DNA of 64,000 bases, taken from the NCBI GenBank assembly GCA_902595725.1, contig CACJRJ010000001.1, positions 1 through 64,000 of the forward strand, given 5' to 3'. Positions 1 to 64,000 of the stretch are shown here, piece by piece (the stretch's first letter is position 1; each line of letters opens with the position of its first letter). Below the pieces are notes generated by a model. It was not told the DNA's origin. It ran no database searches and saw only the letters and a program-made list of their open reading frames with translations. The translations under genes and the position numbers were made by a program. The DNA comes from an uncultured Pelagibacteraceae bacterium (lineage in GTDB: Bacteria > Pseudomonadota > Alphaproteobacteria > Pelagibacterales > Pelagibacteraceae).

Positions 1-202
1 AACTGACTGAACTATTTCCGTATTTGCATTTTAAAACTTTGAACAAGATATCAAATACAACCAGAGGTCTTGCATTTCCAATATGTGGATTATCATAAAC
101 TGTTGGTCCACAAACGTACATTCCAATTTTTTTTGGATCAATTGGAATGAATTTTGCCTTTTTGTTACCCAGACTATTTGTTAAAAAAATATCTTTATTC
201 AT
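1..202 (-). CDS. cysS: Cysteinyl-tRNA synthetase, N-terminal part (truncated by window edge)
   Basis: Reverse-strand translation [58 protein letters not shown] has the CysRS [18 protein letters not shown] signature; start codon at 202. Confidence 0.9.
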
Positions 203-247
203 TATTCTAGAAATATACTTTAATTTGATGTTTGTGAATCTTTTAGA

Positions 248-985
248 TTACTTAGGAATCTTACAAACCGGAATTGGCTCCATTTTGTGAAGATTTAAAT
301 TTCTTATTTTAATGTATTTTTCATAATTAGGGGAATCTGGGTTTTTCATAGCTTCTTCTACTTCGTCATACTTTAAGCCTAATTGGCTTTCGTCAGTTCT
401 TCCATCATCCCATAGACCATCTGTTGGTTTAGCTTTGATAATTTCTTCAGCTATTTTTAATTCTTTTCCAAGTTCCCAAACATCCGTTTTTGTACAATCT
501 GCAATCGGAGAAATATCAACACCACCATCTCCATATTTTGTGTAAAAGCCAACACCAAAGTCTTCTACTTTATTTCCTGTGCCAACTACAATACCTTTAT
601 TTGCTGCAGCTACTTGATATAGAGTTGTCATTCTTAATCTAGCCCTTGAGTTAGCCATACCATGTTCACTTTTAAAATCTGATAATGTATTTTCAAAATT
701 TTTAAATACATTATCAAGTTCTAAAGAATGAGACTCTACATTATTAAATTTTTCACTTAACCACTTTTTATGTAAAAGGCTTAGGTCGTTCTGTTCTTTG
801 TTTTGTTTGATCGGCATTGTTAATACAATAGTTTTCAAACTAGTCATCGCACACAAGGTGCTTGTTACTGAAGAATCTATACCTCCTGAAATACCTATAA
901 CAAGTGATTGTGCTTTAACTGGCATTGAATTTACGTAATTCGATATCCAATCTTTTATAAATATTACTTTTTTAGCTACATCCAT
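248..985 (-). CDS. nadE: NAD synthetase (NH3-dependent type)
   Basis: SGGIDSSVT P-loop-like ATP pyrophosphatase motif, GTGNKVEDFGVGFYTKYGDGGVDISPIADCTKT typical of NadE; 245 aa. Confidence 0.93.
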   Translation of the reverse strand: MDVAKKVIFIKDWISNYVNSMPVKAQSLVIGISGGIDSSVTSTLCAMTSLKTIVLTMPIKQNKEQNDLSLLHKKWLSEKFNNVESHSLELDNVFKNFENTLSDFKSEHGMANSRARLRMTTLYQVAAANKGIVVGTGNKVEDFGVGFYTKYGDGGVDISPIADCTKTDVWELGKELKIAEEIIKAKPTDGLWDDGRTDESQLGLKYDEVEEAMKNPDSPNYEKYIKIRNLNLHKMEPIPVCKIPK

Positions 986-1024
986 AATTCAATTATACGT
1001 TAAAAGATTTGTTTTATAAATGCG

Positions 1025-2404
1025 TTAAGAAACCGCTCTTATTCCACTTCTTGCATAAATGGAATTTTTTTTAATTTCATCGGAAATCAAAAATGACAGT
1101 TCTAATGCTTGATTAGCGTTTAATCTTGGGTCGCAATGTGTACGGTATCTACTTGATAAATCTTTATCTGAAATTTTTTGTGTTCCTCCAGTACATTCAG
1201 TGACGTTTTGTCCAGTCATTTCTATATGTAACCCTCCGGCATAAGACCCTTCACTTTGATGTACTGCAAAAACATTTTTAACTTCTTTTAAAACATTGTT
1301 AAACGGTCTAGTCTTAAAACCTGTAGAAGATTTAACAGTATTTCCATGCATTGGATCACAAGACCAAATAACATTTAAACCTTCTTTTTTAATAGTTCTC
1401 ACTAATTTTGGTAAAAATTTTCCAACATTTTCACAACCAAATCTTGAAATTAAAGTTATTTTTCCTTTTTCATTTTTAGGATTTATTGCATTGCAAATTT
1501 TAACTATTTCATCCGGTTTTGATGTTGGTCCACACTTAATGCCAATTGGATTTTCAATTCCTCTACAAAATTCAACATGGCCTCCATCTAATTGTCTCGT
1601 TCTATCACCTATCCACACAAAATGTGCAGATGTATCGTGATACTCTCCTGTAGTTGAGTCAATTCTTGTCATGCTTTCTTCAAATGGAAGCAACAAAGCT
1701 TCGTGTGAAGTCCAAAAGTTAACTGTTTTTAACCTTCTATTAAAATCTGAATTTATTCCACACGCATCCATAAATGCTAATGCATCCGCAATTTTATCCT
1801 CTAATTCTTTAAACTTCTTAGCTTGTGGACTTTTTTTAATATATCCTAAGTTCCATAAGTGAACTTTCTTTAAATCAGCAAATCCACCATGGCAAAAAGC
1901 TCTAATTAGATTTAGTGTTGACGCTGCTTGCGAATAAGCTTTAAATAATCTTTTTGGATCGGGTTTTCTTGCTTTTTCATTAAACTCTATTCCATTTATA
2001 TTATCACCAAGATAGCTGGGTAATTCTATATCACCTTGTTTTTCAGTTGGTGCACTTCTAGGTTTTGAAAATTGTCCCGCTATTCTACCAAGTTTAACAA
2101 CTGGTAAGGATGCTGAATAAGTCAAAACTAAAGACATTTGTAACATAACTTTAAAATAGTCTCTTATATTGTCTGGATTAAATTCTGCAAAACTTTCAGC
2201 ACAATCTCCTCCTTGCAATAAGAAAGCTTTTCCATCAACAACATCAGCTAGCTGTTGTTTCAAGTGTCTTGTTTCTCCAGCAAATACTAGCGGAGGAAAA
2301 TCTTTTATTTTTCCTAGAACCATATTAAGTTCTTTTTCATCCTCATAAGTAGGGATGTGTTTAACCGGATAATTTCTCCAACTATTTGTTTTCCATTTTT
2401 TCAT
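1025..2404 (-). CDS. 3-deoxy-7-phosphoheptulonate synthase, class II (plant-type DAHP synthase)
   Basis: FLLQGGDCAESF, RIAGQFSKPRS, CDPMHGN motifs; 459 aa. Confidence 0.95.
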   Translation of the reverse strand: MKKWKTNSWRNYPVKHIPTYEDEKELNMVLGKIKDFPPLVFAGETRHLKQQLADVVDGKAFLLQGGDCAESFAEFNPDNIRDYFKVMLQMSLVLTYSASLPVVKLGRIAGQFSKPRSAPTEKQGDIELPSYLGDNINGIEFNEKARKPDPKRLFKAYSQAASTLNLIRAFCHGGFADLKKVHLWNLGYIKKSPQAKKFKELEDKIADALAFMDACGINSDFNRRLKTVNFWTSHEALLLPFEESMTRIDSTTGEYHDTSAHFVWIGDRTRQLDGGHVEFCRGIENPIGIKCGPTSKPDEIVKICNAINPKNEKGKITLISRFGCENVGKFLPKLVRTIKKEGLNVIWSCDPMHGNTVKSSTGFKTRPFNNVLKEVKNVFAVHQSEGSYAGGLHIEMTGQNVTECTGGTQKISDKDLSSRYRTHCDPRLNANQALELSFLISDEIKKNSIYARSGIRAVS

Positions 2405-2470
2405 AATACAACTTAAAGTATATATAGATCAGATATTATAAATGTAAATTTGTTTTTTATTAATTATTTA

Positions 2471-4288
2471 TTACTCTACTGTTACTGATTTTGCTAAGTT
2501 TCTTGGTTTATCTATATCACAATTTTTTAACAATGCTACATGATAAGCTAAAAATTGAAGTGGGATACTTAATAAAAAAGGGTTAAGAGTTGAATTTGTT
2601 TTTGGAATTTGGAATTTAAATCTTATATTTTCACTCATTGTTGTCGATGTATCATCAGTTATCATTATAACTTTACCGCCTCTAGCTATTACCTCCTGCA
2701 TATTCGAAATAGTTTTTTCAAAATATCTATCTTTTGGTGCTAATACAATTACCGGCATACCATCTTCAATTAATGCGAGAGGCCCATGTTTCATTTCACC
2801 AGCAGCATAACCTTCAGCATGAATGTAAGAAAGTTCTTTTAGTTTAAGTGCGCCTTCCATTGCAATTGGATATGAATATCCTCTGCCTAAATACATAGTT
2901 CCTTTAGCAGTAACAAAATCTCTAGCCACAACTTGAATATCTTTTTGTTTCGATAAAGTTTGCTTAATAAAATCTGGTAACTTGATTAAATCTAAAATTA
3001 GTTTTTTATAATTTTCTTGATCAATTTCGCCTCTTTCCTTTGATATTTTTAATATTAGCAAATAAAGAACAAGCATTTGGCCTAAAAAAGCTTTAGTAGA
3101 TGCAACTCCAATTTCAGGTCCAGCATGAATTGGTAGAACAAAATCTGCAAGTCTTGCTATTGAGCTTTCTACAACATTAACTATCCCGCAAGTCTTGACA
3201 TTATTTTTTTTACATTTTTCAAGCGCAGCATATGTATCAGCTGTTTCTCCTGACTGCGAAACAAAGATATAAAGGTCATCTTTATTTAGTTTAACATTTC
3301 TATATCTAAATTCAGATGCTATGTCTGCTTCAACATCAATAGAAGTATTTTCTTCGATCCAATATTTTGCCATTAAACATGAATGATATGCTGTCCCACA
3401 GGCTATTAATCTTATTTTATTAATTTTTTTTGGATCAATTGGTAGATTATAAATATTAATTTCATTACGAGATTTATCTAAATATTCATTGATACATTTT
3501 TTTGTAGTAAATGACTGCTCATCAATTTCCTTAGACATAAAGTCTTTATAATCTCCTTTTTCGGCGATATTGTCCTCATTAGATAATTCTAAAATTTCTT
3601 TATTAATTTTTTTTTTTTCTGAATTATAAAATTCAACTTTTTCTCTATAAAGCAAGCAAAAATCTCCATCATCTAGATAGGAAATCTTATTTGTCATTGA
3701 TTTAAGAGCATAAGAATCTGAACCTATAAAATTTTCATTATGCCCATATCCAACTGCTAGTGGACTTCCTCTTCTTGCTCCAACAACTAAATTTTTAAAA
3801 TCTTTAAAAATTACTCCAAGAGCAAAACTACCCTCTAATTTTTCTAAAGTTTTATGAATACAGTTTATTAAATCTTCTGATTTTAAAAAATCAGTTAACA
3901 TTACTGTTATAACTTCTGTATCTGTTTGAGATTTAAAAGAATACCCTTTTTTAATATATTCATCTCTTAATTTATCAGAATTCTCAATTATACCATTGTG
4001 AACAACTGAAACTACTTCTGAAGAATGTGGGTGTGCGTTTATTTGGTTTGGAATCCCATGAGTAGCCCATCTTACATGGCCAATACCAAGATCACCATCT
4101 GAAGGATTTTGAAAAAGGATTTTTTCTAAGTTATCTACTCTTCCAGAACATTTTTGTTCGTTAATTTGATTATTGCTTAGCGTTGAAATCCCTGCTGAGT
4201 CATAGCCACGGTATTCTAGTTTTTTTAATGCACCAATTATACTTGCTGATACTGATTTATTACTTACTATTCCAACTATTCCACACAT
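2471..4288 (-). CDS. glmS: Glutamine-fructose-6-phosphate aminotransferase
   Basis: [10 protein letters not shown]-terminal Ntn glutaminase, two SIS domains, C-terminal DKPRNLAKSVTVE; 605 aa. Confidence 0.97.
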   Translation of the reverse strand: MCGIVGIVSNKSVSASIIGALKKLEYRGYDSAGISTLSNNQINEQKCSGRVDNLEKILFQNPSDGDLGIGHVRWATHGIPNQINAHPHSSEVVSVVHNGIIENSDKLRDEYIKKGYSFKSQTDTEVITVMLTDFLKSEDLINCIHKTLEKLEGSFALGVIFKDFKNLVVGARRGSPLAVGYGHNENFIGSDSYALKSMTNKISYLDDGDFCLLYREKVEFYNSEKKKINKEILELSNEDNIAEKGDYKDFMSKEIDEQSFTTKKCINEYLDKSRNEINIYNLPIDPKKINKIRLIACGTAYHSCLMAKYWIEENTSIDVEADIASEFRYRNVKLNKDDLYIFVSQSGETADTYAALEKCKKNNVKTCGIVNVVESSIARLADFVLPIHAGPEIGVASTKAFLGQMLVLYLLILKISKERGEIDQENYKKLILDLIKLPDFIKQTLSKQKDIQVVARDFVTAKGTMYLGRGYSYPIAMEGALKLKELSYIHAEGYAAGEMKHGPLALIEDGMPVIVLAPKDRYFEKTISNMQEVIARGGKVIMITDDTSTTMSENIRFKFQIPKTNSTLNPFLLSIPLQFLAYHVALLKNCDIDKPRNLAKSVTVE

Positions 4289-4917
4289 TATTTATTTTTT
4301 CTCTTATAATTTTTTACTTCACTTTGACTTGATCTAGTAAGTGCCAAAGAATTTTTTTTAACATTTTTTGTTATTACGGAACCTGCTCCTATTGTACTTT
4401 TTTCATTCAATGTAATTGGTGCAACTAGAGATGAGTTTGAGCCAACAAAAACTTTATTTTTAATTACCGTTTTGTTTTTATTTTTTCCATCATAATTACA
4501 TGTAATAGTACCAGCTCCAATATTAACTTGATCTCCAATATTAGCATCACCAATATAAGATAAATGATTTACTTTTGAATTTTTTCCTAAATTACTTTTT
4601 TTTATTTCAACAAAATTTCCAACTCTTGATCCTGATTTTAAAACTGTTCCTGGTCTTAGTCTGGCAAAAGGTCCTACTACTACATTATTTTCAATTTTAA
4701 CATTTTCTAAATGAGAAAAAGATTTTATTTTAGAATTATTTTGTATTTTAACTTTCTCCCCTAGAACTACATAAGGTTCTATTGTTACATTTTTTCCAAT
4801 TTTTGTATCTTTTGAAAAATAAACTGTCTCCGGTGCAAGCATCTTAACACCGTTTTTTATAAATTTTTCTCTCAATCTCGCTTGGGCTTTTTGTAAAATT
4901 GTTTGTTTCATTTGCAA
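4288..4917 (-). CDS. glmU: GlmU C-terminal domain protein (left-handed beta-helix acetyltransferase); N-terminal uridyltransferase domain absent
   Basis: Hexapeptide repeats, [50 protein letters not shown]; only 209 aa, begins at the inter-domain linker ([11 protein letters not shown]). Confidence 0.85.
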
Positions 4918-4982
4918 TTTTATTTATAGTTAAGTAAACATGATCGTTAATTCACAAATTATTTCTTATTAATACTTTTTAA

Positions 4983-5672
4983 ATGACTCAAAAATTTACC
5001 ATATTATTTGATTTAGATGGCACTTTGGTTGACACAGCTCCAGATCTTATGAATGCACATAACCATGTTATGAGAAAATTTGGATATGAAAGCAAATCAA
5101 CTGACGACATAAGAAAATTAGTAGGCCAAGGAGCGGGATCGTTAATTGGTAGATCGGTATGGGGTCAGGCAAAAAAAGAATTAAAAAAGATAAATGACGA
5201 TAAAATTAAAAAAGAAATGGTAACAGAATTTATAGATTTTTATGGAAAAAATATTGCAAATGAAAGTAAATTAATTAATGGAGCTTATGATTTTTTGAAA
5301 TGGTGTAAAGAAAATGAAATATCAATGGGTGTGTGTACAAATAAACAAGAGCATCTTGCTATTGATTTATTAAAACAAATTAAAGTATATGATTTTTTTG
5401 AATATGTTGCTGGAAGTAATACTTTTGATTTTTGCAAGCCTGATCCTAGGCACTTAACTAATGTAATAGAAATTATGCAAGGTGATATAAAAAAAAGTAT
5501 AATGATTGGTGATAGTGAAACAGATGGAAATGCTGCAAAAGCTGCTGGTATTCCATTTATTCTATTAGAAGATGGATATACTGAAAAAAATGTAAATGAA
5601 ATTTCACATAATCATTTAATAAGAGATTTTGTTGGAATTGAAAAAATAGTTCAAAAATACTTACATCATTAA
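4983..5672 (+). CDS. gph: HAD-family phosphoglycolate phosphatase-like
   Basis: FDLDGTLVDTAPDL, GVCTNKQ, CKPDP, MIGDSETDGNAAKAAG. Confidence 0.85.
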   Translation: MTQKFTILFDLDGTLVDTAPDLMNAHNHVMRKFGYESKSTDDIRKLVGQGAGSLIGRSVWGQAKKELKKINDDKIKKEMVTEFIDFYGKNIANESKLINGAYDFLKWCKENEISMGVCTNKQEHLAIDLLKQIKVYDFFEYVAGSNTFDFCKPDPRHLTNVIEIMQGDIKKSIMIGDSETDGNAAKAAGIPFILLEDGYTEKNVNEISHNHLIRDFVGIEKIVQKYLHH

Positions 5673-5727
5673 TATTGATTATTCTCATTCCTGGTTGTAT
5701 TAAAAAACAATAAAAATTGGAGAGAAA

Positions 5728-7230
5728 TTGAAAATTCATACTGTAAAAGTTTACCCATCAAAAATTAAATTAAATAAGAAAAATCAACTTGCTTGGAAAT
5801 TAGCAGAAATATCTAGCGACAATGCAAAACTAAACAAAAAGTCTGTTGAAATGGCAATAAATAGAATTATTGATAATGCTTCAGTTGCAATTGCTTCTTT
5901 AAATAGAAAATCAGTAATTTCTTCTAGAGAAATGGCTTTAAAACATCCCAAGAAATACGGAGCAACATTGTTTGGTGTTAGTTCAAAAAAAAAATTTGAT
6001 TGCGAGTGGGCAGCATGGGCGAATGGAACTGCGGTAAGAGAATTAGATTTTCATGACACTTTTTTAGCTGCGGATTATAGTCATCCAGGTGACAATATTC
6101 CTCCTCTTTTAGCTGTTGCTCAACAAAAGAAAAAAAGTGGAATGGATTTACTACGAGGAATAATTACTGCTTATGAAGTTCAAGTAAATTTGGTTAAAGG
6201 AATTTGTTTACACAAACATAAAGTTGATCATATTGCACATCTTGGACCTAGTGTGGCTGCAGGTATTGGTACAATGCTCAGATTAAATACAAATACAATT
6301 TACCAAGCAATTCAACAGGCGCTTCATACAACAATATCTACGAGACAATCTAGAAAAGGTGAAATTTCAAGTTGGAAGGCTTATGCACCTGCTCACGCAG
6401 GTAAACTTGCGATCGAAGCTGTAGATAGAGTAATGCGAGGTGAAGGAGCACCAAGTCCTATTTATGAAGGAGAAGATAGTGTAATTGCTCGAATACTTGA
6501 TGGTAAAAAAGCTTTATATAAAGTTCCATTACCAAAAAAAAATGAAGAAAAAAAAGCTATCTTAGAAACATATACAAAAGAATATTCTGCTGAATACCAA
6601 GCACAAGCTCTTATAGATATAGCTAAAAAACTTAACAAAAAAATTAAAAATCTTAATCAAATAAAAAAAATTGATATCTATACAAGTCATCATACACATT
6701 ATGTAATTGGAACTGGTGCAAACGATCCTCAAAAAATGGATCCAAAAGCAAGTAGAGAGACCTTAGATCATTCAATAATGTATATATTTGCTGTCGCTTT
6801 AGAGGATGCGAGCTGGCATCATGTTAACTCATATAAAAAGTCTAGAGCTAATAAAAAAAGCACTATAAAGATTTGGAGATCAATTAAAACACACGAAGAT
6901 AAAAAATGGACTAGAAAATACCATGATCCTAATCCAAAAAATAAATCATTTGGAGCAAAAGTAGTTGTGACACTAAATAATAATAAAAAAATTATTGAAC
7001 AATTAGACAAAGCTGATGCGCACCCTTATGGATTAAGACCTTTTGTAAGGAAAAATTATATAAATAAATTTTTAAAATTAACAAAAAATATTCTTCCTAA
7101 AAAAGAAAGTGATCGTTTTTTAAAAACTGTACAAAATTTAATTAAGTTAAAACCAGGACAATTAAATAAACTTAATATAGAAATCAAAAATTCTAATTTG
7201 AAAAAAAATAATAAAAAAGGGATTTTTTAG
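5728..7230 (+). CDS. prpD: MmgE/PrpD family 2-methylcitrate dehydratase (TTG start)
   Basis: Length and PrpD-like sequence (ELDFHDTF..DYSHPGDNIPPLLAVA); operon context with PrpB and PrpC; GGAGAGAA upstream of TTG. Confidence 0.88.
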   Translation: MKIHTVKVYPSKIKLNKKNQLAWKLAEISSDNAKLNKKSVEMAINRIIDNASVAIASLNRKSVISSREMALKHPKKYGATLFGVSSKKKFDCEWAAWANGTAVRELDFHDTFLAADYSHPGDNIPPLLAVAQQKKKSGMDLLRGIITAYEVQVNLVKGICLHKHKVDHIAHLGPSVAAGIGTMLRLNTNTIYQAIQQALHTTISTRQSRKGEISSWKAYAPAHAGKLAIEAVDRVMRGEGAPSPIYEGEDSVIARILDGKKALYKVPLPKKNEEKKAILETYTKEYSAEYQAQALIDIAKKLNKKIKNLNQIKKIDIYTSHHTHYVIGTGANDPQKMDPKASRETLDHSIMYIFAVALEDASWHHVNSYKKSRANKKSTIKIWRSIKTHEDKKWTRKYHDPNPKNKSFGAKVVVTLNNNKKIIEQLDKADAHPYGLRPFVRKNYINKFLKLTKNILPKKESDRFLKTVQNLIKLKPGQLNKLNIEIKNSNLKKNNKKGIF

Positions 7231-8126
7231 TGCATTTTGTTAAAAAAAAAACAGAAGAAAAAAGAGAAGAATTTGATAAAAAATTAAAATCAAAAAAAAT
7301 ATTAAGAGTTCCTGGTGCTTATAACCCTTTAACTGCAAAAGTAATTGAAGAAATTGGATATGATGCTGTTTATGTTTCTGGAGGAGTTATGTCCAACGAT
7401 TTAGGATATCCTGACATTGGTTTAACTACTTTACAAGATGTAAGTAATAGAGCTAATCAAATAGCTAGAGTAACAAACTTGCCTACAATTGTTGATATTG
7501 ATACTGGATTTAAATCTTGCAAAGAAACCATTGAAACTTTTGAAAAATTTGGAATTACTGGAGTTCATATCGAAGATCAAGTAGCACAAAAAAGATGTGG
7601 TCATCTAGATAATAAAGAACTTATTCCTAAAGAAGATATGGTTAAAAAAATCAAAGAATGTGTAAGTTCAAAAAAAGATAAATATTTTAAAATAATTGCT
7701 AGATCAGATGCAAAAAGTGTTGAGGGTATCGATAAAATGATAGATAGATGTAAAAGCTATGTTGATGCCGGAGCAGAAATTATTTTTCCTGAAGCTTTAT
7801 ATGATGAAAAAGAATTTGAAAAAGTAAGAAAATCTCTAAATTGTTATTTATTAGCTAATATGACCGAATTCGGTAAATCAAAATTATTAAATTACAAAGA
7901 GTTAGAAAATATAGGTTATAATATAGTAATTTATCCTGTTACTACACAACGATTAGCTATGAAAAACGTAGAAGATGGACTGCGTGCTATTTTTGACGAT
8001 GGACATCAAAATAATATTATTGATAAAATGCAAACTAGAAAAAGATTATATGATTTAGTTGAGTACGAAAAATATAACTCGCTAGATGAAAAAATTTATA
8101 ATTTTAGTACAGAAGGTCATGAATAA
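7230..8126 (+). CDS. prpB: 2-methylisocitrate lyase (GTG start)
   Basis: ICL/PEPM family: VPGAYNPLTAKVIEEIGYDAVYVSGG, DIDTGF, HIEDQVAQKRCGH. Confidence 0.9.
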   Translation: MHFVKKKTEEKREEFDKKLKSKKILRVPGAYNPLTAKVIEEIGYDAVYVSGGVMSNDLGYPDIGLTTLQDVSNRANQIARVTNLPTIVDIDTGFKSCKETIETFEKFGITGVHIEDQVAQKRCGHLDNKELIPKEDMVKKIKECVSSKKDKYFKIIARSDAKSVEGIDKMIDRCKSYVDAGAEIIFPEALYDEKEFEKVRKSLNCYLLANMTEFGKSKLLNYKELENIGYNIVIYPVTTQRLAMKNVEDGLRAIFDDGHQNNIIDKMQTRKRLYDLVEYEKYNSLDEKIYNFSTEGHE

Positions 8127-9250
8127 TGGGTGATGAGATTAAAAAAGGCTTGTTAGGTATTGTTGTTGACGAAACTACAGTTTCTCAAGTAATGCCTGAC
8201 ATAAACTCTCTTACATACCGAGGTTATGCAGTACAAGACCTTTGTGCTAAATGTAGTTTTGAAGAAGTTGCCTTTCTTGTTTTAAACGGAGAACTTCCAA
8301 ATAAAAAACAGTTAAAAAGTTTTATTAAAGAAGAAAGATTAGATCGTAAGCTTTCAAAAGAAATTTTAAGTGATATTCGTAAAATGCCAAAAAAAGCTCA
8401 TCCAATGGATGTGGCAAGAACAGCTGTGAGTTTAATGGCATTAGAAGATAATGAAACAAGAGATAATTCTCCAAAAGCAAACATGAGAAAAGCTATAAGA
8501 ATATTTTCAAAAACTCCAATTGCTTTAGCTGCCTTTTTTAGAGCTAGAAAAGGTAAAAAAATGATAGCCCCAAAAAAAAATTTATCTTTCTCGGAAAACT
8601 TTTTTTATATGTGTTTTGGAAAAGTTCCAAGTAAAGAAATTGTTAAGGCTTTTGATGTATCCTTAATACTTTATGCAGAACATAGTTTTAATGTTTCAAC
8701 ATTTACTGCAAGAACTATTACTAGTAGTTTATCCGATATTCACGGAGCAATAACTGGCGCTATAGCAAGTTTAAAAGGACCTTTGCATGGTGGTGCCAAT
8801 GAAGAAGTGATGCATATGATGAATAAAATTAAAAGGCCTGAAAATGCTCTAAAATGGATTAATAAAGCGCTTAAAAATAAAGATGTTGTGATGGGTTTTG
8901 GTCATAGGGTTTATAAAAGAGGTGATTCTAGAGTTCCTACCATGGAGAAATATTTTAAAAAAGTATCATCAATTAAAAAAGATAAAAAGTTTATTAAAAT
9001 TTACGATATTGTTAAAAACGTAATGATTGAAAGAAAAAATATCCATCCAAATGTTGATTACCCCACTGGACCAACCTACCATCTGATGGGGTTTGATACA
9101 GATTTCTTTACTCCTATTTTTGTAATATCGAGAATTACTGGGTGGTCTGCTCATATTATGGAGCAACATGCAGCAAACAAATTAATTAGACCACTTTCTA
9201 AATATAGAGGTCCGAGGCATAGAAAAGTTATGCTTTTAAATCAAAGATAA
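8126..9250 (+). CDS. prpC: 2-methylcitrate synthase / citrate synthase family
   Basis: GPLHGGANEEVMHM, GFGHRVYKRGDSRVP; overlaps prpB stop. Confidence 0.9.
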   Translation: MGDEIKKGLLGIVVDETTVSQVMPDINSLTYRGYAVQDLCAKCSFEEVAFLVLNGELPNKKQLKSFIKEERLDRKLSKEILSDIRKMPKKAHPMDVARTAVSLMALEDNETRDNSPKANMRKAIRIFSKTPIALAAFFRARKGKKMIAPKKNLSFSENFFYMCFGKVPSKEIVKAFDVSLILYAEHSFNVSTFTARTITSSLSDIHGAITGAIASLKGPLHGGANEEVMHMMNKIKRPENALKWINKALKNKDVVMGFGHRVYKRGDSRVPTMEKYFKKVSSIKKDKKFIKIYDIVKNVMIERKNIHPNVDYPTGPTYHLMGFDTDFFTPIFVISRITGWSAHIMEQHAANKLIRPLSKYRGPRHRKVMLLNQR

Positions 9251-9252
9251 AT

Positions 9253-9429
9253 TTATTTTAAATTTAAATCACCACATTCCGTATTGGTAAATATACATGT
9301 GCTATAATGATGAATTGTTTTTACATCTTTTACAACTCCTAAAGCAGTACCTTCAACGGTTCCTGTGACTGTATTACATTGATTAAGAGCTAAGAGCAAA
9401 AAAAAATAGAGTGTAAATTTTTTCTTCAC
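9253..9429 (-). CDS. Small putative lipoprotein, 58 aa (GTG start), not in the ORF track
   Basis: Manual translation of reverse strand: (V/M)KKKFTLYFFLLLALNQCNTVTGTVEGTALGVVKDVKTIHHYSTCIFTNTECGDLNLK*; hydrophobic leader plus lipobox-like Cys. Confidence 0.55.
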   Translation of the reverse strand: MKKKFTLYFFLLLALNQCNTVTGTVEGTALGVVKDVKTIHHYSTCIFTNTECGDLNLK

Positions 9430-9438
9430 TTGAAAATT

Positions 9439-10455
9439 TTATGAAAAAGCTTCTGTCCAATTTCCTTGAGTAGATGCTTTTGAATATTCTGTTGCTCTTC
9501 CTTCAAAGAAATTCATATGTTCAACTGCATTCAACATAGTATCAAGCCAAGTTAAAGGATTTTTATCAACTTCATAAATTGGCTCTAAACCTAATTGAAC
9601 TAATCTTCTATTTCCAATAAATCTTATATAATCTTTAACTTCTTTTGCAGTTAATCCTTCTAATGGTCCCATTTCAAAAGCTAAATCAATAAAAGCATCT
9701 TCATGATGAACTATCGTTCTACAAGCTTCATAAATTTCTTTTTTAAGTTGAGGAGTCCAAATTTCTGGATTTTCCTTTATAAATTCTTTGAATAATCTTA
9801 TCATAGAATTACAATGTAAAGTTTCATCTCTTACTGACCAAGTAACTATCTGGCCCATACCTTTCATTTTATTAAACCTTGGAAAATTAAGTAAGATCGC
9901 AAAACTTGCAAACAGTTGTAGTCCTTCAGTGAATGCACTGAACACTGCCATAGTTTTTGCAATATCTTCTTTTGAATTTACATTAAAGCCTTGCATGTAA
10001 TCATATTTATCTTTCATTTCTTTATACTTCATAAAGGCTGAATATTCAGATTCTGGCATTCCGATTGTATCAAGCAGATGAGAATAAGCTGCGATATGAA
10101 CTGTCTCCATTGATGCAAATGCTGTCATCATCATTAATACTTCAGTTGGTTTAAAAACTGTTGTGTAATGTCTTAAATAACAATTATTAACTTCAACATC
10201 AGCTTGGGTAAAAAATCTAAAAATTTGAGTTAATAAATTTTTTTCTGCTTGTGATAAATTTTTTTGCCAATCTCTGACATCGTCACCTAAAGGTACTTCT
10301 TCAGGCAACCAGTGAATTCTTTGCTGGGTTAGCCAAGCATCATAGCACCATGGATATCTAAATGGTTTGTAAACTGGATTCTCTACTAACAAACCCATTT
10401 TTTTTGGAATAATTATTTCTTTTTTGACATTTTTTATTACTGACATGATAGGCAT
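9439..10455 (-). CDS. nrdB: Ribonucleoside-diphosphate reductase, beta subunit
   Basis: Ferritin-like R2: METVHIAAYSHLL, DETLHCNSMIRLF; overlaps nrdA. Confidence 0.95.
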   Translation of the reverse strand: MPIMSVIKNVKKEIIIPKKMGLLVENPVYKPFRYPWCYDAWLTQQRIHWLPEEVPLGDDVRDWQKNLSQAEKNLLTQIFRFFTQADVEVNNCYLRHYTTVFKPTEVLMMMTAFASMETVHIAAYSHLLDTIGMPESEYSAFMKYKEMKDKYDYMQGFNVNSKEDIAKTMAVFSAFTEGLQLFASFAILLNFPRFNKMKGMGQIVTWSVRDETLHCNSMIRLFKEFIKENPEIWTPQLKKEIYEACRTIVHHEDAFIDLAFEMGPLEGLTAKEVKDYIRFIGNRRLVQLGLEPIYEVDKNPLTWLDTMLNAVEHMNFFEGRATEYSKASTQGNWTEAFS

Positions 10456-12374
10456 TCCTCGTATTCTTGTTCTTCGTTTTGTTGATTTTTAGATTTATAA
10501 ACATTAGCTGTAACATCTGTTAATTTTGCATCATTAACATTTTCAGCTCTCTGGATTGATTTAGATCTGCAATAATAAAGGCTCTTAAGACCTTTTTTCC
10601 AAGCTTGAAAATGAATTTGGTGCAACTCTTTTTTATGAATATCAGCAGGAACAAATATATTGATAGATTGTGCTTGAGATATATTGGGAGTTCTATCAGC
10701 TCCTAATTCTACAATCCATTTTTGGTCAAGTTCAAAAGCTGTTTTAAAAACATCTTTTTCTTGCTGAGTTAAAAAATCTAAATGTGATACAGATCCTTGA
10801 TTAGTTGTAATACTGGACCATGTTTCGTCATCATTTTTATTATGTTTTTCTAATATTTTTTCAAGATACCTATTTCTAACGTTGAATGATCCTGAAAGTG
10901 TTTTGTGTGTAAAACTATTAGCAGCAATTGGTTCAACACCTGGCGAAGTTCCTCCGCAAATAATTGATATTGAAGCTGTAGGAGCTATAGCTGTTTTGTT
11001 TGAAAATCTTTCTTTTATACCATAATCTGCAGCATCAGGGCATGCTCCTCTTTCTTCTGCTAAATCTTTAGAAGCTTTATCTACATCTTTTTGAATATGT
11101 TCAAAAATCTTTTTATTCCAAACTTTACTCATAACAGACTCGAGTGGAATCATTTTTTTTTGAAAGAATGAATGAAGACCCATAACACCTAAACCTACGC
11201 TTCTTTCTTTCATAGCTGAATACGTTGCGTCACTGAATTCCTCAGGTGCTCTTTCAATAAAGTCTGTTAAAACATTGTCTAAAAATCTCATTACATCGCC
11301 TATAAAGTTTTTGTCATCTTTCCATTCATCGTATTTTTCTATATTTAAAGAAGATAAACAACATACAGCGGTTCTATCTCTTCCATCTCTATCAACTCCG
11401 GTTGGTAAAGTAATTTCACTACATAAGTTAGATGTCTTGACTGTTAATCCAGCTAATTTGTGGTGTTGGGGGATAAGTCTGTTTACCGTATCAATATAAA
11501 TTATATAAGGCTCTCCGGTTTCTATTCTTGCTGTTAACAATCTTATCCATAAATTTCTCGCAGAAACAGTTGATTGAACTGCTCCATCTTTAGGACTTTT
11601 TAACGCCCACTGTTCATCAAGTTCAACTGCTCTCATGAAAGCATCGCTTACCAGAACACCATGATGAAGATTTAGTGATTTTCTATTTGGATCTCCCCCA
11701 GTCGGTCTTCTCATTTCAATGAATTCTTCTATCTCTGGATGATCAATTGGAAGATAGCATGCAGCAGAACCTCTTCTAAGTGATCCTTGACTAATTGCCA
11801 TTGTTAATGAGTCCATTACTTTTATAAAAGGTATTATTCCCGAAGTCTTTCCTACTCTACCTATTTTTTCTCCAATAGATCTTAAGTTTCCCCAATAACT
11901 TCCAATGCCTCCTCCTTTGGCAGCTAACCAAACATTTTCACTCCATAGGTCTAAAATTCCGTGCAGACTATCATTGGCTTCATTTAGAAAACATGAAATT
12001 GGCAAACCTCTTTTTGTTCCACCATTTGATAACACTGGGGTTGCAGGCATAAACCAAAGATTGCTTATATAATTGTAAAGTCTTTGGGCGTGTAAGTTAT
12101 CATCAGCATAATAACTAGCAACTCTTGCAAATAAGTCTTGGAATGACTCATTAAAGCCTAAGTATCTGTCACTTAAAGTAGCTTTTCCAAATGATGTAAG
12201 ATTTTTATCTTTGGATCGATCAATTTTAATTGTGATACCTTTTGAGTTTTGAAATAATTCTGTTTCATTGTTTAGAGAGAATAAATCTGGTCTTTTATCT
12301 AAATAGTTTTCTTGAGTTTTTGGTGAAAATTCAGAGACAGCTTTCTTGATAGCTTGAGACAAAACTTTGTTCAT
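10437..12374 (-). CDS. nrdA: Ribonucleoside-diphosphate reductase, alpha subunit
   Basis: MPATPVLSNGGTKRGLPISCFLN, NLCSEITLPT, APTASISIICGGTSPGVEP, C-terminal CLSC redox pair. Confidence 0.96.
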   Translation of the reverse strand: MNKVLSQAIKKAVSEFSPKTQENYLDKRPDLFSLNNETELFQNSKGITIKIDRSKDKNLTSFGKATLSDRYLGFNESFQDLFARVASYYADDNLHAQRLYNYISNLWFMPATPVLSNGGTKRGLPISCFLNEANDSLHGILDLWSENVWLAAKGGGIGSYWGNLRSIGEKIGRVGKTSGIIPFIKVMDSLTMAISQGSLRRGSAACYLPIDHPEIEEFIEMRRPTGGDPNRKSLNLHHGVLVSDAFMRAVELDEQWALKSPKDGAVQSTVSARNLWIRLLTARIETGEPYIIYIDTVNRLIPQHHKLAGLTVKTSNLCSEITLPTGVDRDGRDRTAVCCLSSLNIEKYDEWKDDKNFIGDVMRFLDNVLTDFIERAPEEFSDATYSAMKERSVGLGVMGLHSFFQKKMIPLESVMSKVWNKKIFEHIQKDVDKASKDLAEERGACPDAADYGIKERFSNKTAIAPTASISIICGGTSPGVEPIAANSFTHKTLSGSFNVRNRYLEKILEKHNKNDDETWSSITTNQGSVSHLDFLTQQEKDVFKTAFELDQKWIVELGADRTPNISQAQSINIFVPADIHKKELHQIHFQAWKKGLKSLYYCRSKSIQRAENVNDAKLTDVTANVYKSKNQQNEEQEYEECLSCQ

Positions 12375-12407
12375 TTAACTCCCTTATTTTAACAGTTTTT
12401 TAGTAAA

Positions 12408-12422
12408 ACAACTAGATGTTGT
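12408..12422. promoter_or_regulatory. Candidate operator upstream of nrdAB (ACAAC-N5-GTTGT)
   Basis: ACAACTAGATGTTGT imperfect palindrome 34 bp upstream of the nrdA start; a weaker AT-rich half-site-like sequence (ATACTATATAAATTAG) begins about 32 bp further upstream. Confidence 0.3.
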
Positions 12423-12529
12423 ATGTAGATTTCTTTAATATACTATATAAATTAGAAATCAATAGAACATATATAGAACATAATAAATAAATATCAATAA
12501 AAAAAGAAAAAAAATGTACATATATTAAC

Positions 12530-13984
12530 ATGAAAAATTCAACGAAAATTGATCCCTATGGTTTTAGAGAATACGACGCGAGGTGGTTGTATGGTAAAAA
12601 CATAAATCTTCCGGGAATCGAAAATCTTGGAAAAGGTTTGGGAACTCAAGTTATAAATCATACAAAAAAAAATAACCCAAGAATAATAGTTGGTCACGAC
12701 TATAGATCCTACAGTGAAGAAATCAAATTAGCTTTAAAAAAAGGATTAGTATCTACAGGGTGTTTTGTTGAAGATATTGGATTGTCTTTATCGCCAATGG
12801 TTTATTACGCTCAATTTAATTTAAATTCTGATGCGGTAGCAATGGTAACTGCAAGTCATAATGAAAATGGTTGGACAGGAGTTAAAATGGGTATCAAAAA
12901 AGGTCTAACTCATGCACCCGAAGAAATGAAAGAATTAAAAGATATAACTTTAAATGAAAAATTTATCAAAGGAAAGGGTAACGAAAAAGAAATAAAAGAT
13001 TTTCAAAAAATTTATAAAGATGATTTAATCTCTAAGAATAAAATCAATAAAAAAATTAAAGCGGTAGTTGCTTGTGGCAATGGTACAGCAGGGATATTTG
13101 CGCCTGATATATTAAGAGGAATAGGATGTGAAGTTATAGAGCTAGATTGTAAATTAGATTGGTCTTTTCCTAAATATAATCCAAACCCCGAAGATATGGA
13201 AATGCTGCATGCTATAAGTAAAACTGTAAAAGAGAATAATGCTGACATTGGTTTTGGATTTGATGGAGACGGTGATCGTTGTGGTGTAATTGATAATGAA
13301 GGTAATGAAATTTTCTCAGATAAAATAGGTTTATTAATCGCTAGAAATCTATCTTCTAAGCATAAAGGTTCCAAATTCGTTGTAGATGTTAAATCAACAG
13401 GATTGTTTAATACTGACAAAGTATTATTAACCAATAATTGCAAAACAATATATTGGAAAACTGGTCACTCACATATCAAAAGAAAAGTTAATAATGAAAA
13501 AGCATTAGCCGGATTTGAAAAAAGTGGACATTTCTTTTTTAATAAACCTCTGGGTTATGGATATGATGATGGTATAAATTCAGCAATACAAGTTTGTCAT
13601 TTGCTTGAAAATCAAAACAAAAAAATAAGTGAAATAATAAACGAATTAACAAATACCTATCAATCTCCTACTATGGCTCCATTCTGTAAAGATGAAGAAA
13701 AATATCAAGTGGTTGATGAAATGGTTAAAAAAGTTAAAGAAATTAAAGAAAATAAGATTAAAATTGATAATCAAGAAATAAAAGAAGTTTTAACTGTAAA
13801 TGGTGTTAGATTTTCATTTAATGATGGCTCTTGGGGTCTGATAAGAGCTTCGTCAAATAAACCATCGTTAGTGGTTGTTACCGAGAGTCCTACATCTGAT
13901 GATAGAAAGAAAAAGATCTTTGAATTCATTGATGAATTGCTCCAAAAAACTGGTAAAATTGGTGAATACGATCAAAAAATATAA
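12530..13984 (+). CDS. Phosphomannomutase/phosphoglucomutase
   Basis: DPYGFREYDARW, TASHNENGWTGVKMG catalytic loop, GFGFDGDGDRCGVID metal loop, FEKSGHFFF. Confidence 0.92.
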   Translation: MKNSTKIDPYGFREYDARWLYGKNINLPGIENLGKGLGTQVINHTKKNNPRIIVGHDYRSYSEEIKLALKKGLVSTGCFVEDIGLSLSPMVYYAQFNLNSDAVAMVTASHNENGWTGVKMGIKKGLTHAPEEMKELKDITLNEKFIKGKGNEKEIKDFQKIYKDDLISKNKINKKIKAVVACGNGTAGIFAPDILRGIGCEVIELDCKLDWSFPKYNPNPEDMEMLHAISKTVKENNADIGFGFDGDGDRCGVIDNEGNEIFSDKIGLLIARNLSSKHKGSKFVVDVKSTGLFNTDKVLLTNNCKTIYWKTGHSHIKRKVNNEKALAGFEKSGHFFFNKPLGYGYDDGINSAIQVCHLLENQNKKISEIINELTNTYQSPTMAPFCKDEEKYQVVDEMVKKVKEIKENKIKIDNQEIKEVLTVNGVRFSFNDGSWGLIRASSNKPSLVVVTESPTSDDRKKKIFEFIDELLQKTGKIGEYDQKI

Positions 13985-14043
13985 ATCATAAATTCAATTA
14001 ATACGAGTTAAAGAAAATTTAGAGAATCGCTTATAAACAAACT

Positions 14044-14083
14044 AAGGGGCGGTAGAGGGAGACTGAAACCGCCTCTTTTTTTT
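14044..14083 (+). terminator. Rho-independent terminator after the phosphomannomutase gene
   Basis: AAGGGGCGGT - 14 nt loop - ACCGCCTCTT followed by a T8 run; lies between convergent genes. Confidence 0.8.
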
Positions 14084-14915
14084 ATAAATTTAAAAATCTA
14101 TAAATAAATATAGTTCCCACAACAAATAAAAATATTCCAAAAAAAGCCTGAACTTTTGTTTTATCTATTTTATGAATAGTATTTGCTCCAACTCTTGCCA
14201 TAAATGTGGTGATGGGAATAAATATTAAAAAAGCAGGTATGTTTATAAACCCAATACTTAAAGGTAAATTTGCATCTAAAAAATAGCCTGAAATTAAAAA
14301 ACCAATAGCTCCAACTATTGCTATAATTAATCCAATAGCAGCGGCACTACCAATAGCCTTTTTTATTGGATATCCAAAATACCTCAAAACGGGTACATTC
14401 ATAACTGCACCTCCAATACCCATTGAAGCAGAAACAAATCCTGATCCAAAACCGGTTATTATTCTTGAAAAAAGACTAAACTTTTTTTTTGAATTAATTA
14501 TTTTATTAGAGCTCAATAGTAAATAAGTTCCTAAAAAATAAACTACTAACGCAAAGAATAAAACTAATGCTTTTGTTTGCATTAATGCTGCAAAAATTGT
14601 TCCAGATATAACTCCAAGTATAACAAAAATTATATAAGTTTTTATTATATTTATATCTACATAATTATTTTTTTTATGAGTTAAAACAGAAGATATAGCT
14701 GTAGGTATAATTATAGAAAAAGAAGTTCCAACAGCTAGATGCATTATATAAGATCGATCTATGTTTAAAGTTTCAAATATAAAAAATAAAAAAGGAACAG
14801 TTATTAATCCTCCACCAATTCCAAATAATCCAGCAAAAAAACCTACAGGAAAAGCTGTAAGGACCATTAAAAGAATAAAATAAGAATATTCGTTTGATAA
14901 AATTGTACTAATCAA
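14082..14915 (-). CDS. TauE/SafE family anion (sulfite/sulfonate) exporter
   Basis: Multi-TM; GFFAGLFGIGGGLITVP and SASMGIGGAVMNVP duplicated family motifs. Confidence 0.85.
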   Translation of the reverse strand: MISTILSNEYSYFILLMVLTAFPVGFFAGLFGIGGGLITVPFLFFIFETLNIDRSYIMHLAVGTSFSIIIPTAISSVLTHKKNNYVDINIIKTYIIFVILGVISGTIFAALMQTKALVLFFALVVYFLGTYLLLSSNKIINSKKKFSLFSRIITGFGSGFVSASMGIGGAVMNVPVLRYFGYPIKKAIGSAAAIGLIIAIVGAIGFLISGYFLDANLPLSIGFINIPAFLIFIPITTFMARVGANTIHKIDKTKVQAFFGIFLFVVGTIFIYRFLNL

Positions 14916-15900
14916 TTTGACCCACTAAAGGTGATTGAGGTGCTAACTTAACTTTATCCATTATATGATCTATTTTTTTAATATCAGCATCTCTTACACA
15001 TAAATTTTCACTTAAATATCTTTTCCAAAAACTAGATCCAGTTTGCCCATGAAATAAACCTAGCGTATGTCTCATAATTTGATTTAATCTTGTTCCATTT
15101 TTTGTTTCTTCTTTTACATATGGAATAAGATTTTCAATAACTTCTTGTCTAGAAGGCGTGTTATTATTTTTAAAAATTTCTTTTTCAATTTCAGATAAAA
15201 AGTAAGGAGAGTGATAAACTGATCTACCAATCATTACTCCATCAACTTTGCATAAGTGATTTTTAATTTGTTCGGTAGAAGTAATTCCACCATTTATAAT
15301 TATTTCTTCGTTTTTAAAATCTTTTTTTAAATTATAAACAATATCATATTTTAATGGAGGAATATTAAGATTTTGTTTAGGTGTAAATTTTCCTAACATA
15401 GCTTTTCTAGCATGTATGATAAATGTTTTCACACCCGTATTTTTTAATTTATCAATAAAATTGTATAAATTTTCATAATCTTCTTGATCATCGTAGCCAA
15501 TTCTAGTTTTTACTGTTACAGGTAGTTTTGTTGAAGATTGCATTTTGCTTAAACAATCAGCTACTAGACCTGGTTCTTTCATTAAACATGCACCAAATTT
15601 ATTTTTTTGAACTTTTTTACTTGGACAACCAAGGTTTAAGTTAATTTCATCATAACCAAATTCTTCACCAAGTCTTGCTGCGTTAGCTAAAAGTATTGGT
15701 GATGAACCTCCTACTTGGAGCGCTAGAGGTTTTTCATTAATATTGAACGATAAAAGTTTTTTTTTATCTCCCCTGTCAATTGCTTCTGATACAATCATCT
15801 CTGTGTATAAGAGAACATTTTTACTAATTAAACGTAAAAAATATCTTTCATGACGATCTGTGCAATCCATCATTGGTGCAACTGATACTTTTCTATTCAT
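14908..15900 (-). CDS. dusA: tRNA-dihydrouridine synthase A
   Basis: VSVAPMMDCTDRHERYFLR, LQVGGSSP, EINLNLGCPS, HARKA, INGGI. Confidence 0.93.
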   Translation of the reverse strand: MNRKVSVAPMMDCTDRHERYFLRLISKNVLLYTEMIVSEAIDRGDKKKLLSFNINEKPLALQVGGSSPILLANAARLGEEFGYDEINLNLGCPSKKVQKNKFGACLMKEPGLVADCLSKMQSSTKLPVTVKTRIGYDDQEDYENLYNFIDKLKNTGVKTFIIHARKAMLGKFTPKQNLNIPPLKYDIVYNLKKDFKNEEIIINGGITSTEQIKNHLCKVDGVMIGRSVYHSPYFLSEIEKEIFKNNNTPSRQEVIENLIPYVKEETKNGTRLNQIMRHTLGLFHGQTGSSFWKRYLSENLCVRDADIKKIDHIMDKVKLAPQSPLVGQID

Positions 15901-15925
15901 AATATAAGATTGTTATATTATTTAA

Positions 15926-16462
15926 TTAACTAATTGAAGTCTCTGAATCTTTCTCTTCTTCGCTTGCTATTTCTTCGTCTTTAAGGTTATCCAAAGAAAC
16001 ATCTTCATCTTTTGTTTCTATTGACTCTTCCAAGGGTTCGCTTTCAATTGACTGTTCTTCTGGTGAATTTTTTAATTCAGCAAGGTCTTCTTTTGATACT
16101 TGAATTTTTTCTGGAATTTTTCTTGCTCTTTTTGATGGTAATATTGGTACACCACTCTTTGATATTTCACCTTTGTAAAGATTTTCAAAATCATCACCGA
16201 TTTCCTCATCTTCTTCAGATGTATCGTCAGTTTGTTCTACTTGTTTTCTAAGTTTATAGACTGCACTTTCTATTAGATCTTTAACTTTGATTTTATCTTC
16301 AGCTATTTCTCTTAATGATATAACTGTGTTTTTATCATTATCTCTTTCTAAAGTTGGTTCTAGTCCTGAATTAAGTTGAGTTGCTCTTTCTTTTGCTACT
16401 AAAACTAATTCATACGGACTATCTACTTTATCTACACAATCTTCTACAGTCACTCTTGCCAT
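15926..16462 (-). CDS. rpoZ: RNA polymerase omega subunit with long acidic C-terminal extension
   Basis: [31 protein letters not shown] is the omega signature; 178 aa with Glu/Ser/Asp-rich tail. Confidence 0.92.
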
Positions 16463-16493
16463 TCGTGCTATTTATACTTGGTGTATTCTAAAA

Positions 16494-17705
16494 TCAAGTT
16501 ATTTTTATAGGATTTAAATTTTTTCTTATAAAAAATAGAGATATTATTGAAACTGAAATATAAGATGCAGAAACTAATGAGATTTGCTCTATAGAGAAAC
16601 CTTTATCTATTAAAATACCAAATACAGCTGTCCCAAATGCTGTAGCAAATACCATTAAAGCTGTGGTAAGAGCTTTAATAGAGCCAATGTATTTTACTCC
16701 ATATATCTCTGCCCATGTTGATGAACCAAGCACATTGCAAAGACCATTTGTAATACCAATCAATCCAAAAAATACAAATGATGAAAAAGGATTATCAAAA
16801 TAAAATAAAACCATGGCAGCAAAAAATAATGGAATATTCATATAAATTAAAATTTTTCTGCTAGTAAATTTATCAATTAAGAATCCTGAAAAAATCAATG
16901 CTACAACTGAAAGTATAGAATAGGACATAAATGATTGTGCAATTATATATGGACCCCAATTTTTTGAAGAAAGAATAAAAGATTGATAAACAAAAGTACC
17001 AGTAGCAATAGATGGCATTGCTAACATATTTGCACAAACTATATAAAATCTATAATCTTTTATAACTTCAATTCTTTTCCATTGTTTAAAATCTTTTTCA
17101 TTTAAATTATTATCATCCTCTTTTTCTCTTGAATCAAAATTAAGATTTTTTACCAAAAAATAAGAAGAAAGAGGCAAGAAAATCAATACAACAAGTGAAA
17201 TTCCAATCCAAATATTTTGCCATACTGTAATTGTTAAAAGATAAATCATTAAAACTGGTAAAATAAATTCTGCTGCAGATAAACCAAACCATCCAGTGCT
17301 TAAAGCTTTTCCTCTAGATTTTGTAAAATATCTAGAAATCGTAGTAGTTGCAGTATGAGACATCATGCCTTGACCAGAAAATCTCATTAATAATATTGCT
17401 ATAAATAATAATGGTATTGAAGAAATTTTAGAAAAAAAGAAACTAGAAAATGCAAGTAATAAAATTACAAAAAAAGAAAATTTAGAAATATCTATATCAT
17501 CAATTTTTTTTCCAACCCAAATTAATATAAAACTACTTAGTAGAGTAGCTGAAGCATAAACTGAGCCAAATTGTCCATGAGTAATAGATAATTCATTTCT
17601 TATACTAGGATTAAATATTCCTAAAAAAAAACTCTGTCCAAAACTTGAAAAAAATGTAAATATGAATCCAAATATAACTACTTTTAAACTTAAATTTTTA
17701 AACAT
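16494..17705 (-). CDS. MFS transporter
   Basis: About 12 hydrophobic segments, MFS-like layout. Confidence 0.8.
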   Translation of the reverse strand: MFKNLSLKVVIFGFIFTFFSSFGQSFFLGIFNPSIRNELSITHGQFGSVYASATLLSSFILIWVGKKIDDIDISKFSFFVILLLAFSSFFFSKISSIPLLFIAILLMRFSGQGMMSHTATTTISRYFTKSRGKALSTGWFGLSAAEFILPVLMIYLLTITVWQNIWIGISLVVLIFLPLSSYFLVKNLNFDSREKEDDNNLNEKDFKQWKRIEVIKDYRFYIVCANMLAMPSIATGTFVYQSFILSSKNWGPYIIAQSFMSYSILSVVALIFSGFLIDKFTSRKILIYMNIPLFFAAMVLFYFDNPFSSFVFFGLIGITNGLCNVLGSSTWAEIYGVKYIGSIKALTTALMVFATAFGTAVFGILIDKGFSIEQISLVSASYISVSIISLFFIRKNLNPIKIT

Positions 17706-17713
17706 ATTTTTTT

Positions 17714-18583
17714 ATGACTTGTAAAGTTGCTTTCATTGGTCTTGGTGTAATGGGTTATCCAATGGCTGGATATATATCAAAAGCTGGACATAAAGTAACT
17801 GTTTATAATAGAACAACTACAAAGGCAGATAAATGGCTTGCTGAATACAAAGGAGTAAAAGCAGAAACTCCTTCAAAGGCTGCTGAAGGAGCTGACTTTG
17901 TTTTTACATGTGTTGGAAATGATAATGATCTTTCTGAAGTAACAATTGGAAGTAATGGTATTTATAACACAATTAAAAAAGGAGCAGTTCATATTGATAA
18001 CACAACTGCTTCAGCTGAGATAGCGAGAAAATTATACAAATCATCTAAAGCACATGATTGGGGATTTTTAGATGCACCTGTTTCAGGAGGTCAAGCAGGA
18101 GCAGAAAATGGTGCCTTAACTGTAATGATTGGTGGAGATAAAGAAGATTTTGAAAAAGCAAAAGATGTGATTGATTGTTACAGTAAAAAAATGAAATTAC
18201 TTGGTAAAGCTGGGAGTGGTCAGTTAGCAAAAATGGTTAATCAAATATGTATCGCTGGCTTAGTTCAAGGATTATCAGAAGGAATTAATTTTGGAATGAA
18301 AGCTGGGTTAAATATGGAAGATGTTATTGAAGTTATCTCAAAAGGAGCAGCTCAGTCTTGGCAAATGGATAATAGATATAAAACAATGATTGATGATAAA
18401 TTTGATTTTGGCTTTGCAGTTGATTGGATGAGAAAAGATTTAAAAATTGCAATGGATGAAGCCAAAAATAATGGATCTTTGCTTCCTATAACTGAAATAA
18501 TTGATAAATATTATGGTGAAGTTCAAGAACTTGGTGGTAAACGTTGGGATACATCTAGTTTAATCAAAAGATTTAGAAAGTAA
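17714..18583 (+). CDS. NAD(P)-dependent beta-hydroxyacid dehydrogenase (3-hydroxyisobutyrate dehydrogenase family)
   Basis: FIGLGVMGYPMAGYISKAGHKVTVYNRT, DAPVSGGQAGAENGALTVMIGG, GKAGSGQLAKMVNQ. Confidence 0.9.
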   Translation: MTCKVAFIGLGVMGYPMAGYISKAGHKVTVYNRTTTKADKWLAEYKGVKAETPSKAAEGADFVFTCVGNDNDLSEVTIGSNGIYNTIKKGAVHIDNTTASAEIARKLYKSSKAHDWGFLDAPVSGGQAGAENGALTVMIGGDKEDFEKAKDVIDCYSKKMKLLGKAGSGQLAKMVNQICIAGLVQGLSEGINFGMKAGLNMEDVIEVISKGAAQSWQMDNRYKTMIDDKFDFGFAVDWMRKDLKIAMDEAKNNGSLLPITEIIDKYYGEVQELGGKRWDTSSLIKRFRK

Positions 18584-18589
18584 TAATGT

Positions 18590-19189
18590 ATGCAACCAGC
18601 ATACTATGAAGATTTAAAAGAAATCAAAAAAAAAATTTGGTCAATGCTAGATGATGCGGTGACTAACAGAAGCTCTCAATTCAGAATTCCAGTTTTTATT
18701 TGTGGAAATCAAAAAGATTTTGATGGAAGGATTGTGGTTCTTAGAAAATCTGATCAATCAAATAATATAGTTCAATTTCATAGTGATATTAGATCTGATA
18801 AAATTCCTAAATTAAAAAACAATAAAAATGCCTCTATGCTTTTCTATGACAAAGAAGAAAAGATCCAGGTCAGATTGAAAGTTGAATGTACAATTAATCA
18901 TAACAACGAAATTACAAAAGAGTCTTGGTCAAAAACAGGACATATCAGCAGAAAATGTTATTTAGTTGAAAATGGACCTGGAACAGAATCTCCTAACCCA
19001 ACATCTGGATTAAAACCAGAATTAGATAATTTTGAATTTACTATGGAGCAAAGTGAAGAAGGTTATAAGAACTTTACTGTAATTCAATGTAAAATAAAAA
19101 CTATTGAATGGCTTTATTTAGCTGCCAAAGGTCATCGAAGAGCTAGATTTGAAGTTGATAACAATAAAGAATATTGGCTTGTCCCTTAA
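18590..19189 (+). CDS. Pyridoxamine 5'-phosphate oxidase family protein
   Basis: Flavin-binding split barrel-like: FDGRIVVLRK, C-terminal RRARFEVDNNKEYWLVP. Confidence 0.75.
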   Translation: MQPAYYEDLKEIKKKIWSMLDDAVTNRSSQFRIPVFICGNQKDFDGRIVVLRKSDQSNNIVQFHSDIRSDKIPKLKNNKNASMLFYDKEEKIQVRLKVECTINHNNEITKESWSKTGHISRKCYLVENGPGTESPNPTSGLKPELDNFEFTMEQSEEGYKNFTVIQCKIKTIEWLYLAAKGHRRARFEVDNNKEYWLVP

Positions 19190-19191
19190 AA

Positions 19192-19395
19192 ATGTTTATA
19201 AAATTTATTTTTTATTTATCTCTAATAATTTTAGGAATGATTGCTATGCGCTTTGGCATAATCCAAATAAGACAATACAAAAAAGGCGAAACAAAACTTA
19301 AAAAAAAGTCACTGGAACAGATTGCTTTTGGAATTTTTTTTATAATAATTTTAGGATTAATTATTTATTCAGTTAATGACCTACTTTTTAATTAA
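19192..19395 (+). CDS. Small two-TM hypothetical membrane protein (start moved to ATG at 19192)
   Basis: MFIKFIFYLSLIILGMIAMRFGIIQIRQYKKGE...; ATG 2 nt after upstream stop. Confidence 0.6.
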   Translation: MFIKFIFYLSLIILGMIAMRFGIIQIRQYKKGETKLKKKSLEQIAFGIFFIIILGLIIYSVNDLLFN

Positions 19396-19904
19396 AATAT
19401 TGATTTAGAATATTTCTTCCAGTTGTCTTGATAATGTTTAGTATTTTCTGCTATATCTTTTTTTTCTTCTTCGGTTACCTCTCTAATAACTTTACCAGGA
19501 GAGCCAATTACAAGTGAATTGTCTGGTATTACTTTATTTTCAGTAATCAGAGCTTTGGCTCCTATAATGCAATTTTTTCCAATTTTTGCATTATTAAGAA
19601 TCACAGCGCCAATTCCAATTAAACTGTTATCTCCTATCGTGCATCCATGAAGCATAACAAGGTGGCCAACTGTTACATTCTTTCCTACTTTTAAAGGACA
19701 ACCTGGATCGGTATGTAAAACGCTTCCATCTTGTATATTAGAGCCCTCGCCTATGTGAATATTTTCTATATCTCCTCTAAGAGTTGCATTAAACCAAATG
19801 CTAGAGTTTTTATCTAATGTTACATCTCCAATAATAACAGCATTAGGTGCGACCCAATTTTCGCCAGAATTTTTTGGTTTTTTATTTTCCAAATCATAAA
19901 ACAT
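19392..19904 (-). CDS. Gamma-carbonic anhydrase family protein (left-handed beta-helix)
   Basis: WFNATLRGDIENIHIGEGSNIQDGSVLHTDPG, TVGHLVMLHGCTIGDNSLIGIGA. Confidence 0.88.
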   Translation of the reverse strand: MFYDLENKKPKNSGENWVAPNAVIIGDVTLDKNSSIWFNATLRGDIENIHIGEGSNIQDGSVLHTDPGCPLKVGKNVTVGHLVMLHGCTIGDNSLIGIGAVILNNAKIGKNCIIGAKALITENKVIPDNSLVIGSPGKVIREVTEEEKKDIAENTKHYQDNWKKYSKSIF

Positions 19905-19923
19905 ATCTTATATAATACTTAAC

Positions 19924-20481
19924 ATGTCACTAACAAAAACTCCAATATGTGATTTTGGAAAAAAAGCTGAAACTTTCCAATTAAAATCTACTGATAATAA
20001 AATTATTTCACTAAATGATATCAAGGGAGTTAATGGAACTTTGATAATGTTTATTTGCAATCATTGTCCTTATGTAAAGGCAGTTATTGAGGATATTGTT
20101 GAGGATACAAATAAATTAGCTGATTTTGGGATAAAATCAGTAGCAATTTGCTCTAACGATGTAAAAAATTATCCTGAAGACTCATTTGAAAAAATGATTG
20201 AATTCTCAAAAGAAAATAAATTTAATTTTCCATATATGATTGATGAAACCCAAGAGGTTGCAAAAAAATATGATGCTGTATGTACTCCTGATTTTTTTGG
20301 TTATAATAAAGATTTAGAATTACAATACAGAGGAAGAATTAGAGAATTAAAAGAATTGAAACCTGTAAGAAGTGGAGAAAGTGATTTATATAAGGCAATG
20401 AAACAAATTTCTGAAACAGGAAAAGGACCGGAAAGTCAAATTCCAAGTATGGGTTGTAATATCAAGTGGTTGAATAATTAA
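19924..20481 (+). CDS. Thioredoxin-fold (AhpC/TSA-like) protein
   Basis: IMFICNHCPYVKAVIEDI motif of thioredoxin-family proteins. Confidence 0.8.
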   Translation: MSLTKTPICDFGKKAETFQLKSTDNKIISLNDIKGVNGTLIMFICNHCPYVKAVIEDIVEDTNKLADFGIKSVAICSNDVKNYPEDSFEKMIEFSKENKFNFPYMIDETQEVAKKYDAVCTPDFFGYNKDLELQYRGRIRELKELKPVRSGESDLYKAMKQISETGKGPESQIPSMGCNIKWLNN

Positions 20482-21563
20482 TGTATATAGTAGTTACCAG
20501 ATCTTTTCCTCCAGAAGTTGGAGGAATGCAAAACTTAATGTGGGGATTAACCTGCTCTATAGCAAAATACAATTTAGTAAAAGTATTTGCTGACTTTCAT
20601 GAAAATTATAAAGAGCATGATCAAAAAGTATCTTTTTCAATCGATAGAGTTGCAGGAATTAAACTTTTAAGAAAGCATCGAAAATCATACTTGGTAAATG
20701 AATTTATAAAAAAAAATAAAAATGTTAGTTGTGTTATTGCAGATCATTGGAAAAGTTTGGAACTAATTAAAACATCAAAGAAAAAAATTTGTTTAATTCA
20801 CTCTAAAGAAATTAATCATAAAAAAGGATCGTTTGCTAATAGAAGAATTTTAAAAGTTTTTGATAATATTGATTTGGTTGTTGCTAATTCTGAATATACA
20901 AAAAATCTTGCTATGGAGATCGGAATAGATGAAAATAAGATTATTGTTATTAATCCAGGTGTATTTCCAGCTAAAGAAATAGATAAATCATCAATTAAAG
21001 AAGCTGAAAATTTATTAAAAAATAAAAATCCTAGATTAATTACAGTTTCGAGGTTTGATAAAAGAAAAAATCATGAAAAAGTAATAATGGCATTAAGAAA
21101 CCTTAAACAAATATACCCAAATATTGTTTATACTTGCATAGGTTATGGCGAAGAAGAAGAAAATGTTAAAAAACTTACAAATGAACTAGAATTAAATGAA
21201 CAAGTAATATTTTTAAAAAATATCCCTCAAGACCTGAAAAATGCACTAGTTTCAAAATCAAATCTTTTTGTTATGCCATCAATTATACACAAAACTTCAG
21301 TTGAAGGATTTGGTATTGCATACGTAGAAGCTGCTCAATACGGAATACCTTCTATTGGTGGAAAAGACGGAGGTGCATCAGATGCAATAAAAAATAATGA
21401 AACAGGAATTATTTGTGATGGTAATAATTTAGAAGAAATTTATTCTAGTATAGATTTAATTTTAAAAAATAATTCATATTTAGAAATGGGTAAAAAAGCT
21501 AAAGATTACTCAACTAAATTTGAATGGGATAATATAACCAAAGAATATTTAAAAATTTTGTGA
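20481..21563 (+). CDS. Glycosyltransferase, GT4-like
   Basis: RSFPPEVGGMQNLMW, SRFDKRKNHEKVI, VMPS, EGFGIAYVEAAQYGIPSIGGKDGG. Confidence 0.88.
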   Translation: MYIVVTRSFPPEVGGMQNLMWGLTCSIAKYNLVKVFADFHENYKEHDQKVSFSIDRVAGIKLLRKHRKSYLVNEFIKKNKNVSCVIADHWKSLELIKTSKKKICLIHSKEINHKKGSFANRRILKVFDNIDLVVANSEYTKNLAMEIGIDENKIIVINPGVFPAKEIDKSSIKEAENLLKNKNPRLITVSRFDKRKNHEKVIMALRNLKQIYPNIVYTCIGYGEEEENVKKLTNELELNEQVIFLKNIPQDLKNALVSKSNLFVMPSIIHKTSVEGFGIAYVEAAQYGIPSIGGKDGGASDAIKNNETGIICDGNNLEEIYSSIDLILKNNSYLEMGKKAKDYSTKFEWDNITKEYLKIL

Positions 21564-21575
21564 TAAGATAAATTT

Positions 21576-21992
21576 ATGATCGATAAATTTAATGGAATTA
21601 TTTATTTTATAATTTTCATAGTACATTTTGGAGCTTTCGCCGTGTATGCATTTAGATGCTTATTTACAACTAAAGCATTTGTTGACCAATACGGTATGGG
21701 AGATGGTTCGGCAATCATGACGAGGTTTTTTGGTTCTATATTTGTTGGTTCCGTTTTAATGGCAATCTATGTGGGCTTTATAAGAGCTGATGGATTAGAA
21801 AATACATGGGCTTTCTTTAATTTAATATTTTTGCAGAATGCATGTGCTTTCGTTTTTGCTATTTGGTCCCATCAAAAAGGAAATTTAGGTACAAATGAAA
21901 AAACTTCTAAAGAGGGAATAATAGCTCCTGGTGCACTTACAGTTTTAAGCGCTCTTCTTTGTTACGGCTTAGCAGATAAAATTTATATTTAG
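21576..21992 (+). CDS. Hypothetical membrane protein (4 TM)
   Basis: Hydrophobic segments; no confident family. Confidence 0.6.
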   Translation: MIDKFNGIIYFIIFIVHFGAFAVYAFRCLFTTKAFVDQYGMGDGSAIMTRFFGSIFVGSVLMAIYVGFIRADGLENTWAFFNLIFLQNACAFVFAIWSHQKGNLGTNEKTSKEGIIAPGALTVLSALLCYGLADKIYI

Positions 21993-22924
21993 TTTAAATT
22001 AATTTTTTCTAAAACTTTGTCTGTAGATAGTTTTGCTAAATCATTAACTTGAATTGCTTTAAAATTGTCTCTTTCAATGCTAACTTTGTAAGCTGTAGTA
22101 TGGGATCCAAATAAAGTTAAACCTTTGGCTCCTAAATGTGCTGACATATGTGCAGGCCCTGTATCGTTTGCAATAACAAATGAACTATCTTTTATTAATG
22201 ATGAAAGTTGAGAAATATCTAAAGCTTTACCATTATCTAAAATACATAATGCATTAATATTTTTTGAATCATTAATTTCATCTGGGCCTGGTGCTACTAC
22301 AATTTTGTACTGATCGTTATATTGTCTTTTTATTTTTTCAATTAGCTCATTGTAATAAGGCCACTTTTTTTGAGAGAGATGGGGCGAGCAGAATGGGAAT
22401 AAAACTATATATTTTTCTAATTTATATTCTGATTTTATTTTTGATATATCTGAACAACTCCAAGAAAAATCAGGGAGCAATGTATACTTGGTATTTATTT
22501 CTGAAGTCTGTAGTTGATGGTTAAATCTCTCCAGAACAGATTTTTTATCAAATTCTTCTTTTGTTTTATCTTTTGGGAGTGTTGTTTCAGATGACGACCA
22601 TGTATTGAAATTTGAATTTGGAAATAAAATTTTTTTATAAAAACTTGTTCTTGAAGAATTTTGTAAATCATAAACCTTGGAAATTTTTAGTTTTTTTATT
22701 TTTCTCATCAAAAAATAAAGGTAGATTAGATTAAATCTGGATAATCTCTTGTCTAATATTACATCTGTTAAATAGGGATTTTTTTTAAATAAATCAAAAT
22801 ATGGCTTTGTAGTTAAAAGATATATTTGATCGTTATTGTGGTTTTCAGATATATCTTGAATTGCACCACAAGCTTGCGCTATATCTCCTAAAGAACCGTG
22901 TTTTATTATTAAAATATTAGACAT
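21989..22924 (-). CDS. Glycosyltransferase family 9 (heptosyltransferase-like)
   Basis: ILIIKHGSLGDIAQACGA, VVAPGP, FVIANDTGPAHMSAHLGAKGLTLFGSHTT. Confidence 0.88.
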   Translation of the reverse strand: MSNILIIKHGSLGDIAQACGAIQDISENHNNDQIYLLTTKPYFDLFKKNPYLTDVILDKRLSRFNLIYLYFLMRKIKKLKISKVYDLQNSSRTSFYKKILFPNSNFNTWSSSETTLPKDKTKEEFDKKSVLERFNHQLQTSEINTKYTLLPDFSWSCSDISKIKSEYKLEKYIVLFPFCSPHLSQKKWPYYNELIEKIKRQYNDQYKIVVAPGPDEINDSKNINALCILDNGKALDISQLSSLIKDSSFVIANDTGPAHMSAHLGAKGLTLFGSHTTAYKVSIERDNFKAIQVNDLAKLSTDKVLEKINLN

Positions 22925-22956
22925 ATTTTTAACAACTTAACACACTATAAAATTTT

Positions 22957-23346
22957 ATGAATAAAATTCTAGTTGAAGTATCTGTTGGAGAACTTTTTGA
23001 CAAAATATCCATTTTAGAAATTAAAAAAGACAGAATTAAAGACTCTGAGAAGCTTAATTTTATAAATGACGAATATAAAGTTTTAAAAAATGAACTAGAA
23101 AAAAATGTAAAAATGGATGTAAAATTAGAAAAATTTTTTGTTGCCTTAAAAAATATAAATTCAAAATTGTGGGTTATTGAAGATGATAAAAGAAAGTGTG
23201 AAAAAGATTCAAATTTTGGAGAAGAATTTATTAGATTGTCTAGAGATGTTCATTTTCTTAACGATACTCGAGCTAAAATCAAATTAGATATAAACAATCA
23301 CACAGGATCAAAAATAAAAGAAATCAAAGAATATACAAATTATTAA
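22957..23346 (+). CDS. DUF6165-like hypothetical protein
   Basis: ILVEVSVGELFDKISILEIKKDRI, C-terminal DTRAKIKLDIN; adjacent to GT9. Confidence 0.65.
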   Translation: MNKILVEVSVGELFDKISILEIKKDRIKDSEKLNFINDEYKVLKNELEKNVKMDVKLEKFFVALKNINSKLWVIEDDKRKCEKDSNFGEEFIRLSRDVHFLNDTRAKIKLDINNHTGSKIKEIKEYTNY

Positions 23347-24128
23347 TTTAAACTTGGTATAATTTTTCTTAGATCCATTGAAAGTTTTGGATTAATTTTA
23401 GTACAAATAATTCCTGTTCCTTTTTTTTTAATTTTAAGGATTTTACCGTCTGGTGAAATAATAACTGAATGACCAAAAGTTTCTCTTTGTTTCGTATTTC
23501 TGCCTGTATGGTTTGGCGCAAATATATAGCAGAAGTTTTCAATTGCTCTGGCTTTAAGTAGCTCTAACCAATGTTTTTTTCCTGTTATCTTGGTAAATGC
23601 AGATGGCACACTAATAAAATGAACATTTTTTTTTGATAAATTTCTATAAATTTCAGGAAATCTTAAATCAAAGCAAATTGTTAAGCCTAGATTGCCCCAA
23701 GGCAACTTAATAGAAACTAACTTGTTTCCTGGTTTGTATGTTTTGCTTTCTTGGTGTTTTTCATTATTTTTTAACTTTACATCAAACATTTTAATTTTAT
23801 CATAATATTTTACAATTTTACCATTAGGCCCTATCATAATTGATCTATTTCTAAATTTTTTTTTATCTTTCACTGCTATAGATCCAATTAAAATCCATTT
23901 TTTATTTTTTTTTGATATTTCCTTCACTTCTTTAAGAAGAGGATCAGTTTGCATTGTAAAAGTATTTTGAGTTAAAATTTTTATATTACTTGTAATTATA
24001 GAAGTTGTTTCTGGTGTAATAATAAGATCAGCACCTAATTTTATAGATTTTTTTATATAATTAATTGTTTGATTAAAATTTTTTTTATAGTTTTCACCTC
24101 CTGATAACTGTATGCAAGCAACTTTCAT
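23343..24128 (-). CDS. Carbon-nitrogen hydrolase (Nit1/Nit2-like amidase)
   Basis: Glu-Lys-Cys nitrilase triad: TPETT, YDKIKMFDV, LTICFDLRFPE; VPSAFTKITGKKHWLELLKARAIEN. Confidence 0.88.
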   Translation of the reverse strand: MKVACIQLSGGENYKKNFNQTINYIKKSIKLGADLIITPETTSIITSNIKILTQNTFTMQTDPLLKEVKEISKKNKKWILIGSIAVKDKKKFRNRSIMIGPNGKIVKYYDKIKMFDVKLKNNEKHQESKTYKPGNKLVSIKLPWGNLGLTICFDLRFPEIYRNLSKKNVHFISVPSAFTKITGKKHWLELLKARAIENFCYIFAPNHTGRNTKQRETFGHSVIISPDGKILKIKKKGTGIICTKINPKLSMDLRKIIPSLN

Positions 24129-24805
24129 TATTGATAACTATATTTTTTCTCTAAATATTTTATTATATTATGAATCAAAAAAGTAATAAATAAATAAATA
24201 CTTCCTGCCACTATAAATACTTCAATTGGTCTAAAAGTTGTAGATATTATAAATTTTGCAACACCTGTTATATCTAAAAGAGTAACTGTGCTTGCAAGAG
24301 ATGTGCCTTTTAACATTAGTATTATTTCGTTACCATAAGCAGGTAAAGACTGTTTAATTGCTATTGGTATTTGTATTTTAGTAAAGATAAATATTTTATT
24401 TAATCCTAAGCTTCTTCCAGCTTCAATTATACCTGGTTTTATTGTTTCAAATGCTGATCTTAATATCTCGGAAGTGTATGCTCCAGTGTTTAATGAAAAT
24501 GCAATAATTGCACACCAATATGGTTCTTTTAAAATAACCCATAAAAAAGTAGTTCTTAAATACTCAATTTGTCCAAGGCCGAAATAAATAATAAATATCT
24601 GAACTAAAAGTGGCGTTCCTCTAAATACATATGAATATACATACGCAAAACCACTTATTAATTTATTTTTATTTAATCTTAGAATTGCAAAAAATAATCC
24701 TAAAAATAGACCAAAAAATAATGATGCAGATAAAAGTTTTAAAGTTACAACTGTTGCATTAAGTAATTTTGGGAAACTTGTTATTATTAGTTCTAGGTCC
24801 ATCAA
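24128..24805 (-). CDS. Polar amino acid ABC transporter permease (HisM-like)
   Basis: FRGTPLLVQIF, NTGAYTSEILRSAFETIKPGIIEAGRSLGLN EAA loop. Confidence 0.92.
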   Translation of the reverse strand: MMDLELIITSFPKLLNATVVTLKLLSASLFFGLFLGLFFAILRLNKNKLISGFAYVYSYVFRGTPLLVQIFIIYFGLGQIEYLRTTFLWVILKEPYWCAIIAFSLNTGAYTSEILRSAFETIKPGIIEAGRSLGLNKIFIFTKIQIPIAIKQSLPAYGNEIILMLKGTSLASTVTLLDITGVAKFIISTTFRPIEVFIVAGSIYLFITFLIHNIIKYLEKKYSYQ

Positions 24806-25494
24806 TATCCTCTGCTATAGTTTTTTTCCAATTTATTGATAAATTTCATACTTAAATAAGTAAGCATTAAGTATAAAAGCGCTGCAAAAGAATAAAAGAA
24901 AAGTGGATCTCTAGTTGATCCTGCTGCAATATAAGATTGTCTCATAATCTCAACTAATCCAGTAACAGAAATTAAAGATGTATCTTTTAAAGTTATTTGC
25001 CAAACATTGCTAAGATTAGGTATCGCTAGTCTTAACATTTGAGGCATAATTACTTTAAAAAAATATATATATTTTTTTAAACCTAAAACATGACAAGCTT
25101 CGAACTGACCTTTGTCTATTGATTGAATTGCACCTCTAAAAACTTCTGTAGAATAAGCGCCAGAAATAATTCCAATTGAAATAGCGCCAGTCAAAAAAGC
25201 ATTGATTTCAATATAATCATAATAACCAAAAATCTGAGCAACATACATTATCGCTCCGCTTCCTCCAAAAAAGAAAAGGTAAATAACTAAAAGTTCTGGG
25301 ACTCCTCTTACAACCGTAGTGTAAAAATTAGCAACTAAATTTAAAATTTTATATTTTGAAAGTTTTAAAGGTGTAAAAACTAATGCAAATAAAAAACCGA
25401 TTAACATTGCTGTAACTGCAACAGCAATTGTCATGAGTGTAGCTACAAAAAGCTCATCACCCCAACCGTTGTCTCCAAATGATATTAAGTCCAT
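24802..25494 (-). CDS. Polar amino acid ABC transporter permease (HisQ-like)
   Basis: VRGVPELLVIYLFFFGG, GAYSTEVFRGAIQSIDKGQFEACHVLGL. Confidence 0.92.
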   Translation of the reverse strand: MDLISFGDNGWGDELFVATLMTIAVAVTAMLIGFLFALVFTPLKLSKYKILNLVANFYTTVVRGVPELLVIYLFFFGGSGAIMYVAQIFGYYDYIEINAFLTGAISIGIISGAYSTEVFRGAIQSIDKGQFEACHVLGLKKYIYFFKVIMPQMLRLAIPNLSNVWQITLKDTSLISVTGLVEIMRQSYIAAGSTRDPLFFYSFAALLYLMLTYLSMKFINKLEKNYSRGY

Positions 25495-25497
25495 GGT

Positions 25498-25525
25498 AAA
25501 AGGCGGTTAAAATTAACCGCCTTTT
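25498..25525. terminator. Intra-operon hairpin between solute-binding protein and permease genes
   Basis: AAAAGGCGGTTAA-AA-TTAACCGCCTTTT: perfect 13-nt inverted arms in the 42-bp spacer. Confidence 0.75.
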
Positions 25526-25536
25526 AAATTTTAAAT

Positions 25537-26400
25537 TTACATTGATGCGTCAAAGCCAAACCACTTAGTAGCAAGCTCACTAATTTTTCCTGTGCTTCTT
25601 GCTTTATCAATAGCTTTATTGAAATCTTTAAGTAGTTGAGCATCTCTTTTTCCAAGAGCAGAGTCTGAACCAAATTGTGCTTCTTGTCTCAAACCAACAC
25701 CTACTCCGTTTCCAAAATGTCCACCAGAGAAAGTTGGTCCAACTAACACAACAGCTTTTCCAGATTTTTCAGCGTAGTCAGTAAATGCTACCGCTGCTGC
25801 TAATGCTGCATCACATCTTCCAGCTGATAGATCAAGGTTAACTTCATCTTGAGTTTTGTAAGTTCTAACATCAACTGATCCCACATCACCGGACTCTAAA
25901 AAGTTTTGATGAATAGTTCCAGTTTGTGTGCAAACAGTTTTTCCAGCTAAAGCTCCTGTAATAGTTTTAAGAGCAGCTTTAACATCTTTACCACCTAAAG
26001 ATAAATTTATACCTTCTGGTGTAGACATTCCTTCAAGATCTGAACCTTTCATTACTGCAAGAGATGCTACTTCATCAGCATAACCTTGAGAAAAAGTTAT
26101 TACTTTTTTTCTTTCATCAGTAATAGACATACCTGCCATAATAGCATCGTATTTTCTCATTCTTAATGCTGGAATCATTCCATCCCAGTCTTGCTCAACA
26201 ATTTTGCAATCTCTTTCCATGTAAATACATAGCCAGTTTGCAAGTTCAACTTCAAATCCAATTAGTTTTCCATCTTCAGATTTAGAATTCCATGGAGGGT
26301 ATGCTCCCTCAGTTGCAATTCTAATTGTATCCGCAGATAGAGTTGAACTAAAAAGAAATAAAGAAGCAAAAACGCTTAATATAATTTTTTTCAATTTCAT
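25537..26400 (-). CDS. Amino acid ABC transporter periplasmic binding protein (family 3; Lys/Arg/Orn/octopine-like)
   Basis: Signal peptide; IRIATEGAYPPWNSKSEDGKLIGFEVELANWLC, DWDGMIPALRMRKYDAIMAGMSITDERKKVITFS. Confidence 0.92.
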   Translation of the reverse strand: MKLKKIILSVFASLFLFSSTLSADTIRIATEGAYPPWNSKSEDGKLIGFEVELANWLCIYMERDCKIVEQDWDGMIPALRMRKYDAIMAGMSITDERKKVITFSQGYADEVASLAVMKGSDLEGMSTPEGINLSLGGKDVKAALKTITGALAGKTVCTQTGTIHQNFLESGDVGSVDVRTYKTQDEVNLDLSAGRCDAALAAAVAFTDYAEKSGKAVVLVGPTFSGGHFGNGVGVGLRQEAQFGSDSALGKRDAQLLKDFNKAIDKARSTGKISELATKWFGFDASM

Positions 26401-26470
26401 TATTTACCCCTATAATTAATATTAATTAAAAGGCATTATTCCACAAAATCTGAGATTTAAAAAGATAAAA

Positions 26471-27511
26471 TTAATGGTTAATTGATGAGTAAAAATTCCA
26501 AGAACTATCAAAGCTTGGTATATATACTCTATCCAAGGTAGCATTGCCAAAATTTTTATTAAACACATCTAGCCAATTATCTACTTGTTTTGGTTTTTTG
26601 TCCTGGCTTCCAACTTGAGCTGTTATCACTCCATCAGGTTTAAGAATTCTTACTAGTGAGTTCATATTTTTAGCTGCAAGATCTATACAAAACTGATCAT
26701 CATTTAAATCAATAAATATTTTATCATAACTATCATCTTCAACTTTTTTTATACTTTCGAAGGCATCTCCCCAAACACATTTTACAGAATTTTTCTCAGT
26801 AGCATTTTTGCCAATAGATCCAATATGTTTTTTACAAACTTCTACCACTTCTGGGTCTAATTCGTACCAATCAATAAATCCAAAACCTTTTGCTATACAC
26901 TCTCTTGCAACACCTCCGTCACCTCCACCAATAATTGCAGCTCTATCTTTGCTTTTATTGAGTTTCATTGCAGAATTTACGAATGTTCCACTATATAAAT
27001 GTTCATCACTCTCAGCCACTTGTAAATCCCCATCTATAAATAAAGATTTACCATATTCTACTAAATCTAATATCTCTATATGCTGTCCGACTTTGGATTT
27101 AAAATCCTCAATAACTTCTTTTACAAGATAATTTTTTTGCAAACCTTTTGTACTTGTGTTGTCATAATAGAAAGAAATTGTATCTCTATTTAATTCTTTT
27201 TTAATTATTCTTTTATGTTCAATTTCTTTTTTTATAACATCTAAAGCAATTGATGGAGCAACTGTTCCACAGGTATAAAAATCAAAACTAATTATTCCTT
27301 TTTCTGGATATGTATGAAAGCTAATATGACTTTCTGCTAACAAAGCTACTAGAGTAAAACCTTGGGGTTCAAATTTATATTTTGCAATATTTAAAACTGT
27401 TACTTTGGCTTTTTCTGCAATTTTATGAACTAGGCTTTCAAAGAAAGATGCATCATATTCTTTCTTAGTTCCAATTATATCTAGAGTAATATGCTCCCCA
27501 ACTTTAATCAT
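26471..27511 (-). CDS. Fused S-adenosylmethionine decarboxylase (SpeD) - spermidine synthase (SpeE)
   Basis: N-terminal AdoMetDC ALLAESHISFHTYPEKGIISFDFYTCG (pyruvoyl Ser cleavage motif) followed in one frame by aminopropyltransferase YSGTFVNSAM..AAIIGGGDGGVARECIAKGF..WYELDPEVVEVCKKH. Confidence 0.92.
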   Translation of the reverse strand: MIKVGEHITLDIIGTKKEYDASFFESLVHKIAEKAKVTVLNIAKYKFEPQGFTLVALLAESHISFHTYPEKGIISFDFYTCGTVAPSIALDVIKKEIEHKRIIKKELNRDTISFYYDNTSTKGLQKNYLVKEVIEDFKSKVGQHIEILDLVEYGKSLFIDGDLQVAESDEHLYSGTFVNSAMKLNKSKDRAAIIGGGDGGVARECIAKGFGFIDWYELDPEVVEVCKKHIGSIGKNATEKNSVKCVWGDAFESIKKVEDDSYDKIFIDLNDDQFCIDLAAKNMNSLVRILKPDGVITAQVGSQDKKPKQVDNWLDVFNKNFGNATLDRVYIPSFDSSWNFYSSINH

Positions 27512-27535
27512 ATCTCCCTCTATAATTATAAAAAG

Positions 27536-28201
27536 TTAACCCTTTTTATAATGAATTATTTTATCTAAAATTTTACTCATCTCAGTTGATGAAAGAATCT
27601 TAGGTTGTCCTAATTTTAATGCAATTATGTATTGATGACAAATATTTTCTATCTCTTGAGCTAATTCAAAAGCTTGCTTTAAAGTTCCACCGATAGTTAT
27701 TTGTCCATGGTTAGACATTAAACAACCTTTCCTCTTCTGTAACGCTTTTATTATATTGATGGATAGGTCTGGTGTACCAAAGGTTGCATACTCAGCACAT
27801 TTAATATCGTCTCCACCAGCCAAAGCTACCATGTAATGAAATGCCGGAATTGATTTACCGTGGGTTGAAACTGCTGTAGCGTGAGGAGAGTGAGCATGAA
27901 CAATAGCTTTTGCTTCTCTTTTTTTTAAATACACATCTTGATGGAATCGCCATTCCGAGGATGGATTTAATCCAGAATTAAACATTTTTAAATTGTCGTA
28001 CTTTTCATTTAGAGCAAGAAAAACAATATCTTCGGGTTTAAGAGTTTCATATTTAATACCAGATGGTGTTAAAAGAAATCCTTCAACATCATTTTCAATT
28101 ACTCTAATAGAAAGATTTCCTGATCTAAGAGGAGATAAATTTGTAGTATTTAACATAAGTGCATATTTTATTATGTCTTCTCTTTCTTTTATATTTTTCA
28201 T
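27536..28201 (-). CDS. Class II aldolase, FucA-like (candidate 5-methylthioribulose-1-phosphate aldolase)
   Basis: SGNLSIR, PSSEWRFHQDVY, AIVHAHSPHATAVS, IPAFHYMVALAGGDDIKCAEYATFGTPDLS, SNHG; closer to FucA than to MtnB by eye. Confidence 0.82.
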   Translation of the reverse strand: MKNIKEREDIIKYALMLNTTNLSPLRSGNLSIRVIENDVEGFLLTPSGIKYETLKPEDIVFLALNEKYDNLKMFNSGLNPSSEWRFHQDVYLKKREAKAIVHAHSPHATAVSTHGKSIPAFHYMVALAGGDDIKCAEYATFGTPDLSINIIKALQKRKGCLMSNHGQITIGGTLKQAFELAQEIENICHQYIIALKLGQPKILSSTEMSKILDKIIHYKKG

Positions 28202-29268
28202 TTAAACAAATCCTTTAATCCTTTTTCTGATGCTTCACATACACCTTTTTCAGTAATTAATCCTGTAACATATTTTGCAGGTGTCACATCAAAAGCTAAA
28301 TTCATTGATTTACTTTTTTTTGGATAAATTTGGATTTTTTTTAATTTTCCACTCTCATCCAAGCCTTCTATGTGCGATAATTCTTCTGAATTTCTTTCTT
28401 CTATTGGTATATCTTTATAATTTTTAATATCCCAATCAATTGTTGAACTGGGTAAAGCTACGTAAAAAGGAACATTGTTATCTTTGGCTGCCAATGCTTT
28501 TAAATATGTTCCAATTTTATTACAAACGTCTCCATTTGCTAATGTTCTATCTGTTCCAACAATACACATGTCAACTTCACCTCTTTGCATTAAAATTCCT
28601 CCTGTATTATCTGCAATAATAGTATTGGGTATATTCTCTTCATTTAACTCATAAGAAGTTAAGTTTGCTCCTTGGTTTCTAGGTCTTGTTTCATCAGCCC
28701 AAACATGAACTGGTATACCCTTTTTGTGTGCGTGATAAATTGGAGAAGTTGCAGTTCCCCAGTTAATTGTTGCAAGCCATCCAGCATTACAATGGGTTAG
28801 TATATTTACTGTATCTTTTTTTTTATTATAAATTTCCTCTATAATTTTAAGACCATTTAATCCAATATTTTCACAAAATTTAACATCTTCTTCACAAATT
28901 TCTTTTGCTTCCTTTAATGCTATTTCTAAAATTTTATCACTATTAACACCTGATAATTTGTTTATCATTCTATCAACTGCCCACTTTAAATTTATAGCAG
29001 TTGGTCTTGAGTTAATTAAATTTTCTGCAGATTTTTTTAAAAAAGACTGATCATTATTTTCAATAATAGATAAAACTAATCCATAAGCAGCAGTAGCTCC
29101 AATTAAAGGAGCTCCTCTAACTTCCATAATTTTTATAGCATTAATTGCATCTTTGGCTGTTTTAAGATCTTTTATAATAAATTGATGTGGAAGTTTTGTT
29201 TGATCAATAATTTTTACAACATTGTTTTCAAACCAGATTGTGCGATATTCTTTACCTTCAATCTTCAT
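28198..29268 (-). CDS. mtnA: 5-methylthioribose-1-phosphate isomerase
   Basis: MEVRGAPLIGATAAYG, LTHCNAGWLATINWGTA, DETRPRNQGANLTSYEL, VGTDRTLANGDVCNKIGTY. Confidence 0.95.
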   Translation of the reverse strand: MKIEGKEYRTIWFENNVVKIIDQTKLPHQFIIKDLKTAKDAINAIKIMEVRGAPLIGATAAYGLVLSIIENNDQSFLKKSAENLINSRPTAINLKWAVDRMINKLSGVNSDKILEIALKEAKEICEEDVKFCENIGLNGLKIIEEIYNKKKDTVNILTHCNAGWLATINWGTATSPIYHAHKKGIPVHVWADETRPRNQGANLTSYELNEENIPNTIIADNTGGILMQRGEVDMCIVGTDRTLANGDVCNKIGTYLKALAAKDNNVPFYVALPSSTIDWDIKNYKDIPIEERNSEELSHIEGLDESGKLKKIQIYPKKSKSMNLAFDVTPAKYVTGLITEKGVCEASEKGLKDLFK

Positions 29269-30137
29269 TTAAGTAAAACTCTTCCAGCAATTGTTTTTAA
29301 TTTATCTTTTGTTTTTTGTGTTCTTTTTTCAGGAGCTGTAATAATTGCAACATCTAAACAATTGTTTGTTGGATCTTTTGGGTCTATGTGATTTTCAAAA
29401 TTTTCAATTAGATTTTTAATCATATTTTTTGCTTTAGCGGCATTATTTAAAAGAACTTTTATAACTTGTTGAACATCAACATTTTCATGATCTGGATGCC
29501 AACAATCGTAGTCTGTTATCATTGAAACTGAAGCATATCTAATTTCAGCTTCTCTCGCTAATTTTGCTTCTGGCATATTGGTCATGCCAATCACATCTGC
29601 TTTCCATGATCTGTATAAATTGGACTCTGCAAGTGTTGAAAATTGAGGTCCCTCCATTACAACATAGGTTCCACCCCTTTGATATTCTATATTTTCTTTT
29701 TTTATCGCTTCCTCACACGCATTCATTAATCCATTTGAAGTTGGATGTGCCATTGATACATGAGCTACTATCTCATCATCAAAGAAAGTTTTATTTCTTG
29801 CAAAAGTTCTATCAATAAATTGGTCTACTATTACGAACTTTCCTGGTGACAAATTTTCTTTTAAAGAACCTACAGCTGATACTGATACAATATCTGTAAC
29901 TCCCAATTGCTTTAAAGAATCAATATTAGCTCGAAAATTTATTTTCGATGGATTGATAAAATGCCCTTTTCCATGTCTAGGTAAAAAATAAATTTCTTTA
30001 TTATTATAAGTTGTTTTTAGGATTTCATCGGAAGGCTTGCCCCATGGTGTATTTATATCTAGAAGTTCTCTTTCTTTAAATTCTTCAACATCATACAGCC
30101 CACTACCTCCAATTATTGCTAATTTATTGTTTGCCAT
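29265..30137 (-). CDS. mtnP: 5'-methylthioadenosine phosphorylase
   Basis: LAIIGGSGLYDVEEF, FLPRHGKGHFINPSKINFRANI, VVMEGPQFSTLAESNLYRSW, DVIGMTNMPEAKLAREAEI. Confidence 0.95.
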   Translation of the reverse strand: MANNKLAIIGGSGLYDVEEFKERELLDINTPWGKPSDEILKTTYNNKEIYFLPRHGKGHFINPSKINFRANIDSLKQLGVTDIVSVSAVGSLKENLSPGKFVIVDQFIDRTFARNKTFFDDEIVAHVSMAHPTSNGLMNACEEAIKKENIEYQRGGTYVVMEGPQFSTLAESNLYRSWKADVIGMTNMPEAKLAREAEIRYASVSMITDYDCWHPDHENVDVQQVIKVLLNNAAKAKNMIKNLIENFENHIDPKDPTNNCLDVAIITAPEKRTQKTKDKLKTIAGRVLLK

Positions 30138-30178
30138 ATCAAAAAAATAATTTATTTATTTATATATCGTAATTTATT

Positions 30179-30706
30179 ATGGATTTAAAAGATTATATTA
30201 GGTCAATTAAAGATTATCCTAAAAAAGGAATTCTTTTTAGAGACATAACAACATTAATTAAAAATGAGAAAGCTTTTAAAGAATGTATTAATCAAATAGT
30301 TGAAAGAAGTAAAAAGTTCAAAGTAGATAAAATTGCAGCAATTGAATCAAGGGGTTTTGTTTTTGCATCAGCAGTATCTTATATACTTGATAAACCTTTC
30401 ATACTTTTACGAAAAAAAAATAAACTTCCAGCTGAAACTCATTCAGTAGATTTTGAGTTAGAATATGGAACTGCTACGATAGAAGTTCATAAAGATTCTA
30501 TTAAAGAAAATGATTCTGTTTTAATTATTGATGATTTAATTGCTACTGGAGGAACCGCTGAAGCTGCTGCAAAACTAGTTGACATTTCTGAAGGATCAGT
30601 TTCAGGATTTATTTTTGTTATTAATCTTTTTGATTTAGGTGGATGTGATAAATTAATCAAATCAGGTTACAAAGTAGAAAATTTAATTGAATTTCCAGGA
30701 CATTAA
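30179..30706 (+). CDS. apt: Adenine phosphoribosyltransferase
   Basis: IRSIKDYPKKGILFRDITTLI, AAIESRGFVFASAVSY, VLIIDDLIATGGTAEAAAKLV. Confidence 0.95.
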   Translation: MDLKDYIRSIKDYPKKGILFRDITTLIKNEKAFKECINQIVERSKKFKVDKIAAIESRGFVFASAVSYILDKPFILLRKKNKLPAETHSVDFELEYGTATIEVHKDSIKENDSVLIIDDLIATGGTAEAAAKLVDISEGSVSGFIFVINLFDLGGCDKLIKSGYKVENLIEFPGH

Positions 30707-31540
30707 TCAATCGTCGAACTTTGGTCTATACCAAGATTTTTTACCTCTAATACTATTAAATAATCCACTGAGTCTTTGTGAATAAATTTTTCTTTTATCT
30801 TTTTTTAAATTTAATGAATAAAAAAATATTTTAATTATTGAAGATACAATTTTTTTAAGAACTTTAAATAATGCAAAATAATAGTTATAATTTTTTTTAT
30901 AATAATAAAAAGAAGACCACATCCAATGCCAATTTCTAGAAAGTTCCATTTCAAAATCGTATTGATCTTCATGTGATTTACCCCCTTCATGCTTAATTAA
31001 TGCGCTATTAATTAAATAAATTTTGTTCTTAGATTTGATTACTTTCTTGCATAAATCTATTTCCTCAAAGTATAAAAAATAATTTTCATCAAAATATCCA
31101 ATATTATTAAATTTTTCTTTATTAAAAAATATTGCAAAACCTTTAATATAACTAACTTCTTTTATTTTTGAATCCATATTGGACATATTTTCTGTACCAG
31201 ATATTACTTTAGGACCCAATAATGCAAAATCCTCAATTTTGTTTGCTTGTTCTAATAATTTGGAAATTGTACTTTCATACAATATTGTATCTGGATTTAG
31301 TGTTAGTACGTATTTTGTTTTAGAATTTTTTATTCCTAAATTGTTTCCAGCCCCATATCCTAAATTTTTTTCTGGTAAAATACATTCTAAATTTGAATAT
31401 TTTTTTTCTAATTCCTCTTTAAGTTTAAAGTTTTGTGAATTTTCTACTACTATAATAGGATATTTTTTATCTATTGATTTTATGCACCTGTGTAGTATGT
31501 CTCCACTTTTAAAAGATACAATTACAATTGTTAAATCCAT
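30707..31540 (-). CDS. Glycosyltransferase family 2
   Basis: VSFKSGDILHRCIKSID, NLGYGAGNNLGIKNSKTKYVLTLNPDT. Confidence 0.88.
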   Translation of the reverse strand: MDLTIVIVSFKSGDILHRCIKSIDKKYPIIVVENSQNFKLKEELEKKYSNLECILPEKNLGYGAGNNLGIKNSKTKYVLTLNPDTILYESTISKLLEQANKIEDFALLGPKVISGTENMSNMDSKIKEVSYIKGFAIFFNKEKFNNIGYFDENYFLYFEEIDLCKKVIKSKNKIYLINSALIKHEGGKSHEDQYDFEMELSRNWHWMWSSFYYYKKNYNYYFALFKVLKKIVSSIIKIFFYSLNLKKDKRKIYSQRLSGLFNSIRGKKSWYRPKFDD

Positions 31541-31598
31541 CCTCTTATATTTAATATATTGTTAGAGTATTTAAAATATAATAGTTTGTTCGTAATTT

Positions 31599-32636
31599 AT
31601 GAAAAAAAGAGTATTAATAACAGGTGGAGCCGGTTTCATAGCACACCATACTATTAAACATATATTAGATAAAACTGATTGGGATGTTGTTTCTCTAGAT
31701 AGGTTAGATTATTCAGGAAACTTAAATAGAATTTCGGACATGATGAATGAAATGTCTGATAAAAATAAAAAGAGGCTAAGGGTTGTTCATCATGATTTGA
31801 GGGCTGAAATTAATGAAATGCTTTCAGCTGATTTGGGGAAATTTAATTTCATTTTACACATGGCAGCATCTAGTCATGTAGATAGATCAATTACAGATCC
31901 TCTAACTTTTGTATATGATAATGTAGTTGCAACATGTAATATTCTTAATTTTGCAAGAAAATGTAAAAATTTAGAATTATTTGTTTATTTTAGTACCGAT
32001 GAAGTTTTTGGACCGGCACCAAATAAAGTAAAATATAAAGAGAGAGATAGATATAATTCAACTAACCCCTACAGCGCAACAAAAGCTGGTGGCGAAGAAT
32101 TAGCTGTAGCTTTTGAAAACAGTTATCAATTACCTGTTTTTATAACTCATACAATGAATGTTTTTGGAGAAAGACAACATCCAGAAAAATTTATTCCAAA
32201 ATGTATTATAAGTGCCAGAGATGGATTGTCTGTTGAAATACATAGTAACAAAAATAAAACTAAAGCTGGAAGCAGACATTACATTCATGCAGCAGATGTT
32301 GCCGATGGATGCTTGTTTTTAATTAAAAATAAAAATAAAATTATAAAAAAAATTAAAAATGATTTTGGAGGAGCAAAATGTCCAAAATTCAATTTAGTTG
32401 GACCAGTTGAATTAGATAATTTACAATTGGCTAAATTAATAGCTAAATCAGTAGGAAAAAAAATAAAATATAAAATGGTTGATTTTCACAGCAGTAGACC
32501 AGGTCATGATTTAAGATATGCTCTAGATGGAAATTTAATGAAAAAATTGGGCTGGAAACCAAAGATATCTATCGAAAAAAGAATTCATGAAGTTGTAAAT
32601 TGGACTTTAAAAAATAAAAGATGGTTAAAATTATAA
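31599..32636 (+). CDS. NAD-dependent epimerase/dehydratase (dTDP-glucose 4,6-dehydratase-like)
   Basis: ITGGAGFIAHHTIKHIL, AASSHVDRSITDP, FSTDEVFG, YSATKAGGEE. Confidence 0.88.
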   Translation: MKKRVLITGGAGFIAHHTIKHILDKTDWDVVSLDRLDYSGNLNRISDMMNEMSDKNKKRLRVVHHDLRAEINEMLSADLGKFNFILHMAASSHVDRSITDPLTFVYDNVVATCNILNFARKCKNLELFVYFSTDEVFGPAPNKVKYKERDRYNSTNPYSATKAGGEELAVAFENSYQLPVFITHTMNVFGERQHPEKFIPKCIISARDGLSVEIHSNKNKTKAGSRHYIHAADVADGCLFLIKNKNKIIKKIKNDFGGAKCPKFNLVGPVELDNLQLAKLIAKSVGKKIKYKMVDFHSSRPGHDLRYALDGNLMKKLGWKPKISIEKRIHEVVNWTLKNKRWLKL

Positions 32637-32641
32637 CTTCA

Positions 32642-32718
32642 TGGTAGCGGGAAGTGGGATCGAACCACTGACCTCGGGCTTATGAGTCCCGCGCTCTAAC
32701 CAACTGAGCTACCCCGCC
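32642..32718 (-). tRNA. tRNA, anticodon CAT (probably elongator tRNA-Met; Ile2 not excluded)
   Basis: Reverse strand GGCGGGGTAGCTCAGTTGGTTAGAGCGCGGGACTCATAAGCCCGAGGTCAGTGGTTCGATCCCACTTCCCGCTACCA; cloverleaf folds, CCA encoded. Confidence 0.95.
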
Positions 32719-32823
32719 ACATTATTTCTGTTGATTTATAATAGTTTTATATTTTGTTTCAATACTTATCCACAAGTCATAATTCAATTGAAATAATGTT
32801 TTTCGTCGTTAGTTTCATCATCG

Positions 32824-33858
32824 ATGAGAATTGAAGAAGAATTAAAACTAGACTACTCAGATGTTTTATTTAGGCCTAAAAGAAGCACATTAAAAAGCAG
32901 AAAAGACGTAAATCTACTAAGAACATATAGATTTAAATACAGTAAAAATGAATGGTCTGGTACACCAATTATGGCAGCAAATATGGATGGAGTTGGAGAA
33001 TTAGGCGTTGCTGAAAAACTAAATGAATATGGAATGATTACTTGCTTAACAAAACAACACGATATTAAAAAAATTAAGCAATATAAAAAAATTAAATCAA
33101 TGTATCAGAATATTGCAATCAGTATTGGAATTAAGAAAGAAGACTTTCAAAATTTAGATAAAATAATGAAAGAATTTAGTTTTTTTAGGTTCATTTGTAT
33201 AGATGTAGCAAATGGATATTCAGAGCATTTTACTAGCTTTATTAAATCGGTAAGAGATAAATATCCAACAAAGACTATAATTGCTGGAAATGTTGTGACA
33301 GCAGATATGGCCCAAGAGCTAGTGTTAAGTGGTGCAGATATAGTTAAAGTTGGAATAGGACCTGGAAGTGTTTGTACAACAAGAATTCAAACTGGTGTTG
33401 GATACCCACAATTAAGTGCAGTTATAGAATGTGCAGATGCTGCACATGGATTAGGTGCGCACATAATTGCAGATGGAGGATGTACTTGTCCTGGAGATGT
33501 TGCAAAAGGTTTTGGAGGAGGTGCAGATTTTGTTATGCTTGGAGGAATGCTTGCCGGTCATGATGAAGGCAAGGGTAAATTAGTTAAATCTAATGGATCA
33601 AAATATATTGAATTTTATGGATCAAGTTCTGATGTTGCAAATAAAAAGCATTATGGTGGATTGTCAGATTATAGAAGTAGCGAAGGCAGAACTGTAAGAG
33701 TAAAGTATAGAGGAAAAATAAAAGATACTATTTTAAACATACTGGGTGGAGTTAGAAGCAGCTGTACATATGTTGGTGCTCCATCATTAAAACAATTAAG
33801 CAAATGTACTACTTTTGTAAGAGTTAGTAATCAATATAACGATACTTTTTCTAAATAG
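32824..33858 (+). CDS. guaC: GMP reductase (IMPDH/GMPR family)
   Basis: MAANMDGVGELGVAEKL, KVGIGPGSVCTTRIQTGVGYPQLSAVIECADAAHGLGAHIIADGGC. Confidence 0.88.
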   Translation: MRIEEELKLDYSDVLFRPKRSTLKSRKDVNLLRTYRFKYSKNEWSGTPIMAANMDGVGELGVAEKLNEYGMITCLTKQHDIKKIKQYKKIKSMYQNIAISIGIKKEDFQNLDKIMKEFSFFRFICIDVANGYSEHFTSFIKSVRDKYPTKTIIAGNVVTADMAQELVLSGADIVKVGIGPGSVCTTRIQTGVGYPQLSAVIECADAAHGLGAHIIADGGCTCPGDVAKGFGGGADFVMLGGMLAGHDEGKGKLVKSNGSKYIEFYGSSSDVANKKHYGGLSDYRSSEGRTVRVKYRGKIKDTILNILGGVRSSCTYVGAPSLKQLSKCTTFVRVSNQYNDTFSK

Positions 33859-33915
33859 AGGTTTTAATTGTAATAAATAATTTGTTATATTTTTTCATAT
33901 AAAAAATTATTTATA

Positions 33916-34884
33916 ATGCAAAATAGAACAAATCAATTTTATCCGACAAAAGTTTCTGAGAAAAAAATTTACGAAACTTATTGCAATAATTACGACTCCA
34001 TACATTACTTATTTGTCGAATTCCAGTTTGCCTGGATGCAACAAGCTTACAAAGCTTTAGGAGATATAGATAAATATAATATTTTGATATATTTATATAA
34101 AGAAAACTTTGCCGAGCTTAACGAAATATTCAAAGTTAAATCCTTGAATGAATTTTATATTAATCCTAGATTTAATTTAGATAAAATTAATATAATTCAA
34201 ATATCACAAAAACTTAGACTTTCTAAAGAAACTACAAGAAGAAAAATTTTAGAATTAGAAAAAGAAGGAGTGTTAATAAAGAATAAAAAAGTAATTACTG
34301 TGACATTAAAAGCAGGTTTGCTACAAAAACCAGAAACTACGATTAGTTCTTTTTCAAAAATTTTACAATATGTTTCTTATTTATTGCACAAAGAGAAAAA
34401 AGTAAAAAATTATTATCAAAAAGAATATTTTATAGAAAAAATAAAAGAAAGATTTACTCAAATTTTAGCAATTTTTTTAGAATACCAAATAAGATATCTT
34501 CTTATAAGAAAAGAAATTGCTAATAATGATATGGAAATGTGGTTCATTATTGGTTCTTTGCTTTACAATCAAATCATGTTTTTAAAAAAATCTGAAAAAA
34601 AGAGTCATTATCAAAGAGAATGGATAGAAGAAGTTATAAATGTAGGAGATAAAAAAGGATTAAATGCTATGACAATTAGTGATCTTACAGGAATACCAAG
34701 ACCAACTGTAATTAGAAAATTAAAAATACTGTTAAAACAAAAGGATATATATAAAGATAAAAATAATCTTTATTTTATTACAGAAGGTAAATTAATTACT
34801 GAATTAAACAAACAAAGATTGAATAATATAAAAGAACTTACATCTATAATCTCAAGAATTAATAATATTGTCTTTTTTTCTTAA
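33916..34884 (+). CDS. Putative transcriptional regulator with two winged-HTH-like segments
   Basis: ISQKLRLSKETTRRKILELEKEGVLIKNKKVITVT and ISDLTGIPRPTVIRKLKILLKQKDIYKDKNNLYFIT. Confidence 0.65.
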   Translation: MQNRTNQFYPTKVSEKKIYETYCNNYDSIHYLFVEFQFAWMQQAYKALGDIDKYNILIYLYKENFAELNEIFKVKSLNEFYINPRFNLDKINIIQISQKLRLSKETTRRKILELEKEGVLIKNKKVITVTLKAGLLQKPETTISSFSKILQYVSYLLHKEKKVKNYYQKEYFIEKIKERFTQILAIFLEYQIRYLLIRKEIANNDMEMWFIIGSLLYNQIMFLKKSEKKSHYQREWIEEVINVGDKKGLNAMTISDLTGIPRPTVIRKLKILLKQKDIYKDKNNLYFITEGKLITELNKQRLNNIKELTSIISRINNIVFFS

Positions 34885-35099
34885 ATTGAAACTATTATTC
34901 CAGTTACCACTATAACCGCTGCTACCAATCCAAAGAAAATTGTGGATTCCATTTTTTCTTTTTTTTGTGCTGATCTAACTTTGTTAAGAAGATCGTTTAT
35001 ATCTACTCTTTTTTTTTTTGAAGAATTTTTTAATGAGTGAAGTTCACCTTCCAAAGTTTGGGTCTCAATTGAATTATTTGTGATCTGCTCTCCACTCAT
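34881..35099 (-). CDS. Small hypothetical protein with C-terminal TM anchor
   Basis: 72 aa, hydrophobic C-terminus FFGLVAAVIVVTGIIVSI. Confidence 0.55.
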   Translation of the reverse strand: MSGEQITNNSIETQTLEGELHSLKNSSKKKRVDINDLLNKVRSAQKKEKMESTIFFGLVAAVIVVTGIIVSI

Positions 35100-35193
35100 A
35101 TAATCTAAATTTAATCACAGATATTGGTTGTGAACAATTAAATAATAGTCCAATTTGGGTTAGTAATAAAAAATACCCTATAATAGTTCTAAA

Positions 35194-37638
35194 TTAGGAA
35201 TTTTTGTAATTATTTTGGTTAAGAGGTTTGGATAAAATTTCTGCTTCATGCTTATTTTTCTCTATTTCAATCTCAATTAATTTATTTTTTAAAGAATTTA
35301 TATCTTGATCAATTTTTAAATATCCAAAAGCTAAGTTTTTATTAAAATTAAATGAATAATTTCCTGAAGTTGTTCTTCCAAAAATTTTTCCATCAACATA
35401 AATAGGCTCATCATGAAGCATTAGTGGTTCACCTGGTTTACTATTTTTTAAAGTTAGCATTACAAATTTTTTTGTTTGTTTTTTTTCCTTAATTTTAAGT
35501 AACGCCTGTTTTCCGACAAAATCTATATTTTTTTTATAACTAATTGCAAAGTTAAGACCTGCCTCGTATTGATTCTCCTCAGGTGAAATATCATGTCCCC
35601 AATGTAAAAACCCACTTTCCATTCTCATAATATCCATTGCATGCATTCCACAAAGTGATAATTGATATTTTTTTCCATTATTTATAATTAAGTTAAATAT
35701 TTCTTGAGCTTTATCTCTTGCTATATAAAGTTCATAACCTAATTCACCCACATAAGATAACCTTTGGGCCCAAATCTTTGTTTCATTAATTTTAATATAT
35801 TTTGCTGTAGCAAATTTAAAATTTTCATTGGAATAATCATCGTTACTTAAATCTTTCATCAAATCTCTACTTTTTGGTCCAAATACACCAAGTACACAAT
35901 AATCATCAGTAACGTCTGATAATTCGATATTTTCAGATAAGTATTTTTTTATATGGAATTTATCATGTTCTCTATTAGCAGCAGCAGTTATAATTCTATA
36001 TCTATCTTCTTTTAAACAAACAACTGTTAAGTCTGTTTCAATACCTCCATCTTCGTTGAGCATTTGAGTATAAGTACATTTTCCAATTTCTTTTTTTATA
36101 TTCGCTGTACATATTTTTTGAAGTTCTTCATAAACAGTTTTGCCATCTAAATCGTATTTAGCAAAAGGTGTTAATTCAAATAACCCAATATTCTCTCTTG
36201 CGTTTTTTGTCTCAAATTCAGCAGACGGATACCAATTTTGATAATTGTAAGAATATTTATATTCTGCACTTTCTCCATTGTTAACAAACCACATTGGTCT
36301 TTCGTACCCACCTGAAACTCCAAAACATGCTCCAGCATTTTTTAATTCTTCATGATAAGGAACTAATTTTATATTTCTTGATGTTTTATGTTGTTTAAAT
36401 GGCCAATGCATTCCATATAAGTCACCTAAAGTTTCTGTAATTCTTTCTTTTATAAAATTTATATCTGAATGAAAATTTTGAAATCTTTTAATATCATAAA
36501 TAAATAAGTCTTCATTAATATGACCATTCATCAACCATTCAGCTGTAACTTTGCCTACACCTCCTCCACTGCCAATTCCGATACTATTCAACCCGCAACA
36601 TGCAAATAAATTTTTAACTCCCGGTACTTCACCTAAAAGAGTATTTGTATCTGGAGTAAAAGATTCTGGTCCTGCAAAAAACTTTCTGATTCCTACTTTT
36701 TCTAACATTGGAACTCTTTTTAAAGCTGCTTCTAAATATGGTTCAAAATGTTCAAAATTTTCTGGAAATTCTCCATATGAAAAATCTTCTGGGACTCTAT
36801 TAGTTTTATTGAATGCGGGAATTGATTTTCCTTCAAATATTCCTATTAACATTTTTCCCGCATCTTCTTTTAAATATAAACTGTCATCAAAATCTCTTAA
36901 AACTGGTATGTTTTTTGGTAATTCATTAATACCTTCGGTAATTACATAAAAGTGCTCTGCAGGATATAATGGAATACTAAAACCTGTATCTTCTCCTATT
37001 TGTCTAGACCACATTCCTGTTGCAAGAACTATATATTCACATTCAATAGTTTTGCCATTTACAACGACCCCCGCCACTCTTCCTTTTTTTTTAATTATTT
37101 TTTCAACTGGTGATTTTTCAAATATTTTAACTTCTTCTTTACTTGCAGCTTTTGCGAGTAAATTTGTTACACCTATAGGATCAGCTTGACCGTCGCCTGG
37201 CATAAATATTCCCCCTAAAACATCTTTTTCATTAATGATTGGATAAATTTTTTTTATCTGATCAATATTTAATACTTCAACATTGACATCATATAGTTGC
37301 GCGGTTGTTGCCTGTCTTTTTAATTCTTGCCATCTTCCTTTTGTGGTTGCAATTGATAAAGCTCCATTTAATTTTAATCCGCTAGAAAACTCTATTTCTT
37401 TTTCTAATTTTTTATAAAGTTCTAATGAATATTTTCTAATCTTTGTTACACCTGCCGAAGGTCCTAACTGACTAACAAGGCCTGCAGCATGCCAAGTAGT
37501 ACCTGAAGTTAATTGGTCTCTTTCAAGTAAAATAGTATCTTTCCAGCCAAATTTTGCTAGATGATATGCTACTGAACAGCCGGTTACACCTCCACCTATA
37601 ACAACAACTTTTGTACTGCTAGGCAGTTCTTTTTTCAT
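35194..37638 (-). CDS. FAD-dependent oxidoreductase with GcvT-like aminomethyltransferase domain (dimethylglycine/sarcosine dehydrogenase family)
   Basis: VVIGGGVTGCSVAYHLAKFGWKDTILLER, TSGTTWHAAGLV, C-terminal GcvT-like RLSYVGELGYELYI. Confidence 0.88.
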   Translation of the reverse strand: MKKELPSSTKVVVIGGGVTGCSVAYHLAKFGWKDTILLERDQLTSGTTWHAAGLVSQLGPSAGVTKIRKYSLELYKKLEKEIEFSSGLKLNGALSIATTKGRWQELKRQATTAQLYDVNVEVLNIDQIKKIYPIINEKDVLGGIFMPGDGQADPIGVTNLLAKAASKEEVKIFEKSPVEKIIKKKGRVAGVVVNGKTIECEYIVLATGMWSRQIGEDTGFSIPLYPAEHFYVITEGINELPKNIPVLRDFDDSLYLKEDAGKMLIGIFEGKSIPAFNKTNRVPEDFSYGEFPENFEHFEPYLEAALKRVPMLEKVGIRKFFAGPESFTPDTNTLLGEVPGVKNLFACCGLNSIGIGSGGGVGKVTAEWLMNGHINEDLFIYDIKRFQNFHSDINFIKERITETLGDLYGMHWPFKQHKTSRNIKLVPYHEELKNAGACFGVSGGYERPMWFVNNGESAEYKYSYNYQNWYPSAEFETKNARENIGLFELTPFAKYDLDGKTVYEELQKICTANIKKEIGKCTYTQMLNEDGGIETDLTVVCLKEDRYRIITAAANREHDKFHIKKYLSENIELSDVTDDYCVLGVFGPKSRDLMKDLSNDDYSNENFKFATAKYIKINETKIWAQRLSYVGELGYELYIARDKAQEIFNLIINNGKKYQLSLCGMHAMDIMRMESGFLHWGHDISPEENQYEAGLNFAISYKKNIDFVGKQALLKIKEKKQTKKFVMLTLKNSKPGEPLMLHDEPIYVDGKIFGRTTSGNYSFNFNKNLAFGYLKIDQDINSLKNKLIEIEIEKNKHEAEILSKPLNQNNYKNS

Positions 37639-37642
37639 TTTT

Positions 37643-38758
37643 TTATTTTATAGCTTCTGAAGGAGATATAAAAGAGTGACCAAATACATCAGCAACTGCT
37701 TTATAAGTAACATTACCTTTACAAACATTTAAACCTTCAAGAAAATTATTGTCTTCTTTTAAGGCTTTTTGGTAACCATCGGTAGCAAGTTTATTTAAAA
37801 AAGGAAGTGTTGCTTTGTTTAATGCTATAGTTGAAGTTCTTGGAACTCCTCCAGGCATATTAGCTACACAATAATGAACAACATCATCAACAATATATGT
37901 AGGTTCAGCATGTGTTGTTGGTTTACTTGTTTCAACACATCCACCTTGGTCAATTGCCACATCAACAATTACTGATCCTCGTTTCATTAGCTTTAACATA
38001 TCTTTAGTTACTAATTTTGGGGCTTCTGCTCCTGGAATTAATACTCCACCAACTAAAAGATCTGCCTCAGCAACTAATTTTTTTAAGTCTATTTTATCAC
38101 TTTGCTGAGGAATTATTTTATCACCGAATATTTCACTTAACTGTTTTAATCTTGCTTCAGATTTATCTACAACATGAACTTTCGCTCTTAGACCAGTTGC
38201 AATAATTGCTGCATTTTCTCCTACAACACCCCCGCCTAAAATTACTACTGTTCCACCTTCAACACCAGGTGCTCCACCTAACAATAATCCTCTTCCTTTT
38301 TGATTTTTTTCTAAACAATGAGCTCCTGCTTGTACAGACATTCTTCCTGCTACAGCACTCATTGGAGCAAGTAATGGTAATCTTCCATTTTTATCAGTAA
38401 CAGTCTCATAAGCTATGCAAATTGATTTTGAATCAATTAATCCTTGAGTTAATTCTTTTGCAGCTGCTAAATGAAGATAAGTAAAAACAATTTGATTTTC
38501 TCTAATCATTTTAACTTCATTTGATAAAGGTTCTTTAACTTTAACAATTATTTCTGCATCGTTAAAAATATCTTCTGCTTTTTGAACGATTTTAGCTCCC
38601 GCTGATTTATATTGTTCATTTTCAAATCCTGCTTCAAACCCACCATTGTTTTCAACTAATACTTCGTGACCGTTTGAAGTTAATGATTTAACACTATCTG
38701 GTGTTAGTCCAATTCTATTTTCTTGTGGTTTAATTTCTTTAGGAACCCCAATTTTCAT
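37643..38758 (-). CDS. ald: Alanine dehydrogenase
   Basis: MKIGVPKEIKPQENRIGLTPDSV, MSAVAGRMSVQAGAHCLEK, VDVAIDQGGCVETSKPTTH. Confidence 0.96.
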   Translation of the reverse strand: MKIGVPKEIKPQENRIGLTPDSVKSLTSNGHEVLVENNGGFEAGFENEQYKSAGAKIVQKAEDIFNDAEIIVKVKEPLSNEVKMIRENQIVFTYLHLAAAKELTQGLIDSKSICIAYETVTDKNGRLPLLAPMSAVAGRMSVQAGAHCLEKNQKGRGLLLGGAPGVEGGTVVILGGGVVGENAAIIATGLRAKVHVVDKSEARLKQLSEIFGDKIIPQQSDKIDLKKLVAEADLLVGGVLIPGAEAPKLVTKDMLKLMKRGSVIVDVAIDQGGCVETSKPTTHAEPTYIVDDVVHYCVANMPGGVPRTSTIALNKATLPFLNKLATDGYQKALKEDNNFLEGLNVCKGNVTYKAVADVFGHSFISPSEAIK

Positions 38759-38764
38759 AAAGAA

Positions 38765-40111
38765 TTAATTTTTTTTAGATTTAGCGTAATTATTTATTCC
38801 AGTTCTTAATTTTTCAATTATTTCATCGATATGTTTTTTTTCAGAAATAAACATTGGTGCTATAATTAAACAATCACCTGTAGCTTTAAAATTTACTCCT
38901 GCATCATAACAATGTTTAAAGCATGTAAATCCTGCTACACCAGGTTTTTTATCCATTTTCATATCAATTCCAGCCATCATTCCATATCCTCTTATATTTT
39001 CTACTACATCGATATCTTTCAGTGAAAATATTGCTTCTTGAAAGTATGGTGCCATTTCCTTTGATCTATTAAATATATCTTCTTTTTCAAAAATTTCTTG
39101 TACAGCAAGCGCTGCTGCTACTGAAACTGGGATACCTGAATAAGTATAGCCGTGAAATAATTCTATAGTTCCTTTTGGTGAATTGTCCATAATAGCGTCA
39201 TAAATTTCTTCTTTACATGCAACAACACCCATTGGAACAATTCCATTAGTAGTAGCTTTTGCCATTGTCATTAAATCTGGAGTAACGCCAAATTCTTGAG
39301 CTCCAAACGGTGAACCCATTCTACCCCAGCCTGTAATTACTTCGTCAAAAATTAAAAGTATGCCATGTTTATCGCAGATTTCTCTTAATCTTTGCAAATA
39401 ACCTTTTGGTGGAACAAGTGTCCCTGTTGAGCCCGCTACAGGTTCTACAATACATGCAGCAATATTTTCACCACCAAAGTTTGCACAAATTCTTTCTAAA
39501 TCATTTGCAAGTTCTGCTCCAGTCTCTGGTTGTCCTGATACAAACTTATGTTCTGGTAAATGTGTATGTCTCATGTGCACTACACCTGGCATTAATACAC
39601 TTGCAAAAGTTTTAACATTATTAACCATTCCTCCAACCGAAGTCGCTCCAATGTTCATTCCGTGGTATGCTCTTTCTCTTCCAACAAATCTAAATCTTTG
39701 ACCTTCTCCTCGTGCTTTGTGATATGCAATCGAAATTTTGATTGCTGTTTCAACGGCTGTCGATCCACAGATTGTGTAAAAAATTCTATTTAAATTTCCA
39801 GGTGTATGTTTTGATATTTTTGTTGCAAGTTCAAATGAACCACCAAAACCTTGTTGAAATGGTTGCGCATAGTCTACTGTCTTTAATTGTTTGGTAATTG
39901 CTTCAATAATTTCTTCTCTACCATGACCAAGTGGGTTGCAAAATAATCCAGAGCTCGCATCAATTTGAGTTTTTCCCTGATGATTTTTTAAATATACACC
40001 TTTTGCCTCTACTATTAATCTTGGGTTTTCCTTAAAATCTTTATTTGATGTAAATGGCATCCAATGCTCATTAAGAGAATTGGGCATTTTAAATTTATTT
40101 TCTGAACTCAT
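38765..40111 (-). CDS. Class III omega-amino acid:pyruvate aminotransferase (beta-alanine/taurine-type)
   Basis: EHWMPFTSNKDFKENPRLIVEAKGVYL, GRERAYHGMNIGATSVGGMVNN, LLIFDEVITGWGRMG, MAKATTNG PLP lysine. Confidence 0.88.
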   Translation of the reverse strand: MSSENKFKMPNSLNEHWMPFTSNKDFKENPRLIVEAKGVYLKNHQGKTQIDASSGLFCNPLGHGREEIIEAITKQLKTVDYAQPFQQGFGGSFELATKISKHTPGNLNRIFYTICGSTAVETAIKISIAYHKARGEGQRFRFVGRERAYHGMNIGATSVGGMVNNVKTFASVLMPGVVHMRHTHLPEHKFVSGQPETGAELANDLERICANFGGENIAACIVEPVAGSTGTLVPPKGYLQRLREICDKHGILLIFDEVITGWGRMGSPFGAQEFGVTPDLMTMAKATTNGIVPMGVVACKEEIYDAIMDNSPKGTIELFHGYTYSGIPVSVAAALAVQEIFEKEDIFNRSKEMAPYFQEAIFSLKDIDVVENIRGYGMMAGIDMKMDKKPGVAGFTCFKHCYDAGVNFKATGDCLIIAPMFISEKKHIDEIIEKLRTGINNYAKSKKN

Positions 40112-40314
40112 AATTTTTTTAATTTTTTTTCGTTAATTTAATACTTGATTTCATAGACTAATTTTTAAAACCTCTCCATAAAAATCGTATTTTATAAATA
40201 CACTTATAAGTTGTATGATCTTTATTCTTTATAAGGGTTCTAATAAACTATCATTTACAAGTCCTAAGTTTTCTAATTTAATTAACTTTTTAAATTTAAA
40301 AAACAGGAGATTAA

Positions 40315-41292
40315 ATGAGAAAAATAATTAGTTTTATTCTAGGAACTATTGTTGCTCTTAACTTATCTGTTTCAGTTGCTAACGCTGCTGCGAACGAAGT
40401 AAGAGTTGCATTCTTTTTAGAATGGGCAACACCAAACCAAGAAGCAAAAGTTAAAAAAACTTTTGATAAGGCTTTAGGTGTGCCTGTAAAATGGACTAAC
40501 TTCGCAACTGGTGGTGAGATGACAGAAGCTATGTTGTCTGGAGATATTGATATATCTTACTCACAAGGTTTAACACCATTCGTAAACGCAGTTAATGCTA
40601 AAGCGCCTATTAAGCTTGTTGATATTGCAGTTATATACGGAATGGGTGGAACTACATGTGTTGCTGCTAAAGGTATCGATAAAGGAAATGCTTCTTCTAA
40701 ATTAGATGGTCAAAAAGTTGCTGTTCCTTTAGGAACTATGGCTGACTATGTTTTTAAAGAAACAATGAGAGTTGTAGGAGCTGATATTTCTAAAATGAAA
40801 GTTGTTGATATGAACCCAGAAGATGGATCTGCAGCATTTGTTAACGGTGACGTTGCAATGGCATGTTTATTTGGTGGTAAATCTATCAAAGCAGCTAAAG
40901 AAAAAGGTGCTTCATTACTAACTGTTAAAGAAGCTCAAGATGCTGGTATTGCTGGTATTGATATTACTTCAGTAACTAACAAATTCCTAAAAGAGAACCC
41001 AGGAATGGTTAGAACTTTTGTTGAAGTAACTCACGAAGCAAACGCTAGATACAATGATGGAAAAGCTGACATGAACATAATCGCTAAAGACGCGGCTATG
41101 GATCTTGCAGGTACTAAAAAGCAAATGGGTGGTTTTGAATTCCCTAATGCAGGTACAATGAAATCTAAGTATATGAATAAAGGTGGTATACTTATGACTT
41201 ACCTAGAAGTTATGGGTAACATGTTTGCTACTTCAGAAAATCCAGCTCTTAAAGATTACGCAGCGGTAGTAGACACTAGTTTTCTTCCGTAA
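40315..41292 (+). CDS. tauA: Taurine-type ABC transporter substrate-binding protein
   Basis: Signal peptide ending NAAANEVRVAFFLEWATPNQEAK; operon with TauB/TauC homologs. Confidence 0.85.
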   Translation: MRKIISFILGTIVALNLSVSVANAAANEVRVAFFLEWATPNQEAKVKKTFDKALGVPVKWTNFATGGEMTEAMLSGDIDISYSQGLTPFVNAVNAKAPIKLVDIAVIYGMGGTTCVAAKGIDKGNASSKLDGQKVAVPLGTMADYVFKETMRVVGADISKMKVVDMNPEDGSAAFVNGDVAMACLFGGKSIKAAKEKGASLLTVKEAQDAGIAGIDITSVTNKFLKENPGMVRTFVEVTHEANARYNDGKADMNIIAKDAAMDLAGTKKQMGGFEFPNAGTMKSKYMNKGGILMTYLEVMGNMFATSENPALKDYAAVVDTSFLP

Positions 41293-41317
41293 TTAAGAGT
41301 TAAAAATAGAATATTAA

Positions 41318-41355
41318 ATAGGCGCCAATTGAATAAATTGGTGCCTATTTTTTTT
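41318..41355 (+). terminator. Rho-independent-like hairpin between tauA and tauB
   Basis: ATAGGCGCCAATT-GAATA-AATTGGTGCCTAT (one G.U) followed by T-run; in the tauA-tauB spacer. Confidence 0.85.
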
Positions 41356-41385
41356 GTAAAAATTCTAATATAAAGTTCTATTATT

Positions 41386-42183
41386 ATGAGCAATTTAGTT
41401 TCTCAAAATGTAAATATGATTTTCAAATCTCCAAAAGGAGAAACTGTTCATGCGCTTAAAGATATAAGTTTTACTTTAAAAAAAGGTGAGCTATTAACTG
41501 TACTTGGTCCTTCAGGTTGTGGAAAAACAACTTTATTAAATATTGCCGCTGGTTTTCTTCGTCCAACTTCTGGAATTATTACACTTGGTGATAAAGAAAT
41601 AGACGGACCAGGAGTTGAAAGAGGAATGGTTTTTCAACAAGGTGCTTTGTTTGAATGGTTAACTGTTGCAGAAAACGTAAACTTTGGTTTACGAATGAAA
41701 AAAGAAGATCCAGTTAAGACTGCACAAAAAGTTGAGGAATGGCTTGATATAGTTGGTTTAAAAGGTTTTGGTAATACTCCTACTTACCAATTGTCAGGTG
41801 GAATGCAGCAAAGAGTGGCTCTTGCAAGATGTTTAATTAATGATCCTGACCTAATATTAATGGACGAACCTTTAGGTGCTCTAGATGCTTTAACTAGAGA
41901 AAAAATGCAGTCTCTTGTTTTAAAAATTTGGAAAGAAACAGGAAAAACAATTATTTTAATTACTCACTCAGTTGAAGAAGCATTGCTTTTAGGAGAACGT
42001 GTTTATGTTATGGCTCCTAGACCTGGAAGAATACATAAAGAATACAAACTACCCTTTGCAAACATGGGTTTAAATGAAGATTTAAGAGAAATAAAAAATA
42101 ACAAAGATTTTGTATCCAAAAGAGAAGAAATTTTATCAATGATTTGGGATATGGAAGAAGAAATAATGGGTAAAGAAAATTAA
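41386..42183 (+). CDS. tauB: Taurine-type ABC transporter ATP-binding protein
   Basis: Walker A GPSGCGKTT, signature LSGGMQQRVALAR, Walker B LILMDEPLGALDALTR. Confidence 0.92.
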   Translation: MSNLVSQNVNMIFKSPKGETVHALKDISFTLKKGELLTVLGPSGCGKTTLLNIAAGFLRPTSGIITLGDKEIDGPGVERGMVFQQGALFEWLTVAENVNFGLRMKKEDPVKTAQKVEEWLDIVGLKGFGNTPTYQLSGGMQQRVALARCLINDPDLILMDEPLGALDALTREKMQSLVLKIWKETGKTIILITHSVEEALLLGERVYVMAPRPGRIHKEYKLPFANMGLNEDLREIKNNKDFVSKREEILSMIWDMEEEIMGKEN

Positions 42184-42184
42184 A

Positions 42185-44080
42185 ATGATTACTGGAATTA
42201 TTACTTTTTTAGTTATTTTTGCAGTTATTGGCTCAATTCTTTATGGGCAAAGATTAATAAAAACTGAAAAAAGTGATGCTGTTTTTGGAAATCCAGAAAG
42301 AGCAAAAGGAGGTGTGCATTGGGTTATAGTTGGATCTAGTTTTCTTTTATTATCATGGCTTTACTATTCATGGGATATAGCAAAAGCATTTTATCCAAAA
42401 TCTGCTAATGAACTTTGCCAAGTTGCTAAAGTTAACGAGTCTTTGTTATCTTTAAAATATCTTTTTCCAATCGAAGAAAGACAGCATAAAAGTACTGCTC
42501 TTATTAAACGTGAAAATATTAATATAGAAAATAAAATAATAATTATTCAAAATTCACCTGATTTAAAAGATAAAGATAAGGAATTATTTGTTAAATTACT
42601 TAACAAAACAAAAAGAACTATACCTTTATTAACTGATGAAAAACTTTTAGAAACAGAAACAAAAATCAAAATTAAAGATTTAACAACTAGAATTACTTGG
42701 TTAACTGAAGACTTTCAAAAAGTAAGTTATCCTCCGATTAAAAGTATAGAAGAAGAAAATAAAAGAATAGAAGCTTTAAAAAAACAGCTAGGTTGGGGTG
42801 CAACAGGAATGGAAGTCCCTCCTCTTCCAGAAAGCAAAAGAGGATTAAAATTTCATACTGCAGCTGAAGAATTAAACAAAATTAGTGATGAATTTTTTGC
42901 ACTAAGAAATCATAATCCAGAATATCTAAGACTATTAGAAGAAATTAGAACAGAAATTAAAAATTATAAAGATGGGTTAGAAGATAGTCAGGAATTAGAA
43001 ATGACTTTCATCAAGGAAATTAAAAAATTAGGACAAAGAATTGAATATGAAAGTGTTTTTCCTCCAAACGCTTTGGATGAAATGGAAAAATCAATTAGAG
43101 AATTTGATGTTGTCCAAAAAATTGAGCAAGGAAATTTAATTTATATAGATATGTTTTTGTTTCCTGCTGGAACTATTGTTGCAAGTGGACCAACTTGCGC
43201 GGAAGACGGTCCAGGAAGATGGCTACCAAAACCTTCTGATACATTTAGAATTTTTGGTGACCTTTTAAAACCAAGCGTTGGTTTTAAAATGATTCCAATG
43301 ATTTGGTATGAAATGATGGGTGTTAACCGAATAGTCGGCTTTATGTTGCCCGATTGGATAGCAGATCTTATGCCAGGAAAATATCCAGTTCATAGTGCAG
43401 ATGGAACAGTAAAACCAAACTTTAAAAGTAAAGTATTGGATGTTGTAACGGGTGAGTTTGATGCATTTAAAATTCCAGTTCCAACAGGGCATATTTGGGA
43501 TTCATTTTTAAGAGTATTTTTAGGATTAACACTTGGTATTATTTTTGGTGTTCCATTAGGTCTGTTTATGGGCCTAAATAGGTTTGCTAAAGGATTTTTT
43601 GATCCACTAGTTGAGCTATACAGACCGGTTCCTCCTCTTGCTTGGGCTCCATTAGTTATTACTGTTTTTGGAATTGATAACTTAGGAAAAGTATTTTTAT
43701 TATTTATGGTTTCATTTTCTATTATGATTATTTCAGCAAGGGCTGGTGCTTCAGGAACTCAACTTTCAAAAATTCATGCTGCCCATTCATTAGGTGCTTC
43801 TAGATGGCAAATATTAAGAGAAGTTATATTTCCTAATTCATTGCCAGAAATATTAACAGGTGTAAGGGTTGCTGTTGGTATGTGTTGGGGAACATTAGTT
43901 GCTGCTGAATTTTTAGCTGGTACATCAGGAATTGGATTTGTGGAAAATGTCGCAAGAAAATATATGCAATATGAAGTTATTTGGATAACTATATTCGTAA
44001 TGGGAATGCTGGGACTATTATTCGACGTTACAATTAGAAAAATAATAGATAAAACAATTCCATGGCGTGGAAAAGGTTAA
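42185..44080 (+). CDS. tauC: Taurine-type ABC transporter permease with large N-terminal extension
   Basis: C-terminal permease HIWDSFLRVFLGLTLGIIFGVPLGLFMG..HSLGASRWQILREVIFPNSLPEILTG; about 400 aa precede it, including TM segments and a charged helical region. Confidence 0.88.
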   Translation: MITGIITFLVIFAVIGSILYGQRLIKTEKSDAVFGNPERAKGGVHWVIVGSSFLLLSWLYYSWDIAKAFYPKSANELCQVAKVNESLLSLKYLFPIEERQHKSTALIKRENINIENKIIIIQNSPDLKDKDKELFVKLLNKTKRTIPLLTDEKLLETETKIKIKDLTTRITWLTEDFQKVSYPPIKSIEEENKRIEALKKQLGWGATGMEVPPLPESKRGLKFHTAAEELNKISDEFFALRNHNPEYLRLLEEIRTEIKNYKDGLEDSQELEMTFIKEIKKLGQRIEYESVFPPNALDEMEKSIREFDVVQKIEQGNLIYIDMFLFPAGTIVASGPTCAEDGPGRWLPKPSDTFRIFGDLLKPSVGFKMIPMIWYEMMGVNRIVGFMLPDWIADLMPGKYPVHSADGTVKPNFKSKVLDVVTGEFDAFKIPVPTGHIWDSFLRVFLGLTLGIIFGVPLGLFMGLNRFAKGFFDPLVELYRPVPPLAWAPLVITVFGIDNLGKVFLLFMVSFSIMIISARAGASGTQLSKIHAAHSLGASRWQILREVIFPNSLPEILTGVRVAVGMCWGTLVAAEFLAGTSGIGFVENVARKYMQYEVIWITIFVMGMLGLLFDVTIRKIIDKTIPWRGKG

Positions 44081-45123
44081 TATTTTTATTTTTTTTTCTA
44101 ACTTCAATTGCTGAAGCTAAAGAATTTAACCTAAAAAAAATTATTTCATTAGAAGAACCTTGGGGCTCCACTTTTATAAGTGATACAGAATTATTAATTA
44201 CTGAAAAAACAGGTAAAATAAAATTATTAAATATAACTAATAATAATATTAGTGAGATAGATCACGACTTAAAAGTATTAAATTATGGTCAAGGTGGACT
44301 CTTAGATATAATATTTCATAATAATTATGTATGGGTATCCTATACCGAACAAAGAGAAAACTGGGAAACAAGCACATCAATAGCTAGAGGATTATTTGAT
44401 AGAAATAAAATAAATTTTAAAAATATTTTTCAAGCTTCTCCTCCAATCGACTCTCCATATCATTTTGGATCTAGACTGGCTATTAAAGATGATTATTTAT
44501 TTGCTTCACTAGGTGAAAGAGGACAAGGTATGATTGCTCAAGATGAAACAAAACACCCTGGAAGCATAATTAGAATTCATTTGGATGGAAGTATTCCAAA
44601 TGATAACCCAAAATTTAAAGATAAAAAAAAATGGCTTCCTGAGATTTATCAAATCGGTGTAAGAAATCCTCAAGGCTTAACATTGTCACCTTTTGATGGA
44701 AAAATTTATATTAGTAATCATGGTGCTAAAGGTGGTGATTGGTTTGGTGAAGTTAAAGAAGGAGAAAATTATGGTTGGAAAATATTAGGATGGGGTGGCA
44801 CAAACTATAGTGGTACAAAAATTGGTCCTAAATGGAAACCAGGTTTTACCAAAGCAATTCAATATTGGGTACCTTCTATCGCAATAAGCGCAATTACTAT
44901 TTACAAAGGTGAAGAATTTAAAGAATGGAATGGTCATGCCCTTATCACTTCCTTAAAAGATAAGTCGTTGAGAAAACTTAATTTTTCTGACAAAAAAAAT
45001 GTTAAAGAAGATATTGTTTTCAAGAATAAAATTGGAAGAATAAGGGATATACAAATACATCCGAGTACTGGTAAGATATACTTTTTAAGTCATAATGCGC
45101 TATGGTTAATGGAAAAAAACTAA
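44062..45123 (+). CDS. PQQ-dependent sugar dehydrogenase-like (glucose/sorbosone dehydrogenase family)
   Basis: Signal peptide; LGERGQGMIAQDETKHPGSIIRIHLDGSIPNDNP, YQIGVRNPQGLTLSPFDGKIYISNHGAKGGDW. Confidence 0.88.
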   Translation: MAWKRLIFLFFFLTSIAEAKEFNLKKIISLEEPWGSTFISDTELLITEKTGKIKLLNITNNNISEIDHDLKVLNYGQGGLLDIIFHNNYVWVSYTEQRENWETSTSIARGLFDRNKINFKNIFQASPPIDSPYHFGSRLAIKDDYLFASLGERGQGMIAQDETKHPGSIIRIHLDGSIPNDNPKFKDKKKWLPEIYQIGVRNPQGLTLSPFDGKIYISNHGAKGGDWFGEVKEGENYGWKILGWGGTNYSGTKIGPKWKPGFTKAIQYWVPSIAISAITIYKGEEFKEWNGHALITSLKDKSLRKLNFSDKKNVKEDIVFKNKIGRIRDIQIHPSTGKIYFLSHNALWLMEKN

Positions 45124-46109
45124 ATCAGATAATAATAAAAATTTTAAAAAAAAATGGTTTAAATACAAACCATGCAACGATTTGTTCAAAAGCATTAATA
45201 AATGCTGAACTAGTTGGTGCTCATTCTCACGGGTTATCAAGATTAAAAATGTATTGTGAAAGGATTCAAAAAAAAGTCATTAATCCAAAACCAAAAATTA
45301 AAATTAAAAAAATTTCTCAATCTATTTCTAAGATTGATGCAAATAATAGCATTGGATTTGTAGCTGCTGATATTGGAATAAAACAAGCAATTAAAAATGC
45401 AAAAAAAACAGGAATAGGATTAGTTGGAATAAAAAATAGTGGTCACTACGGTTTATCAGGTTATTACGCAGAACAAGCTGTTAAGAAAAATTTAATTGTT
45501 TTTTGTTTTACAAATGCTCCACCTGCGATAGCTCCTCATGGAGCAAGAAAAAGTTTATTTGGAACAAATCCAATATGTTTTGGAACTCCTACTTCATCTA
45601 AAGTTCCTTTTATTTTAGACACTTCTGTTTCAGTAATTAATAGGGGTAAAATAAGAGTTGCTGCAAGAAATGGAAAAAAAATACCAAAGGGAGTTGCTTT
45701 AGATAAATTTGGTAAAGCAACTACAAATGCAAAAAAAGCATTGGCAGGTGTTCAGTTACCAATAGCAGGTTTTAGAGGTTCAGGACTTGCATGGATGGTT
45801 GATATATTAAGTGGTGTTTTTACTGGAGGAAATCATGGAGGAAAAGTAAAAGATCCTTTTGATGATTTTTCAGGCCCACAAAATATTGGACACTTGTTTT
45901 TTGTAATGAAACCAAATCTTTTTGTTGGAAATTATAGTGAAAGAATAAAAGAAAATATTAAAAGAATAAAAAGATTGCCTAAAATAAAAGGTGTAAAAGA
46001 AATTTTATATCCTGGTCAAAGCAAACAAAAAAGATATAAAAAAAATCTTAATAAAAAAATTAATATTGCAGCAAATATTGCTGAAGATCTTAAAAAATTA
46101 AATGCTTAA
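45102..46109 (+). CDS. LDH2/MDH2-type 2-hydroxyacid dehydrogenase (malate/lactate/sulfolactate dehydrogenase family)
   Basis: AELVGAHSHGLSRLKMYCERI, GLVGIKNSGHYGLSGYYAEQA, APHGARKSLFGTNPICFGTP. Confidence 0.9.
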   Translation: MVNGKKLNQIIIKILKKNGLNTNHATICSKALINAELVGAHSHGLSRLKMYCERIQKKVINPKPKIKIKKISQSISKIDANNSIGFVAADIGIKQAIKNAKKTGIGLVGIKNSGHYGLSGYYAEQAVKKNLIVFCFTNAPPAIAPHGARKSLFGTNPICFGTPTSSKVPFILDTSVSVINRGKIRVAARNGKKIPKGVALDKFGKATTNAKKALAGVQLPIAGFRGSGLAWMVDILSGVFTGGNHGGKVKDPFDDFSGPQNIGHLFFVMKPNLFVGNYSERIKENIKRIKRLPKIKGVKEILYPGQSKQKRYKKNLNKKINIAANIAEDLKKLNA

Positions 46110-46689
46110 TAAAAAAGTTCTAACCAATATTTTTAAAAAATTGTTGGAAGAAGCAAAAAATTCTTATAATGATTTCAATTCTGCTGATGGAAAAATAGGA
46201 GATGGTGATTTAGGTGTTACAATCTTGCACGGTTTAAAAGAAGTAAATAATAATATTAGTAAATTCAGTGATGACATGGGAGCAAATTTTATGCTTTGTT
46301 CTCAAGCTTTTGTTAAAAAATCTGGTTCTAGTTTTGGTACTTTAATTGCTTTTTCTTTTATGAATATTTCAAAAAATCTAAAAGGAAAATCCGAATGTAA
46401 CCATGAAGATATCATAGCTATTTTTGAAACTGCTTTAAAAACAATACTTGAAAGAGGAAAAACTAATCTTGGAGATAAAACTATTGCAGATAGTTTAGAT
46501 TTAATAATTAAAAATCTTAAAGATAATCAAAATTACTCTGAAGTATTTAAATCATCAACAAAACAAGCTTTAGAAAATTTTAAAGGTAAAAAAATTAAGA
46601 TTGGTAGAGCTCGAATGTTTGAAGATAAAACAAAAGACTTGGATGACCCTGGAATGTTTGCTTTAAGCAGGTTATCTTCAATATTTTAA
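46102..46689 (+). CDS. dhaL: DhaL-type (ADP/ATP-binding) dihydroxyacetone kinase subunit
   Basis: DGKIGDGDLGVTILHGL, KKSGSSFGTL, LGDKTIADSLD, GRARMFEDKTKDLDDPG. Confidence 0.87.
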   Translation: MLNKKVLTNIFKKLLEEAKNSYNDFNSADGKIGDGDLGVTILHGLKEVNNNISKFSDDMGANFMLCSQAFVKKSGSSFGTLIAFSFMNISKNLKGKSECNHEDIIAIFETALKTILERGKTNLGDKTIADSLDLIIKNLKDNQNYSEVFKSSTKQALENFKGKKIKIGRARMFEDKTKDLDDPGMFALSRLSSIF

Positions 46690-47183
46690 GGTTTGTTAAT
46701 TTTAGCTATCATTCCGTCTTCATAGTGACCTGGTACATTACATGCGGCTTCGAGATTTGTATCGGTACTAAATTTCCATATTAATTCTGCACTCTGGTTT
46801 GGTTCTAATAAAACACTATTAGAATGAGAGTGACTCATTGAATGGTCTTTTTTTGCCATTTCTTTCATTTTTTTCATATCTATTTTATCAGCTAATAAAA
46901 TTTGATTTTCTACCATCTTCATCATTTCTAGCTGGTGTTCAATGTGCATTTCTTTAGTAGCAATATTAAACTCATGAACTAGTTCTCCATAGTTACTAAT
47001 AACAAATTTAACTGTTTCGCCTTTTTTTATTTTTATTTCATTGGGTTCAAAATAATTATCATACATTTTTATTTCAATAGTACTGTCAACTTCTGATAAT
47101 TTTCCTTTCTCACCTATCATCTTTATTGATGATGCAAATAAAATGTTTGGAATTATAAAAAATATTAGGATTAATTTTTTCAT
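46686..47183 (-). CDS. Secreted cupredoxin-like copper protein with Met/His-rich insert
   Basis: Signal peptide; FEPNEIKIKKGETVKFVISNYGELVHEF and AACNVPGHYEDGM cupredoxin ligands. Confidence 0.85.
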   Translation of the reverse strand: MKKLILIFFIIPNILFASSIKMIGEKGKLSEVDSTIEIKMYDNYFEPNEIKIKKGETVKFVISNYGELVHEFNIATKEMHIEHQLEMMKMVENQILLADKIDMKKMKEMAKKDHSMSHSHSNSVLLEPNQSAELIWKFSTDTNLEAACNVPGHYEDGMIAKINKP

Positions 47184-47184
47184 A

Positions 47185-47576
47185 TTAATTTGTTGGTTTA
47201 AAAATTAAACAAAGGCCATTATTACAAAATCTCATACCATTTTCACCAGGACCATCTTCAAATACATGTCCATGATGTGCTCCACATTTTGCACAATGGT
47301 ATTCAACTCTTTTCATTCCAAAAGAGTAATCAATTTTAGTATTAAATGCGCCAGGAAGAGACTCGGTAAAAGATGGCCATCCTGTTCCACTATCATATTT
47401 TGAATTAGAACTGAATAATTTAGCATCACAATTGGCACAGTGATAAAAACCATCTCTCTTTTCATGAAGCAAAGAACTGGTAAATGGACGTTCAGTACCT
47501 TCATTAAAAAGTATATGTTTTTGTTGTTCTGTTAAATTTTGATTTATTATTTTTTTGTAGCTGAGTATAAAAATTT
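47185..47576 (-). CDS. msrB: Methionine sulfoxide reductase B catalytic reading frame (frame-disrupted from its signal peptide; see finding)
   Basis: In-frame translation continues upstream of the ORF-track ATG (47472) as ...KIINQNLTEQQKHILFNEGTERPFTSSLLHEKRDGFYHCANCDAKLF; GTGWPSF, CxxC zinc sites, MRFCNN active site. No ATG/GTG/TTG in the upstream part of this frame. Confidence 0.88.
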
Positions 47577-47639
47577 ATATGGAAATAATATTAGTGAAAT
47601 TAATGATGCGCTGAATAATTTTAAAAAGTTCCTTTTCAT
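47547..47639 (-). CDS. Tat-like signal-peptide ORF upstream of msrB, likely its true N-terminus
   Basis: ATG at 47639: MKRNFLKLFSASLISLILFPYKFLYSATKK*; stop immediately after A7 tract at 47550-47556; the MsrB frame is -1 relative to this. Confidence 0.7.
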   Translation of the reverse strand: MKRNFLKLFSASLISLILFPYKFLYSATKK

Positions 47640-47714
47640 AAGATTACATTATGAATTTTAAAATAGATTACAATGAGCCCCATTGACACAAGTTAATTTT
47701 TATATATTTAATTT

Positions 47715-48188
47715 ATGAATATGAATTTAAAGGGAAATAATAAAGCACCTAATTTTAAACTTGCCAGTACAGATGGAAATATTTTTGAATTAAATAAAGT
47801 TAAAAAGAAGAATATAATTTTATACTTTTATCCAAAAGATGATACGCCTGGGTGCACAATAGAGTCTAAAGATTTTAGCAAGTTAAATAGTTTAATTAAT
47901 AAGAATAAAACTATCGTTCTTGGTATTTCAAAAGATAGTATCGAAAGTCATTTAAAATTTAAAAAAAAATATAAATTGAAATTTGATTTACTGTCTGATG
48001 AAAAAAAAGAAGTAATAAAAAAATATGGTGTTTGGGGCAAAAAATCTTTTTTAGGTAAAGAATTTATGGGAATAAGAAGGACTACATTTTTGATTAATTC
48101 TAAGGGAAAAATTCACAAAATTTGGAATAATGTTAGAGTTAAAGATCATGCTAAAGAAGTTTTTGAAGAGTTAAAAAACTTAAATTAA
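47715..48188 (+). CDS. bcp: Peroxiredoxin, BCP/PrxQ type
   Basis: YFYPKDDTPGCTIESKDF, GVWGKKSFLGKEFMGIRRTTFLI. Confidence 0.93.
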   Translation: MNMNLKGNNKAPNFKLASTDGNIFELNKVKKKNIILYFYPKDDTPGCTIESKDFSKLNSLINKNKTIVLGISKDSIESHLKFKKKYKLKFDLLSDEKKEVIKKYGVWGKKSFLGKEFMGIRRTTFLINSKGKIHKIWNNVRVKDHAKEVFEELKNLN

Positions 48189-48191
48189 ATT

Positions 48192-48764
48192 TTATTTTTT
48201 CCAATCAATACTAAACATTGATTCATTTCGTCTTAAAGGAGGGAGTGTAAAAGGACTATTATAAGTTGCCCTGATAGCAAAACCTTTTATAGAAATATTA
48301 TCTTCCAAAAGTTTTTGCTTAAGAATTTTATTATGTTTATCAAAATTTTTATCAGATGATCTTCCTGAAAATTCTATTACTGCAAAATAACCTTCTGAAA
48401 TTGTTGTAATTTCAATATCAGGATTGTTTGGTATAGGGGTAGTTTCTTTATTAAATTTTGAAGGGAGGTAGAACTGCATAAACATTTGATCATCTTTTTT
48501 TGTTTGGGTAACTGGAACTGTCATTGCTATTTTTTGTGAGTTTTTATTTTCTCCAGAAATATATTTAAAAAGTTTTCGAAAACTATTATTATCTCCATTG
48601 TTTGGTACTTGAACTATTAATCGATCTGAATAATAACGAATTTCATAAATATCGTTTTTTTGTACTACATTGTAAGTTGCTTCTTCATTTGCCATCGTTG
48701 TAGAGTACGAGAAAAGAAAAATTAGGCAAACTATAAAATTAACTTTTGATATTAATTTTTTCAC
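48192..48764 (-). CDS. SOUL family heme-binding protein (secreted)
   Basis: Signal peptide; YEIRYYSDRLIVQV, AMTVPVTQTK, MQFYLPSKF, RNESMFSIDW. Confidence 0.85.
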   Translation of the reverse strand: MKKLISKVNFIVCLIFLFSYSTTMANEEATYNVVQKNDIYEIRYYSDRLIVQVPNNGDNNSFRKLFKYISGENKNSQKIAMTVPVTQTKKDDQMFMQFYLPSKFNKETTPIPNNPDIEITTISEGYFAVIEFSGRSSDKNFDKHNKILKQKLLEDNISIKGFAIRATYNSPFTLPPLRRNESMFSIDWKK

Positions 48765-48946
48765 TACTCTCTATTTTGTTCGTCTTTTTTTTCAAAGTAA
48801 AATAGACAAATCAAAAACAATACTGTCCACACAACTCCTGCCATAGCCTTAGACAATGATGTTTCAGCACCCCATAAATCAAGAAATAAAGCGCCTATAA
48901 TAATGCCGATTGCGTAAATTACTATTACCACTGTGCTTAAATTCAT
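48764..48946 (-). CDS. Small hypothetical membrane protein (60 aa)
   Basis: Two hydrophobic segments. Confidence 0.6.
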   Translation of the reverse strand: MNLSTVVIVIYAIGIIIGALFLDLWGAETSLSKAMAGVVWTVLFLICLFYFEKKDEQNRE

Positions 48947-49080
48947 TTATTTTCCTCTTCATTTTTTTCTTTTTGATTTTCTTCTTTGTATTTTTTTCCT
49001 CTAATCACTGCTGAAACTCCCATATAAATTACATATCCAATGATTAATAAAGATATTGTAATAAAAATTATTTTTTGCAT
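48943..49080 (-). CDS. Small hypothetical membrane protein (45 aa), not in ORF track
   Basis: Manual translation MQKIIFITISLLIIGYVIYMGVSAVIRGKKYKEENQKEKNEEENK*; ATGA overlap with next gene. Confidence 0.55.
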   Translation of the reverse strand: MQKIIFITISLLIIGYVIYMGVSAVIRGKKYKEENQKEKNEEENK

Positions 49081-49110
49081 TTAAATATTTTCAATTTTTT
49101 TAATAACATT

Positions 49111-50100
49111 TTAGATTTTAGAAATCCATTTTTTCTTTTCCATATCATTTAAAAAAGAGGATTTAAACGAATTAACAAGTAACGTTTTTACTTGTTCATA
49201 GGAAAGATCCAGGGCTGCTTGTGTTTCAGTCAAATTTTTATTTAAATAACCACCAAAATAAGCAGGATCATCTGAATTCACCATGACCATTAATTTTTTA
49301 TCTAACATTTTTTTTAAGTTGTGATCTTCTAATTTATTGAAAACTTTTAATTTTACATTTGAAAGAGGACATACTGTTAAAGGAATTTGGCTTTCTGACA
49401 AAATTTCAACCAGTTTGTCATCCTTAAGACATTGAACTCCATGGTCAATTCTATGAACATTTAAAAAATTTAAGGCTTCCCAAATATATTCTGGTGGCCC
49501 CTCTTCGCCTGCGTGAGCTACTGTTATAAATTCATTTTCTAACGCTTTTTTAAATAAATTTTTAAATTTTTTAGGTGGATTGCCTGTCTCTGATGAATCT
49601 AATCCAACTCCAAATATCTTATCTTTATGTGCCAGCGCTTTATCTAATATTTTAAAACACTCATCTTCACTTAAATGTCTTAAAAAACACATTATTATTT
49701 TAAAACTTAAACCAAATTCTTTTTCAGCTTTCTTTAAAGCATTAAAAATTCCATTTATAACAATATCAAAATCAATTCCTCTATCTGTATGAGTTTGTGG
49801 ATCAAAGAAGATTTCAGTATGTACAATGTTTTCTTCTCTACATTTTAATATGTAAGCCCATGTAAGATCGAAAAAATCCTGTTCTTTTATTAGTACTTTA
49901 GCCCCCTCATAATAAATTTTTAAAAAAGAGTCTAAATTACTAAAATTATATGCTTTTTTTACATCATCGACATTTTTAAATGGAATATCAATATTGTTTC
50001 TTTTTGCTAAAGAAAACATAAGTTCAGGTTCCAACGTTCCTTCAATGTGTAAATGTAATTCAGCTTTTGGTGATTTTTTTATAAATTCTTCCAAAATCAT
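49111..50100 (-). CDS. Adenine deaminase (adenosine deaminase-like family)
   Basis: KAELHLHIEGTLEPELMF, FFDPQTHTDRG, VGLDSSETGNPPKKF, HAGEEGPPEYIWEALN, VNSDDPAYFGGY. Confidence 0.85.
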   Translation of the reverse strand: MILEEFIKKSPKAELHLHIEGTLEPELMFSLAKRNNIDIPFKNVDDVKKAYNFSNLDSFLKIYYEGAKVLIKEQDFFDLTWAYILKCREENIVHTEIFFDPQTHTDRGIDFDIVINGIFNALKKAEKEFGLSFKIIMCFLRHLSEDECFKILDKALAHKDKIFGVGLDSSETGNPPKKFKNLFKKALENEFITVAHAGEEGPPEYIWEALNFLNVHRIDHGVQCLKDDKLVEILSESQIPLTVCPLSNVKLKVFNKLEDHNLKKMLDKKLMVMVNSDDPAYFGGYLNKNLTETQAALDLSYEQVKTLLVNSFKSSFLNDMEKKKWISKI

Positions 50101-51236
50101 AAACTCTTTGCAAACTTCTTAATATCTTTAATTAATAAATCAGGTTGCTCTAAAGCTGCAAAATGTCCTCCTGCAAGCATCTCTGTCCATTGTTGAACAT
50201 TATATATTCTTTCTACATACGATTTAGGAGCCCATTCTAAATATTCTTTTGGAAATTTTGCAATTGCAGTTGGGACTTTTAAAGGAAGATGATCTTTTGG
50301 AAGAAATCTTCCTCCTTCTTCTCTTCTTCCATAATAAATCCAAGATGCTGTATTGAATGTTTTAGTTACTAAATAAACCATGATGTTTGATAATAAAATA
50401 TCTTTTGAATAAACGCTTTCAATATCTCCATTTTTTATATCTGACCAGCCCCTCATTTTTTCGATTATCCATGCAGCAACGCCTACTGGACTATCCATCA
50501 TTGCGTAACTTAATGTTTGTGGTTTTGTTGCTTGTTGTGTTCTATAACCATCTTCGATTCTTTGTTCTTTTTTAAATCTTTCTTGCCACTCTTTTTCTTC
50601 AGGTGTTTGTGGTCCATCTGGATGACGAGTAATTAAAATATTAATATGTATTCCTAATAGACTTTCTGGAAAATCGTATGCTAGCCAAGTACATATTGTT
50701 CCTCCAAAATCACCTCCTTGAGATATATATTTTTTATAACCCAAAGTATTTATCATTAACGAATTAAATATTGCTGACATTTTTCTTGGACCGATTGGTC
50801 TTGGAGGACGCTCTGAAAATCCATAACCTGGTAAAGATGGAACAACAACATCAAATCCATCTTCTTCTTTTCCACCATATTTTTCAGGGTGAGCTAGTTG
50901 ATCGATAATATGTAAAAATTCTACTATAGAACCAGGCCAACCATGATTTAACAATAATGGTTTAGGTTTAGATCCACTTCCTTTTTCATGAATAAAATGA
51001 ATATCAATTCCATCTATATTAGATTTAAAATTATTAAATTTATTTATTTTTTCTTCTGTTTTTCTCCAATCAAATTTATTAACCCAATAATCAGCAAATT
51101 CTTTCATGTAATCTAAGTTTGTTCCATAATCCCAACCTCCGTCGTCAGGCATCTCGTGCCATTGATAGTTCTTAACCTTTGAATATATATTTTGGAGGCT
51201 TTCTTCTGAAATCTCTACTTTAAAAGGTTTTGTCAT
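50097..51236 (-). CDS. Epoxide hydrolase family alpha/beta hydrolase
   Basis: N-terminal EHN-like region; LLNHGWPGSIVEF, LPGYGFSERP, QGGDFGGTICTWLA, GGHFAALEQP. Confidence 0.9.
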   Translation of the reverse strand: MTKPFKVEISEESLQNIYSKVKNYQWHEMPDDGGWDYGTNLDYMKEFADYWVNKFDWRKTEEKINKFNNFKSNIDGIDIHFIHEKGSGSKPKPLLLNHGWPGSIVEFLHIIDQLAHPEKYGGKEEDGFDVVVPSLPGYGFSERPPRPIGPRKMSAIFNSLMINTLGYKKYISQGGDFGGTICTWLAYDFPESLLGIHINILITRHPDGPQTPEEKEWQERFKKEQRIEDGYRTQQATKPQTLSYAMMDSPVGVAAWIIEKMRGWSDIKNGDIESVYSKDILLSNIMVYLVTKTFNTASWIYYGRREEGGRFLPKDHLPLKVPTAIAKFPKEYLEWAPKSYVERIYNVQQWTEMLAGGHFAALEQPDLLIKDIKKFAKSL

Positions 51237-51280
51237 TTTACTAGTATATATATTTTTAAATTTAAAATATAAAAATAGTT

Positions 51281-52276
51281 ATGAAAAAAATAATCAACAA
51301 TCCAGCAAATTTTGTAGAAGAGTCAATTGATGGACTAATTAAATCACATCCTGATGTTTATTCTTTGGCAAAAGATAATAACAGAGTTGTTATGAGAGCG
51401 AAAAAAGCTTCAAATAAAGTTGGAATAGTAACTGGGGGTGGATCGGGACACTTACCTGTATTTACCGGGTATATTGGTAAAGGATTTTTAGATGCTTGTG
51501 CTATTGGATCAGTGTTTGCATCTCCATCAGTAGAACAGATGGTTTCTGCTATAAAAAATGCTGATAATGGTAATGGAGTTTTGTGTATCATTGGAAATTA
51601 TGGTGGTGATGTTATGAATTTTGAAATGGCATGTGAAATGGTTGAAGCAGAAGGAATTAAGACAAAAAAAGTAATTGTTTCAGACGATATTGCAAGTGCA
51701 AGTGAAGCTGAGAAAGAAAAAAGAAGAGGAATCGCTGGTATGATATTTGTATTTAAAGTTGCAGGGGCAATTGCTGAAACTGGAGCTTCTCTTGATGATG
51801 TTTTTAAAACTACTACTGAAGTTAATAATAATATTCGAACTCTTGGTGTTGCTGTTTCACCTTGTATTTTACCTGAAGCTGGAAAACCTACTTTTGAAAT
51901 TAGTGATGATGAAATTGAAATAGGAATGGGTATACATGGAGAGCCTGGAATAAAAAGAGAAAAATTGAGACCTGCAAATGAGTTAGTTGATGACTTATAT
52001 AAAAGAATTATTTTAGATTCTAAACTGACTGCTAACGACAATATTGTAGTTATGATAAATAGTTTAGGTGCCACACCACTTGAAGAATTATATATTATAT
52101 CTAAAAGAGTTAATGAAAACTTATCAAGTTCAAAAATAAAAAATATTAAAACTTATGTTGGAAGGTATGCAACTTCTATGGAGATGGCAGGCATGTCTAT
52201 AACCACATTAAAATTAAATGATAACTTAAAAAAATATCTTTTTGCAAAAAGTGAATGTCCTTTTTGGAATAATTAA
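51281..52276 (+). CDS. dhaK: Dihydroxyacetone kinase subunit DhaK
   Basis: MKKIINNPANFVEESIDGLI, VGIVTGGGSGHLPVFTGYIGKGFLDACAIGSVFASPS, GMGIHGEPGI. Confidence 0.93.
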   Translation: MKKIINNPANFVEESIDGLIKSHPDVYSLAKDNNRVVMRAKKASNKVGIVTGGGSGHLPVFTGYIGKGFLDACAIGSVFASPSVEQMVSAIKNADNGNGVLCIIGNYGGDVMNFEMACEMVEAEGIKTKKVIVSDDIASASEAEKEKRRGIAGMIFVFKVAGAIAETGASLDDVFKTTTEVNNNIRTLGVAVSPCILPEAGKPTFEISDDEIEIGMGIHGEPGIKREKLRPANELVDDLYKRIILDSKLTANDNIVVMINSLGATPLEELYIISKRVNENLSSSKIKNIKTYVGRYATSMEMAGMSITTLKLNDNLKKYLFAKSECPFWNN

Positions 52277-53133
52277 GCTTTGTTCCTTAAAAAATAAATA
52301 AATATAAATCCGGTTATATACATTATTAATGCATATGCAGCTGTAGGTATCATGTAAACAATTTCACTTGAAATTTCTGTAGCTACAAAAACTGCTAAAG
52401 TTCCATTTTGAAGTCCACACTCAAGCGAAATACATTTTATTTGTTCTATTCCAGACGCAAAAGTTTTTGCAAGATAATATGCTAAGACCATCATTACTAT
52501 ATTTAAAGTTAGTACGATTAAACCTGCTTGAGCTAAGTAATTAAAAATATTATCTTTTTCCTCAACCCAAATTGCAATAAAAACAATTAAAAATAATATA
52601 CCTGTAATTTTATCAATAATTGAAGTTTTTGAACCTACAAAATTATCTGCAAATTTTCTAATAATCATTCCTAAAATTACCGGTACTGCTACTACCAATG
52701 CCATTTTTAATGCAGTTCCAGTTATGTTAATTTTTTCATTAGCAAATGAAACACCCGTGAGATCCGCTGAAGTAAAAACAATTAGTGGGACTGTTATAAT
52801 GCTAATAATGCTTATAACTGCTGTTAATGAAACTGATAAAGCTACGTCACCATTCGCAAATTTTGTTAAAACATTTGAAGTAATTCCACCAGGTGCAGCT
52901 GCGATTATCATTACGCCTAGGGCAATTTCTGGAGATATTTCTAAAAACATCCCTAGAATTTTTAACAATATAAATGCAACTATAGGTAAAATAATCAATT
53001 GAGATATAAAACCTATTAAAAAATCTTTAGGAGTTTTCAAGACTCTTGCAAAATCTCGAGTTGTTAAGCCTAGACCAAGACCAAGCATTATCAAGGCTAG
53101 AGCAATTGGTGCGATTTTTGTTACTATTTCCAT
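52273..53133 (-). CDS. Bile acid:sodium symporter (BASS) family transporter
   Basis: Multi-TM; LGLGLTTRDFARVLKTPK, AAPGGITSNVLTKFANGDVALS, ECGLQNGTLAVF. Start re-set to ATG at 53133 because the longer ORF overlaps the divergent gene. Confidence 0.88.
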   Translation of the reverse strand: MEIVTKIAPIALALIMLGLGLGLTTRDFARVLKTPKDFLIGFISQLIILPIVAFILLKILGMFLEISPEIALGVMIIAAAPGGITSNVLTKFANGDVALSVSLTAVISIISIITVPLIVFTSADLTGVSFANEKINITGTALKMALVVAVPVILGMIIRKFADNFVGSKTSIIDKITGILFLIVFIAIWVEEKDNIFNYLAQAGLIVLTLNIVMMVLAYYLAKTFASGIEQIKCISLECGLQNGTLAVFVATEISSEIVYMIPTAAYALIMYITGFIFIYFLRNKA

Positions 53134-53209
53134 AGTTCGGTCACAGTTTACTACTTTATGTATTTTACTATAAATTAATATAAATTTATGTATACAAAAA
53201 AACGTAAAA

Positions 53210-54121
53210 ATGCTTTCAGATAAAGAAATAGTTTGTCCAAACAACCTTCTTAATGTGGCACATAAAAAAAAGGGTGTGGTAGCTGGGATAGTTAATGCGG
53301 GAAAACCACTGCCCATGCTTTCAGTTATGGATGCAGTAAAAGAAGATCTCATTATTCCAATTTTTATTGGTGACAAAGAGGAAATCCAAAAATATGCAGA
53401 TAATTTAAAATTTGATATATCAAAATTTGAAACTATTCATGAACCTGTGGAAAATAATACTGCAAAAGTTGCTGCAAAATTAGCCTCTGAAAATAAAATA
53501 AGAATAATTGTTAAAGGTCATATTCATACAGATATTCTCATGAAAGAAGTTTTAAAAAGAGAATATAATTTATTAAGTAAAACAAGATTAAGTCACATAT
53601 GGCATATGACTTTAAATAAAGAAGATAAACCATTAATCATTACTGATGGAGCTTTAAATGTACTGCCTAATGTTAAAACAAAAATGCATATACTTAAAAA
53701 TGTAATTAATTTTTCTAACAGAATTGGAAATGAAAGACCAAAAGTTGCTATATTATCAGCAACAGAAGAAGTATTAGATAGTGTTCAAAGTTCACTTGAT
53801 GCAAAAGAAATCACAGAATTGGCAAAAAAAGAAAATTTAAATGCAGATGTTTTTGGACCTCTAGCGTTTGATAATAGTATTTCAAAAAAATCGGCTGCGA
53901 TTAAAGGAATTAAAAATGCAGTTGCAGGTGAAGCTGATGTTTTGTTAGTTCCAAGTGTTGAAGCGGGAAATGGATTGGTTAAAATGATGATATATTTCAT
54001 GGGTGCTTGCGCTGCAGGTGTAGTTATTGGAGGAAAAGTTCCAGTTGTTATAACAAGTAGATCGGATGAAGCGGCAGCAAGATTAGCTTCCATGGCGGCT
54101 GCAGTAGTTGCATTAGATTAA
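53210..54121 (+). CDS. Phosphate acetyl/butyryltransferase family
   Basis: KGHIHTDILMKEVL, SHIWHMTL, VLLVPSVEAGNGLVKMMIYF, PVVITSRSDEAAARLASMAAAV. Confidence 0.88.
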   Translation: MLSDKEIVCPNNLLNVAHKKKGVVAGIVNAGKPLPMLSVMDAVKEDLIIPIFIGDKEEIQKYADNLKFDISKFETIHEPVENNTAKVAAKLASENKIRIIVKGHIHTDILMKEVLKREYNLLSKTRLSHIWHMTLNKEDKPLIITDGALNVLPNVKTKMHILKNVINFSNRIGNERPKVAILSATEEVLDSVQSSLDAKEITELAKKENLNADVFGPLAFDNSISKKSAAIKGIKNAVAGEADVLLVPSVEAGNGLVKMMIYFMGACAAGVVIGGKVPVVITSRSDEAAARLASMAAAVVALD

Positions 54122-54146
54122 TTAATGATTTAAAAGCTTAAAAATT

Positions 54147-55433
54147 ATGACAATCAAGTATCTAAAAAAATCACCAAAAACATCATCTACTGATGATACA
54201 AAAACAAGAGAAATTGTAGAAAATATTTTAAAAGATATAGAAGTAAAAAAAGAAGAAGGTTGTAAAGAACTCGGAAAAAAATTTGATAAGTACGATGGTG
54301 AAATCATAGTTTCTAAAGAGAAAATAGAAGAAATAAAAAAAAATTTAGATCAAAAAACAAAGGATGATATTCAGTTTTCACACGAAAGAGTTAGAAAATT
54401 TGCAGAAGCGCAATTAAAAAACTACGGCCAAGATTTTGAAGTTGAACTTTCAGAAGGTTTATATGCTGGTCAAAAATTAATACCTGTTAATACAGCGGGA
54501 TGCTATGTACCAGCAGGAAGATATGCTCATATAGCTTCAGCTGTTATGAGTGTTACAACCGCTAAAGTAGCTGGAGTTAAAAATATTTTGGTTTGTAGTT
54601 CACCAAAACCAAAAATTGGAGTTCACCCATCAATTATCTATACAGCTGATTTGTGCGGAGCAGATGTAATTATGAATTTAGGTGGAGTTCAAGCAATAGC
54701 TGCTATGACAAATGGATTATTTGGAAATGCGCCAGCTGATATTTTGGTTGGACCAGGAAATCAATTTGTTGCTGAAGCAAAAAGAATATTGTTTGGAAAA
54801 GTTGGAATTGATTTATTTGCTGGTCCTACAGAAATTGCTGTAATTGCTGATGAAACAGCTGATCCTGAGATAGTAGCATTTGACTTAGTTGGTCAAGCTG
54901 AACATGGTTATAATTCACCTGCATGGTTGTTTACTACTAGTAAAAAATTAGCAGAAGAAGTTATAAAAAGAGTGCCTGAGTTAATTGCAGATTTACCAGA
55001 ACTACCTAAACAAAGTGCAGGGGATGCATGGAGAGATTTTGGTGAAGTTATTCTTTGCGATACTGACGAAGAAATGGCAAAAATTAGTGATGAATATGCA
55101 CCAGAGCATTTGGAAGTTCAGACAAAAAATTTGAAATGGTTTCATGAAAGATTAAAAAACTATGGATCTTTATTTATAGGAGAAGAAACAACTGTTGCCT
55201 ACGGTGACAAATGCTCAGGAACAAACCATATTCTTCCAACTAAAGGTGCCGGAAGATATACAGGTGGATTATTTGTAGGTAAATTTATTAAAACACTAAG
55301 TTTTCAAAGAATGACGAAAGAATCTACAAAAGAAGTTGGCGCTGCAGCTGCAAGAATTTCTAGATATGAAGGAATGGAAGCACACGCACGAACTGGCGAT
55401 GTAAGACTTAGAAAATACGGCTTTTCAAATTAA
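54147..55433 (+). CDS. hisD: Histidinol dehydrogenase
   Basis: CYVPAGRYAHIASAVMSVTTAKVAGV, VGPGNQFVAEAKR, DLFAGPTEIAVIADE, SGTNHILPTKGAGRYTGGL. Confidence 0.93.
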   Translation: MTIKYLKKSPKTSSTDDTKTREIVENILKDIEVKKEEGCKELGKKFDKYDGEIIVSKEKIEEIKKNLDQKTKDDIQFSHERVRKFAEAQLKNYGQDFEVELSEGLYAGQKLIPVNTAGCYVPAGRYAHIASAVMSVTTAKVAGVKNILVCSSPKPKIGVHPSIIYTADLCGADVIMNLGGVQAIAAMTNGLFGNAPADILVGPGNQFVAEAKRILFGKVGIDLFAGPTEIAVIADETADPEIVAFDLVGQAEHGYNSPAWLFTTSKKLAEEVIKRVPELIADLPELPKQSAGDAWRDFGEVILCDTDEEMAKISDEYAPEHLEVQTKNLKWFHERLKNYGSLFIGEETTVAYGDKCSGTNHILPTKGAGRYTGGLFVGKFIKTLSFQRMTKESTKEVGAAAARISRYEGMEAHARTGDVRLRKYGFSN

Positions 55434-55438
55434 GTTAT

Positions 55439-55873
55439 TTACAGAGAATTTATTAATTCTGGTGCTATTTTTTTTGATCTAGAATAGTATTTGATTTTTT
55501 TAATATTTTCTAAATTTGATTTATCATTACCAACAACTACGAACCCTATCATGCCCATGCTCTTATGCGGTGTACACCAATAAGCATATATTCCTGGAAC
55601 TGTAAAAGTATATTCAGCATCTTTACTGAACTTTGTTTTAAATTTTTCGACACCTGATGGTACTCCACCTTTAATAAATTCGACATTGTGCCCTGGATTT
55701 GTTGATTTCCAAAAAACAGTATCTCCAACATCTATTCTCACAATTTTTTTAGAATAAACCATAGATTCTTTACCTAATTTGTTTAACATTTCTATAGTTT
55801 CATCTGCAGCAAACGAGCTAGATGTAAAAAATAAAAAAGTAATTAAAATAGTTAAGTTTTTTAAAGTTTTCAT
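55439..55873 (-). CDS. Pseudoazurin-like blue copper protein
   Basis: Signal peptide; VDVGDTVFWKSTNPGHNVEFIKGGVPSG, YWCTPHKSMGMIGFVVVG. Confidence 0.9.
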   Translation of the reverse strand: MKTLKNLTILITFLFFTSSSFAADETIEMLNKLGKESMVYSKKIVRIDVGDTVFWKSTNPGHNVEFIKGGVPSGVEKFKTKFSKDAEYTFTVPGIYAYWCTPHKSMGMIGFVVVGNDKSNLENIKKIKYYSRSKKIAPELINSL

Positions 55874-56032
55874 ATCAAATGTTTATTTGAGTAATCCATT
55901 TCAACCATATAGGTAATAAAATTCTTTTATCAACTCAAACAAGTGTAACAAGTTGACACATTTGTGCTGTGACAAAAAATTATCTTAAAATTATTTTATT
56001 AATATTATTAAAATGAGTTTGAGAGGAAAAAT

Positions 56033-56239
56033 ATGAAAAAATTATTAATTGCACTTACTTTGGTACTTTTCTCAAGTTCTGCTTTTGCTGGATCTTGCCT
56101 AAAGCTAGTTGGAAAAGTAGATGAAAAAATGCAACAAGTTATGGAATTAAGAGATGCTGGTAAAAAAGCACATGAAGAAGGTGACCATGCAAAATCTGAA
56201 GAGCTACTAATTAAAGCTCTAAATCTTTTTAAAAGTTAA
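56033..56239 (+). CDS. Small secreted hypothetical protein (68 aa)
   Basis: Signal peptide MKKLLIALTLVLFSSSAFA, GAGAGGAAAA-type RBS upstream (gagaggaaaaat). Confidence 0.7.
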   Translation: MKKLLIALTLVLFSSSAFAGSCLKLVGKVDEKMQQVMELRDAGKKAHEEGDHAKSEELLIKALNLFKS

Positions 56240-56248
56240 GTAATAGAA

Positions 56249-56301
56249 TTTGATAGGGGTTTTAAACTAACCTTCGAATCACAACCCCCACCCCTATCAA
56301 A
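56249..56301. repeat. Inverted repeat / hairpin between convergent genes
   Basis: TTTGATAGGGGT (56249-56260) and ACCCCTATCAAA (56290-56301): perfect 12-bp arms; no U-tract on either strand. Confidence 0.75.
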
Positions 56302-56911
56302 CCAAATCAATAATTTCTATAAATACATAGCTAGATAAAACAGTCATAAATATAATTATGAAAAAATTAATTATTTTCCAAGCTCTTGAATCTATTAAAT
56401 AGTTTGAAAAAAATTTAGCCAAATAACCTAATGAGAAAAAAAATAAAAATGATGCAATTGCAGCACCTATTCCAAAAAAATATTTATGAGAAATTAAAAA
56501 ATTCTTTGAAAAATTTCCTAAAAAAAAGACTGTATCTGAATAAACATGTGGATTTAAATATGTAAATCCTAGAGTTTTAATTATTATATTTTTAAGGGAT
56601 AAATTGCTGCCTTCAAAGTTTAACTCTGATCTTTTATATAAAGACCTTACTTTGCTATAAATAAAGTAAATTAAGAAGATAAAAAGCAATATATTAAAAA
56701 TTAATTCAACATTTTTTGTGAAGAAAATTTTAAAATATTCAAATAAAAATATTCCTAAAAAAATTAAAATTAAGTCTGATATTGAACAAATTAAACAAAC
56801 TAAAAAAACATATTGTTTCTTTAAACCTTGTTCAATTACAAAAATATTTTGAGCCCCAATTGCAAAAATTAAACTCAAACCTGTAATGAAACCAAGAATT
56901 AAAAAACTCAT
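56297..56911 (-). CDS. LysE/ArgO family amino acid exporter
   Basis: GFITGLSLIFAIGAQNIFVIEQGLKKQYVFLVCLICSISDLILIFLG, LNPHVYSDTVFFLG. Confidence 0.88.
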   Translation of the reverse strand: MSFLILGFITGLSLIFAIGAQNIFVIEQGLKKQYVFLVCLICSISDLILIFLGIFLFEYFKIFFTKNVELIFNILLFIFLIYFIYSKVRSLYKRSELNFEGSNLSLKNIIIKTLGFTYLNPHVYSDTVFFLGNFSKNFLISHKYFFGIGAAIASFLFFFSLGYLAKFFSNYLIDSRAWKIINFFIIIFMTVLSSYVFIEIIDLV

Positions 56912-58074
56912 CTGGATTTACGATCTGCATTTATTATTGATAAAATAATTAAAATTAAAAAAGGTATACAAAATAAGTTCACAGTTTTCCAACTAGCAAG
57001 TGAAATTAAAACACCAGCAGCTAAACTTGCAATTGCCATAGAAGAAAAAACTAATAAATCATTAAATCCTTGAGCTTTAAACTTTTCTTCAGGTTTGTAT
57101 GTTGTAACCAACAAACTAGTTCCAGATATAAATAAAAAGTTCCATCCAATACCTAAAAAAATTAAGCTGATAAAATAATTTAAAAAAGATGGTTCAAAAA
57201 AACTCATTAAGATTGTTAAAATATAAAATAAAACACCTGCATACATCATATTGCTATAACCAAACCTTTTGATTAAATTTCCAGTAAATAACGATGGTAA
57301 AAACATTGCTAAAACATGAAATTGAAGAACTATGCCTGTTTTTTCCAAACTTAAGTGATGTACAATATGCATGCTTATTGGTGTTGCTGTCATTAAAAAA
57401 GACATTACAGCATAAGCAAAAGCAGCTGATGTAATTGCTTGTAAAAATTTTGGATCAGAAAGAAATTCTAAATAATTCCTAGATTTATTTTCTTCATTAG
57501 ACATAAAAGAAACTTCTCTGATGTCTCTAAAAAAAAATAATAAAAATGAAGGTATTAATGTTAAAATTGCTAATGTTAAATAAGAACCTACATATAAATA
57601 GTCGCTTACAAAATTTTTTGTATAATTTGACAAACTTATACCAAGAAAAGCAGCAACAATACCGGCTAATAATAGAGATGAAATAGCTTTTGGAGCTTTT
57701 TCTTTCTCTACACTTTCAGCTGCAGCAAAACGATATTGATGGGTAAATGCCATTGTTGAACCTAAAATAAATTTAGCGATACAAAAGATAAAAAAACTTT
57801 CTATCATTATTGAATAAGCACCGATCAAACAAGCAATTGATCCAGCTACAGAGGAAAATATAAATCCAAGCCTTCGTCCAATTATACTCATTATTTTGGC
57901 AGCAAATATTGTAGCCGCTGCAGTTCCAACTACATAAATTGATGGAGGAAGCGTAGACAGTGTTTTTATAGGAGTTAATTGTGATCCAATAATACCACTT
58001 ATAAAAACAGTTACAGTAGCAGCAGTAAAGGCAAATACTTGACTTGAAACAAGTAATGAAAGATTTCTGTTCAT
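56908..58074 (-). CDS. MFS transporter
   Basis: About 12 TM segments; TAAATIFAAKIMSIIGRRLGFI loop. Confidence 0.85.
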   Translation of the reverse strand: MNRNLSLLVSSQVFAFTAATVTVFISGIIGSQLTPIKTLSTLPPSIYVVGTAAATIFAAKIMSIIGRRLGFIFSSVAGSIACLIGAYSIMIESFFIFCIAKFILGSTMAFTHQYRFAAAESVEKEKAPKAISSLLLAGIVAAFLGISLSNYTKNFVSDYLYVGSYLTLAILTLIPSFLLFFFRDIREVSFMSNEENKSRNYLEFLSDPKFLQAITSAAFAYAVMSFLMTATPISMHIVHHLSLEKTGIVLQFHVLAMFLPSLFTGNLIKRFGYSNMMYAGVLFYILTILMSFFEPSFLNYFISLIFLGIGWNFLFISGTSLLVTTYKPEEKFKAQGFNDLLVFSSMAIASLAAGVLISLASWKTVNLFCIPFLILIILSIINADRKSR

Positions 58075-58823
58075 AATAAGAAATTTTTTACTGTTTCATT
58101 GAACTTTTGAGGTTCTTCAAGATGAACATTATGGCCACAACCTTTAAAGACCTCTAATTGACTACTAGATATATTTTTTTTTAAGGTATCAACTTGATCG
58201 AAATTATATGAAAAATCTTTATCACCCCAAATAATCAGGGTGTCTTGTTTGATATTTTTTAAATTTTCATATCCTCTCCAATTTTTCATAGCTATAAGAG
58301 CATTATCTGCCGTTTCTATAGAAATATTTTTAACTGCATTTTCACAAAAATAATAATATTTAGCCTTATCACCTTCTACAAACCACTTTTGTGGAACTCT
58401 ATTTACTGTTTTTTTTAATCCATCTTTTTTTAATTTTTCTCTTGTGGTTTCTATTGATTCAAATCTTCCAGGGATATTTCCAATTGAACCAGTTGCAAAA
58501 CAAATTAGCTTTTTGATTCTATTTTCGGAAATTTTTACCATTTCTTGAACTATCATTCCTCCCATTGAGTGTCCCATTAAATGAAATTCATTTATTTTTT
58601 TGTCATCTAGACATTTTAATACAAATTTTGCAATTGAATTAATATTGTCTAGAGATTGAGCTTTATAACTTTCTCCGAAACCAGGCAAAGCGGGTGTAAT
58701 TATTCGAAAATGCTTTCTTAAAAATTTTTTTTGTAAATTCCACATATCAGAAGAACCTAAATATCCATGAACTAAAACTAAGGGAAAACCTGATCCAATA
58801 TCATCAATATATATATCTTGCAT
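58071..58823 (-). CDS. Alpha/beta hydrolase
   Basis: LVLVHGYLGSSDMW, LMGHSMGGMIVQEM nucleophile elbow, GCGHNVHLEEP. Start re-set to ATG at 58823. Confidence 0.88.
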   Translation of the reverse strand: MQDIYIDDIGSGFPLVLVHGYLGSSDMWNLQKKFLRKHFRIITPALPGFGESYKAQSLDNINSIAKFVLKCLDDKKINEFHLMGHSMGGMIVQEMVKISENRIKKLICFATGSIGNIPGRFESIETTREKLKKDGLKKTVNRVPQKWFVEGDKAKYYYFCENAVKNISIETADNALIAMKNWRGYENLKNIKQDTLIIWGDKDFSYNFDQVDTLKKNISSSQLEVFKGCGHNVHLEEPQKFNETVKNFLL

Positions 58824-58890
58824 AATTATATTTAAAATATACTTGTATACATAAATGTTAAAAACAAAAATCAATATTTAAATAATCTTT

Positions 58891-59586
58891 ATGATCGGAA
58901 TATTAGGAGGAATGGGAACACAAGCAGGTTTAGATTTTTGTAACAAATTAGCAAAATTAAACCGAGGGAAGTTAGATCAGCAGTACCCAATGTTTATTCT
59001 TTACAATAAATCCAATACTCCAAAAAGACCTGAGAATTTAAAAAAATACTACAATGTTTTAAAGGCGCTTGTTGAAGGTTGTAAAATGTTACAGAAAAAT
59101 AAATGTAAATTTATTGTTATGCCATGTAATACTGCTCATTATTGGCACAAAGATATTCAAAAGAAAATTAAAATTCCTTTAATAAGTATGCCAAAAGAAG
59201 TTTATCTTGCTACAAAAAAAACATGTAAAAAAAATTCTACTATTGGTATTTTGTGCACAGAGGCAACTTTAAAAACAAAAATTTATAACAATTATTTTGA
59301 TAAAAATTTTAAATTAATAAGTCCTGAAAAAAAGTTACAAAAAAAATCTGTAAATAAAGCAATTAAGCTTGTTAAGATGGGTAAAGTTAAAGAAGCTGAA
59401 ATAGCTCTAAGACCTGCAGTAAAATATTTAATAAAAAAAAAGTGTAAAAAAATTATTTTAGGATGTACTGAATTGCCAATAGCTATTTTTGCTTACAAGT
59501 CCTTTAGAAAGGCTAAAGAATCAAAGCTTTTTATTGACCCAAATTTGTTGTTAGCTGAAGTTTGTATGGAAAAATATAATAAATAA
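58891..59586 (+). CDS. Aspartate/glutamate racemase family protein
   Basis: IGILGGMGTQAGLDF, VMPCNTAHYW, ILGCTELPIAI. Confidence 0.9.
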   Translation: MIGILGGMGTQAGLDFCNKLAKLNRGKLDQQYPMFILYNKSNTPKRPENLKKYYNVLKALVEGCKMLQKNKCKFIVMPCNTAHYWHKDIQKKIKIPLISMPKEVYLATKKTCKKNSTIGILCTEATLKTKIYNNYFDKNFKLISPEKKLQKKSVNKAIKLVKMGKVKEAEIALRPAVKYLIKKKCKKIILGCTELPIAIFAYKSFRKAKESKLFIDPNLLLAEVCMEKYNK

Positions 59587-59626
59587 AATTATAGTTTATT
59601 AGAATTGTTATAAAAAATTATTAATT

Positions 59627-61765
59627 ATGAGCAATACTAAATTAAAAATTTATCTAGGCGACATAACATATGACACTATAATATATGTTTCAGATACCAT
59701 TCCAATTAATATTGGTTATGTAGGTTCATATATAAAAAAAAATTTTGGAGATAAAGTTGATATAGAATTATTCAAGTATCCAAATGATATACTTAAAAAG
59801 CTGAAGGAAGATCCTCCAGATATGATTGGCCTAAGTAATTATTCTTGGAATAGCAATCTATCAGAATTTATAGCCTCATTTGCTAAAAAAATTAATCCAA
59901 ACGTTATTACTGTCCAGGGAGGAACAAATTTTCCTTATGACGAATATTCTCAAAAGAAATTTCTAATTAATAGACCCTCAACTGATGTTTATACTATCCT
60001 TGAAGGAGAAAAGTCATGTACAAACATCGTTCAAAGAATTTTTGATGTTAATAAAAATATAAAAAATTTTTTTGAAACACCTATCGATGGATGTATTTTT
60101 ATAAAACCAGAGACTAGAAACACAAAAAATGTAACAACTGTTAAAGGAAAAATATTGGATAGGATTAAAGATTTAGATGAAATTCCATCACCTTATTTGA
60201 CTGGAATTTTAGATAAATTTTTTGATGGAAATTTAACTCCTTTCTTGGAAACTAACAGAGGATGTCCTTTCACTTGTTCTTTTTGTCATACTGGTGATTT
60301 TTATTTTCATAAATTAAATAAATTTTCTGAGAAAAGAGTTAAAGAAGAAATAGATTATATAGGAAAGAAAGCTGGTAAATTAGGTATAACAAATTTACAT
60401 TTGGCAGATGTTAATTTTGGAATGTATCCAACTGATAAAAAAACTTGTGAATTTTTTTTAGAAAGTAAAAAAAAATATAATTGGCCACTTCAAATTATTG
60501 GAACAACTGGAAAAAACGCTAAAGAAAGAGTTATAGAGATAACTGGAATTCTAGGGGATATGTTCGCAATTAACATGGCCATGCAATCGATGAGCGAAAC
60601 AGTTTTAAAAAACATTGAAAGAACAAATATTAAATTAGACCATATGGATACAATTAACGAACATTTGAGAAAAGAAGGTAGAAATACAATGGGAGAGTTA
60701 ATTGTACCGTTGCCAGGTGAAACAAAAGAAAGTTTTATTGATGGATTAAATACAATGCTTAATTCAGGGGTTTCGTCTGTTTGTATTTATACGTTAATGA
60801 TGCTTCATGGAACTAAATTCCAAGAACCTGAATATAGAAAAAAATTTGGATATGAAAGTAAATTTAGAATAGTTCCACTTGATTTTGGTGAATACGAAGG
60901 TCATAAAATTTTTGATTACGAAGAAGTAGGTATTGCTTCTAAAGATTTTTCTTTTGGTGATTATTTAGGAGCTAGAGCCATGGCACTATTAGTAGAGTCT
61001 TTACATAACGGAAGACCTTTTGATGAGTTTTTTAAGTATGCTAAGCTATTTGATATACAACCAGCAACAATGTTAAAAATATTATATGACAATATATCGA
61101 ATGCTTCAGAAGATATTAAAAGAGTGGTTAATGATTTTATTAATGAAACTAAAGGTGAGTTGTGGGAAAGTGAAGAAGAGTTGTTGAAACATTACAGAAA
61201 AGAAGAAAATTATCAAAAATTAAAAAAAGGAGAAGTGGGTGGTAATCTAATTTATAAATATAAATCTTTAAGTATAGTTAAATGCGGTTCAAGTTGGATA
61301 GATTTTATAGAAAAACAACTATTTGAAACAATAAAGGATAAATATCCAACTATGAAATCGTATTTGAAAATTGAAGATGAAATATCAGAAATAGCTAAAT
61401 TTTGTAAATCAAAAATAAGTGGGTTGCTGGATGTAAATTCTGATGTAAGTCCTATTTCAAGCAAATTTAATTATAATATAGTTGAATGGATTGATGAAGG
61501 GTGCATCAAAAGATTAAAAAATTATGAATTTGAGAATGGAAAAGAAAAAATATGTTTCGAATACTCAAATGATCAAATTGTAATGAGAAGGGATTATTTT
61601 AAAAGATATGGAACAGGCATAAACGCCTTATCAAAAATAGTTACTCGAATTGCTGGCCTAGAAAGCCAATTTAGAAAAATTAAAAATAATGAATTTAATG
61701 AATTAAGAAACATTTATAAAAAAGTTGATGATCAATGGCTCACTAAATATGCTATGTCTGGATAG
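59627..61765 (+). CDS. Radical SAM protein with N-terminal B12-binding-like domain, unknown function (712 aa)
   Basis: ETNRGCPFTCSFCHTGDF (CxxxCxxC) preceded by a Rossmann-like domain with QGGTNFP; long C-terminal extension. Confidence 0.85.
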   Translation: MSNTKLKIYLGDITYDTIIYVSDTIPINIGYVGSYIKKNFGDKVDIELFKYPNDILKKLKEDPPDMIGLSNYSWNSNLSEFIASFAKKINPNVITVQGGTNFPYDEYSQKKFLINRPSTDVYTILEGEKSCTNIVQRIFDVNKNIKNFFETPIDGCIFIKPETRNTKNVTTVKGKILDRIKDLDEIPSPYLTGILDKFFDGNLTPFLETNRGCPFTCSFCHTGDFYFHKLNKFSEKRVKEEIDYIGKKAGKLGITNLHLADVNFGMYPTDKKTCEFFLESKKKYNWPLQIIGTTGKNAKERVIEITGILGDMFAINMAMQSMSETVLKNIERTNIKLDHMDTINEHLRKEGRNTMGELIVPLPGETKESFIDGLNTMLNSGVSSVCIYTLMMLHGTKFQEPEYRKKFGYESKFRIVPLDFGEYEGHKIFDYEEVGIASKDFSFGDYLGARAMALLVESLHNGRPFDEFFKYAKLFDIQPATMLKILYDNISNASEDIKRVVNDFINETKGELWESEEELLKHYRKEENYQKLKKGEVGGNLIYKYKSLSIVKCGSSWIDFIEKQLFETIKDKYPTMKSYLKIEDEISEIAKFCKSKISGLLDVNSDVSPISSKFNYNIVEWIDEGCIKRLKNYEFENGKEKICFEYSNDQIVMRRDYFKRYGTGINALSKIVTRIAGLESQFRKIKNNEFNELRNIYKKVDDQWLTKYAMSG

Positions 61766-61809
61766 CAATGATTTTATTATAAGATTAAGTTTCTAAAAAA
61801 AAAATTGAA

Positions 61810-62463
61810 TTATTTTTTTTCGTTTACAACAAAAAATAATTTTCGTGGAAATGAACCTTCTTCAAATTTATCTAGAGAAATATTTTTAAATCCATCTAAC
61901 AATGAATTAACTTTTTCTTCTGAAAAATAATGAACAATAAATCCATCGTTTTCATATAGGTCTTCTCCTACATGAGCTCCATTTTGAAAATCTCCATCTT
62001 TTGTATGACGAACTGTATAAATATTAATACCACCAGGTTTTAAAATTCTTTTAATTTCGTTATTTAATTTTTGTAAATCATCTGTTGTTAAAGCCATACA
62101 ATAAAGCATATGAGAATAGCATGCTTCTATCGAATTATCTTCAAATGGCAGTTTTTGTCTTACATCAAATAGTTTTGTTGAAATGTATTTAGATAAATTT
62201 TCTTTTTTAATTTTTTTATTAATAATTTCAATACCAGATGGACTATAATCTAAAGCAATTGTATGAATTGAGTTTTTTCCAAAAAATATAGTATCTCTTC
62301 CTAGTCCGGCTCCAATCTCAATTATTCTATCAATATTTTTTTTTTGAAAAAATTCTAAGGCTTTTTTTGCTGAGATACTTGGCTCAAGACCAAACATCTC
62401 AGGCTTATTTGAGAAATTTTTTTCCCAATGCTGAGATTGTTGGTCTAATTCGTTTTGATCCAA
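61810..62463 (-). CDS. Class I SAM-dependent methyltransferase
   Basis: IIEIGAGLGRDTIFFGKNSIHTIALDYS, ACYSHMLYCMAL, LKPGGINIYTV. Confidence 0.85.
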   Translation of the reverse strand: MDQNELDQQSQHWEKNFSNKPEMFGLEPSISAKKALEFFQKKNIDRIIEIGAGLGRDTIFFGKNSIHTIALDYSPSGIEIINKKIKKENLSKYISTKLFDVRQKLPFEDNSIEACYSHMLYCMALTTDDLQKLNNEIKRILKPGGINIYTVRHTKDGDFQNGAHVGEDLYENDGFIVHYFSEEKVNSLLDGFKNISLDKFEEGSFPRKLFFVVNEKK

Positions 62464-62466
62464 GAC

Positions 62467-63129
62467 TTACTTATTAGGATCTGGTACTTTACGAAGATAA
62501 GGTTTTATTGTTTCCCATCCATCAGGATAGATTTTTTTTGCCTCATCATTTGTAACTTTAGGTACAATAATAACGTCTTCACCTGGTTTCCAATTAGCAG
62601 GTGTAGCTATTTTGTGCTTCGCAGTACGTTGCATTGAATCAATTGTTCTTAATATTTCATCAAAGTTTCTACCAGTGGTCATTGGATAAGTTAAAAATAA
62701 ACCAATTCTTTTGTCTGGTCTAATAACATAAACGGTTCTCACTGTTTCATTGTCTACTGCGGTACGGCCCATAGATGTTGTTCCTGCATCACCTTCTAAC
62801 ATATTGTAAAGCTTAGCTACTGCTAGGTCTTCATCTGCAACAATTGGATAATTTGGTTTTAATCCACAAACATCTTTAATATCTTCTAACCATTTAACAT
62901 GGTCTGATACTGGATCTACACTTAAGCCCATAACTTTTACATTTCTTTTTTCAAACTCTGGCTTCATTTTAGCTAATGCACCAAGTTCAGTTGTACAAAC
63001 TGGTGTAAAATCTTTTGGATGTGAAAATAAAACACCCCAACTATCCCCTAGCCACTCATGCAAAGATAATTTTCCTTCTGAAGTTTCAGCTGTGAAATCT
63101 GGTGCCAAACTATTAATTTTTAATGTCAT
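62467..63129 (-). CDS. Peroxiredoxin (1-Cys/Prx6-like)
   Basis: WGVLFSHPKDFTPVCTTELGALAK, GLSVDPVSDHVKWLEDI; start re-set to ATG at 63129. Confidence 0.92.
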   Translation of the reverse strand: MTLKINSLAPDFTAETSEGKLSLHEWLGDSWGVLFSHPKDFTPVCTTELGALAKMKPEFEKRNVKVMGLSVDPVSDHVKWLEDIKDVCGLKPNYPIVADEDLAVAKLYNMLEGDAGTTSMGRTAVDNETVRTVYVIRPDKRIGLFLTYPMTTGRNFDEILRTIDSMQRTAKHKIATPANWKPGEDVIIVPKVTNDEAKKIYPDGWETIKPYLRKVPDPNK

Positions 63130-63213
63130 TTTTTTCCTCTCATTAGTATTTTTTGGAACAATTATAAACAAGATTGATTTGCTATGCAATTTTTTATAGT
63201 GTCCTTATTGCTT

Positions 63214-63906
63214 ATGATTTTTGAACAGCTCTTTGACACTAAATCTTCAACTTATACTTACATTATATCAAGTGGAAAAGGTAGAGAGGCCTTAATAATT
63301 GATCCTGTAATTGAACATACAGATGAATATATAAAAATATTAAAAAATTTAGAATTAAAATTAGTTAAAGTAATTGATACTCATATACATGCTGATCATG
63401 TCACTGGGTTAAATGAACTAAACAAAAGAACTAACTGTACCAGAATTATGGGAGAAAAATCTAAATCCGAAGTAATTGATTTAAGAATAAAAGATAGCGA
63501 AAAAATAAATGTAGAAAACATAGAACTTAAAGCAATTTATACTCCAGGTCATACAGACTGTTCCTATAGTTATTTAATGAAAGATAGAGTTTTTACTGGT
63601 GATACTCTTTTAATAAATGGAACTGGGAGAACAGACTTTCAAAATGGAAGTGCGGAAGATGCTTACGAATCTTTGTTCAATAAATTATTAAAATTACCAA
63701 AAGATACTTTGGTATATCCAGCACATGATTATAATGGAAAAAAATATTCAACTATTGAAAATGAAAAAAATAATAATCCAAGACTTCAAGTAAGTTCAAA
63801 AGAACAGTATGCAGAAATTATGAATAATCTAAACTTAGCAAATCCCAAAATGATGGATGTTGCTATACCAGCAAATGTTAAAGGGCTTACTTTAGATAGA
63901 TTGTAA
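63214..63906 (+). CDS. MBL-fold hydrolase (persulfide dioxygenase/ETHE1-like)
   Basis: MIFEQLFDTKSSTYTYII, DTHIHADHVTGLNEL, TPGHTDCSYSYLM, VFTGDTLLINGTGRTDFQNG, YPAHDYNGK. Start re-set to ATG at 63214. Confidence 0.88.
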   Translation: MIFEQLFDTKSSTYTYIISSGKGREALIIDPVIEHTDEYIKILKNLELKLVKVIDTHIHADHVTGLNELNKRTNCTRIMGEKSKSEVIDLRIKDSEKINVENIELKAIYTPGHTDCSYSYLMKDRVFTGDTLLINGTGRTDFQNGSAEDAYESLFNKLLKLPKDTLVYPAHDYNGKKYSTIENEKNNNPRLQVSSKEQYAEIMNNLNLANPKMMDVAIPANVKGLTLDRL

Positions 63907-63961
63907 TTGGTGACAAATTTGACCTTGTATTTTAAATATCAACACATATTATATTCATAGT

Positions 63962-64000
63962 ATGGCATGCGATAACCCAAAATGTAAATGTACAAATTGT
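63962..64000 (+). CDS. Start of a Cys-rich small protein (truncated at window end)
   Basis: ATG GCA TGC GAT AAC CCA AAA TGT AAA TGT ACA AAT TGT = MACDNPKCKCTNC. Confidence 0.4.
   Translation, partial: MACDNPKCKCTNC

Follow-up and report, generated by a model that had tools for sequence, protein, structure and literature searches.

A one-base poly(A) contraction separates msrB from its Tat-like signal peptide in a draft Pelagibacteraceae genome

We report that the split msrB gene in a 64 kb stretch of an AT-rich Pelagibacteraceae (SAR11) draft genome, referred to here as the window, very probably reflects a homopolymer that is one base short in an otherwise ordinary gene for an exported MsrB, for technical reasons or else through a very recent mutation, and that it is no programmed recoding site. 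Of the two origins we favor the technical one, and think it somewhat probable that the base was dropped during amplification or assembly of the draft genome. In the scenario that we propose, the A8 run of the ordinary exported msrB of Pelagibacteraceae would have lost one A in the draft assembly, after which the signal peptide would read into a TAA codon and the MsrB domain would drop to the -1 frame.

The two frames of msrB and their relatives

Read directly from the minus strand, the frame that begins with the ATG at 47639 encodes MKRNFLKLFSASLISLILFPYKFLYSATKK and then TAA TAA. This 5' piece of the gene (47547-47639, minus strand) is a 30-residue, KR-type Tat-like signal peptide (KR-x-F-L-K), homologous to the signal peptide found in relatives, and is closed by the TAA at 47549-47547. 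Around the junction the minus strand reads TCA GCT ACA AAA AAA TAA TAA ATC: the A7 run occupies 47550-47556 on that strand, is preceded by a C at 47557, and falls in the zero frame as ACA AAA AAA TAA. The positions first assigned to the run were correct. The initial annotation had also proposed that a -1 shift would join signal peptide and enzyme seamlessly, and the -1 frame across the A7 run does continue as ...SATKKIINQNLTEQQKHILFNEGTERPF..., a full MsrB. Its catalytic domain (peptide-methionine (R)-S-oxide reductase; 47185-47535, minus strand) matches PF01641 in a profile search with 148.3 bits over profile positions 1-116, and TIGR00357 with 133.8 bits, above the curated cut-off of 113.05. 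The two Zn CxxC pairs (CANC and CAKC) and the catalytic RFCxN motif, here MRFCNNG, are all present.

A separate start for this frame was considered in two forms and rejected. Internal initiation of a leaderless MsrB finds little room, as the frame opens just 13 codons before the domain and, as was noted at the outset, holds no ATG, GTG or TTG ahead of the conserved residues. The mechanical open reading frame at 47185-47472 (minus strand) starts at a codon that had been called ATG and is in fact TTG; starting there would cost the domain its first ~21 residues, and both frame reading and comparison with relatives make it an improbable true start.

Downstream of msrB lies a gene for a cupredoxin/CopI-like protein (46686-47183, minus strand), named from a CopI-like NCBIfam match that stays under the curated cut-off, and a PrxQ/Bcp-type thiol peroxidase gene (47715-48188, plus strand; PRK09437, 152 bits against a cut-off of 140) is the divergent neighbor. 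The stretch between the cupredoxin gene and the convergent dhaL-like gene (46102-46689) is a variable site: at 46689-46703 close relatives hold ~0.6 to 2.7 kb of extra DNA of varying length, and the window holds none.

The msrB junction was read in 28 genome_contigs loci (L031-L058) and in further loci (L116-L144) drawn from 300 sampled genomes of the genus. L121 covers the junction too incompletely to be informative, and some few loci come from duplicate genomes. Signal peptide and MsrB share one unbroken frame in all ~54 informative Pelagibacteraceae loci, and among the species of the genus sampled none shares the broken frame. The five closest genomes carry A8 in an otherwise identical context, ACAAAAAAAATAATAAATCAAAA: G242, G127, G218 (AG-414-L14), G272 and G062 (AG-343-J20) all read GCTACAAAAAAAATAATAAATCAAAA where the window has A7. 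Their eight adenines supply the codons Lys-Lys-Ile (AAA AAA AT), and in G242, G127, G218 and G272 the signal peptide, MRRNFLKLFSAS..., is fused in frame to MsrB. This comparison shows the run in the window to be contracted by a single base against all close relatives. Because some 54 relatives are single-frame and the closest five have A8, the split is, on this comparison, private to the assembly and not a conserved recoding site. The initial annotation had suggested counting seven versus eight adenines in close relatives; since the closest all have A8 in a single frame, homopolymer error and recent inactivation are the two of its explanations that are left.

Downstream of the A tract, the MsrB domain differs between the window and its relatives by 3-8.5 nonsynonymous and 24-26.5 synonymous changes, with pairwise dN of ~0.01-0.03 and dS of ~0.44-0.51, values similar to those between pairs of intact relatives. 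This dN/dS comparison found no relaxed selection downstream of the tract, and comparison with the relatives revealed no further stop or gap in the window's msrB. The downstream codons are, judged from these substitutions, under strong purifying selection, so that msrB is no old pseudogene; the lesion is, on the same evidence, either very young or absent from the cell. A second msrB copy is frequent in SAR11 relatives. In another Pelagibacter genome, an additional msrB copy is fragmentary, lying in two pieces and interrupted by a stop (G004:C5:49534-49874).

Homopolymer breaks in two draft genomes

The source genome is a draft of 1.08 Mb in 43 contigs, at 84% completeness. Its nearest relatives in genome_contigs are Pelagibacteraceae, mostly single-cell genomes, and judged from these neighbors it is itself probably single-cell amplified. 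Open reading frames from G242 and G127 were compared with 832 kb of it, ~400 genes for each draft; a few further candidate breaks, weak and located close to gene ends or within diverged sequence, are left out of the counts. No interior gene of the 64 kb window other than msrB is broken against these relatives; across the 832 kb, the interior breaks are msrB (A8 to A7), tatC (T9 to T8), ilvD (A6 to A7) and a histidine kinase gene (T8 to T9). The tatC gene (G000:C2, ~15878-16569; L156/L157) is split at ~16131, where three relatives have T9 against its T8. The ilvD break, at ~872 of the same contig, has A7 against A6 in both close relatives, in a gene whose DNA is 97% identical to that of its relative, and the EnvZ-like histidine kinase is broken at G000:C14 ~5963 by T9 against T8 in both. 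The sister draft G242 (L145-L148, with stretches in L181-L240) has its own homopolymer breaks, in sucA, mmsA, acsA, tolC and an ABC permease gene (two indels), and these genes are intact in the window's genome. Broken genes without a profile search carry presumptive names, assigned from their sequence by family. Homopolymer frame breaks thus affect ~1% of the ~400 compared genes in each draft.

The broken genes are core genes free of other decay, ilvD among them. In both drafts the breaks sit in homopolymers of genes that look otherwise healthy, a pattern for which homopolymer errors in draft assemblies, probably made from single-cell amplified DNA, offer the best account. It is unlikely that tatC is truly dead: tatA and tatB stand intact beside it, and TatC should still be needed by a Rieske protein that is encoded next to cytochrome b and keeps its RRDF twin-arginine signal intact. 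Once tatC too proved to be frameshifted, joint loss of translocon and substrate (Tat and msrB) was considered, and was rejected as the best reading: tatA, tatB and the Rieske RRDF signal are intact, and the unrelated ilvD and histidine kinase genes are broken in the same way.

The main competitor to a technical origin is that the lineage of this cell really did lose one base, very recently, which would make the window's msrB a young loss-of-function allele. It would account for an A7 that is private to this genome; runs of 7 or more A/T, natural mutation hot spots, are very common in coding sequence, and the second msrB copy of many relatives suggests that loss may be tolerable. Against it, this draft (84% completeness) has just one MsrB match, and the similar breaks in the core genes tatC, ilvD and, in G242, sucA point to a technical source common to drafts. 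As a control, the first 400 kb of the complete single-contig genome G324 gave 0-1 breaks in 131-175 comparisons versus 2 in 177 here, too few to separate the origins, in a protein-based comparison insensitive enough to miss both msrB and tatC. With so few breaks in the control, we keep natural recent mutation as a possible but less likely origin, and retain the technical one as our preferred reading.

Transcriptional slippage and programmed frameshifting

Were the A7 run real, RNA polymerase slippage on poly(A) could add one A to some mRNAs, which would then encode some exported MsrB and partly rescue the gene. Such slippage has been documented or proposed as a correction of homopolymer frameshifts in the AT-rich endosymbionts Blochmannia and Buchnera, where ~30% full-length transcripts are quoted for frameshifted genes (PMC3017870). 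For E. coli and Buchnera, insertions made during transcription occur predominantly in A/T runs and increase exponentially as the run lengthens (PMC5574713). The present genome, with 29% GC, is likewise rich in A/T runs. However, that transcriptome-wide survey found no case of a transcription error restoring a frame (PMC5574713), and the broken-frame A7 occurs in no relative examined; we regard rescue of this gene as unlikely. In a wider version, free-living SAR11 bacteria would really bear many private one-base frameshifts at homopolymers of core genes (msrB, tatC and ilvD here, sucA and acsA in the sister draft) and survive them by poly(A/T) slippage, as has been proposed for insect endosymbionts; this seems more doubtful still. 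A literature search on homopolymer frameshifts in SAR11 returned nothing directly relevant. If the shifts were real and rescued, slippage rescue would extend from endosymbionts to a very abundant group of free-living bacteria.

A programmed -1 ribosomal frameshift at A_AAA_AAA, by which the exported MsrB would be made in translation, is the least credible of these readings. The heptamer does lie in the correct X_XXY_YYZ phase with a stop directly after it, but the same heptamer occurs in phase 108 times in the window, in 49 of its 63 open reading frames of at least 100 aa, and in 612 of the 797 open reading frames of the sampled genome. AAA makes up 91% of Lys codons in the window (29% GC) and ~90% in the sampled genome, so the heptamer is to be expected and means little. 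The RNA 3' of the A run shows no stimulatory structure in a folding test of pseudoknot-free structures (-6.1 kcal/mol, z 0.00, with 86 of 200 shuffles folding equally well), and no Shine-Dalgarno-like stimulator is recognizable by eye upstream. The single-frame relatives, of which the closest have A8, need no shift at all. Unconserved, structureless and built on a ubiquitous heptamer, programmed frameshifting thus drops out of the initially listed explanations.

The preferred reading, a one-base contraction in an ordinary gene, bears on annotation. With frame-breaking indels in ~1% of compared genes in both drafts, split genes are unsafe as calls of gene loss or recoding, and a split msrB or tatC should be taken as a sign of neither in the absence of reads or relatives.

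Comparison with known systems

The closest counterpart of the window's msrB is the exported Tat-type MsrB of Pelagibacteraceae (such as G242, G127 and AG-414-L14), with which it shares the signal peptide, the TKKIINQNLT junction and the MsrB domain, at 94-97% amino acid identity to the closest of these proteins; it differs in having A7 in place of A8, and hence two frames in place of one. With the frameshifted genes of Blochmannia and Buchnera (PMC3017870) it has in common a one-base poly(A/T) indel in an AT-rich genome and a coding sequence that is otherwise intact, whereas its shift is unconserved among relatives, is known here from DNA alone, and is possibly technical. Like dnaX-type programmed -1 cassettes (A_AAA_AAG), it places a slippery A-rich heptamer in phase; unlike them, it has neither stimulators nor conservation, and its heptamer is commonplace in the genome.
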